The notes below the pieces were generated by a model. That model had not been told where the DNA came from. It saw only the letters and a list, made by a program, of their open reading frames with translations, and searched no databases. Below, one piece after another: positions 1 through 56,854 of a stretch of DNA of 56,854 nucleotides. The position numbers and the translations under genes are program-made. Origin of the DNA: Mycoplasmataceae bacterium (GTDB lineage: Bacteria; Bacillota_I; Bacilli_A; Mycoplasmatales; Mycoplasmoidaceae); contig JAIRTE010000015.1 of the NCBI GenBank assembly GCA_031255095.1, positions 1-56,854 of the forward strand. The letters are read 5' to 3'. Position 1 is the stretch's first letter; every line of letters starts with the position of its first letter.

Positions 1-80
1 ACTTGATATGAATAACAAGGAACATGTAAAATTATTAAATAAAATTGAAGCAATGAAAATTAGAGTAGAAGAACATATAA

Positions 81-452
81 TATCCTTACGAGGTTCTACA
101 AAAAAATGGGCCTAACTTAGAACAATATATGCAAGAATTAGCAGTTGTTAATTCAGATTATGGAAAACCACATGTTTGCAAAACAGCACAAGAATGAGCA
201 AAAAATAATAATGTTTTATTATCTGCCGACAAAGTTGGACAAACATCATACAATCAACCAATTGAAAATTTTTGAGCAATATTAAAAACCGAATGATTAA
301 ACAAAATTCCATATAATGAAAGATCTTTAGAACGTGTTCAAAGAGAACTTGATTTATTTAATGATTATTATTTAAATAAAAGACGACAGAAAAAATTAAA
401 TTATTTAACTCCTAAGGAATTTTTAGAATTGTATAATAGTAATAAGAAGTAG
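81..452 (+). pseudogene. IS3-family transposase, 3' remnant
   Basis: The frame ending in TAG at 450-452 encodes the C-terminal integrase core of an IS3/IS150-type transposase. The motif SYNQPIENFWAILKTEW carries the last acidic residue of the DDE triad, NSDYGKP resembles the region of the second Asp, and the ending with NYLTPKEFLELY is typical of the family. A TAA at 78-80 closes the frame upstream, so the start, the helix-turn-helix part and the first Asp are missing. An unrelated-looking 35-codon frame (8-115) overlaps the beginning. No terminal inverted repeat was recognised. Positions 453-611 hold no convincing gene, only a short frame of about 28 codons that ends at 619 across the end of rnr. 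The remnant could continue beyond the left window edge, so its true size is unknown. Confidence 0.75.
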
Positions 453-611
453 TCCAGGATTTTTGGCCAGGTCTCCAAATGTGTTGTTTTTGTCCCATTG
501 AGCCTGAATATTTTTAATTTTATAACACACACAGTAAATATACTAAGAAAGCAGCCATTTTAAAAGGTGGTGAAATATATGAAGATTTTAAAAAAGCTTT
601 AGCTATAGAAA

Positions 612-2744
612 TTAAATAATCTTAAATTCAATTCTTCTAGTTTCTTTGTTAGTGTAAATTAATTGTACATTAACTTTTTTGCCTAATGAATAAACTATTT
701 TATTATCTTCACTAGATAATGTGCCATTTTTTTCATTATAAATATAATTTCCTTCTAATGTTTTAATAGATACTAGACCTTGGATAGTATTATTAAGTTG
801 GACAAAGAAACCAAATGATGCAACAACATAGATAGTTGCAGTATATGTTGAGAAAATTTTGTCTTCCAAAAATTCTGCAAATTTCATATTATTAACATCT
901 CTTTCTAAATGTTGAATAATAATTTCTTTTTCATTGCAATCTTTGCAATATTCTAATAACTTATTATTTAATAAATCTTTATATTCATCACTGTATGATT
1001 CCTTATCAAAATCAAATACTCAGAATATATGATGAATTAAAAAATCTGCAAATCGTCTGATCGGAGAAGTGAAATGAGTATAGTATTTTAAACCCAAGCC
1101 AAAATGGCCAACATTTTCAATTGCATATTTCGCTTTCGCCATACAACGCAACAACATAATGGATGCAATATCAAAATTTTCATTTTCTTTGTTAATTACT
1201 AATCATTTGCTTAAAATCTTAGAAGTAATTGGAAAAGACACTTCAGGAGTTAAGAAGCTAATGCTTTTAGCTTCTAAAATAAAATCTTTTATTTTTTCTT
1301 CTACTGGGGTTTCATGTATTCTATAAATAAATGGATATTTTTTTTCAACAGCATATTTAGTAACTGATTCATTAGCACATACCATGAAATCTTCAATCAT
1401 TTCTTGTGCAGTGCCTGAAGGTTTTTTAACAATATCAATAATTTTATTTTGATTGTTAACAATAATATTAGGTTCATTAGATGATAAATTAATGTAACCT
1501 AATCTAATTTTTAATTCTCTTAAAATAATATGCAATTGTTTAGATAGCAATAACATATCTTTAATTTCTTTTGTATCATTCTTTAATTCATTTTTATTAT
1601 TAAAGAAGTCATTAACTTCATCATAAGAAAATCTTCTTTTACTTTTAATAATAGAAGGATATAATTTTGTATTAGTAATTACTCCTTCTTTATTTAAATC
1701 CATTTCACAAGTTAATGAAAATCTAATTTCATTAGGATTAATTGAACAAATACCATTACTTAAAGCATGTGGAAGCATTGGTATTACTCGATCAATCAAA
1801 TAAATTGAGCTTGTACGTTTTAATGCTTCAATGCCTAAATCAGAATTCAGTTGTACAAAATGAGATACATCAGCAATACAAACATATAACTTATAACCAG
1901 TTTTAGTAGTTTCTAAATAATATGCATCATCAAAATCTTTTGATGTTGCAGGATCAATAGTAATAATATTTAAATGTGTTAGGTCTTTTCTTAAACTTTT
2001 TTGTTTTTCATCCACTTCAATTGTTTTAGCTTCTGCTTCTTTTAATAATTCTGAATCAAAATCTGGTTCGATATTAGCATCTAAAACAATTGATAAAACA
2101 TCAACACCAATATCATCTTTATTACCAATTACTGATATTAAAGAACAAAAAGCTACATTATCTTTATATTCAGTAACTTTAATTAAAATTTTTTCATTAG
2201 GTGTAACTTTAGAATTATCAGTTAATTTAAATTCTAAATTACATCTAATATCATCAGGCACTAAGTTTTTTGCTTCATTAACCCAACATACATAGCATTT
2301 CTTTTCATGGTTAATAATTTTAGTAACAATAGCTTCATTATCTTTCTCAGCACGTGAAATTTCATGGAATGATACTAAATCACCATTTTGTGCATTTTTT
2401 GTATTAGTACGATAAATAAAATACTTAGTGTCATCTACTGTTATAAAACCATTGCCAGCAGAATTGATGGCAATTATACCTTCTCTTTCACTACCTTTAA
2501 AAGTGTAGTGCTGTTTGTTAATACTAATTTTTCCACTATCATTTTGTTGAAATAATTCCCCATCATCAATTAAAGAAAAAATATAATCATAAACAATTTG
2601 TTTATGAGCAGAATAGTATTGATCAATTTCAATAATTTTTTTTAGTATTATTCCCGCTGGCACTGAATTATATTTATCATTTTTGACAATATCCAAAATG
2701 TACTTTCTTAATTCATTTCGTGGTATATAATTATCTTTATTCAT
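612..2744 (-). CDS. rnr: Ribonuclease R
   Basis: 3'-5' exoribonuclease of 710 residues that degrades structured RNA in the cytoplasm. The N-terminal third is a winged-helix/cold-shock region. The RNB catalytic domain begins around residue 255 with ITIDPATSKDFDDA, which supplies the metal-binding Asp residues, and later contains YYTHFTSPIRRFADFLIHH. An S1 RNA-binding domain follows (TYTATIYVVASFGFFVQ). The start ATG at 2744 overlaps the stop of secG by one base (TAATG), so translation is probably coupled. A secG-rnr pair is a common arrangement in Firmicutes and Mollicutes. Several internal TGA codons (for example between 888 and 1202) are needed for the full frame. The family assignment is secure. 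Confidence 0.95.
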
Positions 2745-2977
2745 TATAAACCTAAAATATGCACTACAATTACTAATGCTAATAAGCCAATAACTAATAA
2801 AAACATAATAATTTGCATAATTTTAACAAAACCTCTATCTTTTGTTTTCTTAAATAATTCTAAATCCTGTCCAGACATGGCAGTTAAACCAGTTGTTGAA
2901 CCAGATCCAGATAATAATAAACCAATTATCAAACAAACAATTGAAATTAATAAAATAATAATTACAGGGGTTGTCAT
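2744..2977 (-). CDS. secG: Preprotein translocase subunit SecG
   Basis: Small 77-residue membrane subunit of the SecYEG channel. Two hydrophobic segments (about residues 3-25 and 50-75) flank a Gly/Ser/Thr-rich loop with LLSGSGSTTGL, the classic SecG signature. It is first in a two-gene unit with rnr. Upstream on the minus strand there is a TATAAT box about 11 nt before the ATG, so the message has a very short leader. The length is normal for the family. Confidence 0.92.
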   Translation of the reverse strand: MTTPVIIILLISIVCLIIGLLLSGSGSTTGLTAMSGQDLELFKKTKDRGFVKIMQIIMFLLVIGLLALVIVVHILGL

Positions 2978-3051
2978 AACTTAGACTTATTATAATTATA
3001 AATTATAATCACTAACTAAGCATAGAAAATAAAAATTAAATTTAGAATTAA

Positions 3052-3159
3052 TTATTTGCATAATAATTCTAATTCCCCAAAATGTCATACTCATTCAGAA
3101 AGTAAACTAAATTTATAGTTAGGATTTAATTTATGCAAATAAAAAATAATCTCAAATAT
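3052..3159 (-). pseudogene. FkbM methyltransferase C-terminal remnant
   Basis: This stretch reads IFEIIFYLHKLNPNYKFS, two TGA Trp codons, then ELELLCK and a TAA stop. It matches the last 36 residues of the neighbouring FkbM gene (IIEIILYLHKINPGYKFS ... LTLYCK) nearly residue for residue. Upstream of 3160 the similarity is lost in AT-rich sequence, so only the 3' end of a second FkbM copy survives. This indicates a former tandem pair in which one copy was deleted. The rest of the 2978-3292 gap shows nothing else recognisable. Confidence 0.7.
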
Positions 3160-3292
3160 ATTAGTTTAGCCATTAGTATTTTATTTTTTTATTTTTTGTC
3201 AATGAAATAAGATGATTCCTTGATAAAAAATTTAAAGAATGTTTGATTTTTATGAAATTTGTTCAGAATTTATTGCTCAAAAACATTTAGGT

Positions 3293-4414
3293 TTATTTGC
3301 AATATAGTGTTAAATCAGCGAAGGTATTAATATATTCTCCCATAAAACTAAATTTATACCCTGGATTAATCTTATGCAAGTACAAAATGATTTCAATTAT
3401 ATCTTCATATTTATGATATGCGGAAATTGCTAATTTAGGTTTTGTTTCTCTAATAATTTTTTCGCTACCTCTCAAAACACCCATTTCGAAACCTTCAACA
3501 TCTAAAGAAAGAAATGTATATGGTTTATCCTCAAATAATGTATCTAAAGTTACCTGCTTAACTTGGTAACCTTTTTTTATATCTATCTCATTAATATTGT
3601 ACATTCCTTCTTCTTTAACAAAAATTGTTTCTTCTTTTTCACCCAAGGCATTGTATAAAATTTCATATTTTTCCTTTGGTATATTATTTTTAATCATTGT
3701 GTCAACAGCATCAGAAATATTTTTCTTAACACAATCAATTCCAATTAATTTACTGCATTTTTTATTAACATATTGATAAAAATATAATAATGATTTGCCG
3801 TCATAACAACCACAATTTACATATGTTTCTTCATCTGTAAAATTAAAAAAAGATGATAAATATTCTTCATTTGGATTTTTAATACATTTGGTTTGCTCAA
3901 TGTATTTAAATTTTAATTCAAACATTCCTTTAATTCAATAATAAAATGCTCTTTTGCCAGCATAATCTAATAATTTAAAGACTTTGAAATATTTATCGAT
4001 ATTTAATCGTGTTTTATCATAAAGTGCTAAAAAAGACTCCTTAAATGTATGCCCCTTAAAAATAGAGCTAAAATAAGCACAGTTATATCTTTTCCTTTCA
4101 AAAAAATGTAATATTCTAACTGTATTTACTTTATTGTAAAAATATTTAAAAGAATGTGTTTTAATATGATTTAATAATTTTCCAAAATCGCTTGCATAGT
4201 CATAAAAAAATAGTGAACGTAATTCTTTTTTTAATTTTTCCTCTACCATATGATAAAAATCAATGTTATCAAAAAATATTTTTTTAATTTGCTTAATTAA
4301 TTTTTGATTCTTTCTGTCAATATCAGTAAATTTTTCATTAATATTCTTAATTAGTTCTAATAAACAATCTTTGTTGTGTGTGTGTGCTATAAAATTAGAA
4401 ATATTATTTTTCAT
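3293..4414 (-). CDS. FkbM-family SAM-dependent methyltransferase with N-terminal helical domain
   Basis: Protein of 373 residues when read through TGA at 3935-3937 (AFYYWIKGMFEL). The C-terminal half is an FkbM methyltransferase: the SAM-binding loop is VNCGCYDGKSLLYF, and SLDVEGFEMGVLRG is the family signature. FkbM enzymes O-methylate sugars, so the likely substrate is a surface glycan made by the adjacent glycosyltransferases. The N-terminal about 165 residues are helical and Lys-rich. I chose ATG 4414 over the GTG at 4420; either start overlaps the previous gene by about 11 bp. A (TG)6 tract at 4375-4386 lies about ten codons in and encodes AHTHN; changing its length would put the rest of the gene out of frame. 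Confidence 0.82.
4375..4386 (-). repeat. CA/TG dinucleotide tract (6 units) in the FkbM gene
   Basis: Six TG units (CA on the coding strand) near codon 10. The flanking 28 nt up to the start codon are almost identical to those of the next gene upstream (5378-5405), so the two genes share a 5' module with the tract. At the present length the frame is open. Confidence 0.85.
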
Positions 4415-5405
4415 TTTCACTAATTACCTTAATTATACTCTCAGCAAATTTAGTTTCATCACACAAATCAAAACAATGTTGAGAATATGGAGAGTGATCA
4501 ACTTCTTTACATCATTTTGCATCTTCTTCACTAAATTTTGACATATCTTCAATATATCTAACTTTATTTGGTTCATTTAATAAATCATATGTGACTTTAG
4601 AATTGGTAAGGATTTTTTTGTTATTTTTAACACAAAAATCCCTTAGACTGAAGGGAAAATCATCCTTTTGTATTAAGTACAAAATTGTATTAGATTTTAT
4701 AAAATATTCTTGTAATGCAATAGAATTAGACAAAGGTTCATATTTAAAATATTTTTCTTCAGGAGTATTTTTAAAAAAATTATGTATAAGATCGGCAGGG
4801 TAAAAAAAACTTTTCAATTTTTTTAAAAATCTATTATCTATTAATTTAATAATTATTTTACCTCTTTCTAATGTTACCACATTAGCAACAAATGACAAAT
4901 CATATTTTAACCCATTTACATAGTTAGGATTTTTATATTTAAAAGGAAGTGGTAAATATTTAAGATTGTATTTTTTTGCATCACTTTCACAATATGTTAA
5001 TATATGATCAAATTTATTAGCAATATTTAAAATTGCATCTCTGTTAAAAGGTTTTTGAAAATCTGTATCATATCGATACAAAGTATCTGCAAAATAAAAA
5101 ATACTTTTAATTTTATATTTTTTAAATAAATTGCAAATTATTTTTATTTGTTTCTCATTTGCAAAAACTCTTACCAACAGATCAGTAACAACAAATATTG
5201 TTTTTTTGTAATTAAATAAATTACTCAATGTATATGCATAAATATATTTTTTTATTTGTACAAAATTTTTACATTTAACAACTCTAAAAAATTTTGTTTT
5301 TTTGAATTCAAATCATGGTGCTCATTCTGGAATAAAAAGCAAAGCTTTATTGCGTTTTTTCCTTGTGTGTGTGTGTGCTATAAATTTAGAAATATTATTT
5401 TTCAT
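4404..5405 (-). CDS. Glycosyltransferase, GT-B-like fold
   Basis: Protein of 333 residues starting MKNNISKFIAHTHTRKK. It resembles polysaccharide glycosyltransferases of the CgeB/GT4-like kind: FDHILTYCESDAKKYNLKYLPLPF is the usual inter-domain segment, and the C-terminal part has SLRDFCVKNNKKILTNS, matching the place where such enzymes bind the nucleotide sugar. The true start lies well upstream of the first Met seen with the standard code because of two TGA codons near 5310-5325 (IPEWAPWFEF). The start codon overlaps the end of the GT8 gene by 11 bp and the stop overlaps the FkbM gene by 11 bp, with the same junction sequence in both places. The sugar and acceptor cannot be told from sequence. 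Confidence 0.7.
5364..5377 (-). repeat. CA/TG dinucleotide tract (7 units) in the GT-B-like gene
   Basis: Seven TG units (CA on the coding strand) encode the HTHT stretch around codons 11-14. The frame is open at seven units. It is one unit longer than the tracts in the FkbM and GT4 genes, each of which is open at six, because the downstream sequences differ. Confidence 0.85.
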
Positions 5406-6462
5406 ACTTCATAAATTCACTTTCTACTTTTACACATAGTTGTCGTATAAATTTATTTTTAATTTTTTTAAGCAAAAATAAATTATCATTTTTAAAATTT
5501 TTTCATGCAAATTTTTCCTGAATATTAGTCTTGCAAAAAATTGTTGTCCAAGATTTATAAATGATTTTATGCAAAATATAGTGATAAAAATCCTTATAGA
5601 CTAAAAGAGCACAACAATGGAAAATGGTTATATCAGTCAATTTCAAAGCTGAGCAATTATATTTTAAATGAAGAGGTTTAATGGATAAAACATTACAATT
5701 AGCAATCATATCTCCTCATTTCAAATTTGAATAATATGTATACTCTTCACATATTTTGATGAAATTTTTTGAATAATTATTCAAATTCAATAACATCACA
5801 CCATTTTGTGTAAAAATGTTTGAAAATTGTTTAATTTCACATTTTGCTGATCATTGATGAAATACTTTTTCCTTTTTTAATGAATGATTAGAGATATATG
5901 TTATTGCTTTAAAATAATTTTTGCAAAACATATTAGCAAATTTTGGTTGATACGCAAGAATATCCACAACAGCCCCAATATCATAATTATCTAAATTAGT
6001 TTCAAATAATTCTTTTAAATCTTGCATGATAATAGTATCTGTATCCAATCATAACATTTTATTATTTGGAGTTGAAATATTCAAATAAGGTAATAAATAT
6101 CTTATAAATAATAGTGGGATTTTGTTTTTATATAAACCATTTCAATCAGTGACTTTAGATTTAGATCAGAATTTTTCTCTAACCAAATCACTAACATCAT
6201 AATAAAATATTTTACTATCTTTATTCTTTTGTTTTAATATGTTTTCTAAATGAGAGATTTGTTCTTTAGTTAACAAACTATCATTAGAAGATAATTCATT
6301 TAGATAGCAATCTAATAAATAGATATGTAGAATGGAATCTTGAGTTAAAGATAACGATGTTATTGAAACTAGTAATTGCTTATAAAGTCTACTACTACTG
6401 TAATATATTGATAGAATACTATTTTCAATTGTTTTGAAGTTGTATTGATTTTCCTGTGCCAC
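5395..6462 (-). CDS. Glycosyltransferase family 8
   Basis: Protein of 355 residues. The DxD metal-binding motif is in MLWLDTDTIIMQDLKELF, and NGVMLLNL is the second hallmark of GT8 enzymes, which transfer hexoses from UDP-sugars with retention. The opening (NSILSIYYSSSRLYKQLLVSI) is the usual first Rossmann strand. It is read through five or more TGA codons between 5503 and 6165. The start is GTG at 6462, because no in-frame ATG lies nearby; the preceding GT4 gene stops at 6477. Unlike its three neighbours it lacks a CA tract, although GTGGCACAGG at its start resembles the GGCACACACACA context in the GT4 gene. Likely role: surface polysaccharide or glycolipid synthesis. Confidence 0.8.
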
Positions 6463-6476
6463 TATAAAATTAAAAA

Positions 6477-7580
6477 TTATTGCTTATATTTATTATAAAT
6501 TTCCATTCATTTATCTTCAACTTTTTTGATACATAATTCAGTTTTAGCAAATTCTTGACAATTTTTAACAGTTTGTTCTCAATTATCTTTTGCAATGAAA
6601 TCATTAATTTGTTTAGCCATTATTTTTAAATTACTTTTTTTAAATAATTTTTTGTATTTTGGATTAGGCAAATTCACTAACAACCCATTTTTATTATCAT
6701 TAGTTAGGAATTTTGCATTTAAATAAGTATCAAGAACAATAATTGGTGTTGAATATGTTAAAGATTCTGCAAGGCTAATAGAAAAACCTTCAAATTTTGA
6801 TAATAATATTATATAATTGTAATTTTTTATTAAAGTCTTATATTCTTCATTTTTGTAGGAACCTAAAAATTTGCAATATTTTAAATATTTTTTAGGAATT
6901 TTAAAAATTATAGGACCATAAAAATCAACTTGATAATTTAAATATTTTGCTATTTTTATTAATAAAAAACATTTAGATTTTACAATTCTTCCAAAATATG
7001 CAATTTTTGTAATAGTATTTTTTACATGACTATCAAATTGAGCAAAAAATGGTACTATATTAGTTTCAATATTTTTATTTTTAAAATCATCTAATTTCAA
7101 AAGATATTCCTTGTCAAATTTTGTAAAACATAAAATATTTGCAGGTCTTTTTAAAGAATTTAATACTCATTGAGTAAATGGTGAACTATGCATTATGTAA
7201 ATAGAATTTTTTAAGTTGTAAAAAATGTTATTTAATGATTTAAGTTTAGAAAAAACGCATCATGTATCAAGACTATCAATGACAAAATCAGCACCTTGGC
7301 AACATTCTAATGCATATTGTGGATCATCAGTAAAATTTAATGAAGCAACATTTTCAAAATTAATTTCTTTATTTTTGTTCTTTTTGGCAACATAAAGCAA
7401 AATATTAAAATTTTTTTTTGAAAAAAATGTGTGTAAAAATTCAATATATTTTTCAGCACCCCCTCATAGTCCTCATTGTTCTACAGAATAAGAAGGAAGA
7501 CAAATAACAATGTTATATCTAATACCTTTTACATTCTCATGTGTGTGTGTGCCACTAACACCCACTTTATCTTTTACCAT
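6477..7580 (-). CDS. Glycosyltransferase family 4 (group 1)
   Basis: Protein of 367 residues. LWGGAEKYIEFLHTFF is the N-terminal glycine-rich motif of GT4 enzymes; the C-terminal domain shows IAYFGRIVKSKCFLLIKIA and the EGFSISLAESLTYSTPII signature, which contains the EX7E-type nucleotide-sugar site. GT4 enzymes are retaining transferases, typically acting at the inner membrane face on lipid-linked sugars. The ATG at 7580 overlaps the secY stop (TTATGGTAA), so it is translationally linked to secY. Codons 10-14 are made from a (CA)6 tract encoding GTHTHE, so the gene can be switched by slippage. It replaces the adk/map genes that usually follow secY. Confidence 0.82.
7540..7551 (-). repeat. 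CA/TG dinucleotide tract (6 units) in the GT4 gene
   Basis: Six TG units (CA on the coding strand) about ten codons after the start. The context differs from the shared 5' module of the other two tracts, so this tract arose or was kept independently. The frame is open at this length. Confidence 0.85.
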
Positions 7581-9010
7581 AACTTCTCTAATTTACTATC
7601 ATTATTAATATTTTCCTTAGATTCATAAATCTTAGTTTCAATTTTACCCTTAGCTTGTGAATATCCAGATGTTGTAGCAGCTGAGATAATAGAATTTCAC
7701 AATTCTAATGTACCAGTAACAATAATAATCATACCAGTACCGCCAACAGCCATACCTGAAGGGATATGGGTGAATTGGGAAACTATATAAGGTAATACTG
7801 CAATAATACCTAATATCGGTGCACCAATTCAATTAACTCTGCTTAATGATTTGGTGATATGTTTTTCAGTATTATCACCAAATTTAATACCTGGTATGAA
7901 TCTACCAGATTTAGTAAAGTTTTCTGCTAATTGTTGTGGGTTAATTTGTACATAGGAATAAAAGAATGAAAACATTACAATTAATAAGAAGAATATAGAT
8001 ATACCACTTCAGCTATCTAAGGTTAAATAGCCTTTGCTTGAAGCATTTCCTACAATAAACCATTTAACTTCACTAGAATCAGGTAAAAATTGAGCAATTG
8101 TACCTGGAATAGTCATTAATGATGAAGCAAAGATTACTGGAATAACACCAGCAGAATTAATTTTAATTGGTAAATAAGGTAAATCATTAAAATCAGTCAT
8201 CAAACCTTGACCAGTTTGTTGAATAGGTATTTTTCTAGTAGAAGCATTAACAAATATAACTGCAAACAATATTGCAATATAGAAAATAACATACAATGTG
8301 CAAGATAAGATAACTGTTAGTAATCTTACTTCACTGCTGCTAGAAATTGATGAAGCAATTGTTTGGAAAGCAACAGTGAAGTCAGAAAAGAAAGAAGAAA
8401 CAATACCTGAAAGAATCAATAAGGTAATACCATTACCAACACCACGTTTGGTAATCATATCACCTAAGAAGATACAAATGTATGTACCTGCTGTTAAAAT
8501 AAATAATAGACCAAATGTTTCACCTAAATTTAATTGGTTTAGTGCATCATGCCCAAAAATTTTAACACCAGTTTGTGCAGAAGATTGTAACATTAAAGCA
8601 ATAACAGCATAACCTTGTGCTACAGCAAAAGGTAATGTTATTATTCTTGTTACTATTTCTAATTTTCTTCTACCTCTTTCACCTTGCTTAGCAGCACGAG
8701 AAAGTGGTGGAATTAAATCACTTGACAACAATTGTACAATAATTTGAGAAGTAATATATGGGCTGACACCAACAGCCAATATAGACATTCTACTTAAACC
8801 ACCACCTGCTAATAGGTTTAGCATACCTGCAAAACCATTAGAATCAGCAGTAAACTTACCTGGTGTTATCCCAGGTAATGTAATCGTTGATAATAAATGG
8901 AATAATAATACTAAAAAACCAGTAATAGATAATGAAAATATTACATTTTTGTTTTTAAAAATAGATTTTAAAACATCAAAGCTGCTTTTGTTTGTTTTGT
9001 GATTGGCCAT
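7574..9010 (-). CDS. secY: Preprotein translocase subunit SecY
   Basis: Channel-forming subunit of the Sec translocon, 478 residues with about ten hydrophobic segments. Recognisable parts are [15 protein letters not shown], the conserved [13 protein letters not shown] loop, [12 protein letters not shown], and [22 protein letters not shown]. The frame runs through a TGA at 8009-8011 into [23 protein letters not shown], also classic SecY. The start ATG at 9010 has TATAAT boxes immediately upstream. The gene is detached from rplO (33.5 kb in this window), which is unusual because secY normally ends the spc cluster. The C-terminal tail is rich in charged residues and overlaps the GT4 start. Confidence 0.96.
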
Positions 9011-9129
9011 TTATTATATATATTATATAATAAGGTCAAAAAATGGTCTCAACTGTTTTTTTCTGACAAAAATGCAATTATTACATTAAAATAAAAAAAA
9101 TTTCACATTCACCTTTTCCCTCAGAAAAT

Positions 9130-9161
9130 GAGACTTTTTTGAGACTTTTTTGAGACTTTTA
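9130..9161 (+). repeat. Three tandem copies of an 11-bp unit
   Basis: GAGACTTTTTT is repeated at 9130-9140 and 9141-9151, with a third slightly different copy at 9152-9161. It lies in the gap between the divergent secY and Trp-heptad genes, upstream of the latter. A related word, gagaccatttttt, is on the minus strand near 9033-9045. It may be a spacer repeat modulating promoter strength; function unknown. Confidence 0.7.
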
Positions 9162-9187
9162 TTTTTCTGTTGGATAATAATATTACT

Positions 9188-9787
9188 ATGGAACAAAAAG
9201 CATTACCATTATTAGTTTTAGATAGTCCTGATGAAAACAGGATTGGAATATTGGAATTATTCCAACCTGTTAGTATGACTTTAGAAGAGGCTAAGAAATT
9301 TATTGAAGATTTAAAAAATTCTAGAAAAAAAGGAAAGAGAAAAAATAACACCAATACTAAAGGTGGTGATGATACACCACCAAATGATAATATTGACATT
9401 ATCCAAACAAAAAAACCACATACGGCACCCAGAACCAAACTGCCTAAAAAACCAAAGAAAAAATATAAAACTAAAAAAAGTGAGGAAGAACCAATATGGT
9501 TCAAGAAATTTGTTGATACTAGATTCAATCAATTAGAAATTAATGTGGCTATTTTATTAGAATGAAAAGTTTCTATGGATAAATGAAGAAGTGAAGTTGA
9601 TGAATGACGATTCAAAATGGATGAATGAAGGATGAAAATGGATGAGTGACGATTCAACTTTGATAAATGAAGAAGTGAAGTTGATGAATGACGATTCAAC
9701 TTTGATAAATGAAGAAATGAAATTGATGAGTGAAGGATGAAAATGGATGAGTGAAAGAATAAGGTATCTGAAAAAATAAATATTTAA
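9188..9787 (+). CDS. Repetitive coiled-coil protein with Trp heptads
   Basis: Protein of 199 residues visible only when TGA is Trp: the last third contains nine TGA Trp codons spaced seven residues apart. Layout: a globular N-terminus (about 1-45), a Lys/Pro-rich basic linker, the block PIWFKKFVDTRFNQLE, then heptads such as WRSEVDE, WRFKMDE, WRMKMDE and WRFNFDK, ending KVSEKINI. The PxWFKxFVD block followed by heptads links it to the two genes at 14999-15728, so the three form a family with different heptads. I prefer ATG 9188 to an in-frame TTG at 9170. It has no signal peptide. The function is unknown; a self-associating rod is an inference. Confidence 0.72.
9566..9757 (+). repeat. 21-bp heptad repeat array
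   Basis: About nine 21-bp units of the form TGA-AGA-...-GAT-GAA or GAT-AAA, each encoding W-R-x-x-x-D-E/K. Several units are identical at nucleotide level (gaagttgatgaatgacgatt recurs), so the array can expand or contract by recombination while keeping the reading frame. Confidence 0.85.
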
Positions 9788-9947
9788 AGATTGTGCCTTT
9801 TAATAACTAAATGCCAAAGCAAATCTTAATAATGAATCCATGAACAATCACATACAGTAAAATCTCTACATAGTGAAATAACTTCTAAACTTTAAACAGT
9901 TTAAAAAATCAAAAGATTTAATATAAAATTTATAATTATTTTATATT

Positions 9948-10538
9948 ATGATAGTACTCTTAAAAGAATATTACTATACTTTCATTGAATATCAACGACA
10001 AGTTGACATATGATATATGAAAGCTATGACAAAAGATAGCATTATTACCAATCAAACGGAATCTGTATTCTGTGAGACGATTAAACAAGAAATAATTAAA
10101 AATTTTGCTAAATTAAAAAAACTTTTAACACAATTAAATGATAAAAGAATTAAAACACTATATAAATCGACTAAATTTATTAATGAATATATTTTCCCAA
10201 TATTTTCCAATATTTGTACTTTTTCCCATGAAGTGAATTTTTCAGGCATTGTAGTCTATAAAAAAATATATACTAAAAGGCATGATTATAATAAAAAAAA
10301 TATTATTGCTAGAATTAATGATTTAATATCTAGCACTGCAACAATTGCATTTAGAGAAAAACAAAAAGCAAAATATGTGGATTATATTGATAATTATTTT
10401 ACAGATTTTTTAATAATCACTAAATTATTGGGTATTAGTTATAATACACTATATTTAATCAGTGAGAAAAAAATGAAGCGTAACTATGAAATGTCTAAGG
10501 AGTATTATAAAAAATTGCAAGAAGAAAAGAAAAAATAA
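9948..10538 (+). CDS. Hypothetical protein upstream of dnaX
   Basis: Not recognised. With TGA at 10011 as Trp, the frame extends upstream to ATG 9948 and gives about 196 residues beginning MIVLLKEYYYTFIEYQRQVD. The protein is Lys/Ile/Tyr-rich and predicted mostly helical, with no signal peptide or clear membrane span; it ends with a basic helix (YYKKLQEEKKK). It lies 25 bp before dnaX on the same strand, but dnaX has its own TATAAT in the gap, so the two may be transcribed separately. The alternative start is ATG 10017. Confidence 0.6.
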
Positions 10539-10551
10539 TTCTGGCAATATT

Positions 10552-10557
10552 TATAAT
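10552..10557 (+). promoter_or_regulatory. -10 box of dnaX, leaderless type
   Basis: TATAAT lies 6 nt before the dnaX ATG (10564). A transcript starting at the normal distance would begin at or next to the start codon, so a leaderless mRNA is predicted. No Shine-Dalgarno sequence is present. Confidence 0.6.
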
Positions 10558-10563
10558 TAAAAC

Positions 10564-12405
10564 ATGTCATATATTCCACTATACCAAAAGTATAGACCTA
10601 AAAAATTTGCTGATGTTATTGGACAAGAAAATATAGTCAAAATATTATTAAATTCTATCAAGAATGATAAAATTGTTAATGCCTATATTTTTACTGGTTC
10701 AAAAGGTACTGGAAAAACATCAATTGCTAAAATTTTTGCAAAAGCAATTAATTGTTTAAACCCCAATAACGGTGATGCTTGTAATGAATGTGCTAATTGC
10801 AAATTAATCAATGAAAATAAAGCAGTGGATATTTTGGAATTGGATGCTGCTAGTAACAATGGTGTTGATGAAATGAGAAAAATCACAAGTGCTTGTAGCA
10901 CAGGAGCATTTGATTTAAAAAAGAAAGTATTTATTATTGATGAAGCACATATGCTAACCACTGCTGCATGGAATGCTTTATTAAAAACTGTTGAAGAAAC
11001 ACCTAAGCATATAGTTTTTATTTTTGCTACAACTGAATTTAATAAAATACCTGATACAATAAAATCTCGTTGTCAACAACACTTTTTTAATAAACTTAAT
11101 GCTTTGGAATTAGAAAAAGTAATTAAAAATGTTGTTAATAATGAACATATTAATATTGATATGGAATCAATTAAAATGATTTCAGAATTAGCTGATGGCG
11201 CAGCTAGAGATGCATTAACTATTACTGATCAATTAAATTTATACACTAATAGCAATATTGACATCAATTCAATTAATAAAATTTTTGGCTTATTGAATAA
11301 AAATACTATTGTTGAATTTATCAATAAAATCAAATATAAAGATATCGCTTTTATTAAAGAACAAACAGAAAAGTTTTCTATTTCTGGTGTAGATTTTATT
11401 TTATTAAGCAAAGAAATTGTCAATTTACTAATTAATAAAATGGTGTTTATTCAAACACAAAACGAAAAAATTGTTTCATACACAACTAAAATTTTAAATG
11501 ATATTATTTTAGATTTTAATGAATGTTTAGTTTTCATTGATAAAATGCAAAATACACTTTATAAAATGAAAAATAATTCAGAAAGTTTATTTATGTTTAA
11601 TTTAGCAATATTTGAAATAATGAATGAACTTAATAATATTAATGTTGTTAATCTCATTCCAACAGAAAAGAAAATTGTAATTAATACACCACCTTCACAA
11701 CCGATCGTTTCAAAACCAGTGGAAAATATCAAACCCATTGTTGAAAAACAAATTGTTACAAACAATATTGAACAAAAAATTAAAAAATCCTTTAAAGATT
11801 GTTATAGTACTAAAACAATCTTTGCATATAAACCTAATGAAAAAATAAATCCAATTGCTGCTGATGTTTTAAATTCTGAGCCAGTTGCAAATACTAAAAT
11901 TGAAAATAAGATTGTTGAAACAATCACAACTCCATCTGTAGCAGTTAATACCACCTCTCCAATCATTACATTTCCTAATATAATTGATACATTACTTTGT
12001 GATGTATATTTCAACAAAGATGAAGAAATGAAAAACTATTTTAATAAAAAACTTAATGAATTACAAAATAGTCCAAGTAATTTATTAAATTTTTTTAAAG
12101 AAGTAAATAATATAGAATTTGCTAGCAAAAATGGGGCAATTATATTATTTAATACTGAAGAAGATGCTAAAATTTTTAATATGAGATTTTTTAAATCTCA
12201 AAATAAGGAATTCATTTGAAAAGATATTGCTAAAATTTTTTCCCAACCAGTATATTTTGTCGCAATTAAAAAGGATAATATCGTTAACATTCAAAAGAAT
12301 TTAATTTTAAGTGAAGAAATTAAAAAGCAGTATACAATATATTGAGATAAAACAAAAATAAATTCTACAAAAAATAAAGCTTTATCACTTTTAGGTAAGT
12401 TTTAA
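10564..12405 (+). CDS. dnaX: DNA polymerase III subunits gamma/tau
   Basis: Clamp-loader ATPase, 613 residues. Walker A is GSKGTGKTS (about residue 45), the four zinc-binding Cys lie in CLNPNNGDACNECANC, Walker B is VFIIDEAHMLT, and SRCQQHFF is the arginine-finger region. After residue 360 a long Pro/Thr/Val-rich linker leads to a C-terminal tau-like domain that continues through TGA at 12217-12219 to TAA at 12403. No obvious slippery A-run marks a gamma frameshift. The protein loads the beta clamp and couples polymerase and helicase. Confidence 0.95.
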
Positions 12406-12443
12406 TTAAACACATTGACTATTTTAAGCAATAGCATAATTTT

Positions 12444-13085
12444 TTACATTGATTCATTTTTAACAAAATCGACAAATGCTTTTAAATTTTTATTATCTTG
12501 GTAATAATCAAGCAATTTATCAATCCATTTTGCTTGATCATTTATTTTTATACATCCAAGATTATTTTGTATTAAAATAGCATTGCAGAAAACAATTGAT
12601 GTACGTTTATTACAGTCATTAAACATTTGCATTTTACACATATCTGCCTGTAATTCAATAATATTTTCAAAAGTTGGTTTATTTTTTTTAGTTATCTCTT
12701 CAATACGTTCCTGATATTTTGTTGGTGGCAACAAAGGAGGTTTGTAATTCACACTATGAATATTTACATTTCTATCTCTTCAAAAACCTGTTTTTTCACC
12801 ATCTGTATGTTCACCAATTAATTTATTTAAATAAAGTGCATCACGTGCTTGAATTTTTCCATTATCAGCATTAATCAATTTTAAAACTGTTCTATATGCA
12901 TTTGTTAAATCAATGATAACTCAATATTCATAATCTCTATATTTATCTTTTACTTTTTCTAATTTATTAATAATTTCATGTGTTTGTCCACGTGTTATAG
13001 TGGGACATTCAATTTTGGCGATTGAATAAATATTATCAATCATATTGTTATATGCTTCTTGTACGAATTTGTTTTTAAATTCCAT
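12444..13085 (-). CDS. Fic/Doc-family protein with altered active-site motif
   Basis: Protein of 213 residues starting MEFKNKFVQEAYNN at ATG 13085. FWRDRNVNIHSVNYKPPLLPP is the Fic flap region, and the core motif is MQMFNDCNKRTSIVF, where Fic proteins normally have HPFxxGNGR or HPFxDGNKRT. The catalytic His is replaced by Met and the Gly by Cys, while the NKRT anion hole is kept. Fic enzymes transfer AMP or phosphate groups to target proteins; loss of the His predicts weak or no canonical transferase activity. No inhibitory helix or adjacent antitoxin gene is evident. It is read through two TGA codons. Confidence 0.75.
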
Positions 13086-13182
13086 TTTCTTTTATTTAAT
13101 AGTTTTATTATATTTTTTATTAAAGCAATATATACCAGATTTCAATAGTATAAATTGCTATAACTAAAAAAATAAAAGTCAA

Positions 13183-13214
13183 AGCTCTTTCAAAACTAAA
13201 TATATATAAATCCG
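13183..13214 (-). other. 16S precursor stem, 3' arm
   Basis: This 32-bp stretch is complementary to 14829-14860 with a single mismatch (31 of 32). The two arms bracket the 16S gene and would pair in the precursor to form the RNase III processing stem. Confidence 0.8.
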
Positions 13215-13309
13215 ACTATATTTGTATTTTACTAAAAATAAGGTTAAAATAAAAACATAGATTTTAAAAAAAGTACACAGAATATGTGTTATTGAAATAA
13301 CTCCATATG

Positions 13310-14826
<1,517 letters not shown>

Positions 14827-14828
14827 AA

Positions 14829-14860
14829 CGGATTTATATATATTTAGTTTTCAAAGAGCT
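14829..14860 (-). other. 16S precursor stem, 5' arm
   Basis: Complement of 13183-13214 (one mismatch). It contains GCTCTTTGAAAACT, a leader element commonly found before rRNA genes in low-GC Gram-positive relatives. It lies between the promoter and the mature 5' end. Confidence 0.8.
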
Positions 14861-14893
14861 AATATATCTAAATTAAATTACTTAGATATTTTT

Positions 14894-14921
14894 ATTATAA
14901 TAAAAAACCCTTAGTTTTCAA
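14894..14921 (-). promoter_or_regulatory. 16S rRNA promoter
   Basis: On the minus strand TTGAAA (14921-14916) and TATAAT (14899-14894) are separated by 16 nt. A start near 14887 would give a leader of about 60 nt that includes the 5' processing arm. Confidence 0.7.
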
Positions 14922-14998
14922 AATTGGGAAAAATTATTAGAGTAAAATGAAAAATATTTTAATATACTATGTGGCAAATAAGCTGATACAATAAATAT

Positions 14999-15331
14999 TT
15001 AAACTATATTATTTCTTTCCAATTTTGATTCTACAGCATCCAATCTTCGCTCAACGGCATCAAGTCTTTTTTCTACAGCATCCAATCTTTTTTCAATAGC
15101 ATCCAGTCTTACTTCAATTCTTGCAATAGTTGGCAAAAATACATTATCAACAAATTCTTTGAACCAAACTGGTTGTTTATTTCTCCTATGATGCTTTTTC
15201 GGTTTCTTATGACCAGTAACTCCTTCACCGACTTTTTCAAATTGAACAGTCATTTCAGTACCTTCCTTGATTGGTTTACCACTTATTCTGGTTATCACAA
15301 ACTTTGCCACTCTTCCAAAAAATCTCTTCAT
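14999..15331 (-). CDS. Coiled-coil heptad protein, copy 1
   Basis: Protein of 110 residues: MKRFFGRVAKFVITRIS, a short Gly/Glu segment, a basic linker (HKKPKKHHRRNK), PVWFKEFVDNVFLPTIARIE, then heptads RLDAIEK, RLDAVEK, RLDAVER. The heptads place V/L/I at a and d positions, giving a parallel coiled coil. It shares the first 90 residues with the next gene and the PxWFKxFVD block with 9188-9787. The 21-bp units at about 15031-15110 are nearly identical, so length variation is likely. There is no signal peptide; the basic N-terminus might bind membrane or nucleic acid. Function unknown. Confidence 0.7.
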   Translation of the reverse strand: MKRFFGRVAKFVITRISGKPIKEGTEMTVQFEKVGEGVTGHKKPKKHHRRNKQPVWFKEFVDNVFLPTIARIEVRLDAIEKRLDAVEKRLDAVERRLDAVESKLERNNIV

Positions 15332-15374
15332 AGGTAATTATAGTTAGTTTTATGTTAAATAGACTGTAAAAATC

Positions 15375-15728
15375 TTAAACTATGTTATTTCGTTTCAAAC
15401 AATTTTTAATATTTGAAATGTCATTTTCCACTGTATTCAATCTATCTTTAATTTCAGCAATGTCCTTTGAATGCTGATTAAGTAAAGCAGTATGTTCAGC
15501 TAAAGTAGCTTTAATTTCAGCAATAGTTGGCAAAAATACATTATCAACAAATTCTTTGAATCATGCTGGTTGTTTATTTCTCCTATGATGTTTTTTAGTT
15601 TTCTTATGACCAGTAACTCCTTCATTGACCTTTTCAAACTGAACAGTCATTTCAGTACCTTCTTTGATTGGTTTACCACTTATTCTGGTTATCACAAACT
15701 TTGCCACTCTTCCAAAAAATCTCTTCAT
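15375..15728 (-). CDS. Coiled-coil heptad protein, copy 2
   Basis: Protein of 117 residues, a tandem paralog of the preceding gene. Residues 1-75 are almost identical (MKRFFGRVAKFVITRISGKP, VNEGVTGHKKTKKHHRRNK, PAWFKEFVDNVFLPTIA), with W encoded by TGA. The C-terminal coiled coil is different and not a simple repeat: EIKATLAEHTALLNQHSKD then IKDRLNTVENDISNIKNCLK. It ends in the same RNNIV as copy 1, so the middle was exchanged between conserved ends. It lies 43 bp upstream of copy 1 on the same strand, likely co-transcribed from a promoter near 15834-15860. Confidence 0.68.
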
Positions 15729-15833
15729 AGATGATTATAGTTATTCCCTTCCTCCTTTCTCAAACAAAGCATTTAGAAAATCTAAAATGTTTTGTTTTAA
15801 AACTAATTTGAAATTGATTTTATTGTTTATTCT

Positions 15834-15854
15834 TTCCATACCTATACTACAAGA
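15834..15854. repeat. Left arm of a perfect 21-bp inverted repeat
   Basis: Begins TTCCATACCTATACTACAAG; its reverse complement recurs exactly at 16206-16226. On the minus strand it reads TTGTAGTATAGGTATGG facing the coiled-coil genes, and contains a -10-like TAGTAT. The 351 bp between the arms carry no gene but do hold a 9-bp hairpin at 15895-15915 and two operator-like palindromes. Confidence 0.9.
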
Positions 15855-16087
15855 AAAACGGCAAAAAACGGACAATTTTTTTGGAAAAATTTTATTACTT
15901 ATCAAAGATAAGTAAAAATGTATGATTTTTTAATATTTTCTAAAATTTGCGGACACTTTTAATGTTTTTAAATTTAGATTAATCAAAAATATTTTTTAGT
16001 TAGTCAAATGCTCCAAAATATGACCCACTTTTTTGGTGCATTTTTTAGGCCATGTTTGATGTTGTGCTGAGGAGAAAAAAAATTTAA

Positions 16088-16104
16088 TATATACTATGTA
16101 TATA
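16088..16104. promoter_or_regulatory. Palindromic operator-like site 1
   Basis: TATATACTATGTATATA: 7-bp arms TATATAC/GTATATA around a 3-nt centre. A second copy lies 44 bp downstream, and a looser relative (TATATACCATGTATAAA) is near 23791. Such spaced identical palindromes suggest a dimeric DNA-binding protein. Confidence 0.5.
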
Positions 16105-16131
16105 TTACAAAAATTTTTTAAAAATTTTAGT

Positions 16132-16148
16132 TATATACTACGTATATA
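16132..16148. promoter_or_regulatory. Palindromic operator-like site 2
   Basis: TATATACTACGTATATA, the same arms as site 1 with one change in the centre. It lies about 40 bp upstream of the ruvA -35 box, in reach for activator or repressor action. Confidence 0.5.
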
Positions 16149-16187
16149 AAAGCAAATTTATTTTTACACTTTTTCCTATAGAAAATT

Positions 16188-16216
16188 TTGCTCAAAAATA
16201 GCAAATCTTGTAGTAT
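16188..16216 (+). promoter_or_regulatory. Promoter of the ruvA-ruvB unit
   Basis: TTGCTC (16188-16193) and TAGTAT (16211-16216) with 17-nt spacing. The -10 falls inside the right arm of the inverted repeat. A GGAAGGAGG ribosome binding site at 16223-16231 precedes the ruvA ATG by 9 nt. Confidence 0.55.
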
Positions 16217-16226
16217 AGGTATGGAA
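16206..16226. repeat. Right arm of a perfect 21-bp inverted repeat
   Basis: Exact reverse complement of 15834-15854, ending in the sequence that becomes the ruvA ribosome binding site (GGTATGGAAGGAGG). See the left arm. Confidence 0.9.
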
Positions 16227-16240
16227 GGAGGTAAGAAATA

Positions 16241-16816
16241 ATGTATCAGTACATGTTAGGAAAAATCATTTCTAATAACTCAAAAACAATCGTATTTGAG
16301 AATAATTACATTGGTTATGTAATCAACATCATTAGAAGTGAAATGTTTGAAATAGGAAAAGTGAAAAAAGTATTTCTATACAAGCATTTATTCTTAAATA
16401 ATAAAAATAAAATTGTTGAGGAATTGTATGGATTTAATACTTATGAGGAGAAGGAATTTTTTATTCAATTGCTTCATATGACTGGAATTGGTGTTAAAAC
16501 TGCAATGGCAATTTGTGTCCTTGATATTCAATTAATGAAAAAATTAATTATCAATAATGACACTGAAGGTTTGATTAATTTAGGAATAAGCGACAAAAAT
16601 GCAAACATCATATGTAGTGAATACAAAGTAAGCAAAAAAGAGATCAAGGAACAATCTATGCCATTGTTAAGTGATTTAATTTCAGCTCTAAAAAATTTAG
16701 GTTATAACAAAGCAGAAATTGAATATGCAACTAAAACTGTTTCATTTAACCAGAATGACTTGAGTTTGTTGATTTCTACTGCTATAAAAAATATTTCAAG
16801 CAAATATGGACAATAA
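16241..16816 (+). CDS. ruvA: Holliday junction branch migration protein RuvA
   Basis: Protein of 191 residues. The N-terminal OB-fold (YMLGKIISNNSKTIVFENNYIGYVI) and the HhH motif region GVKTAMAICVLD are visible, and the C-terminal domain III ends KNLGYNKAEIEYA, the RuvB contact. The ATG at 16241 has a strong GGAGG site. It overlaps ruvB by 11 bp, implying coupled translation. RuvA tetramers bind the four-way junction and load RuvB hexamers. Confidence 0.92.
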   Translation: MYQYMLGKIISNNSKTIVFENNYIGYVINIIRSEMFEIGKVKKVFLYKHLFLNNKNKIVEELYGFNTYEEKEFFIQLLHMTGIGVKTAMAICVLDIQLMKKLIINNDTEGLINLGISDKNANIICSEYKVSKKEIKEQSMPLLSDLISALKNLGYNKAEIEYATKTVSFNQNDLSLLISTAIKNISSKYGQ

Positions 16817-17738
16817 AATTAATTTTAGACCTCAGACATTCGAGGAATTTTATGGGAATGAAGAAATAGTTGACAACTTGAAAATTTTCATTCATTCAGC
16901 AAAACTTAAAAAAACATGTATTGATCATACATTGATTTATGGTTTGCCAGGTACTGGTAAAACAACTTTAGCCTCATTAATTTCTGCAGAAATGAATAAA
17001 AAAATTAAAATTATCCAAGGCAATAATATTCAAAAAAATTCTGATATTATCAATTTGGTGTTGTCATTAAACGAGGGCGATATTTTATTTATAGATGAAA
17101 TACATGCAATCAACCAAGCATGTATTGAAATATTCTATTCAGTAATGGAAGATTTTGCAATTGATATTAACATTGGAAAGGATTTTAATTCCAAAACAAC
17201 TAGAATCAATATTCCACATTTTACCTTGATTGGCGCTACGACAATTTTAGGAAAAATACAACAACCATTTCAAGATCGTTTTGGTATTATGCTTTTTATC
17301 AAGCAATATGATGAAAGAGCAATATTTAAAATTTTGAATAATATTTGTAAGAAGATTTCACTTAATTTAACAGAAAATGAAATCAATAAAGTCGTACAGC
17401 ATTCAAAATTAATACCACGTATTGCCATAAGATTAATTAAAAGAATTGAGGATTTTCGAAACTATGATCCTACAATTAGTGTAGATGAAATATTTACAAA
17501 ATTAAAAATTTTTGAAAATGGAATCGATTGTGAAGATATTCATTATTTAAAGAAATTACAAAATTTTAATTACCCAATTGGTATTAAAACTATTTCTCAA
17601 GCTACTGAAATAGACATCAATACTTTGGAGACAAAAATTGAACCATTTTTAATGCGTAATTGTTATATTGAAAAAACAAATTTGGGTAGGAAAATTACTA
17701 ATTCTGGTATTAATTTAATAAAAAAAATTATTGAATAA
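16806..17738 (+). CDS. ruvB: Holliday junction helicase RuvB
   Basis: AAA+ motor of 310 residues, near the short end for the family. Walker A is GLPGTGKTT (about residue 44), Walker B LFIDEIHAI, sensor 1 FTLIGATT, and the arginine finger region is PFQDRFGI. The C-terminal winged helix (GIKTISQATEIDINTLETKIEPFL) is kept. It starts inside ruvA and its stop abuts the gatC region. Confidence 0.95.
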   Translation: MDNKINFRPQTFEEFYGNEEIVDNLKIFIHSAKLKKTCIDHTLIYGLPGTGKTTLASLISAEMNKKIKIIQGNNIQKNSDIINLVLSLNEGDILFIDEIHAINQACIEIFYSVMEDFAIDINIGKDFNSKTTRINIPHFTLIGATTILGKIQQPFQDRFGIMLFIKQYDERAIFKILNNICKKISLNLTENEINKVVQHSKLIPRIAIRLIKRIEDFRNYDPTISVDEIFTKLKIFENGIDCEDIHYLKKLQNFNYPIGIKTISQATEIDINTLETKIEPFLMRNCYIEKTNLGRKITNSGINLIKKIIE

Positions 17739-17759
17739 ATGTATAAATTATTAATAATT

Positions 17760-17765
17760 TATAAT
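17760..17765 (+). promoter_or_regulatory. -10 box before gatC
   Basis: TATAAT 6 nt before the ATG at 17772, the same spacing as at dnaX. It suggests that gatCAB-lepA can be transcribed as leaderless mRNA independently of ruvAB. Confidence 0.45.
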
Positions 17766-17771
17766 TATGTT

Positions 17772-18071
17772 ATGGAGTTTAGTATTAGCAAATTAATATC
17801 AAATTTTAACAATGACATTAATGATATTAGTTCTGCACTTGGTATTAATAATACAAATCTAAAATTTGATATTGGAATATTTTTTGATAAGACAATCAAC
17901 AAAATTGTCAATTTTAATCCTGAGGAATTAAATAATTTAACACCAATGGAATACATGTATGAAATTGGTGAACCAATTATTGTAGAATCAGTTAATAATA
18001 ATCTAAATGTTTTAGATCAGGCAAAAAAAACTAATGAATTTGTTATTTTTGAAAAAAATTGTGAAAAGTAA
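17772..18071 (+). CDS. gatC: Asp/Glu-tRNA amidotransferase subunit C
   Basis: Protein of 99 residues (MEFSISKLISNFNNDI). Weakly conserved, but its size, its position directly before gatA-gatB and a hydrophobic pattern with a C-terminal extended part (IGEPIIVESVNNNLNVLDQAK) fit GatC, the belt that holds GatA and GatB together. I chose ATG 17772 because TATAAT lies 6 nt upstream; an in-frame ATG at 17739, directly after the ruvB stop, is the alternative and adds 11 residues. Confidence 0.65.
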   Translation: MEFSISKLISNFNNDINDISSALGINNTNLKFDIGIFFDKTINKIVNFNPEELNNLTPMEYMYEIGEPIIVESVNNNLNVLDQAKKTNEFVIFEKNCEK

Positions 18072-19368
18072 TATTTTAGAAATTAATAAATACACCACTG
18101 AAGACATTAAAAATACTATTCTTTCACGTTATGAAAAATATAAAAATTTAAATTCTACTATTACATTTTTAGGTAATAATATTAATTTTAATAATAAAAC
18201 AAATGCTTTAAATAATGTTCCATATTCTTTGAAAGATATTATTATTACTGAATCTATATTAACCACTGCTGGTAGCAAATATTACTCAAATTTTATACCT
18301 AAATATAATGCCGAATTATATGATATATTACAAAATACTGGTGCAGTATTAATTGGTAAAGACAGCTGCGATGAATTCGCAAGTGGAGGAAGTGGTAAAG
18401 AAAATTTTGCAATTAATGAAAATGTTGTTAAAAATTTTCACAATTCATTAAAAACAACTGCTGGTAGCAGTTCAGGCAGTTGCAATAAAGTTGCAAGTGG
18501 TGAGGTAGTTTTTGCTATTACCACAGATAGTATTGATTCTACAAGAATACCAGCAGCTTATTGTGGTATTGTTGGTTTTAAACCAACTTATGGCTCAATT
18601 AGTAGACATGGTATATTCCAATTTATATCTTCAATGGATACTGTTGGTATTGCTGCACAATATGTTAAAGATGTGGAAATTGTTGCTAAAGAATTATTTA
18701 AAAAGAGTAGTAAAGATTTTACATCAATTGAAAATTCAATTTCTGATATTTCTAAACCTGAGCATGTTAATTTTGTTATTTTTAATGAATTTAAACAATA
18801 CATACCATCTTTTTTAATTGACAAATTAATCGAGTTAGGACATAATATTGAATATATTAATTTAAATAAAGAAATAGCTGAAATTTCTAATCATATCTAT
18901 CCAATTATTGCCTACCCAGAAATGGTTTTGAATCATGAACTTGATACTTCAATTCAAGTGAATGATCAAAATACAAACAGAAATAATGGCTACAGCAATA
19001 AATTTAAAACAAGAATTATTTTAGGGCAATATATCATAGAAAAAATACCAAATATATTAGAAAAAGCTAAGAAAATTAGAAATTTAATAAAAAATTATTT
19101 GGACAATATTACAACTAATAAAATTATTTTAACTCCAAGTTTTATAAAAGAAATTCCAAACATTACTGATGCTACAGAAAATGATTTAGTTGATGGAGTA
19201 ATTAAGTTATGCAATTACAATGGTGGTCCATCTATTGTTTTGCCATATTATGAAGAGAATAAGATTAAATCGCTTTGTTTAATTGGTAAAATAAAATCTG
19301 ATCAAGAAGTATTGAATACTGCTTTATTATTAGAAGAAATTTTAAATTTTGAACAAAAAAATTCTTGA
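18034..19368 (+). CDS. gatA: Asp/Glu-tRNA amidotransferase subunit A
   Basis: Amidase-signature subunit, 444 residues, that releases ammonia from glutamine for conversion of Glu-tRNA(Gln) to Gln-tRNA(Gln). The catalytic Lys is in VPYSLKDIII; TTAGSSSGSCNKVASG holds the cis-Ser and TTDSIDSTRIPAAYCG the nucleophilic Ser. The usual GGSSGGSA and SDTGGS strings are altered to AGSSSGSC and TDSIDS, but the Ser residues stay in place. The start could be ATG 18034 (38-bp overlap with gatC) or GTG 18061 (11-bp overlap, giving VKSNILEI). Confidence 0.9.
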   Translation: MNLLFLKKIVKSNILEINKYTTEDIKNTILSRYEKYKNLNSTITFLGNNINFNNKTNALNNVPYSLKDIIITESILTTAGSKYYSNFIPKYNAELYDILQNTGAVLIGKDSCDEFASGGSGKENFAINENVVKNFHNSLKTTAGSSSGSCNKVASGEVVFAITTDSIDSTRIPAAYCGIVGFKPTYGSISRHGIFQFISSMDTVGIAAQYVKDVEIVAKELFKKSSKDFTSIENSISDISKPEHVNFVIFNEFKQYIPSFLIDKLIELGHNIEYINLNKEIAEISNHIYPIIAYPEMVLNHELDTSIQVNDQNTNRNNGYSNKFKTRIILGQYIIEKIPNILEKAKKIRNLIKNYLDNITTNKIILTPSFIKEIPNITDATENDLVDGVIKLCNYNGGPSIVLPYYEENKIKSLCLIGKIKSDQEVLNTALLLEEILNFEQKNS

Positions 19369-19391
19369 ATTAGGAAGGAGGAAGTAAATTA

Positions 19392-20789
19392 ATGTCTGAT
19401 TATAAAGTAACAATTGGAATTGAAATCCATGCTGAAATAAATACTAAAACAAAAATGTTTACTAATTCAAAGAATTCTTTCTTCGATAAGGTAAATACCA
19501 ATATTAATGAATATGATGTTGCTTTGCCAGGTTCATTGCCTATAGTTAATATGAATGTAGTAGATAATGCTATTAGTTTAGCATACGCATTAAATATGCA
19601 AATTGACCATATTTTAAAATTTGATCGTAAGCCATACCGACACTATGATTTGCCAAAAGGTTTTCAAATAACTCAATTTTTTCATCCAATTGCTACAAAT
19701 GGTTTTGTAGAAACAAAAACCAAAAAAATTGGAATTGAAGAATTTCATATTGAAGAAGATACTGCTAAAGCAATTATTGAAAATGATATTGTTAAATTAG
19801 ACTACAACCGTAGTGGTGTTCCATTAATTGAAATTGTTTCAAAACCAGAAATATATTCTGCTTTCGAAGCTGTTGAATATTTAAAAGAAATTAAAGCAAT
19901 TTTAACATTTTTAAATATTTGTGATGGTAAATTAGAAAATGGTAGTATGCGTGCTGATGTTAATATTTCAATTGACAAAGAAGAATATTGTAAGGGACAG
20001 AGAGTTGAAATAAAAAATTTGAATTCTTTCAACAATGTGGAAAAAGCTATTGAATTTGAAATTTCTAGACAAAAAGAATTATTAGAAAATAATCAAGAAG
20101 TTTTATTTGAAACTAGAATGTGAAATGAAAAAATAAATCAAACAATTGCCATGAGAAAAAAACAACTTTATAATTATTTACCTGAACCAAATATTACACC
20201 AATAAACATTTCTAATAGATTAGAAAATATTAAACAAAAAATGCCTAAATTACCAAAACAAATTAAAGAAGAATTAAAAAATTCTAATGTAAGTGAAAAT
20301 TACATTGATATTTTAATTGCTGATTATTCGATTTTTAAAGTTTTTGATAAAATTTCTAAGGCAACAAATAACCCTACTCTAACTTCTTCTTGAGTGATTG
20401 TAGAATTATTAGGCAAGATTAAAAAAGATAATATTAAAATTGAAGATATTAGTGAAAAAGATGTTACCAATTTAATCGAAATTATTCTTTTGTTAACACA
20501 AAATAAAATTAGTACAAAACAAGCAAAAGATTTATTTGAAGAATCATATAAATCAAAAACAAGTCCAAATGAATTGGCTAAAAATTTGAAACCTGTTATT
20601 AGTGATGAAAATATATTAACTAATATCATTAACAACATTATTACAAATAATGAAAATGTTAAAAAAATGTTGGCTGAACGACCTGAAAGAGCAATTGGTG
20701 GTATTGTTGGTTTAGTAATGAAGGAAACAAATGGTTGTGCTGACCCTAAAATTACCAATATGTTAATTGCAAAATTAATTAAAAGATAA
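19392..20789 (+). CDS. gatB: Asp/Glu-tRNA amidotransferase subunit B
   Basis: Protein of 465 residues that binds tRNA and phosphorylates the aminoacyl carboxylate. Hallmarks are IGIEIHAEINTKTKMF, RKPYRHYDLPKGFQITQF and SMRADVNISI, and the C-terminal YqeY-like tail ends PERAIGGIVGLVMKETNGCADPKITNMLI. The frame needs TGA Trp at 20121 and 20391. A strong GGAAGGAGG site lies upstream of ATG 19392. It follows gatA by 23 bp and precedes lepA by 4 bp. Confidence 0.95.
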
Positions 20790-20793
20790 TTTT

Positions 20794-22578
20794 ATGGATA
20801 AAACTAAAATTAGAAATTTTTGTATAATTGCGCATATTGATCATGGAAAATCAACGCTAAGTGATCGATTAATTGAATTGTGTGATTCAATTGATAAACA
20901 TGAAATGAAAAATCAAATTCTTGATTCAATGGATTTGGAGAGAGAAAGAGGAATAACGATTAAACTAAATGCTATTCAATTGCAATATAAAGATTATATT
21001 TTTCATTTAATTGATACTCCTGGACATGTAGATTTTTCCTATGAAGTTTCTAGAAGTTTAGCAGCATGTGAAGGAGCGATATTGGTTGTGGATGCTTCAC
21101 AAGGTGTTGAAGCGCAAACAATCAGTAATGTTATTTTGGCAATTGAAAATAATTTAGATGTATTTTTAGTAATCAATAAAATTGATTTGCCAGGTGCCGA
21201 TATTGAAAAAACTAAAAATCAAGTAAAAGAATTGATCAGAGGAATTGAAATTGATAACTGTCCTTGCATATCAGCTAAAAGTGGTTTAAACATTGAAGAT
21301 GTTTGTTTAAGTATTATCAATAAAGTTAAACCACCAAAAGGTTTAGATGTCAATAAGTTGCAAGGTTTAATATTTGATTCATATTTTGATAAATATAAAG
21401 GTGTTGTTTGTTTGGTAAGAATTATGAATGGAATATTAAAAAAAGGACAAAAAGTGCTGTTTATGTCAAATAAAAAAGAATATTTAGTAGCAGAATTAGG
21501 TGTACGAACACCAAATATTATTAACAAAGAATATTTGGAAACTGGCGAGGTTGGTTGGTTTGCTGCAGGTATAAAATCAGCAAAAGAAATTAATGTTGGT
21601 GATACAATTACTTTAGTATCTGAACCAGCAGCTAAAGCATTACCAGGTTATAAGAAAGTTTTGCCAATTGTCTATGCTGGTATTTTTCCTCTAAACACTG
21701 AAGAGTATGAAAAACTTAAAGATGCAATGGTTAAAATTTCTTTAAGTGATTCTGCTTTAGAATATGAGTATGAAACTTCTAAAGCATTAGGGTTTGGTGT
21801 TAGATGTGGATTTTTAGGATTGTTACATATGGAAATAATTAAAGAACGAATCAATCGTGAATTTAATATTGAAATTATTATTTCTTCTCCATCTGTTAAA
21901 TATAAAATTAACAAAACTAATAATGAAATTATTGTTATTAATAGCCCTAGCGACTATCCTGATAGAACAACTATTAGAACAATTGAAGAACCATTTGTTA
22001 AAATGAGTATTTCAACAACTGAAGAATATATTGGTAATATCACTACATTATGCAAAAATTCTAGAGGTGTATATAAAGATTTAATTCATAATAATGGTGA
22101 CAGATATATTTTAATATTTGAATTACCTTTAGCAGAAATTATTACTAATTTTTTTAGTAATGTTGAATCTATTTCTAAAGGTTATGCATCAATTGATTAT
22201 GAAGTTATTGACTATCGTAGCAGTGATTTAGTAAAAGTAGATGTATTATTGAATTCTGATAAAATTGATGCTTTTAGCTTTATCACACATCGAGATAATG
22301 CAGAAACTAGAGCAAGAAAAATGTGTGAAAAATTAAAAGAACATATTCCTAAGCAACAATTTGAAGTTCCTGTTCAAGCAGCCATTGGCGGAAAAATTAT
22401 TGCTAGAGAAACAATTAAGGCAATGTATAGAAATGTATTAGCAAAATGTTATGGTGGTGACATTACACGAAAGATGAAACTTTTAGAGCAGCAAAAAGCT
22501 GGTAAAAAAAGATTAAAAATGTTAGGTTCTGTTAGCTTACCTGATGACATTTTTATTAAAATTCTGAAAGAGGAATAA
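20794..22578 (+). CDS. lepA: Elongation factor 4
   Basis: Translational GTPase of 594 residues. G1 is AHIDHGKSTLSD, G3 DTPGHVDFSYEVSRSLAACEG, G4 NKIDLPGAD. The C-terminal LepA-specific domain has GGDITRKMKLLEQQKAGKKRLKM, near the end as in other LepA proteins. It back-translocates or stabilises stalled ribosomes under stress. It is last in the ruv-gat unit; the next genes are on the opposite strand. Confidence 0.97.
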   Translation: MDKTKIRNFCIIAHIDHGKSTLSDRLIELCDSIDKHEMKNQILDSMDLERERGITIKLNAIQLQYKDYIFHLIDTPGHVDFSYEVSRSLAACEGAILVVDASQGVEAQTISNVILAIENNLDVFLVINKIDLPGADIEKTKNQVKELIRGIEIDNCPCISAKSGLNIEDVCLSIINKVKPPKGLDVNKLQGLIFDSYFDKYKGVVCLVRIMNGILKKGQKVLFMSNKKEYLVAELGVRTPNIINKEYLETGEVGWFAAGIKSAKEINVGDTITLVSEPAAKALPGYKKVLPIVYAGIFPLNTEEYEKLKDAMVKISLSDSALEYEYETSKALGFGVRCGFLGLLHMEIIKERINREFNIEIIISSPSVKYKINKTNNEIIVINSPSDYPDRTTIRTIEEPFVKMSISTTEEYIGNITTLCKNSRGVYKDLIHNNGDRYILIFELPLAEIITNFFSNVESISKGYASIDYEVIDYRSSDLVKVDVLLNSDKIDAFSFITHRDNAETRARKMCEKLKEHIPKQQFEVPVQAAIGGKIIARETIKAMYRNVLAKCYGGDITRKMKLLEQQKAGKKRLKMLGSVSLPDDIFIKILKEE

Positions 22579-22596
22579 TTATTGTACTAAATCATT

Positions 22597-23049
22597 CTAT
22601 TTTTGTATTTTAGAATCAACAAGTCATTTTTTAGGTTTAATAATATTATGATCTTTTAATATTTTTTCTCATTTCATTTTGTTATAAATCATTAAAACAA
22701 AAAAGGTAATATTTCATGCTAATGCACCAGCAAATAATATTGAATGTATCATAATAACTATATCACCAAAAATTTTGATAGTTTCGGTATCTTTAAAAAC
22801 TATATTCAATACAATCATAGCACTAAAAGTTAATAATACCATTATTAAAGTAGGCAGTGCATAGTTTAATAAATAATATTTTTTTGAAGCATATTTTCTT
22901 CATGGACTAAACCTTTTTGTTTTAAAATCTATATCATTATTAATTGTATGAAATTTTTTGATATTTGTATATTCTGTGTTAATTTTTTTAGATTTAGCAT
23001 TGTAAATTTCTAATTCTTTTTTATAATTTTTATTTTTTATATATTTCAT
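22597..23049 (-). CDS. Two-span membrane protein, tandem copy 1
   Basis: Not recognised. 150 residues (MKYIKNKNYKKELEIYNAKS), readable only with four TGA Trp codons. A charged N-terminus is followed by two hydrophobic segments (LPTLIMVLLTFSAMIVLNIV and a second around GDIVIMIHSILFAGALAW) and the tail MKWEKILKDHNIIKPKKW. The next gene upstream ends in the same kind of tail (MKWDKILINYNIIKPKKW), so they are paralogs. It is 4 bp after that gene. Confidence 0.6.
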
Positions 23050-23053
23050 AATT

Positions 23054-23566
23054 TTATTTCTTAATTCACTTTTTAGGTTTAATAATATTGTAATTTATTA
23101 ATATTTTATCTCATTTCATTTTATATTTTAAACCAATAATAAAATTACGATTTACAAAAAAAGATATAAGCATTGAAATTGCTATAATAGGAATATTAAA
23201 CATCATATTCATTACATCAATATTTACTAATGCATTATCTTTTGATGGAAAAAACACAAAAAATAATAAGTCTATCAATAACACACATCATGTTGCAGAG
23301 GTTATGAAATTTCCTATTAGAAAATTTACTAAACTTCTACGATAAAAACGTAATGGGTTAATTACATTATAATGTTCATCTCTAGGTATTGTAACATACG
23401 TAGATGTACGTTTATCATCTAATGAATGAATTTTATCTCTCAATGATCAATAAAATTTATTTGGAAGATATTCAAACTCCTTTTTTTTGTAAAAATTATA
23501 TATTATTACACAATCATTTTTATATTTTAACAATTCTAAATTATAATTATTATTTTTTATTTTCAT
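23054..23566 (-). CDS. Two-span membrane protein, tandem copy 2
   Basis: Not recognised. 170 residues (MKIKNNNYNLELLKYKNDC), with three TGA Trp codons. Two hydrophobic segments (about residues 88-110 and 120-145) and the same NYNIIKPKKW ending as the downstream copy. The shared ends and divergent middles point to an old duplication. N- and C-termini are probably both cytoplasmic. It lies between lepA and the LRR lipoprotein, on the opposite strand to both. Confidence 0.6.
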
Positions 23567-23568
23567 AA

Positions 23569-23742
23569 TTACTTAAAATTTCCATTGCTTTTACTATTTG
23601 TGAAACCAATATGTATGCTATATCAATGATCAATTTTATTCCTGTTAAAATCTGACATACTATCATTTACTAAAATGGTATGTGCTTTGTGAGCATGAAA
23701 TGTCTTTTGTCTTATAAAATTAAGGAAATTATTAAGTCCCAT
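23569..23742 (-). CDS. Small open frame, 57 residues
   Basis: MGLNNFLNFIRQKTFHAHKAHTILVNDSMSDFN... with one TGA Trp. Not recognised. It ends 3 bp before the membrane protein at 23566 and could be translated in the same unit, or be a remnant of a longer gene, since His/Asn-rich stretches such as HAHKAHTILVND look like part of a larger protein. Confidence 0.3.
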
Positions 23743-23897
23743 AATGGAATAATTATAGTATAGGAAATAATATTTTTGGCACATAATTTTTATATACCAT
23801 GTATAAATTTTATTCATTTTTATCATCAAAAAATTTTTACTTATAGTAACAAAAAAAATAGCAAACAAATAAAAAAAATGAAATATAAATTAATGGT

Positions 23898-25613
23898 ATG
23901 AAAAAAAGAGCAAAATTATTTTTTGGCTTGATGACAATTGGAATTATTGCTACTGTTTTACCCTTAACTCTAACTTCATGTAATGCTAAAAATGGAAGCG
24001 AAAATAACAAGAATGAAGATAACATTGTAGTACCCATAGAAACAGAGAATCCCAATCCTGAAGAAGAATTGGAAGATACTATACCTGATGAAGCAGAACA
24101 AGATCCTGCTTTACCTGAAAGTAACCCAGAACAAGCACCTACTGAGGAAATTGGAAGCGAAATACCACAAGATAGTTTAGGGAAATTTGACCCATTAGAC
24201 GGCATTGATATTCCAGTATCTGAAGAAATTGAGTTAGTACCAACAGGTATAAACCAAAATGAATATTACTATGATTATTTAATAATATCTATAGTTGACA
24301 ATGCTGATGATACTTATGTCAAAGTATTAGGATTAAAACCCGATACGATAATTAATAATATAGAAATACCTAGTAGCATCAATTTTGAAAATGGTTTAAT
24401 AGAAACATTAGAGATAGGTGATGAAGCATTTGCAAATTGTTCCATGCTTGAAAATGTAACATTACCAAATACAGTTTTAAGCATTGGTATTCGAGCATTT
24501 GAAGGTTGTGGAAATTTAGAAACTATTAATTTAGGCAATTCACTAATAAATATTGGAAATAATGCATTTCTTCATTGTAGAGAATTAAAATCAATTGATC
24601 TGCCTGAAAGCTTAATAAATATTGAATCTTTTGCTTTTGCTTATTGTCATAGTTTGGAATCAATAAATATTCCAAACTTTGTGCAAGTTATTGGAAATAA
24701 TGCATTTGTAGGTTGTTGAAATGTTGGTGGAGAATTAAATTTACCTAATTCTATACAAAGCATTGAAAAAAATGCTTTTGCGGGATGTAAATTTACTGAC
24801 ATTAATATAAATACTAATGTTAATTATGAAATTATTGCAATGGAAAATTGCAAATTATTAGTAAAAAAAGGAGTTACGGAATTTAGTGATGGGTGAATTG
24901 CTGGTGGATTAGCAGTTGGTGAACTTAACGTTCCTTTAAGTGTAACAAATATTGAATCCAGTACATTTGAAGGTTGTTCAAGTCTTACTTCTATAACTAT
25001 ACCGAATACAGTAACAACTATTGGTGAATTTGCTTTTTGTAATTGCAGTGGTTTAGAATCAATAATTTTACCAAATACATTGAGTGTTATCAATCAAAGA
25101 ACTTTTGATAATTGTTCAAGTCTTGAATCAATAGTAATTCCTGAAACAGTAATAAGTATCGGGCACAGAGCTTTTTGAAGATGTACTTCTTTAGAAACAA
25201 TAAATATTCCAAATTCTGTGCAAGTGCTAGAAGTTGGTGCTTTTCAAAATTGTGAAAATTTAAGAACTGTAAATCTAGGAAATTCAATAAAACATATTAA
25301 TGATGATGTTTTTTGAGGGTGTGGCTGTTTGACATCAATAATAATTCCTGATTCTGTAGAAAGTATTGGTGTAAATGTTTTTATATATACTAATTTAAAT
25401 ACAATAACATTTAAAACTAATCCTCTATTAATTACCATAAATGATAATGCTTTTGAAAGCTTTTCTGTGAGTGGAGATATCATTTTAGATTATCCAGGTG
25501 CTACAATATTTGAAATACCTTCAGAGTGGAATCTAACAGATTGAAGTATTCAAGTAAAAAAAGAACAAGCACCTGTTGTGTCTGGCACACATGAGGATCC
25601 TGTGTCTAGATAA
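23898..25613 (+). CDS. BspA-like leucine-rich-repeat surface lipoprotein
   Basis: Protein of 571 residues. The signal peptide ends in LPLTLTSC, giving a lipidated Cys near residue 30. A Glu/Pro/Asn-rich linker (about 30-90) is followed by some twelve 23-residue repeats of the type I.x.AF.xC.sLe.I.lPnsv, the BspA/TpLRR pattern, read through several TGA codons. Such proteins are displayed outside and in other bacteria bind host matrix proteins. It is monocistronic and convergent with the surface operon that follows. The last repeats degrade and the C-terminus is short and polar. Confidence 0.88.
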
Positions 25614-25657
25614 AAAATTTGAAAATAAAAATTATCAAGAGTATATTTTAAATCTCC

Positions 25658-28651
25658 CTACTCAGCAACGATTTCATTCTTTTTTGCTTCATTTTTCTTT
25701 TCATCTTCAGCATCCTCTTTTAACATTTTTGCTTTTTTCCTTTTTTTAACAATAATAATTGTTAGAATACCAAAAGCAACAACTGCAGCAGCGACAACAA
25801 TAATAATTAAGGCATTATTTGATGCCTGTTCTGGTTTATAAGGTGTGGGAATTGGGATAGGTTTAGGACTAGGTATATTTCGTTTAAAAGCATAAGCAGT
25901 TTGTGTAAATGGAGCAAATTTTTGACTTTCCTTTTTTCTGTAGGATGAATCTTGTGGAACATGAAGATAATCACTTGTTGATAAAACACGGTCAATTGTT
26001 AAAATATTTACCGTTATTGAACCTTCTAAATCATTGCAAAATGGTTTAGGAGGTAGTTTATCATAAATACAATTAAAAAATTCTTCATAACTTAAAGATG
26101 AAGTAAACAACTTAGGTGTATCTTTATTAGCAGTCATGTCATTTCTTCAGGCAACTGCTTTTAATAAAAAATCATTTGATGAACCATGTAAGTTTGAAAC
26201 AGGATTAGAAAAAAATTCACTTGCAAAGCAGTTGATTTTTTGATCTGACAAAAAATTAATTGGTCTAAAATCAATTGTTTTAGCAAATATTGAAGTAGTA
26301 AAATCTGCAGTTGTTCCAGATTTTAAATGCAATGTGGCACTTATTGAACCAGTAAAATCATTACCTACTCAGTCAATATGCAATTTACCATCGACTATTT
26401 CGATATATTCTGATAAATTAATAATTGATCCATCTAAATTTGTTGCTCTAAAAAAATTATTAGCATCAAAAGCAATTGGAGCAGGTGCAGAATTTGAATC
26501 CATGCTATATTCAATTTTTGATGTTTTATATTTTTCAATTGATGTTCCTTGATTTAAAACATTCACCAATTCACTAGGTTTTCTAGAATAAATAAATTCA
26601 CTGAATTTTTTTCATGATGTTTCATTCGGAACACCTGTTATTCGGTCAGTTAAACTTCAACCTCAATATAACATGTTTTCATTAAGATTAATAAAAGATA
26701 AATTATTAACCATATTTGGTCTAGTAAAACTAAATTGGTTAGCAGCACCTGTTAGAGAAATAACATTACCAGTGCCATTAACTGCTAAACCAGAATATAA
26801 ATAAACATTAGAATTTGATCTAAAATTACCAATTGCACCTGTTATATTATTGAATTTACGCACAATAATATCATCCCCATATTTCAATTTTGGTATAACA
26901 ATTTCAGCTGTTTGATTTAAAAAATCTGACATTGTAAATTCTGAATTAATTGTTAATTCTGGGGGCATTGGTGAATGATTATTTGTTTTATAACTAGTTA
27001 ATATTTGCATATCAAAGGTAAAATTAGGAGATAACATTGCTATTATGGCATTAGCTAATTGTACTGATTTTCCTCTTGCTCATCCACTACGTCCTCAATA
27101 ATCCTGATTAATTAAATATTTACCATTGGCACTCAATTCACCATAACCAGGAACCATTGTTATTGGATAACTATTAGGTTTACCTGGCATTCTATAATCA
27201 TTAAAGCCAAAAATTGCTTTATGTCATGGTAATTCTGGTAATTCTTGAATAGCAGTATCTATTTGAGCTGCCATATCAGTCATTAAATTTTTGTAATTAG
27301 TGTGAATAAAATTATGAATGTTATTAGGACTTTCTGCTGATAAATATTGTGAATTTAATGCAATTTTTTCATTAGTATTAGGTAATTTAATATTAATCAC
27401 TCTAGATTTTTCAGGGTATACTAATTTACCCATTATAATAGCATTTGAAACTAATTTTAATGTGTCTTTAACAGCTCCATTAGCACTTGCATGTCTATAA
27501 AATTCATCAAGTTCACTATGTCCACCTACATTATCTCAAGTATTTGTTAATCTTTGAGTTCCACCAATTGTTTTCGTATCATAATCAATGATATAAGTTA
27601 ATGGTGCTTGATTAACAGCAGTATCCCAAGCCATCAATGCAGATTCTAAATATTCTGTATTGATTCCAAATACTAAGTGTCCTAAAGTTTCATTATCAAT
27701 TTCCTCAATGTAACTTCTTGGTGATACACGAAATAAATATTGAGGATCAAAGATTGTTCTAGGAATTTCTAAATTGGTAACATCCATTGCATTATCGTAT
27801 AAACTTACAGGAGTTTGAGGTTCATAATTTGTCGAATCTTTTTTAAAATAAATACCATGTGCCGTAGGTCTTGGATAAACACCATTACTAGTTAATAATA
27901 AATTTCTTGCATTAACTGATCCATCACCACTTGTAATAGTAATTGATAATGAATTATTTTGATTTCATTCATAATAAGGAACAACAAAATACTTACTGGC
28001 ATTTAATTCTATTTTAACATGTAAACCTGCAAAAATAGTACGATCTTCAAATGGATTAGCATTTGGTTGTTTTGAAGAATTAATTCGAAAACTTTTATAT
28101 TGCGTATTATTTAGTGATATAGAATAATCAAAATTTGCTATTTGCATTGCTCCATTGACATCTCGGTACAACATAGCAGTTAATGGAACTTCATGATTAT
28201 GTCCATCAACAACTAAATTGGACAATTGTGCATGAGAAGAACTAATTGTTTCTATCAAGACATTATTTACAAAACCATTTTTTACCAAATCATATATTGT
28301 TGCATCAGAATTTTGATTTAAATACATACCACCAAAATTAAAAATATTTTTAATTGTAAATGTCATTTTAAATCCACCAAGTGTATAGTGGTCTTGATGT
28401 GAACCAAAGAAAATATTTATCGGTGCAATAATATCTCCAACTTTTGTTGCATAAAAATATGCAGTATACGTGATTTCATCACCTGGAGCAATATCATCTT
28501 TAAAAGCTCCTAGAACATTGCTAGACATATTCTTTTGTTTTGCATTTGTTGAAATATTTGGAATTTGTCTTTTAAAAAGAATAGCAGTGGCAGTAGCCAC
28601 TGAAAAAAATGTAATGGCAAATGTTACCAATAATGTTAAAAATTTTTTCAT
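25658..28651 (-). CDS. Large membrane-anchored surface protein B
   Basis: Protein of 997 residues, second gene of an operon. It has an N-terminal hydrophobic segment (MKKFLTLLVTFAITFFSVAT) without a lipobox Cys, a very long extracellular region rich in Asn/Ser/Thr, a Pro-rich stalk (SPKPIPIPTPYKPE), one transmembrane helix (ALIIIVVAAAVVAFGILTII) and a basic then acidic tail KKRKKAKMLKEDAEDEKK. The tail mirrors that of the upstream protein. It starts one base after the upstream stop. No known domain was recognised; adhesin or nutrient capture are guesses. Confidence 0.75.
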
Positions 28652-28652
28652 A

Positions 28653-31600
28653 CTATACTAACCCTAATTCTTCATCTTTGTTATTTTTTGCTTTAATATT
28701 GTTTCCAGTTTTTTCATCTAATTTTTCAACAGTTAAACTCTTTTCATCTTCCTCGTCTTCTTTTAATAATTTTCTTTTTCTAGCTTTGTGAACAATTATT
28801 TCAATTACTATAAATAACATAACCACAGAAACAGCAATAACACCTATTAACACAGGAGTGTTAGTGGTATTTTCAACATTAGGAGTTGGTGTTGGTGGTG
28901 TTGGTGGAATATATGGGTGAACAAAATTTTTAATTTCTAAACTTTCAGTTTGTCAAAAAGTTAGATCACTACTATTGTATATTGGCAATTCAAAATTTGG
29001 GTTATAACTTTGTGGAAGTTTATAAGTAACCATGACAATTGGCATATCATCTATATAATGAACAAACACAGTAATTTGTTCTGGTCTTACAATTTTAAGA
29101 TATTCTCCACGAGTTAAACTAGTGATTTTAACACACGCTTTGTTGTGTTCTTGTGGATTATCATCACTAAATAAAAAAACATTTTGCAATAAAAAGTCAA
29201 TATTTTTTAATTTTTCTGGACTACATTGAAAATTAGTTTGAGGGTGCAATATTAGTACAGTACTTGAACTACCACTACCACTAATAATATCTTTACCTAA
29301 ATTTGTAAATACGAAATTTTTAAGTATATTTGTTGTACCTGTACCTGTACCTGAAAATCCATGCTCTATATATAATCCTATGTTAAATTTTATCTCATTA
29401 TTAGATGCGTTTGCATCAGTAGAATCGATTTCATTTGGTGATGCACTAGTGATAAAAACAGATGAACCTGCATCAGTATAATTTTCATGTAATTTTGAAG
29501 TGATTCGATAATTTTTTTCTTTTTGAAAAAAAGGCATTACAGTTAAAAAAAGTGCATAATCAACACGGATAACTATTTCAGAATTAATTGGCAATGGATC
29601 ATTATTAACTTTTAATGTAAATGTCTTGGAAGTTGTTGGATTTGGTGCACGTTGCGAAACTGTTTCTGTTGCATAAGTATTTCATCATTTTATAAAAGCC
29701 TTTTTTGATAAGGAATGCAAATAATTAGCCAAGGCATTATATTGTTGATCAGTTAATGGAGTACCATTTTGGTTAACTTTATAATTTAAAATATTTTGCC
29801 TTGGGGCTAATTTTATTTCATCTGTTACATATGATTGATCAATAATATTTGTTGCTTTAATTGGTTGGCCAGGACATTCAAGTTTTGAATTTGAAGATCG
29901 GTCTCAAAGACCATGTGGAGGATTTGAACCAGTTTCTTGATACTCAATATAGTTGTATAATCCAAATGTGCTAAAATTATCAAAATATGCAGTTGCAAAA
30001 ATTGACTTTGGTGTATATGAATTACTAGTATTATCTAGCTTATTGCCATCTTGAATCATAAATAAAGCACCATTTTGAATACCAGGTTTTGCTACAACTT
30101 CAACATCATCAGTCTTAGAATAAAAGGTAATTTTAGGTTCATTGCTAGAAAAATTTGAATTATCATTGCATCCAATGAGAACAATGTTGGGATTTGCAAC
30201 TGTCCTACTTTTATAAAGCTTATTTTTATCAATATCATTATATTCAGCATCTACACCTCCAATTAACTGTTTCATTGATATAACACCATCTTGAGCTACA
30301 TTATCACTATGGTTGAAAGTTCTAAATTGTCTATATGTCTCTCAATCAGGAGCTAATTCACTATAATATCAGCCAACAAATGTTGGATTATAACGACAAC
30401 GATAATAAGGTAAATTGACATCAACAACATCACTATCTTCAGAACCCAAAACTGTTAAGATACTTAAAAAACCATCAACTAAATCAATATCAATATCCTT
30501 TCATAATTCATAGTTTACTGAATCTGCTGGTTCACCAGTCGCAAATTGAGGGAGCTTAAATTTTTCACTATCAGTTTTTCATTTTAATACTGGTAAGTCT
30601 TCAATTGCTTTTTTAAAATCCATCTGATTTTTTGTATAATTTTTTTGCAAAAAACTATATAATGAATAAGATGAATTGTAATTATAATTTTTAAAGAACT
30701 CTTTATAAATTAAGTGTTTTTTGTTATTGGTACTTAATGAATCTGTTTCATATGAATAAAAAGGAATTTTAAATCTTTGCTCATTGGCATTTTTAGCTAA
30801 CACAGCACTGGTTTCAAAATTTAATAATTTTCCCTTTTTAATAGCCTCATCAACCATACTAATTTGATCATTATTTAAACTATCAGACAATGTTTTTAAA
30901 ATAGGTACTTCACCTCAGCTATTAGATAATTGATTATGTATAACATCTCAAGAAAGTAAAACTGCAGAAATATATTCTGAATGTAAACGTAATAACATTT
31001 TGTTTCTTCTGTTTGCACCTTCTCCATCCAAATAGCTATATGTTGAATCAATGGCAATAAATTTTTTATAATCCATTACATTTTGCATTCCAAAGACATC
31101 ATCTTGTACTGCTTCAGCTTCAGGCATATCTAAATAAAAATTGTCTTCAAAGGCACCTGTTTTATAAATAAGAGCAGATGCTCCACTAGCAATAGCTTGT
31201 TTGTTTCGGATTAAACCGAAAATAAACTTCATTTCATTAGTTCGATGTCCATAACTGCTGTTACCATAGGTCGTATTTCCAATAATTAATTTTTTATAAT
31301 ATTTAACGTCAGGACCAGTACCAACTGATACAGTTTTAATACTGCCTTCAATCGTTGTGAAAATATTATTCAAATATAAACCAAAAAAACTACCATCTCG
31401 TAGTGCATATGAATATTTTGGATCAGGAGTATATCTAGACACATTTCCTATTTTTGAAGATTCTATAGGGTTAACAATTTCATTTCCACATTTTACACTA
31501 TTACTCTGTTGTGGGTCATAGTTAATTGTGATATCTTTAAAATTATTTCAAGTATTAGAAGTAAGAATAGGGTTTGGAGAATATCGAAATTTAATACCAT

Positions 31601-32081
31601 CAATGGGTATGTGCAAACTTAAGTTTTTTATTAAACCGGAGTCAGCCAATGATGCTAATGAAACATTTCTTATACCAGTGAAAGCACCACCGCCACTAGG
31701 AATGCTGTTACTTGTTAATCCTTGTACACTTGGAGTTGAATCAAAAGCAATATTGCTCACCTCACAGTTAATTTGAAAATGATCAAATTTAACTTCATAA
31801 GAATATATTGGTGGTGTGCTACCTTCTACTGCTCATTCAGGATTTGTAACACCTTCACATTTTTCAGTATATGGTACAAATGTTGTCCCAGATGGTTTTT
31901 TTAATACATTAACCTTGGCAGAAAATTTTTTTTCAGGGTATTTTACTGCAGGTAATGCATTTAGTGCATGGTTAGGAGTGGTTGTTAGCCCATTAGTATT
32001 TTTATTAAACACAAAGATTGGTGTTAAAATGGCAATAATTAATATTAAGAAACTAACAATTCTTAATAGAGTTTTTCTCAT
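28653..32081 (-). CDS. Large membrane-anchored surface protein A
   Basis: Protein of 1142 residues. N-terminal signal/anchor (LLRIVSFLILIIAILTPIFVF), large Asn/Ser/Tyr-rich ectodomain, Pro/Thr stalk (YIPPTPPTPTPNVENT), a transmembrane helix (VLIGVIAVSVVMLFIVIEII) and the tail RKRKLLKEDEEDEK. Paired with protein B by operon position and tail motif, but the ectodomains are not visibly alike. TATAAT lies 8 nt before ATG 32081, so the operon begins here. At least eight TGA Trp codons are needed. Function unknown; a two-component surface complex sharing one cytoplasmic partner is an inference. Confidence 0.75.
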
Positions 32082-32132
32082 ATGTGTATATTATAATTTA
32101 TATATAAATATATAAATTTATAAAAAATAGTA

Positions 32133-32918
32133 ATGAATTTTTTTGATACCCATGCCCATTTAAATATTTCTCCACTTAAGGAAAATGAAAATGAAATTGT
32201 TAAAGAATGCATTGAAAATGGTATTTTTATTAACAATGTTAGCTTTGATGCAGCTTCATCAATTTTAGCAACAGAACAGGCTAAAAAGTATTCTTCTGTA
32301 TATTGTTCAGTTGGTATTCATCCAACTGATGTGAAAGAAGAAAATTTTCTTAGTGATATTTTAAGTTTAGAAAATTTACTTAAAAATGCAAAAGCAAACA
32401 AAATTATTGCCATTGGTGAGACGGGATTAGATTTTTTTTACACAAAAGATAATTTTTTATTGCAAAAAAAATATTTGCTAGCACATATGGATTTGGCTAT
32501 TAAGTATAATTTACCTCTAATTTTGCACATTAGGGATGCACACGAGGAATGTTATCAAATATTAAAAGATTATCCTCAAATCAATCAAATACAGGCAGTA
32601 GTGCACTGTTTTGATGCAACTGCAGTTATGTGTAATAAATATATTGATTTGGGTTTTTATATTGGTATTGGTGGATTAGTCACTAAAAAAAATAAATTAG
32701 ATTTAATCGAAGCTGTTAAAAATACAAATATTGATAAAATTTTATCAGAGACTGATTGTCCATTTTTAACGCCAATGAAATTTATTGGCCAAAAAAATAA
32801 ACCTTTGTTTATGTTAGAATCAATTAAAAGAATTGCTGAAATAAAGGAATTGGGTTATGAAGAAGTTGTTGAAATACTTTTCAACAATGCTCTAAATTTT
32901 TTTAAAATTAAGATTTAG
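32133..32918 (+). CDS. tatD: TatD-family metal-dependent DNase
   Basis: Protein of 261 residues. FFDTHAHLN supplies the first His pair, GETGLDFFY the Glu, LILHIRDAH and AVVHCFDA further His residues, and SETDCPFLTP the Asp of the amidohydrolase-type site. It acts on DNA ends. It is convergent with the next gene, their 3' ends overlapping by 11 bp. Confidence 0.93.
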   Translation: MNFFDTHAHLNISPLKENENEIVKECIENGIFINNVSFDAASSILATEQAKKYSSVYCSVGIHPTDVKEENFLSDILSLENLLKNAKANKIIAIGETGLDFFYTKDNFLLQKKYLLAHMDLAIKYNLPLILHIRDAHEECYQILKDYPQINQIQAVVHCFDATAVMCNKYIDLGFYIGIGGLVTKKNKLDLIEAVKNTNIDKILSETDCPFLTPMKFIGQKNKPLFMLESIKRIAEIKELGYEEVVEILFNNALNFFKIKI

Positions 32919-33483
32919 GTTTTTTTACCTTGTTCTTTTTAACATTTTCTTTGGCATTTTTTAATTCATATTCTTCTCTAATTGGGGCAATTCATAACAT
33001 TTCCTTATTGTAATCTTTTTCACCAATAATTAAAATTTTCTTAGAACTTTCTTTTCTGTTGATTTTTGTTGTTTGTACTTCACAATCAAAACAACGATAG
33101 TTAGCATAAGTGTTTAATTTAGCATTCATTGTTCTAAACACTACAGTATAAATCTCTTGTAGTGGAGTAATATTTTTATTATTCTTATTAATGAATTTTC
33201 TTAATTTAATTAATTCATTAAATATCTTTTTGTTTGCAGCTGAACATTTGGGGTTAATATAGTCAATGGAATTTCTTTTAACAACATATGAATCAGCAAT
33301 GTTTGCACCTGATTCATTGTTGTTGTGTAAAAATTGTTTAATTGTTTTCCAAACTTCATCTTTATCTTGTCTTTGAGATAATAAACTTTTCTTTTTCGCT
33401 TTATTCTTTTTAATTTTCATATATATTGGAACACCAATTACCAATACACCAATGACAATTAAAATTAAAAAATTAGAATCCAT
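32908..33483 (-). CDS. Membrane-anchored protein with a CxxC motif
   Basis: Not recognised with confidence. 191 residues; the N-terminal helix (FLILIVIGVLVIGVPIYMKI) is followed by a basic cytoplasmic domain. RCFDCEVQT carries two Cys three residues apart. The end is very Lys-rich. TATAAT lies about 8 nt before ATG 33483, so it has its own promoter although it follows the ribosomal protein genes. One TGA Trp at 32992. Confidence 0.6.
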
Positions 33484-33519
33484 GTAAGTTAATTATAATT
33501 TTATTCAAATGTTCTTTAA

Positions 33520-33948
33520 TTAACCTTGAATAGCTTTTTGTGCCCCAGCAGACATTTTATCAACATTAACTTCAATTTTTTTAACTAATTTCTCATTACC
33601 AATAACTTTAATTGGGAATTTGTTTTTATTAATAATACGAAATTCCTCTAAAGTTTTTCTATCAATTACTTCAGCACCATTGTTAATTAAAACATTAATT
33701 TGTTTAATAGTAATAATGTTATATCTTTGTCTGAAATCAGCATTTGTAAAACCTGATTTTGGAATTGTACGGAAAATGTTAAAAGTACCACCATTTCAAC
33801 CTAATCTTGCACCACCACCATTATTTCTTGAATTTTGACCTGCTTGACCTCTACCAGCTGTTTTACCTTTACCTGAACCAAAACCACGTGCTCAAGTTTT
33901 AGCATCTTTTCTACTTCCTTTAGTAAATTTTAAATTGTTTAATTTCAT
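33520..33948 (-). CDS. rplO: Ribosomal protein L15
   Basis: Protein of 142 residues hidden by two TGA Trp codons (DAKTWARG and ARLGWNGG). The glycine-rich start GSGKGKTAGRGQAGQNSRN is diagnostic. It lies 7 bp after rpsE; rpmD is absent between them. secY, normally next, is not here. Confidence 0.93.
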
Positions 33949-33955
33949 AAGATAA

Positions 33956-34528
33956 TTATAATTCGCTTACGCTTTTATTTCTTAACTTAGCAATGTTTGA
34001 AGGATTATGTTGATTAGTTAAAGCATTGATAGTTGCTCTAATCATGTTTAGAGCTGAAGAAGCACCTAAGTTTTTAGAATAAATGTTTTTATAACCAGCA
34101 AGTTCTAAAACAGCACGGATAACTGAACCAGCAATAATACCAGTACCAACTTTTGCTGGTTTAATTAAAACCTTAGATGCACATTTTTTACCAACAAAAT
34201 CATGGAAAACTGTACCTGTTTTAGAAATTTGTACATTAAAGATGTTTTTTTGTGCATCTTTAATAGCTTTTTGGATAGCCACTGGAACTTCTACTGATTT
34301 ACCAATACCAAAACCAACTTTACCATTTCTATCACCAATAACTGCTAAAACTGAAAATCTTTGTCTACGACCACCTTTTGTTGTTTTGTTAATAGATTTA
34401 ATATTAACAACTTTTTCTTCCATACCAGAAATTGTTTTTTGTTTTCTAGCAGCAAAACCAGGTTTTTGGTTTGGGTTTTTATTTGTATCTATATTGTTAT
34501 TGTTAATTACTTCAGGAGTAGCACTCAT
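33956..34528 (-). CDS. rpsE: Ribosomal protein S5
   Basis: Protein of 190 residues. KVVNIKSINKTTKGGRRQRFS and DRNGKVGFGIGKSVEVPVAI are the classic S5 double-stranded-RNA-binding region, and GTGIIAGSVIRAVLELAG the second domain. It has a short Asn/Pro-rich N-terminal extension. It is 7 bp downstream of rplR. Confidence 0.96.
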   Translation of the reverse strand: MSATPEVINNNNIDTNKNPNQKPGFAARKQKTISGMEEKVVNIKSINKTTKGGRRQRFSVLAVIGDRNGKVGFGIGKSVEVPVAIQKAIKDAQKNIFNVQISKTGTVFHDFVGKKCASKVLIKPAKVGTGIIAGSVIRAVLELAGYKNIYSKNLGASSALNMIRATINALTNQHNPSNIAKLRNKSVSEL

Positions 34529-34535
34529 AATTATA

Positions 34536-34892
34536 TTATAAAATTATTCCTTTCGCTCTTACAGCTTCAGCTAATACTTTTAATTGTCCATGGTATTTTT
34601 GACCATTTCTATCAAATACAACTTGTGTAATTCCTTTTTTAACTGCTTCTTCACCAATCATTTCACCAATTAATTTAGCAGTTTCGATAGTTCCTGGTTT
34701 TTTTAATTGTAAAGAAGATTTATAAACTAATGAAGTTGATGTTGAATCATCAATAATTTGTGCATAAATATTAGCATTAGTTTTAGTAACAATTAAACGT
34801 GGTTTAGTATTTTGAATATCTGCTAAATATTTTGTTAATCTTTTGTGTCTTAATGCTTTTCTTTCTCTACGATCAATATTTACCTTTTTCAT
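34536..34892 (-). CDS. rplR: Ribosomal protein L18
   Basis: Protein of 118 residues that binds 5S rRNA. RRERKALRHKRL, RLIVTKTNANIYAQIID and FDRNGQKYHGQLKVLAEAVR are conserved. TATAAT is about 11 nt before ATG 34892, so this is the first gene of the rplR-rpsE-rplO fragment. Upstream lies a membrane protein rather than rplF. Confidence 0.95.
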   Translation of the reverse strand: MKKVNIDRRERKALRHKRLTKYLADIQNTKPRLIVTKTNANIYAQIIDDSTSTSLVYKSSLQLKKPGTIETAKLIGEMIGEEAVKKGITQVVFDRNGQKYHGQLKVLAEAVRAKGIIL

Positions 34893-34930
34893 AATATATA
34901 TTAATTATACATAAAAATAAGATATTTTTA

Positions 34931-35452
34931 TTAATACTTTTTAGTAGCAGTTGGGCCAACTTTTCTTGTTTTTGCTTTCATTTCTCTAATTTCTTCTGAG
35001 GTTGACATTCTATCATTAATTACATGTTTATTAGCAGCTACTGAACCTTTTTTACCAGACAATGGAGATTTTAATAATGTTTTAACTTCTTCTAAAACTT
35101 TTGCTTGAGATTTTAATTTTGGAATTAAGAAAATAGTTAATAAACCAAATATCAATGAAACTACACCACAAACTACCAATAAAATAAATGAAACATTTTG
35201 ACCTACTGTATCATTACCACAGATTAAAACAAATAATTTAGTAAATCAACCAGTTGTACTAGGAGTACCACCTGCAACTTCGTTAAAAATTTCATCAATT
35301 GCATAAGGAGTAAATTCTAAACAAACAAATAATGCAACAACAAAAGATGAAATTAGAGAAACAAGAGTAATGAATTTGATTCAATATTGAGAACCATGTT
35401 TTCTAATGCTATTAGTCAATTTTTCTCTTTTTGCATTTGAAATAAATGGCAT
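34931..35452 (-). CDS. Two-span membrane protein with PLSGKKGS tail
   Basis: Not recognised. 173 residues starting MPFISNAKREKLTNSIR. Two hydrophobic segments (about 28-50 and 88-112) enclose an extracytoplasmic loop of about 38 residues; the cytoplasmic tail has KTLLKSPLSGKKGSVAANK and many Lys. The upstream gene has the same layout (NTLMSAPVSGRRGSLATSK), so they are paralogs. The start ATG overlaps the upstream stop (TAATG) behind a strong AAAGGAGG site. Confidence 0.68.
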
Positions 35453-35964
35453 TATACATTACCTCCTTTAGAAACTTTTTTAGTTTTATTTGCCTCAATA
35501 TCTTTTACTTTAGCTGTTCTTTCAATCATATGAGTTTTAGAAGTAGCTAATGAACCTCTTCTGCCTGAAACTGGAGCAGACATTAAAGTATTAAATTCAT
35601 TGAAAACTTTTTTGTGAGTTTTTAGAGTAAATACTAAGAAAAAGGAAATTATTGAAAAAGCAACAGCAACAATTGATATTGCTCACATAGTAATGTAATA
35701 AGCATGTTCTGCAACAGTTGTGTTATGACCAGACATTAAGAAAAATAAATGTTTAAAAAGACCAGAAGTTTCTGTTGTTGCATTAGGATTACTTTTAACT
35801 CCAAAAACATCTAATGCAGCTGTAGAAAATTCTAAAATAACAAATAATGAACAAATAATAGAAACAATTAAAGCAATAACAGTTAATGCTTTTGTAGCAC
35901 CAGCATGGTCTTTACTTAAATCTTTTACTAATTTGTCACGTTCTTTGTTTGTAATGAAAGCCAT
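35452..35964 (-). CDS. Two-span membrane protein with PVSGRRGS tail
   Basis: Not recognised. 170 residues; hydrophobic segments around 26-48 and 92-118 and the tail NTLMSAPVSGRRGSLATSK, then EANKTKKVSKGG. The final VSKGG also ends the helicase (VSKGGKK) because both encode the ribosome binding site of the gene that follows. TATAAT lies 6 nt before ATG 35964. First gene of a pair with 34931-35452. Confidence 0.68.
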
Positions 35965-36039
35965 AACATAATTATATTATTTTTTATCATTGAGAAAATA
36001 TTTTTTATTTAACTATAGTTATTTTATTATTTTAGGCAA

Positions 36040-36095
36040 TGGTTAACTATTAAAGCAGTATCAAATTTTCCTTTTATTTATTCATCTCCTAAGGT
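36040..36095 (-). pseudogene. Relic of the 3' end of a membrane-protein gene
   Basis: The sequence around 36055-36090 resembles 38641-38675, the 3' end of the membrane protein gene at 38630; the coding readings are IKGKFDTA and IKEKFDAAF. The flank CTATAGTTATTTTAT near 36014 also recurs near 38604. Only this end is kept. It lies in the gap 35965-36135, which has no intact gene. Confidence 0.45.
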
Positions 36096-36135
36096 CAAGC
36101 AGGGTAAATTTTGTAAGAATAAGTTTTGAAATTTA

Positions 36136-38427
36136 TTATGAATGTTGTTCAGATTGAAGATCAGCATCACTATCTCTAACAGGTTGCGGAATCACAGGCG
36201 CAGACAATTGTTGTGGATCTTGATTAACAACTGGTTGATCTTGTTGGTTTACTGCATGTTGAGCATTTATTTGTTGATTTTGTGCTGCACGTAATCGAGC
36301 ACGATTAGCCATTCAAACTGCATTTTCAGCATCTATTCTCGTAGCTTCTTGTTCACTAATTGCATCACTATATAATCTTCGTTGTTGTTCAGCAGCTAAA
36401 TTTTTGCCAGTTTTTTTCTTACTAATTGCATGTGCATGTTGCACATTATAATCAAAAGCATCAGAATCCGCATCATTATGAATACCTTCTCCAGGTTGTA
36501 ATCTTCTATAATATTCATCACTTCGACCTTGATTATCATTGGTTTCTGATTCATGTGTTTTGCCTAAAAGAACAGGCAAGGAATTTTGATTAGTTCTAGC
36601 TCGCAGTTCATAAACACCATTCTGACCAGGTTCTAAAGCATAAATTTGATTTATCATTAAATCATTTTCCTTTACAAAATCATTTTTTTGTTGTTCTAAC
36701 AATTGTACTTTAGCAGCACGTGACTTTCGAGTAAAATATGAACCTTTAGAATATTGTACTTGTTCTGCTTTCATTTCATTAAGTCTTCGTCTAACAACAA
36801 CCATTTTTTCTTGAAATGAAAGATTAGGATGTGCTGCTATTATTCTACCTTTGTATGAATGCGTATTTCTTTTCACTTCATCAATTTTTTCAGCATCTTT
36901 TAACATCCCTTGTGGAAATGCATCATCATTCAACATTTCTTTAGCAACTGATAAAAATTTTTGTATATTGACATTAGCATTAGGCATGTCTCTCACAATA
37001 TTTTTAATCTCATTAGCATGTTTATAAATTTCAGTTTTGAATACTTCTCTTACTGCAAGTATAGCAGTTTCAATGTTTGCTTTTACTTCTAAATCTGATT
37101 CATAAACATATAAAGTTCTTAAAAGACGGCAGTAGTCATAAGAATTAACAGCAGAAGTTGTGATAGCAGTAGAAGCAGCACGTTGAATATCCATTTTACT
37201 CATATTTCTACCTTGTGCATATCTTAAATTTTCAATTGAATTCATTATAGAAGATATTCATGTACCAGAAGTTTTTTTAATTGTCTCAATTTTATAATCT
37301 TTATCTGAAGCTTTTCATGCAGTTAATATTAAATCAGACACATCATATTCTGTTTTTACTACATCATGTCTATTAGCGTCATTACCAACAGACATTTTAG
37401 TTTTTTTAGTTTTAACTTTAAAACCTCTAGATTCTAAATTTCTAACCAATTCAGGTGCATTTCACGTATCACTAACAAAAGCACTATCTGTTTTATCAGG
37501 TCATGCTTTTGTGAAATGTGTAAATTCATTGTTGTGAAAAACAGCAAGAGGCATTTGCACAACACGACTTGAAGTATTTGCAGCAAAAGCATCTAAGAAA
37601 AAATGTTCAAAAGGATTTTTGCTTCAATATCTATTACGACTACTATCATTTAAAGGTGCTATTGCTTTTCAAGAAAATGTGTCATCATCATTACGTGTTT
37701 TAATAAAACCATTAGGCATTGAGTTACCACCAAGTCCAGTACCAAAATTTGGAATTCATGAAGGAGAAGTATAAGTCATTCCCCCATCATGATAAGTCAT
37801 TATAGTATTAAAAAAATTATCATATTTTACAATATCTGAAACAATCTCTCTTTTTTTATCACGTAAAAAAACATCATATCTTTTAATTGCATCTGCTTTA
37901 TCTTTTTCATATTCTTTAATTGTATTTGCTTTATCTTTTTCATATTCTTTTGATAATTCAGGATATACACTGTTTGGAATACGACTGTTTGCAAGACACT
38001 TTAAAAAGAATGATTTTGTGCTTCGCATCACACAAGTAAAAGATGTTTTTGCATATGAAGCAACGCCACTAGTAGCAATATTCATTTGGTGAAATCTTTT
38101 AGAAACTGTAATTTCATCACTGTCATTATTATTCATTCTTTGAAATCTTTTTTCAGTTGCAGAACCACTACATAAAAAATTACATGTGGCATCAATACTA
38201 TTCTCTAACTCTTGCAATTCGTGTTCTAAATTATAATCAGTATTTAAATCTCTATTTATTGTATTAATATATCTTAAAAGCATATAAAGACCAGCATAAG
38301 AAAATGCAGCATTAGTACCAACTGCATCATAATACATTTCTGGTGTAAAATTTCTTAATGCTAAATTACCACCCAATATTGATTTTATTAATTGTAATTC
38401 TCTAAATGTTAATGACATATGTTTCAT
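36136..38427 (-). CDS. Large hypothetical protein with charged repeats
   Basis: Not recognised. 763 residues from ATG 38427 (MKHMSLTF), with ATG 38418 as an alternative, through at least eight TGA Trp codons. There is no signal peptide or membrane span. Features: two 11-residue units KEYEKDKANTI/KEYEKDKADAI (near residues 160-185), a long helical Lys/Glu/Arg-rich middle, and a Gln/Asn/Pro-rich C-terminus (QNQQINAQHAVNQQDQP). TATAAT overlaps the region 4 nt before the start. It lies within the block of related membrane proteins and helicase; a cytoskeletal or scaffold role is only a guess. Confidence 0.6.
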
Positions 38428-38629
38428 ATATATTATACTACTTTTTTTATATATATGTAAATATATATAAAAGATATTGCTAATTTCAATCTGACTTTTG
38501 GTAATAATAACAATTTTATCAAAATATACTATTATCTGTCAAAGTCTGGTTGTAAATAATTTGTAAGAAAAATTTTTCTCATATATCTACTTAACCAACA
38601 CTATAGTTATTTTATCATTTAAATAACAA

Positions 38630-39106
38630 TTAATTACTAAAAGCAGCATCAAATTTTTCTTTTATTTTCTCATTTCTAGCAGTTTTAGTTTTTTCTTCAT
38701 CACTAAACATTCCCATTAATTTATCAGAATTTAATCCTGAAGCTTGGTTGGCTAATTTCTTAGCAGCAACGGCTGCTGCAATTTCATGTTCACTTGCTCT
38801 TAATCTTAAACCAATATCTTTGTAATAAAGTATTGAAGTAACAATTGAAACACCAGAAACTAAAAAACCCATAATGATGAAAATATAACTTCATGGTGTT
38901 AATTTTCATTGATCACCTATATCAGCTTTTTGGATAAATCATCCAGTGAAAGTATGATCAATGAAAAAAATGGAAACAATTGAAGATATCAAAAAAGCTA
39001 ACAATCAAGCAATCATTGCAGCACACATAACAATTAATAAAAATGTCTTTTTTTCAATATTTTGGTTCTTTCTCGAATTTAATGTTGCACTTGCATTAGT
39101 AGCCAT
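38630..39106 (-). CDS. Two-span membrane protein
   Basis: Not recognised. 158 residues (MATNASATLNSRKNQNIEKK). Hydrophobic segments at about 24-48 and 78-100, loop with DHTFTGWFIQKADIGDQW, then a helical Ala/Lys/Glu-rich tail ending EKIKEKFDAAFSN. The topology is the same as in the 34931 and 35452 proteins. It follows the next gene by 2 bp. The gap 38428-38629 after it shows only AT-rich sequence. Confidence 0.65.
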
Positions 39107-39108
39107 AA

Positions 39109-39474
39109 TTAAAATTCAACTTTAAATTTTTTATTTTTCCAATATGGTTCAGGAACAAAATCAAATTTTTCAGTACCTGAGGCAACAGCATTAATTTTAG
39201 CAATTAAAGTCTCATATTTAATTAAATTGTCTTTGGTTTGATATCAATATACATAACCTCTTAATAATCTCTTTTTCATTTTGAAAACAGATAAAACTTC
39301 ACCATTGGCAATTTTGTAAATATATCCATCTCTAGAAATATCAACTACTTCTTTAGGAATACGTTTTAGTGATTTTTTATATTTTAAAATTACTAAAACA
39401 GATAAAACAACACTAACACAAAAGCAAAGGATCATTCCTCCTATTAGTAAACTAATACCTAAATTATCAAACAT
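39109..39474 (-). CDS. Single-span membrane protein
   Basis: Not recognised. 121 residues; one or two N-terminal hydrophobic stretches (ISLLIGGMILCFCVSVVLSVLV is about one helix), then a basic cytoplasmic domain ending PEPYWKNKKFKVEF. TAATG overlap with the helicase stop behind AAAGGAGG indicates translational coupling to the helicase. Confidence 0.65.
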
Positions 39475-42400
39475 TATTTTTTACCTCCTTTGGATACCTT
39501 TTTTATATTCTTTTTTGGAGTTGCTTTAGGTTTAGTTGGAGTTTTTTTAGCTGGTTTAGTTGGTTTTTTAACCGTTTTAGGTTTAGAAACTTTTTTAGTA
39601 CTTGCTGGTTTTTTAGTGGCTGTTGTTTTTTTAGTTGGTTTTGCTTTAGATTTAGCTGTTTTGTCAGGTTGGGCTGTTGGAGTTTCAAAAGCAGAAAAAT
39701 CAGGTTTAGAAATTTGTGTTGCGTCATTTTTAGGTGTAATAATATCACCTAAAGATTCTTTAATTTCATCAGCATTTTCCAATCCTTCCAAATCTCCTTC
39801 TTCTAAACCCAAAGCTTTAAGAGCTTGTTTTTGTTTATCAGTTTCATCTTGTTCAAAGAAACCAAATGTTGCAGGTAATTTTTCTTGTTCTAATTTAATC
39901 TTATGTTTATTAGGGTTAGCCAAGTATTCAGGAGCAGTTATATCTAAAACATATTTTAACATTCTTAAAATATTCATAACAATAATTTCTTGGTTTGCTT
40001 TTCTACATCATTGCAAAGCAGAAACTCTGAAGAATTTTCATCCTTTAAGTTCTAAAAATTTTTGTTGATAGAAATCTCTTTCTTTACCAGCAATTGTTGG
40101 GTCAAAAGTGAACTCATCACAAATAATACCTAATGGATAAGATCCATCAGAAAGTTTTTGAATACAAATACCAATTTTAAAACTTCCTTCATGTCTTGTA
40201 TAAATACATTTAAAACCATTAGGTAACAATGGTTCTAATTGCTCACCAATTTCTCTACTTAATCAATTTTCACCTTTTGAAGAAACATCACCTTGTAATG
40301 TAATTACATCTTTTGTATATTCAACAAACATGTTAGCAATTTCTGGACTATTAATATCTTTAATTTTATCTAATAACTCAACATAAGTTAAGAATTTTTT
40401 AAATATTAATGCACCATAATTATCAGTATCAATATCCATAGCATTAAATGACTTAACAACACACATTGAATATTTACTTCTACTAGCAGCCACGTTAACT
40501 CTGTTAGCACCATATTTTTCTTCTAAATATCCAAAACCATTAGATAATTTAGTGTGAGATTCATCTAGTGATCAAGAACAAGAGATAAATATGTTATCTC
40601 TTTCCTCACCTTGTACATCTTCAATTGTTTTAACAAACAATGAAATATCTTCACCTGTACTAGAATCAACTTTAACTAATTCATTTAAAACATTTTGGTT
40701 TTTACTTAAATACAATTGACTTTTAATGAAGTATGCTTGTTCTTTAGTGATTGTAATAACACCAACAGAACCATGGTTTGGTTGGTCACAAATTTTTTCA
40801 ATTTCTGCAATAATGGCATCAGATTCAGCTTTATTAATACCATTAACATTTCTGCCTCTGGTATTAATTAATGTTAAACCTTTACCATTTTTAATTGGTG
40901 CATCACAAACATTTAAAGTACCACTATAAAATACATTGTTTGAAAAGTTAATTAATTCTTTCTTTTGTGAACGGTAGTGATAATTTAATGTAGTAACTTG
41001 CACCTTTTGTAAAGCATATTCAATTAAAGATTTTGCTTCATTTAATAATTCTCATTCCAATTTATCTTCAATTGTTTTCATTTTTGATTTATCATAATCA
41101 AATTTAACATTATTTAAAATATCAGTTGGCGGAGTCTGCTTTTTATCTCCTAATACACAAAATCTTTTACCACGGTATAAAATAGGGATAGCTTTTTCAA
41201 TTGATAATTGGGAAGCTTCATCAATAACAACGTGGTCGAATAAACCTCATTGAGATGGCAAAAGCATACTTGCAGCATGAGGTGAAGAAATAATAACTGG
41301 AAAACATAGAGATAAGACATCACTATATTTTGCTAAAATCAATTTTATGTTTTTCACAACTTCCACAGAGTTAATAAAAGCATACAATTCATTAAATTGA
41401 CGGTATAGTACAGGATTAGAATCTAATGTTTTAATTAAATTTCTAATGAAATTAGTTTCACAAGAAATTAAATCTTCAGCTTGTTTTTGTGATACTAAGT
41501 CATCAATTTCTTCAAAGAAATTTTCATTATCAATTAAAATGTTAGAGGCATTTTGGTTTAGAAAGGTAATAACTTTGTTTAAGTTATGGGCTAGATCAAA
41601 ATCAAATTTTTCAGCATCAAATTTAGAATTGAATGTTAAAATGTTTTTATATAATTCTTGTGTTGTAAAAACAGAGAATTTTTGGTACCAATCTTTTGAT
41701 TTTGCAGAAATTGCAAAAATACTAAATTCATCTAATTTACCAACAGCATTAACTAAAGAATTATAATTTTCATTTTTTAAGTAATGATGTTCATGAACTT
41801 CATGAGCCATTTCTTCAACATCAGCAACCACTTCGTTATATTTTAAGTAATATGGAATTGATTTAATTACTGATTCTGGATTACCATCATATACTGATAC
41901 TAAATCCATTAGCATTGCCATTTGTGTATCATTTAATTCTAAAGATTTTTCTACACCTTTGATTGTTGTGAAGAAGTTTGAATCATCAACTGTTCTTTTA
42001 ATGAAGTTTCAAAAATCTTTTGCAGTATTAAAAGTTTGGACAATAGATTTAACATATTCTAATCCTGCATGTAAATTATCTTTTTGATCAATATATTTTT
42101 TAACAAATTGAGGGAATTTCTTACCTTGCTCATTTTTCATTGCAGATTTAAATTTATCTAATTTATCAAATATTTCATCTAATCGACTAGAAGCAACAAT
42201 TGATGAAGATGATTCATCATTTAATGCACTAATACCATATAATTCTCTAATTCTGTCCAATCCTAATCTAATTTGACGTGTAAATTCATTAGCATCAGCA
42301 TCAACTTCATAGAATTTTAAACAATAACCTCTTAATCTATTTAGACGGTTATAAACAACACCTGCAGCAGTTTTTTTCTCAGTAACAAAAAGCACTGAAC

Positions 42401-43601
42401 GACACAAATTAATATAATTTGCAATAATATTGGAAATAGTTTGTGATTTACCAGTACCAGGAGGTCCTTGTACAACAAGAGAATTATTTAGTGCCATTCT
42501 TGCAGCTTTCTTTTGTGGATAGTCAAGAGGAATAATTTCTTTAACTTCAGCTTCAGAGAAATTTTTCCCTGCTTCTTTAGAAAGTTTCAAAGTATCACAA
42601 ATAGAATGGTGAAGATCAGAAAAGAATTGTGGACCATCTGTAGCCAACATTTTTGAATAGTCAAAATATAAACTTCCTGAAGCAGTTGAAGGTGGTAGGA
42701 TTGCCAAAACACCAGCATCAAAAATCATAAAATCTGAATTGTTTTTTGAATCTGTTTCCATATTGAAAACTTTTGGCACATATTCAGAAACTTGCAAGTT
42801 TTCGATGATGTTTAACAAATTAGATACATCATCATTTAAAATACTATATCCTGCTGAAGCATATGCAGCCAATATATCTTTGATCATTTTTTCGAAATTT
42901 TCATGATCAAAATTAACTGTTGTTGAAAGTTGTGAAGTAACATTAATTTTATGTTGTACTAAACCTCTAACAATAATTTCACTATTTAATTCAATGATTG
43001 GTTTACCTTCATCATTTAAAACAAGTGAAATGTTTTCTATTCCAGTAACTAAATCAACATTAATTTTAACTTTTCATAATAATAATGGTCCACAAAAGGA
43101 ATAAAGTCTAGCATTTGCCTCAGTCTCTTGTTTTGTTTCTGCTTTAATAATTTCCTTTGTTGTGGAACCACAAACAAAAGGTCAACCAATATATGTTGCA
43201 TCAAAACCTGATTCTTTACGGAAAACACTATTTAAATCAAATATTTTTTTCAATGTTTCCATAGTTGGTAATGAACCATGAATTTTAGGATTAAATTCAA
43301 CTGTTCTTTCACCAAACAATGAAAAAAGAATTGGTTGGTTATCAGGTGAAACTAAATTTTTAAGTTGAAAAATTTCATCTGATTTAGCATTAATATCAGT
43401 GAAAAAGATGTTACTAGTAGCAGAATTACCTACTAAACGTTTTTGGAAAATCTTTAAATACTCAGTAGCACGGTTGATTCTTGATTCCTTAAGTTCTGCT
43501 AAATTAGCTTTATTTTCTTTCTTTAAAACTGGTTCAGAAGGTGTAGAATTTAAAAAGGCAGTATTACTGGTACTAATCTTATTTCTATTGAAAATACCCA
43601 T
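39474..43601 (-). CDS. SF1 (UPF1-like) helicase with C-terminal nuclease-like domain
   Basis: Protein of 1375 residues. Walker A VVQGPPGTGKSQT is at about 379-386; VVIDEASQLS is motif II, LGDKKQTPP motif III, TTLNYHYRSQ motif IV, and RVNVAASRSKYS motif VI, as in DNA2/NAM7-type helicases. Near the end, PLGIICDEFTFDPTIAGKER and LELKGWKFFRVSALQW resemble the REase-fold domain (MTES_1575 type) attached to many such helicases, with Asp-Glu where Asp-Gly is usual. A Lys/Pro/Ala/Thr tail of about 75 residues follows. At least ten TGA Trp codons. TATAAT is 6 nt before ATG 43601. Confidence 0.85.
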
Positions 43602-43638
43602 ATAAAAATTATATAAGATTATAATAAATTTAAAGTAG

Positions 43639-43655
43639 GATGTATATAATACATC
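43639..43655 (+). promoter_or_regulatory. Palindrome over the tRNA -10 box
   Basis: GATGTAT-ATA-ATACATC is a perfect 7-bp inverted repeat containing TATAAT (43645-43650), 16 nt before tRNA-Pro. On the other side the helicase has its own TATAAT (43613-43608). Confidence 0.5.
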
Positions 43656-43666
43656 TTTCTTAAGTT

Positions 43667-43743
43667 CGGGTTGTAGCTTAGCTTGGTAGAGCACTTGGTT
43701 TGGGACCAAGGGGTCGCAAGTTCAAATCTTGTCAACCCGACCA
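43667..43743 (+). tRNA. tRNA-Pro (TGG)
   Basis: Acceptor CGGGTTG/CAACCCG, encoded CCA end, D-arm with AGCTTGGTAGAGC, anticodon loop TTTGGGA (TGG), T-loop TTCAAAT. With U34 it can read all four Pro codons. Confidence 0.95.
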
Positions 43744-43745
43744 CT

Positions 43746-43822
43746 GGCATTGTATCTCAGTTGGTTAGAGAACTCGGCTCATACCCGGGGTGTCGTGAGT
43801 TCGAGTCTCACCATTGCCACCA
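43746..43822 (+). tRNA. tRNA-Met (CAT)
   Basis: Starts GGCATTG, anticodon loop CTCATAC, T-loop TTCGAGT, encoded CCA. There is one U:U mismatch in the acceptor stem. The anticodon stem lacks the three consecutive G:C pairs of initiators, so elongator Met is likely; a lysidine-modified tRNA-Ile2 cannot be excluded. It is 2 nt after tRNA-Pro, hence co-transcribed. Confidence 0.88.
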
Positions 43823-43828
43823 ATATAT

Positions 43829-44017
43829 GCAGAGTTAAAAATTGCTAGTTTGTGCAATGAAGATGAGAGATAATTTAGGATTAAGTTTTGAATTATCATC
43901 TATTTTTTCATTCAAAATGTTTGAATATGAATCTAATATTTCTTCATCATATTGTGTTACTTCTTATATGTTGATTTAATTTCATTTAATTGAGAAAATT
44001 TAAAAGTAATATCAATA
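43829..44017 (-). pseudogene. Decayed 3' end of the surface-protein gene
   Basis: In the frame one base off the upstream gene, the minus strand reads QDILVNIDITFKFSQLNEIK, and in another frame EVTQYDEEILDSYSNILNEK, before a stop near 43837. These look like coding sequence that continued the surface protein before frameshifts near 44030 and 43955. Confidence 0.4.
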
Positions 44018-46251
44018 TTAACTAAAATATCCTGGAAAACGAATATATTCAAAATCATCTGGAAGTATCAATGCATATATATCAACAATTTCAATGTATA
44101 ATTTGAATTTTTTTGTTACATAAATTGTTTGGTTATATGCGTAATCTAAAGTGTCCATCATAGAACTTTGATGAAACACCCTACCAACGTCATCAAAATC
44201 TTTTATATCTTTAGGCAACGTAATGTCCTTACCAACCGTACCATCCGTACCTTTCGCACCTACAAATTTATAATATATTATTTCTTTTTTATTATAATCA
44301 TCAAAATATGATTGTTTTAGATAATAACATTCTTCAGATTTGCTACAGCTCTCATTATTGTTTGTATATTTAAGTTGAAATCTATTACCAATATATTTAT
44401 ATTTAACTTTATTTGAGATAACTTTATACTGATTTGGTCCTGTCTTCTCTACCGCATTCTCAAAAATTTTTGTACAATCACTATTGCTAATTATCAAATC
44501 ATTAGTATCAATATTAAGAGTGGAAGGGGAAGGGAAAAATAAACCTTCTTTATGTTTTTCCTTATGCTTATGCGGATCATAAGTGCCATAACTTAAAAAA
44601 TTTTCACCATTATAATTATTGAAAAGTTTAAGGTCAGTTGTATAACTACGGTTGTCATCTTTTACACCAAAACCAGAAAGAGTATAAGAATCATAAAAAC
44701 CTGAAAATTCAGCATAATTATCAGTTGGTACTTCTTGAATACCATATACCTTTTCATTAGATTTTGGAGAATAATAAGCATTGTAATAATTTGTATCCTC
44801 TGCAAGATAATTTTTATTTTCTGCAAGATAATTTTTATTTTCTGTTAAAAATTTTTGTAATGGTGAATCTTTCAAAACAGGTTCTTGATACATAGACGCA
44901 TCTAAGCCAGATACAGCTTCAATAGCTATACTACCATAATATGGCATATCTCCAACATAATAATTTTCACCATAATATATATATTTCCCTAAATCAGCTA
45001 ATTTTTTTTGTCCTGTATTATTCTCATCCCCAAAAAATTTCGCATCAACAGTAGCTGGTCGCGTTGTACTTATTAATGTTATTGGATCTTTTACCTCACT
45101 AATTGTTTCACTTTTCCCATTCAAAGCAATAGTGCATTTTGCTTCATATTCTAAATCTTTATAATCTTCATGATTTTTATTAGCATCGCCTAATTGTGTT
45201 TCTTTAGTACCTTCTATTTTATATTTAGCTACAATAGTGAATGAAACCCCTTCACTAAATTCTGTTTTATATTCAAAATTTAATTTGTTTGAAGTACTAT
45301 TCTTTGAAAGTATAGCTTTTTCACTACCTTTTGTAATATTAATAGGTCCCTGGGTCACATAATCTTTAGAACTGACATTATAACCTGATGGAGCTTCAGT
45401 TTTATATCCTGTTATGTCTATCTCTTCGCCTCTATGTTTCAAGGTTAAAGTTGCAGTATTACCTTTGCTCAAAAAAGCTTTATCGCTAGTTAGTGTTGAA
45501 GCATCAACTAAATTAGTTATTAATTCTGGTTCTTGTGTGCCTATCAACACATAAACAGAATTAGTTTTAGGTGTTAATTTAATTGAATTACCATTAATTT
45601 CAATATTCAATTCTGAAAGATTTAAATTATTGTAATTTAGTGAAATCATTTTAAGTATTTCTTCTTTGCTAAAATCAGAAATAGTGTTTTTGGCTTTATA
45701 CACTACACCATTTTTGTTGTATTGAGGAGTTTTATATATTTTAGGTAAAACTATATTAGAAGGTAATTGAACCTTCTTATTTCATACGACTACAGCAGAA
45801 GTAGTTGTATCATAATCAACTGCATCTACATTAGGTTTAACTACAACTGAAGAATTAGTCAAATCTCAATTTGAAAAATGCCATTGATCAGTGTGTTTAA
45901 ATATTGAATTTAAACCATCTGGGCTATAGCTATATTGTTTCAATAATGCTTGTTTTAGCATTTTAACAAATGCTGTTGTTTCAGTTCTTATGTCGTTTTC
46001 ACTTAGAGGCTGCTCTAAGTCCAAACTAACTGGATAAGAAGTTGTTTGAGGACTAGAAGCATTGTATTTAACAAAGCTAACTGGTCCTGTGGACGCATCC
46101 AAATCTATTGGATCTGTTTGTTTATTAGCTGGATCAATAGTTTTAATGAGACTGTTATTAGTTAAATGGTTATAAAGAATTACCCCCCTACAAAAAAACT
46201 ACCCATGGCTATACCTATACCAAACATGTTTAAAAATTTCCTTAATTTCAT
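44018..46251 (-). pseudogene. Surface protein, frameshifted at a G/T tract (probable OFF phase variant)
   Basis: ATG 46251 opens a signal peptide (MKLRKFLNMFGIGIAMGSFF) that hits TAA at 46180 just after a T7 and G6 tract. The long body frame (stop 44018, about 720 residues) starts in the other frame right after the tract: with one extra G the two join as FFVGGVILYNHLTNN. The body is rich in Tyr/Asn/Ser/Thr, with no known domain; it holds two ENKNYLA repeats (44800-44841) and a collagen-like scrap GAKGTDGTVGKD. No lipobox Cys. Either it is reversible phase variation or the gene is dying, as its 3' end also looks shifted. Confidence 0.65.
46183..46198 (-). repeat. G6 and T7 homopolymer tracts at a signal-peptide junction
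   Basis: On the coding strand TTTTTTT-GTA-GGGGGG. A G6 run stands out in this AT-rich genome. Gain of one base, or loss of two, joins the signal peptide to the body. Confidence 0.75.
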
Positions 46252-46386
46252 ACAATGTTTTTATAAGTTAATTTTTGAACATTATTGGATAAAAATTAGC
46301 ATATATATTTAAATATATATGGTTAAATTGTTATTTTATTTCTTGAATGAGTCCAAAAAACTAACAAAGGTTAAAATTAATTAAAG

Positions 46387-46441
46387 TGCAAAAACTTATA
46401 GAATTTATAAGTTTCTGCATATTTTTGCAAAAACTTATAAT
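46387..46441 (+). promoter_or_regulatory. Operator-like repeats and -10 box of the ATPase gene
   Basis: TGCAAAAACTTATA occurs at 46387-46400 and 46426-46439; the first copy starts a hairpin AACTTATA-GAATT-TATAAGTT. TATAAT (46436-46441) ends 6 nt before ATG 46448. The arrangement recurs at 48426-48492. The rest of the 46252-46447 gap has only an AT palindrome near 46305-46320. Confidence 0.55.
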
Positions 46442-46447
46442 AATCTC

Positions 46448-47680
46448 ATGGAAGTCTTAAGAAAAAAGTATTTAGAAAAACTTAACAAATTAAAAGCAGT
46501 TGATCTAATAAAAGTAATTACAGGAATTAGAAGATGTGGTAAAACCACTCTTTTATTGCAATTCATTGAAGAGTTAAAAAAAGAGTATAAACAGGAACAA
46601 ATTATTTATATTAATTTTGATGATAAAGAAAATAGACATCTATTAAATATTAATGAATTAGAAAAATTTTTAGATTCTAAAATTAGCAGGGATAAGCAAA
46701 TGTTTTTATTTTGTGATGAAATCCAAAATGTTATTGGATTTGAAGAATTAATACTAAGTTACTATTCAGTTAATAAAAATGTTGATATTTATTTAACTGG
46801 TTCTAATTCCCATATGATTTCAAACCAAATAGCAACCAAATTCACAGGAAGAGAAATAAACATTAAAGTATTACCTTTAAGTTTTATGGAATTTTATGAA
46901 TTACATAATGGTAATGAAAATAATAAATATGAAGTGTTTAATAAATATGTAAAAAGTGGAGCTTTTCCCATAATTTCCAATTTCTTAGATGAAAATGAAC
47001 TTGTGGAAAATACATTAACAAATATTATTGACACAATATTATTAAGGGATTTGATACCACATTTTAAAATTAAAAATATTCCATTATTAAAAAAAATTTT
47101 AACTTTTGTTATGGAAAATATTGGAAATCAATTTTCTGTTATTAATGTGGTTACATATTTAAAGAACAATAATATTGAAAATACAAGTGTGCATACAATA
47201 GAAAATTATTTGGATGCAATTGTCCAATGTTTTTTAATAATAAAAATTGAACGTTTGGATATCAAAGGTTTAAAAATATTAAAAAAATATTACAAATTTT
47301 TTGCAATTGATTTAAAATTGCGAAATATACTTTGTAATAAAAACTTTGATCAAGATAGAGGAAGATGTTTGGAAAATATTATTTTATTAAATCTCTACAA
47401 TAAATTTAATAAGATAAATGTTGGTACTTATTATTACAATGATAATGGTAAAATGAAAATATTAGAATGTGATTTTGTTTGTCAAAATAATTCAGACAAA
47501 GTTTTCATACAAATATGCGATGACATATTATTAAGTTCTGTATATGATAGAGAAATTAATATATTACACAAAATCAAAAACGGAAGGAAAATATTAATCA
47601 ACAATTCCAGAATCAATCAAATAGTTGATGGTGTAGAGATAATAGATATTGTTGATTTTTTATTAAAAGGTACTATTTAA
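46448..47680 (+). CDS. AAA ATPase with DUF4143-type C-terminal domain
   Basis: Protein of 410 residues. Walker A GIRRCGKTTLL (about 25-36), Walker B MFLFCDEIQNV, sensor YLTGSNSHMIS, then TGREINIKVLPLSFMEF, the common AAA_14 pattern. The C-terminal half (RGRCLENIILLNLYNKF ... ECDFVCQ) resembles the DUF4143 domain, with a nuclease-like E-x-D-F motif. These proteins are widespread, mobile-looking and of unclear function. It contains no TGA codon, unlike its neighbours, which may point to recent arrival from a standard-code source or simply few Trp. Its end overlaps an fpg fragment. Confidence 0.85.
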   Translation: MEVLRKKYLEKLNKLKAVDLIKVITGIRRCGKTTLLLQFIEELKKEYKQEQIIYINFDDKENRHLLNINELEKFLDSKISRDKQMFLFCDEIQNVIGFEELILSYYSVNKNVDIYLTGSNSHMISNQIATKFTGREINIKVLPLSFMEFYELHNGNENNKYEVFNKYVKSGAFPIISNFLDENELVENTLTNIIDTILLRDLIPHFKIKNIPLLKKILTFVMENIGNQFSVINVVTYLKNNNIENTSVHTIENYLDAIVQCFLIIKIERLDIKGLKILKKYYKFFAIDLKLRNILCNKNFDQDRGRCLENIILLNLYNKFNKINVGTYYYNDNGKMKILECDFVCQNNSDKVFIQICDDILLSSVYDREINILHKIKNGRKILINNSRINQIVDGVEIIDIVDFLLKGTI

Positions 47681-47828
47681 TAATTCTTTGACATTTAGGA
47701 CAAAAACATGTTCCTCGACCACTAATTTTTATTTTTTGAATTATGCTTTTGCACAAATGACATTTTTGTCCATTTCTGCCATACACTTCTAAATATTGTT
47801 GATAATTTCCACTATGATTTGTTGAATA
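47673..47828 (-). pseudogene. fpg 3' fragment
   Basis: About 155 bp closely matching 48559-48714, the zinc-finger end of fpg: the protein reading has CPKCQ and CHLC counterparts, although CHLC has become CHLCKS with changes. It starts exactly after the ATPase end and breaks off at GTTGAATA. It is the leftover of a duplicated fpg. Confidence 0.8.
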
Positions 47829-47849
47829 CTACTGACCCTATTTTGCAAT

Positions 47850-48207
47850 ACTTTTGGATTTAAATATGAACAAAATGTGTGCCTCAGTTTAGGGACACTT
47901 TGAATGGTAAACTTGTAAAAGAAGAAGTGAAAGATGGTAAAAAAATGCTTCTGATAAATCAGGAGAACATTGCCCAGAAATGACTGATAGTGCAGCAATT
48001 GCAAGACATGAAAATGGCAATGGTACATTTAAAAGTAATAACAATCTTTTAAATAGAATCAAAAGGAAACTTGCAATTATAAAACATTGTAAATTAACTT
48101 CTGATAAACCAACTGCATTTAGAGAAAAACCTGAAGCACCCAAACAAGCAGAATCTTCTGCAATTCAACATGATGTGGAAAATGATGATGGTCTAAGAAC
48201 TAATTAA
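47850..48207 (+). pseudogene. Frameshifted hypothetical gene at an A7 tract
   Basis: Two frames join if the A7 run at 47939-47945 had eight A: CVPQFRDTLNGKLVKEEVKD then GKKNASDKSGEHCPEM, continuing to TAA at 48205. The second part alone could start at ATG 47980 (75 residues, Lys/Glu/Asn-rich). Not recognised. No promoter was identified. Confidence 0.35.
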
Positions 48208-48252
48208 TATAGGGTTAATTATCTATTAATAGGTTTTTATATATAAAGCAAT

Positions 48253-48402
48253 TTATTTTGCTTTTCAACGTTTGTATTTTTCTTTAAGACTATCAACCTC
48301 GTCCCCAATGATTTTATTTACATCATTTAATATTTCTCGTAAAGAAAGTTCTTCTGTATTGTTAACAGAATTACCCACATTTTTATTATTTTTACTAGAC
48401 AT
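48253..48402 (-). CDS. Small hypothetical protein, 49 residues
   Basis: MSSKNNKNVGNSVNNTEELS then a helix LREILNDVNKIIGDEVDSLK and KEKYKRWKAK. Charged and soluble. TATAAT-like TATAATAT lies about 6 nt before the ATG. Not recognised; it might be a small regulator of the neighbouring repeats. Confidence 0.4.
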
Positions 48403-48425
48403 ATAAATATTATACTTGCAAGCTG

Positions 48426-48558
48426 TCTAAGTATAAAAACTTATAGAAATTATAAGATTCTGCATTTTTTTGCAAAAACTTATAATAATCACATGAAAGA
48501 TGCTTAGAAAACATTATTCCATTAAATCTTTACAATAAATTTAATAAAATAAAAGATA
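48426..48558 (+). pseudogene. Collapsed second copy of the ATPase gene
   Basis: Positions 48431-48495 repeat the ATPase leader (hairpin, TGCAAAAACTTATA, TATAAT, ATG) and 48497-48552 match 47380-47437 inside the ATPase gene, after which the sequence jumps to the ATPase 3' end (GATACTATTTAA). About 1.1 kb is deleted internally. Confidence 0.75.
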
Positions 48559-49404
48559 CTATTTAATAATTCTTTGACATTTAGGACAAAAACATGTTCC
48601 ACGACCACCAATTTTTATTTTTTGAATGATATTATTGCACAAATGACATTTTTGTCCATTTCTGCCATACACCTCTAAATATTGTTGATAATTACCACTA
48701 TGATTTGTTGAATCAACATAACTAGAAACAGTTGTTCCTTTATTTTTAATTGATTTTAACATAATAGTTTTTGTATTATCAACTATTTCTTTACAATTAG
48801 TAATATTTAAATTTTTAGAAATAGTTAAAGGATGAATTTTAGATGCAAATAATATTTCATCACAATAAATATTACCAATACCAGTTTGTTTTGTTTGATC
48901 TAGTAAAAATGTTTTGATATTTTTATTAGATTTTTGAATGTTATCAAATAAATATTTAGCATTAAAGTTTTTATCCAAAACATCAATTCCTAATTTTTTA
49001 ATTTCTGCTGAATTTAAAATTTCACCATTATCATAAATGTGCAATGTACCAAAAAGCCGACTATCATAAAATTGTAATTTAACATTATTATTAAAAATTA
49101 ATTCTAATCTTAAATGTGAAGCATTAAATTTAGTACTAACAATTTTAGCATTGTTATTTAAAATTAATTTACCTTCCATTCTCATATGAAATAATAAATT
49201 TTTATTATGCGATAGTTTAATCCTTATGTATTTACCAATCCGTTCAATATCAATAATTTCTTCATTTTTAGTATAGTTATTAAATTTTTTAGGATTTGAG
49301 TTTTTAAGTGGAGCAGTGTTATAAACTTTAGTATCAACAATTACTAAAGATTTTAATGAGCTTAAATTACTGACAATCGTTTGTACTTCTGGTAATTCAG
49401 GCAC
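48559..49404 (-). CDS. fpg: Formamidopyrimidine-DNA glycosylase
   Basis: Protein of 281 residues (mutM) that removes oxidised purines. Begins PELPEVQTIV with the catalytic N-terminal Pro and Glu; QTGIGNIYCDEILF is the H2TH region; the zinc finger is CHLCNNIIQKIKIGGRGTCF plus CPKCQ. The start is GTG 49404, overlapping by one base the stop of the upstream membrane protein (TAGTG). Intact copy of a duplicated segment. Confidence 0.95.
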   Translation of the reverse strand: MPELPEVQTIVSNLSSLKSLVIVDTKVYNTAPLKNSNPKKFNNYTKNEEIIDIERIGKYIRIKLSHNKNLLFHMRMEGKLILNNNAKIVSTKFNASHLRLELIFNNNVKLQFYDSRLFGTLHIYDNGEILNSAEIKKLGIDVLDKNFNAKYLFDNIQKSNKNIKTFLLDQTKQTGIGNIYCDEILFASKIHPLTISKNLNITNCKEIVDNTKTIMLKSIKNKGTTVSSYVDSTNHSGNYQQYLEVYGRNGQKCHLCNNIIQKIKIGGRGTCFCPKCQRIIK

Positions 49405-50162
49405 TATATTTTATAGTTTAAAAATTCTGCATCAGTAAAACTAATTAAAAATATTGCAGGTAAATAAGTTATTCATACTAGGAAAAATATTGTTGGATTA
49501 GTTGTACCAGTCGCAACTTCATTAATTACAATTAAATCAGAAAGAAAAAAGATTAAACAACCAATAATATAAAAAATACTTTTTCTTTCATTAATAAAAC
49601 AAAAAGAAGTCCAAACACCAAGTGTTAATAATAAGATATATAATGGTACAAAGATTTTGTACAACAATCCCATTAAACCCGTTTTGGCTTGTAATTCTCA
49701 ATGGAATGTAAAATAATATATTACAGAAATTAAGGCAAATATAAGTAGTGGAATTAAATGTTTCTTTTTAAATTTTTTAATTTTAAAAGTATATGAAATT
49801 AAAAATATTCAAGTAATAAAAAATCCACCCAATGCAAAAGGTGAAACAACTGGAACAAATTTTAAAATTTCAGCAATTGCACAAAATAAAATTGCCAATG
49901 AAATAAATTTATCTTTTTTTCAAGTGTTAATGATTGATTGTTTATCAAATCCATTTTTAACAATTGTGAAAATTACAGCACTTAAAATGAATAGGATACC
50001 AAATATTTCTACTATTCCATGATACAATGAAAAAGTAGATAATTTGACATCTGGTAATAAATGACCACAAGTGATAGCAATTGAAAAACCAATTGCCACA
50101 AACACAATACTACCAACTACATAATATGGTAAAATTTTTTTTGGTGTAAGATCTTTAAGCAT
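49404..50162 (-). CDS. YhhN-like integral membrane protein
   Basis: Protein of 252 residues with about eight hydrophobic segments, read through several TGA codons. The C-terminal IGCLIFFLSDLIVINEVATG and TYLPAIFLISF resemble the YhhN/TMEM86 family, whose animal member is a lysoplasmalogenase; the SD pair is the suggested active-site region. This assignment is tentative. It follows the aldehyde dehydrogenase by 9 bp. Confidence 0.55.
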
Positions 50163-50171
50163 ATTATTTCC

Positions 50172-51545
50172 TTACTTTGTAAACATTTTTATTATAGCAG
50201 TTTTAATTTTTGATCATGGAGGATAAAACAAACAACTATCAAAAGTAGTTGATGTTTTTAAATAACTAACTGTGTTGCTAAAAGTATTAAAACCAGTTTT
50301 ACCATGGTAAGAACCAATACCACTTTTACCAACTCCACCAAAAGGCAAGTGGTGGTTAGATATATGCATTAATGCATCATTAATGCACACTGCACCAGAA
50401 CTAAAGTTATTAGTAATGTTTGCAATATGCTCTTTAGATTTACAAAAAATGTATAGTGCTAAAGATTCATTAAATGGTTTTAGTGAATCTTTTAATGTTA
50501 CTAAGTCTTCAATTTGAATAATTGGTAGTATTGGTCCAAATATTTCTTCTTTCATACAAGAAGAATTAAATTCAGCACTAATCATTGTTGGAGCAATGGT
50601 TAGAGTATTTCGATCAATTTTACCACCATATATGATATTTTTATCATCAAAATATCCAGATATTCGATTAAAATGTTCTTCAGAAATAATCTTAGGATAT
50701 TTATCACTACCTAATAACTTAGCATAAAATTTATCAATATAAATTTTCATTAACCCAATAAATTGTTCATATACTGAAGATTCAATAACTACAAAATCTG
50801 GTGCAACACAAGTTTGACCTGCATTGAATCATTTTGCTCTAGCGATTCTTTTTGCAGCAAGATTTAAATTAGCATCTTTGGTAATTATTGTTGGATTTTT
50901 ACCTCCTAATTCTAAAGTATATGGTGTTAATGTATTTGCACATTGTTGTGCAATAATTTTACCAACATTATAACTACCTGTAAAAAATACAAAATCATAT
51001 TTTACATCAAATAGATTTTCATATGGTACTAAATCCTTATTAATACAAATTACATGTTCATCTTTGAATACTGAACCTAAAATATTAGTAATTGTTTTAT
51101 TTATAAATTGTGTTTGGTGTGGCAAAAATACTATTGCAGTATTACCACTAGCAATAGCATCAATTAGTGGAACCAATGCTAATTGAAATGGATAATTTCA
51201 AGGGACTGAAATTAAACATACACCTTTAGGTTTAGCAATAGTATAAGATTTAGAAAACATAGTTGTCATACTTTTGCTAACTTTCTTTTTGTGAGAAAAA
51301 GAACTAAGTTTTTTAATCATGTATTTAATTTCGTTCATGACAATTACATATTCTGTAATAAAAACTTCTTGTTCGGATTTATTTAAATCTTTTTTTAATG
51401 CAGCAGTAATTTCTTTGTAATTTTTTTTAAGAGCAATTTTTAACTGCTTTAAAATTAATTTACGATTTTTAATATTTAAAGTAGCATTTGATTCAAAAAA
51501 ATTTTTTTGATTATTAAAAATATTTAATATGTAATTATTAGTCAT
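50172..51545 (-). CDS. NAD(P)-dependent aldehyde dehydrogenase
   Basis: Protein of 457 residues. Cofactor site FFTGSYNVGKII, catalytic Glu in TLELGGKNP, catalytic Cys in NAGQTCVAPD, and HLPFGGVGKSGIGSYHG near the end, as in class 3-type fatty/aryl aldehyde dehydrogenases. It may oxidise lipid aldehydes; the adjacent YhhN-like protein, whose relatives release fatty aldehydes, makes this pairing suggestive. TATAAT lies about 10 nt before ATG 51545. Four TGA codons. Confidence 0.9.
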
Positions 51546-51566
51546 ATTTGAGTTAATTATAAGTGT

Positions 51567-54500
51567 TTATTCAAATTTATCATTTGAGTTGTAAACCTTT
51601 CCTAAAACACTAACATTCACAATTTTAAATTTTTCTATTAGATTGTTTGGTACAATAAAAAGTCTCTTAGATTTGCCATCTTCTCCTGCGTAATCCTTAA
51701 ACAAACTTTTAACTTCAAATTTTTTTGAATAACCAGAAATTTCATAAATTTCATTAGAATTAAATTTAATTCCGTTACTTTCATATTCAGCATTATCCTT
51801 TAATTTAATCTTTGTACCTTTGTAAATAACTATATGTTTTTGTGACTGTATTTTTTTAAGCAAATCTTTGTCTGTTTTTACAGTATAATTTTCATTTTTT
51901 CACTCATTATTTTCTTTTCAAAAATAAATTTTTTTGAATGGGAAAGATGTATAAGCACCAGCATTTGACCAATTTTCATCATTTTTTTGGCCTTTTGGAA
52001 AGAAATATGTATCTTTTTCTGTTTTACTAAGTAATGATAAATTTGCTATTTTAGCTATTGAATTTTCATTTTTAATTTCTACATAGTCATATTTTGTAGG
52101 AATTTTTTTATCTTTCTCAATTTTAAATGAATCATTTTCCTCATTTAAATAATATAAAAAAGAATTTATCTTTAAATCATTTTCTTGATATTTATTAAAT
52201 ATTTTCTGCAATTTTAAAAATAATTCATTCTCACTGTGAAACATTTTCACACATTCTTTTTCTTTACCATTAAAATATTTTTTTAAATCATTATTTTCTG
52301 TTGTTAACAAATTTATTTTTTCATTTAAAAAATAATCATTTTTTTTACTTTTTGTTATTGAATACAAAGTCTGATTATAAAATTCATTGTTCGTGTGTTT
52401 ATAAATTGGTTTATAATAATTAAAATTTAAAGAATTTTGGAATTTTTCACTATTAATTTTATTTTCTGCTAGCATTCTTTTTATTTCTCCCATTAAATTC
52501 ATTTCTTTGTCAGTAATTTTATTTTTTTCAATATTGGATTCTATTTTTTGTGTTAAGAAATATGAGTAAGCAACTGCAACAGCATCAACACCATGATGTG
52601 AATAAATTTGTCGATTTTTATCATAATTTTTTTGAATAAAGTCTAAATCTCCAGGAGCAATTTTTGTATCCTTCAAATGGAGAATATTTTTAATTTTATT
52701 AGTAATTTTACCAGTTGTAGTAAAAACATTTTTTTCACCATATTTTTTTATTAAAATTTCCTTTATTATTGAAGTAATATAAGAGGTGTCGGACAAATTC
52801 CTACCAACAAAACCTAATTTTTCAGCCAATTTATTAATATCTTTTTCTTCTTCCATCAAACGAGAATACTTGTTAGGATTATTCTTTTTTATCTCTTTTC
52901 AACATTCACTATTACATTTTTGCATTTGTGTACCATTAAAGAAAACAGCTGGTGTTTTATTACCTTTATATTGATTTTCAGTTTTAAGCACTAAAACTTT
53001 ATTATTATATGAATCATCACCTGATCATGAAAGTGCAAAAATATGATCAATTTCACAATAAGAACCATCTCCTAATCTATCTTTGTCAATTGATTTTAAA
53101 GAATATGGACATGTACCATTTTGTTCTTCATATAGTCTATATTTTGTAATCAATGTAGGCATTGGAGTAATTTTGTTTTTATTTAATTCCTCAACTATAT
53201 TTTTATTTCTTTTTTTATTTTCATCATTAATTGTTTTTATTTCTTTTCTAGTCTCGTATGAATTATGAGATCTAGCCATTTCAATATTAAAAATTACATC
53301 ATCTTTGTTAATTTTGTATTTCTTAAAATATTTATGTAAAACATGCAACAACATATTAGTAACTTTTTTAACATTAGAATTGGTTATTTCACTCATTAAT
53401 TGTTCTACATTTTTAGCCTTTACAATTTGAGGATTATCTTTTATTCATGATTGCAAATTGTATTTATTTTTTAAAAAATCTTTGAGTAGAAGATTGCATG
53501 CCTTTATTGAAAGTCTTGATTGAGAAAAATATTCTTTTCCATTTTTAACAATGTAATTTTGTAAAAAAGTTTTATCTATTTTATCTTTTATTTCTTTTTC
53601 TAATTCTGCTCCAAGTGGGTATTCCATCTTTAATTCACCTTCCTTAGTTTTAGAATTTTCATCAATTCATGACCTATCTATATATTTATTTAATATATTA
53701 CTTCATCCGTCAAGTAAATTAATTGAATCAAAATTAAAAGTATCTTCACCTTTAGTAAAAATAGAAATATTTAACAAATTTGCAAATGTTTTAGTATGAG
53801 TTAAAACATTTGTTGAAAAAAGTTTAATTTCGCATTTGCCATTCTTTATTTCATCTGCAAATGGACAACATTCAAATTGAAAAGCTTTAATAAATGCTTT
53901 ATAAGTGATTGTTTTTTCTTTAATAATCCAATCAATTATCAGTTTCTTATCATTGGCAGTTAAATCATATTTTTCTCCTGTTTTTGGTTTAAATCAAGAT
54001 CTATTATTTAAACTTTCTAAAATTCTAAATAATTCAAAAGAACTAGTCATTTTATTGCTTCTATTTTCATTAGGGAATAAAGTACATTTACCAATTAATT
54101 TGTCAAAAATTCTTTCAGTAGAATTATTTTGTGCATTACTAAAACATGTACCATAATTACTATTTGTTTTTGAATTTCCAGGACCAAATGCATAATTTCT
54201 TCTTCTATCAAATAAATTTAGAAATTCATTTTGAAATTTTTCAGAAAAACATTTTGTGACTTCAAAGAAAATTTTTATCTCTTTTTTGTAATCATTATGA
54301 CTTATAGAAATTATTTCTTCCTCCGCATTGAAGGCTTTTAATTTAAATGAGCCTACATTTTTAAAATGTACCATTATACGTTGTATCGGTAATATTTCAT
54401 TATCATTACAATACCAACTACCTCTATGTTGCAAATAATGGTATAACAACTTGATTAATGTATCTTGTGAATATGTATTAGTTTTATTAATTGCAATGTT

Positions 54501-54794
54501 ATATTTACATTCATATACATTAATATGATTTTTAATGATGTCAAAATTCAATAAAATATTATTATCTTTTAATAGACTGATAAAATCTTTTTTTAAATTG
54601 TATTTTCTTTTAATTCTTCTTCTTTGACTACGAAATTCTCTTCTATTAGCCATAGAATTTTTACCATCTTTTTCATTGTAATTATCTTTCATTCTAATAA
54701 TTAAAGGATTGCGTAATAATTTGCCACATTCATTTATTTCAGCAATGCCAATAGATGTAGGTCCCAAGTCAATTCCAATAATAGTTTTGGCCAT
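51567..54794 (-). CDS. cas9: CRISPR-associated endonuclease Cas9
   Basis: Protein of 1075 residues, compact form. RuvC-I has [14 protein letters not shown] (Asp9); the Arg-rich bridge helix [15 protein letters not shown] follows near 50; Ruv[13 protein letters not shown] (Glu505); [19 protein letters not shown] (His584) with [14 protein letters not shown]; Ruv[15 protein letters not shown] (His733, Asp737). All catalytic residues are present, so both strands could be cut. It needs about eight TGA Trp codons. The short C-terminal PAM-interacting part is poorly conserved. It is read opposite to cas1-cas2-csn2. TATAAT is 9 nt before the ATG. Confidence 0.96.
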
Positions 54795-54803
54795 AATAAC
54801 CTT

Positions 54804-54838
54804 ATTATACTTAAGGCATTTTTGTTAACATGTATAAT
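54804..54838. promoter_or_regulatory. Shared divergent promoter of cas9 and cas1
   Basis: Two TATAAT boxes back to back: 54809-54804 toward cas9 and 54833-54838 toward cas1, with 23 bp between them containing GTTAAC. The -35 regions must overlap. Both start codons lie 8-9 nt beyond their -10 box, with no ribosome binding site. Confidence 0.6.
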
Positions 54839-54846
54839 AAAAAATT

Positions 54847-55734
54847 ATGGGCTTTAAAATAGTGGAGTTAGAAAACTCTTGAAAAATTGGATATAAACTT
54901 GATAACATTATAGTAAATTATAAAGAATTTGTTATTCCAATATTAATTAGTGAAATAGATGTATTGTTAGTCAATAACCAGCTAAGTGTTTCAGTTAGAT
55001 TGCTTAGTGAATTATCAAAGCATAATGTATTAGTAATCATTTGTGATGAAAAACATATACCATCTACTTTAATTGTTCCAATTTCTGGGCATTATAATAG
55101 TTTGAAAATTTTAGAAAAACAAATGCAATGAACTGATAAATATAAATTTGAAAAATGAAGAGACATTATTAAATTGAAAATATTTTTTGAAGACCAAATA
55201 ATTGATTTTTTAAAATTAGATAAAATAGATAATGTAAATTACAACTATGATAGTTTTGTTAGTGTGCAAGGTGCTGAAGCATTACATGCTAGAATGCTTT
55301 TTGAAAGATTATTTGGTAAAAAATTTATCAGATTTGATGAAGAAAATGATGAGAATAGATTTATTAATTCTACATTAAATTATGGTTTTAGTATTATCCT
55401 TTCAGCATTTTGTAGAAGTATTGTTAAAAATGGTTATGATACAAGAATTTCATTGTTTCATAAATCATTTTCTAATCATTTTGCATTGGCATCTGACTTA
55501 ATGGAACCATTTAGAATATTAATAACTTTTTATACTTATAAAGTAATCAGAAAATTAAAAAAAGAGCATTTAATTTTATCTTCTGAAATCAAAACACAAT
55601 TGATAAAAATTTTGGAAGAAGATATGTATTACAACAATGAAAGAATTAGAATTTCTATTGGAATTGATAAATATGTTTTTGATATTTTAAATGATAAAGA
55701 ATTTAAGATAGAATTCATTTATGATATCAACTAA
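54847..55734 (+). CDS. cas1: CRISPR integrase Cas1
   Basis: Protein of 295 residues (MGFKIVELENSWKIGYKLD), type II form. SVQGAEALHARMLFERLFG holds the metal Glu, FHKSFSNHFALASDLMEPFR the His and Asp. It integrates new spacers with Cas2. The frame needs TGA Trp near 54878, 55130 and 55158. It overlaps the first possible cas2 start. Confidence 0.94.
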
Positions 55735-55738
55735 TTTT

Positions 55739-56047
55739 ATGAGAATTTTTGTCTTTTTTGATTTGCCCACAGACACCGCTGAAGATTTAAAAAATTACCG
55801 TATTTTTAGAAAAAATTTATTTAAATTAGGATATACAATGATGCAATACTCAATATATCAAAAATCTATCAATGTGCAAACTAAAAGAGAAAGAGAAGAA
55901 AAGAAAATTATTTCTATTCTTCCAAAATACGGCGATGTGAGATTTATGTGTGTCACTGAACATCAATATCAAGATATAAAAATTTTACGTGGCGAAAAAA
56001 GCATTGTCGAAAAAGTAAATGATGAAAAAACATATATAAAATTATAA
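55739..56047 (+). CDS. cas2: CRISPR-associated Cas2
   Basis: Protein of 102 residues starting MRIFVFFDLPTDTAED, the usual beginning with the Asp of the ferredoxin fold; QYSIYQKSI is typical of type II Cas2. I chose ATG 55739 over an in-frame ATG at 55721. It follows cas1 by 4 bp and precedes csn2 by 1 bp. Confidence 0.93.
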   Translation: MRIFVFFDLPTDTAEDLKNYRIFRKNLFKLGYTMMQYSIYQKSINVQTKREREEKKIISILPKYGDVRFMCVTEHQYQDIKILRGEKSIVEKVNDEKTYIKL

Positions 56048-56048
56048 T

Positions 56049-56744
56049 ATGGGTTACATCAGCTTAAATGAAAAAACAATAAACATAACTATTGATAACA
56101 TTTTATTTGTTAAAACTTCCGATTTGATGGAATTTTATTATTTAATAACTGAGAGTAAGATTAAGGTCTATGATGAAGTTGATTTTATGAATAAACATCG
56201 AAGTATCATTATTACACCAATTACACTCATTGGAGATCTCATTAATTTTTCAAAAACTAATTGTTTTGGTAAAAAATTTTTAGAAAATGAACAATGAAAT
56301 TTATCAAATTTATTCAACGAAAATACTAAAGAAACAATATTTACTGAATTACAAAAATATTTTTCTGATATAGAAATGAAACAAGATTTTGATTATGCAA
56401 AAATTCTTAATTTTTTATTAGAATGCAATGGCGACAAAAATATTACTAAAAAAGAATTTTTAACTTTCATTGAATGTTTTGAAAGAACAACATTAACAAA
56501 TTTAATGATTCTTAATCCAACTTGATTTGATGATGATTGTATTGAAAAAATAAAAGAGAAAAATATCAAAACTGTAATTGTATTTAATGATTACCAAAAT
56601 ATTAAAAAATATGTGGTTGATGATATTAATAATGTGGTTGTCATTACTAAAAATGATGTATGCATATATGATGAAAAAAATAATATTTCAAATGAAGATA
56701 AAAGTGATGATATTTTTGGAGAAAAAGTATTCTTAAAATTCTAA
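56049..56744 (+). CDS. csn2: Csn2-like spacer acquisition protein
   Basis: Protein of 231 residues in the csn2 position; NLMILNPTWFDDDCIEKIKE and KTVIVFNDYQNIKKYV fit the Csn2 fold, where a DNA-end-binding ring forms. This makes the locus subtype II-A in content. Sequence identity to well-known Csn2 proteins cannot be judged by eye. Two TGA codons. Immediately after the stop an open frame one base off continues to 56851. Confidence 0.72.
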
Positions 56745-56854
56745 AATCAGAATTTTTAAATATTAAATCAGTAGCATTCGCTGCTAATAATTACTTACTA
56801 ACATCTACCAATGGGTTTGCCATAAAGGCTAATCTTAGAACTTGTATATAAAAT
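56745..56854 (+). other. 3' flank of csn2 with an open frame
   Basis: Reads SEFLNIKSVAFAANNYLLTS then TNGFAIKANLRTCI and TAA at 56849, protein-like. It may be the original csn2 end after a frameshift or part of a lost gene. No direct repeats typical of a CRISPR array appear before the window ends. Confidence 0.35.

Follow-up and report, generated by a model that had tools for sequence, protein, structure and literature searches.

The closest described systems are cases of phase variation by SSRs in host-associated bacteria, mycoplasmas among them. In M. mycoides subsp. capri, the mod gene, which encodes the type III methyltransferase M.MmyCI, is inactive with AG12 and active with AG10 (PMC3498834). 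The glucan synthase gene of M. iowae has a 5′ poly(TA) stretch whose length differs between two genome versions, and the antigen varies in colonies (PMC11658790). Similarly to the tracts reported here, the SSR contingency loci of Neisseria and other pathogens have repeats in surface-glycan and R-M genes, the reading frame setting the ON or OFF state (PMC5953494; PMC11868660). However, those repeats are mostly homopolymers or longer units, and in a phasome study the dinucleotide tracts of Neisseria did not vary; the published cut-offs for dinucleotides are 6 units to detect a tract and 8 to class it as phase-variable (PMC5953494).

The locus analysed here, a four-gene cluster in which three genes contain a CA tract close to their start, would work along the same lines. 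It shares with M.MmyCI a mollicute host and a dinucleotide tract in a coding region whose length sets the frame, a likeness that is also found in a congener, where an N6_N4 methylase has a CA tract (genome G033). Nevertheless, M.MmyCI has 10 to 12 AG units and its activity was measured, whereas the present tracts consist of 6 to 7 CA units in glycan-type genes and are known from sequence alone. With the M. iowae gene it has in common a 5′ dinucleotide tract in a mollicute polysaccharide gene; there the repeat is TA and a single synthase carries it, while here three adjacent genes are involved, together with a reused leader. A literature search that had most subscription journals outside its reach gave no report of switching by CA tracts in mollicutes.

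The window, that is, the whole stretch of 56,854 nt under analysis, is contig 13 of a genome of 997 kb in 52 contigs, and it uses code 4 (TGA as Trp). The relatives of its SecY at ∼60% identity come from metagenome assemblies labelled Mycoplasmataceae or Mycoplasmatota, a few Ureaplasma sp., and Candidatus Hennigella equi. The host is an uncultured gut relative of mycoplasmas, from an undescribed lineage. The comparison set within the genus comprised 35 further species, with one genome per species. The features of the window that bear on the cluster are as follows.

7574 to 9010, minus strand: secY, directly upstream of the cluster
6477 to 7580, minus strand: GT4 glycosyltransferase gene (Pfam Glycos_transf_1, 1e-10), currently ON
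7540 to 7551, minus strand: (CA)6 tract of the GT4 gene, 12 nt (TG on the plus strand)
5395 to 6462, minus strand: GT8 glycosyltransferase gene (Pfam Glyco_transf_8, 5e-11), GTG start
4404 to 5405, minus strand: unclassified middle gene, an ORF of 333 aa, currently ON
5378 to 5405, minus strand: leader of the middle gene, 28 nt (ATG...TATAG), overlapping the GT8 stop
5364 to 5377, minus strand: (CA)7 tract of the middle gene, 14 nt (TG on the plus strand)
3293 to 4414, minus strand: FkbM-family methyltransferase gene (Pfam/NCBIfam), currently ON
4387 to 4414, minus strand: leader of the FkbM gene, 28 nt, overlapping the stop of the preceding gene
4375 to 4386, minus strand: (CA)6 tract of the FkbM gene, 12 nt (TG on the plus strand)
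506 to 620, plus strand: GT2 gene relic, in which a leader, a short AC tract and the first codons are fused to the last codons (intact copies on contig 12)

The ATG of the GT4 gene overlaps the region of the secY stop codon, and the middle and FkbM genes each begin within the stop region of the preceding gene. These overlaps make a single transcript likely, so that the genes of the cluster are probably cotranscribed behind secY. Since the FkbM and middle genes overlap the upstream stop, turning one gene OFF could reduce the output of its neighbour, and the ON and OFF states of adjoining genes may thus be coupled. Glycosyltransferase domains are present in the GT4 and GT8 products (Pfam). The earlier note had also placed the FkbM gene among the glycosyltransferases, but FkbM is a methyltransferase family (Pfam/NCBIfam), and its domain is confined here to residues 197 to 347. 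No export gene was identified in the cluster, and adjacency to secY is no proof of a surface product. The cluster may make a product located at the surface, and the up to eight independent glycan states proposed in the earlier note are a possibility.

The description of the middle gene as GT-B-like is not backed by sequence searches or structure prediction. Its product gave no domain match in Pfam or NCBIfam, its alignment gave none when searched against PDB and Pfam, and no fold is assigned, as the single-sequence AlphaFold model (pLDDT 34) was unusable. No relatives were found among viral contigs. A homologue adjoins the UDP-galactopyranose mutase gene in congener G007, and a paralogue lies in a second glycan cluster of the same genome, on contig C12. 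Judged from genomic context alone, a glycan role is likely.

Elsewhere, the window contains a type II CRISPR-Cas locus (51567 to 56744), with a Cas9 of 1075 aa on the minus strand that matches HNH_4 and RuvC_III and adjoins apparent cas1, cas2 and csn2 genes; a second, larger Cas9-like protein of 1502 aa with similar neighbours is encoded on contig C42 (L029:5496-10004). Coding repeats of 21/42 nt (DEWRxKMDEWR) occur at 9575 to 9760, within the gene of an unclassified protein (9128 to 9787, plus strand).

The three CA tracts start 28 to 29 nt from the ATG and occupy codons 10 to 14 of their genes, which confirms the coordinates and the position, about ten codons into three of the four genes, given in the earlier note. 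Apart from these three, perfect dinucleotide repeats of at least 12 nt are absent from the window, and 100 replicates of order-1 Markov sequences produced none; for (TG)5, seven matches were found versus 0.03 expected from shuffles. At their present length, which is the consensus of a draft assembly, all three frames are open. The expected frameshift upon a one-unit change was borne out by a frame table: a gain or loss of one or two units would reduce the product of each gene to a peptide of 15 to 51 aa, whereas three units restore the reading frame. As in a contingency locus, a pure tract is thus found in the 5′ coding region above chance, and a gain or loss of units shifts the frame and shortens the product.

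The segments from the ATG to the tract of the FkbM and middle genes are identical at 27 of 28 nt, while the following 60 nt agree at only 15 positions, in line with the reuse of a near-identical 5′ module that had been proposed before. Among 6189 ATG sites, the next-best match to this leader was 22/28. The leader of the GT4 gene is unlike the other two. Five homologues of the middle protein, including one in the same genome that is 54% identical, start without the leader, which is therefore an addition. A closely similar leader also precedes GT2 genes on contig 12 and is present in the GT2 relic of the window. Such reuse is unusual among phase-variation loci. The GT8 gene lacks a CA tract and has just GGCACAGG at its start; a former leader was considered for it, but the match (TTTTATAGTGGCACAGG) is too short to claim. 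The GT2 relic at 506 to 620 adjoins an IS-type integrase fragment (129 to 452).

Natural examples of both states, ON and OFF, are provided by paralogues whose leaders are the same or similar, and by congeners. The source genome has ten CA tracts of at least 12 nt, each located at a gene for a surface, glycan or R-M function. The glycan cluster on C12, which includes a broken GT4 copy, contains three tandem GT2 genes: one without the leader, one with the leader and an interrupted tract, which is ON, and one (L027:16375) with a similar leader and one extra CA unit (7.5 units), which is OFF although its remaining 282 codons are open. On C52, two membrane-protein paralogues, 44% identical and with the common leader MAKTLNKTN, are ON with (CA)8 and OFF with (CA)13. 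Further tracts lie before two BspA-type LRR lipoprotein genes on C35; on C10 and C42, they are upstream of a type I R-M operon and of a membrane protein gene, respectively. At the two C35 paralogues (L028:2626 and 4678), a GT tract of 21 and 13 nt, respectively, abuts TATAAT 12 nt before the ATG; a promoter-spacing switch was considered there as a possible lead and set aside, because the promoter scan did not rise above shuffles.

Within the genus, tracts of (CA)6 or longer were present in 14 of the 35 congeners, and in none of 24 genomes outside it. Seventeen ATG-led intragenic tracts were found in 6 genomes, 8 of them ON and 9 OFF. Were they ordinary coding sequence, nearly all would be expected in frame. 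The OFF genes keep downstream frames of 153 to 570 codons open, which would not be expected if they were long dead, and for seven of the nine there is a paralogue whose leader matches. Congener genes with tracts encode HsdM (G015), an N6_N4 methylase and an Eco57I-type methylase (G033), an acyltransferase (G023) and an unidentified product (G002); the assignments in G023 and G002 are less sure, as the leader ATG lies merely 10 to 13 nt before the tract. Six paralogous lipoprotein genes of G007 (L095-L100), one ON and five OFF, carry a GT tract in the region coding for the signal peptide. In G005 (L102:2391-3615), the two halves of hsdS are separated by a CA tract that is now out of frame; it could switch the gene between a half-length and a full-length HsdS.

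Other CA tracts of the genus stand in different settings. In G020 and G027 (L063-L075), they belong to an element that recurs in intergenic DNA (CTATTCACCG...CGTC(CA)n...AATCA), frequently between genes and close to the ends of contigs, and in G023 and G021 (L084, L087 and L107), inverted pairs of CA tracts ∼100 nt apart lie beside lipoprotein genes, where they perhaps represent divergent promoters.

Taken together, the CA tracts of the cluster are very probably slipped-strand phase-variation switches, as the earlier note had suggested, a reading that draws support from the OFF paralogues, the genus-wide tracts, the failure to detect MutS and the added and reused leader. In each gene, the tract comes after a short N-terminal leader that lies outside the catalytic domain. 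The polymerase would gain or lose CA units by slippage, an event in cells that we infer; any change not divisible by three would shift the frame, stop translation after 15 to 51 residues and turn the gene OFF, and further slippage back would turn it ON again. With three cotranscribed genes each ON or OFF, a glycan or a glycosylated surface product would vary from cell to cell.

An unlikely alternative is that the tracts are short and effectively fixed coding repeats, that the genus switches at other loci, and that the cluster is constitutively ON because 6 to 7 units hardly slip. Indeed, this is short for a hypermutable tract, compared with 8 to 13 units in the C52 paralogues and up to ∼26 in congeners; it also falls below the 8-unit cut-off set in the work that reported invariant dinucleotide tracts in Neisseria (PMC5953494), and all three loci of the cluster are ON together. 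Against it, the closely similar leader on C12 is OFF at just 7.5 units. Moreover, tracts of this length are absent from the rest of the window, which makes retention by chance unlikely, and the MutS domain V (MutS_V) was detected in none of the 36 genomes of the genus versus 11 of 14 control genomes, a result that favours slippage. It is quite unlikely, too, that internal start codons bypass the tract, leaving it to affect an N-terminal tail at most. Alternative starts that keep the frame open at all lengths had been named in the earlier note as one finding that would speak against switching, and in the FkbM gene, whose next in-frame ATGs are at codons 56 and 164, the latter lies directly before the domain and could yield a bare FkbM domain in OFF cells. 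In the middle and GT4 genes, by contrast, the next in-frame ATG is far inside, at codons 288 and 130. The middle gene has a possible TTG start just past the tract, but translation from it would remove part of the first segment alignable with the starts of homologues. Among the three genes, a restart could plausibly save the catalytic domain of FkbM only, and the OFF state of the FkbM and middle genes may be incomplete.

The OFF paralogues could be nothing more than pseudogenes of recent origin. The broken GT4 copy on C12 and the GT2 relic in the window are evidence of decay, and the copying of two near-identical leaders is clear; even so, we consider it very unlikely that all OFF copies are decaying pseudogenes and the CA leaders duplicated relics of one ancestral gene, with no switching, given the open frames of 153 to 570 codons downstream and the recurrence of leaders and tracts on unrelated genes, in several species and with differing leader sequences. 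Repeats are also able to cause transcriptional slippage, and slippage of the ribosome or of RNA polymerase along the tract would give mixed products from one DNA length, by programmed or transcriptional frameshifting and with no heritable switch. This is highly improbable here, since the tract lengths of paralogues differ by units that move the frame, which points to a change at the DNA level.

Phase variation of the cluster by slippage in the CA tracts would bring CA repeats, and a species-rich genus of uncultured gut mollicutes, within the scope of SSR phase variation. More tentatively, and with some doubt, the leader (an ATG, about nine codons and the CA tract) may be portable, copied before unrelated genes as a plug-in switch, and may form part of a genus-wide CA-tract phasome over glycan, DNA methylase and lipoprotein genes in gut mollicutes without MutS. 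The analysis also names specific loci at which the number of units can be counted in metagenome reads that already exist. DNA methylase genes bearing such tracts point to possible phasevarions, and the reused leader would constitute a natural experiment in which a switch was added to a gene that once had none.
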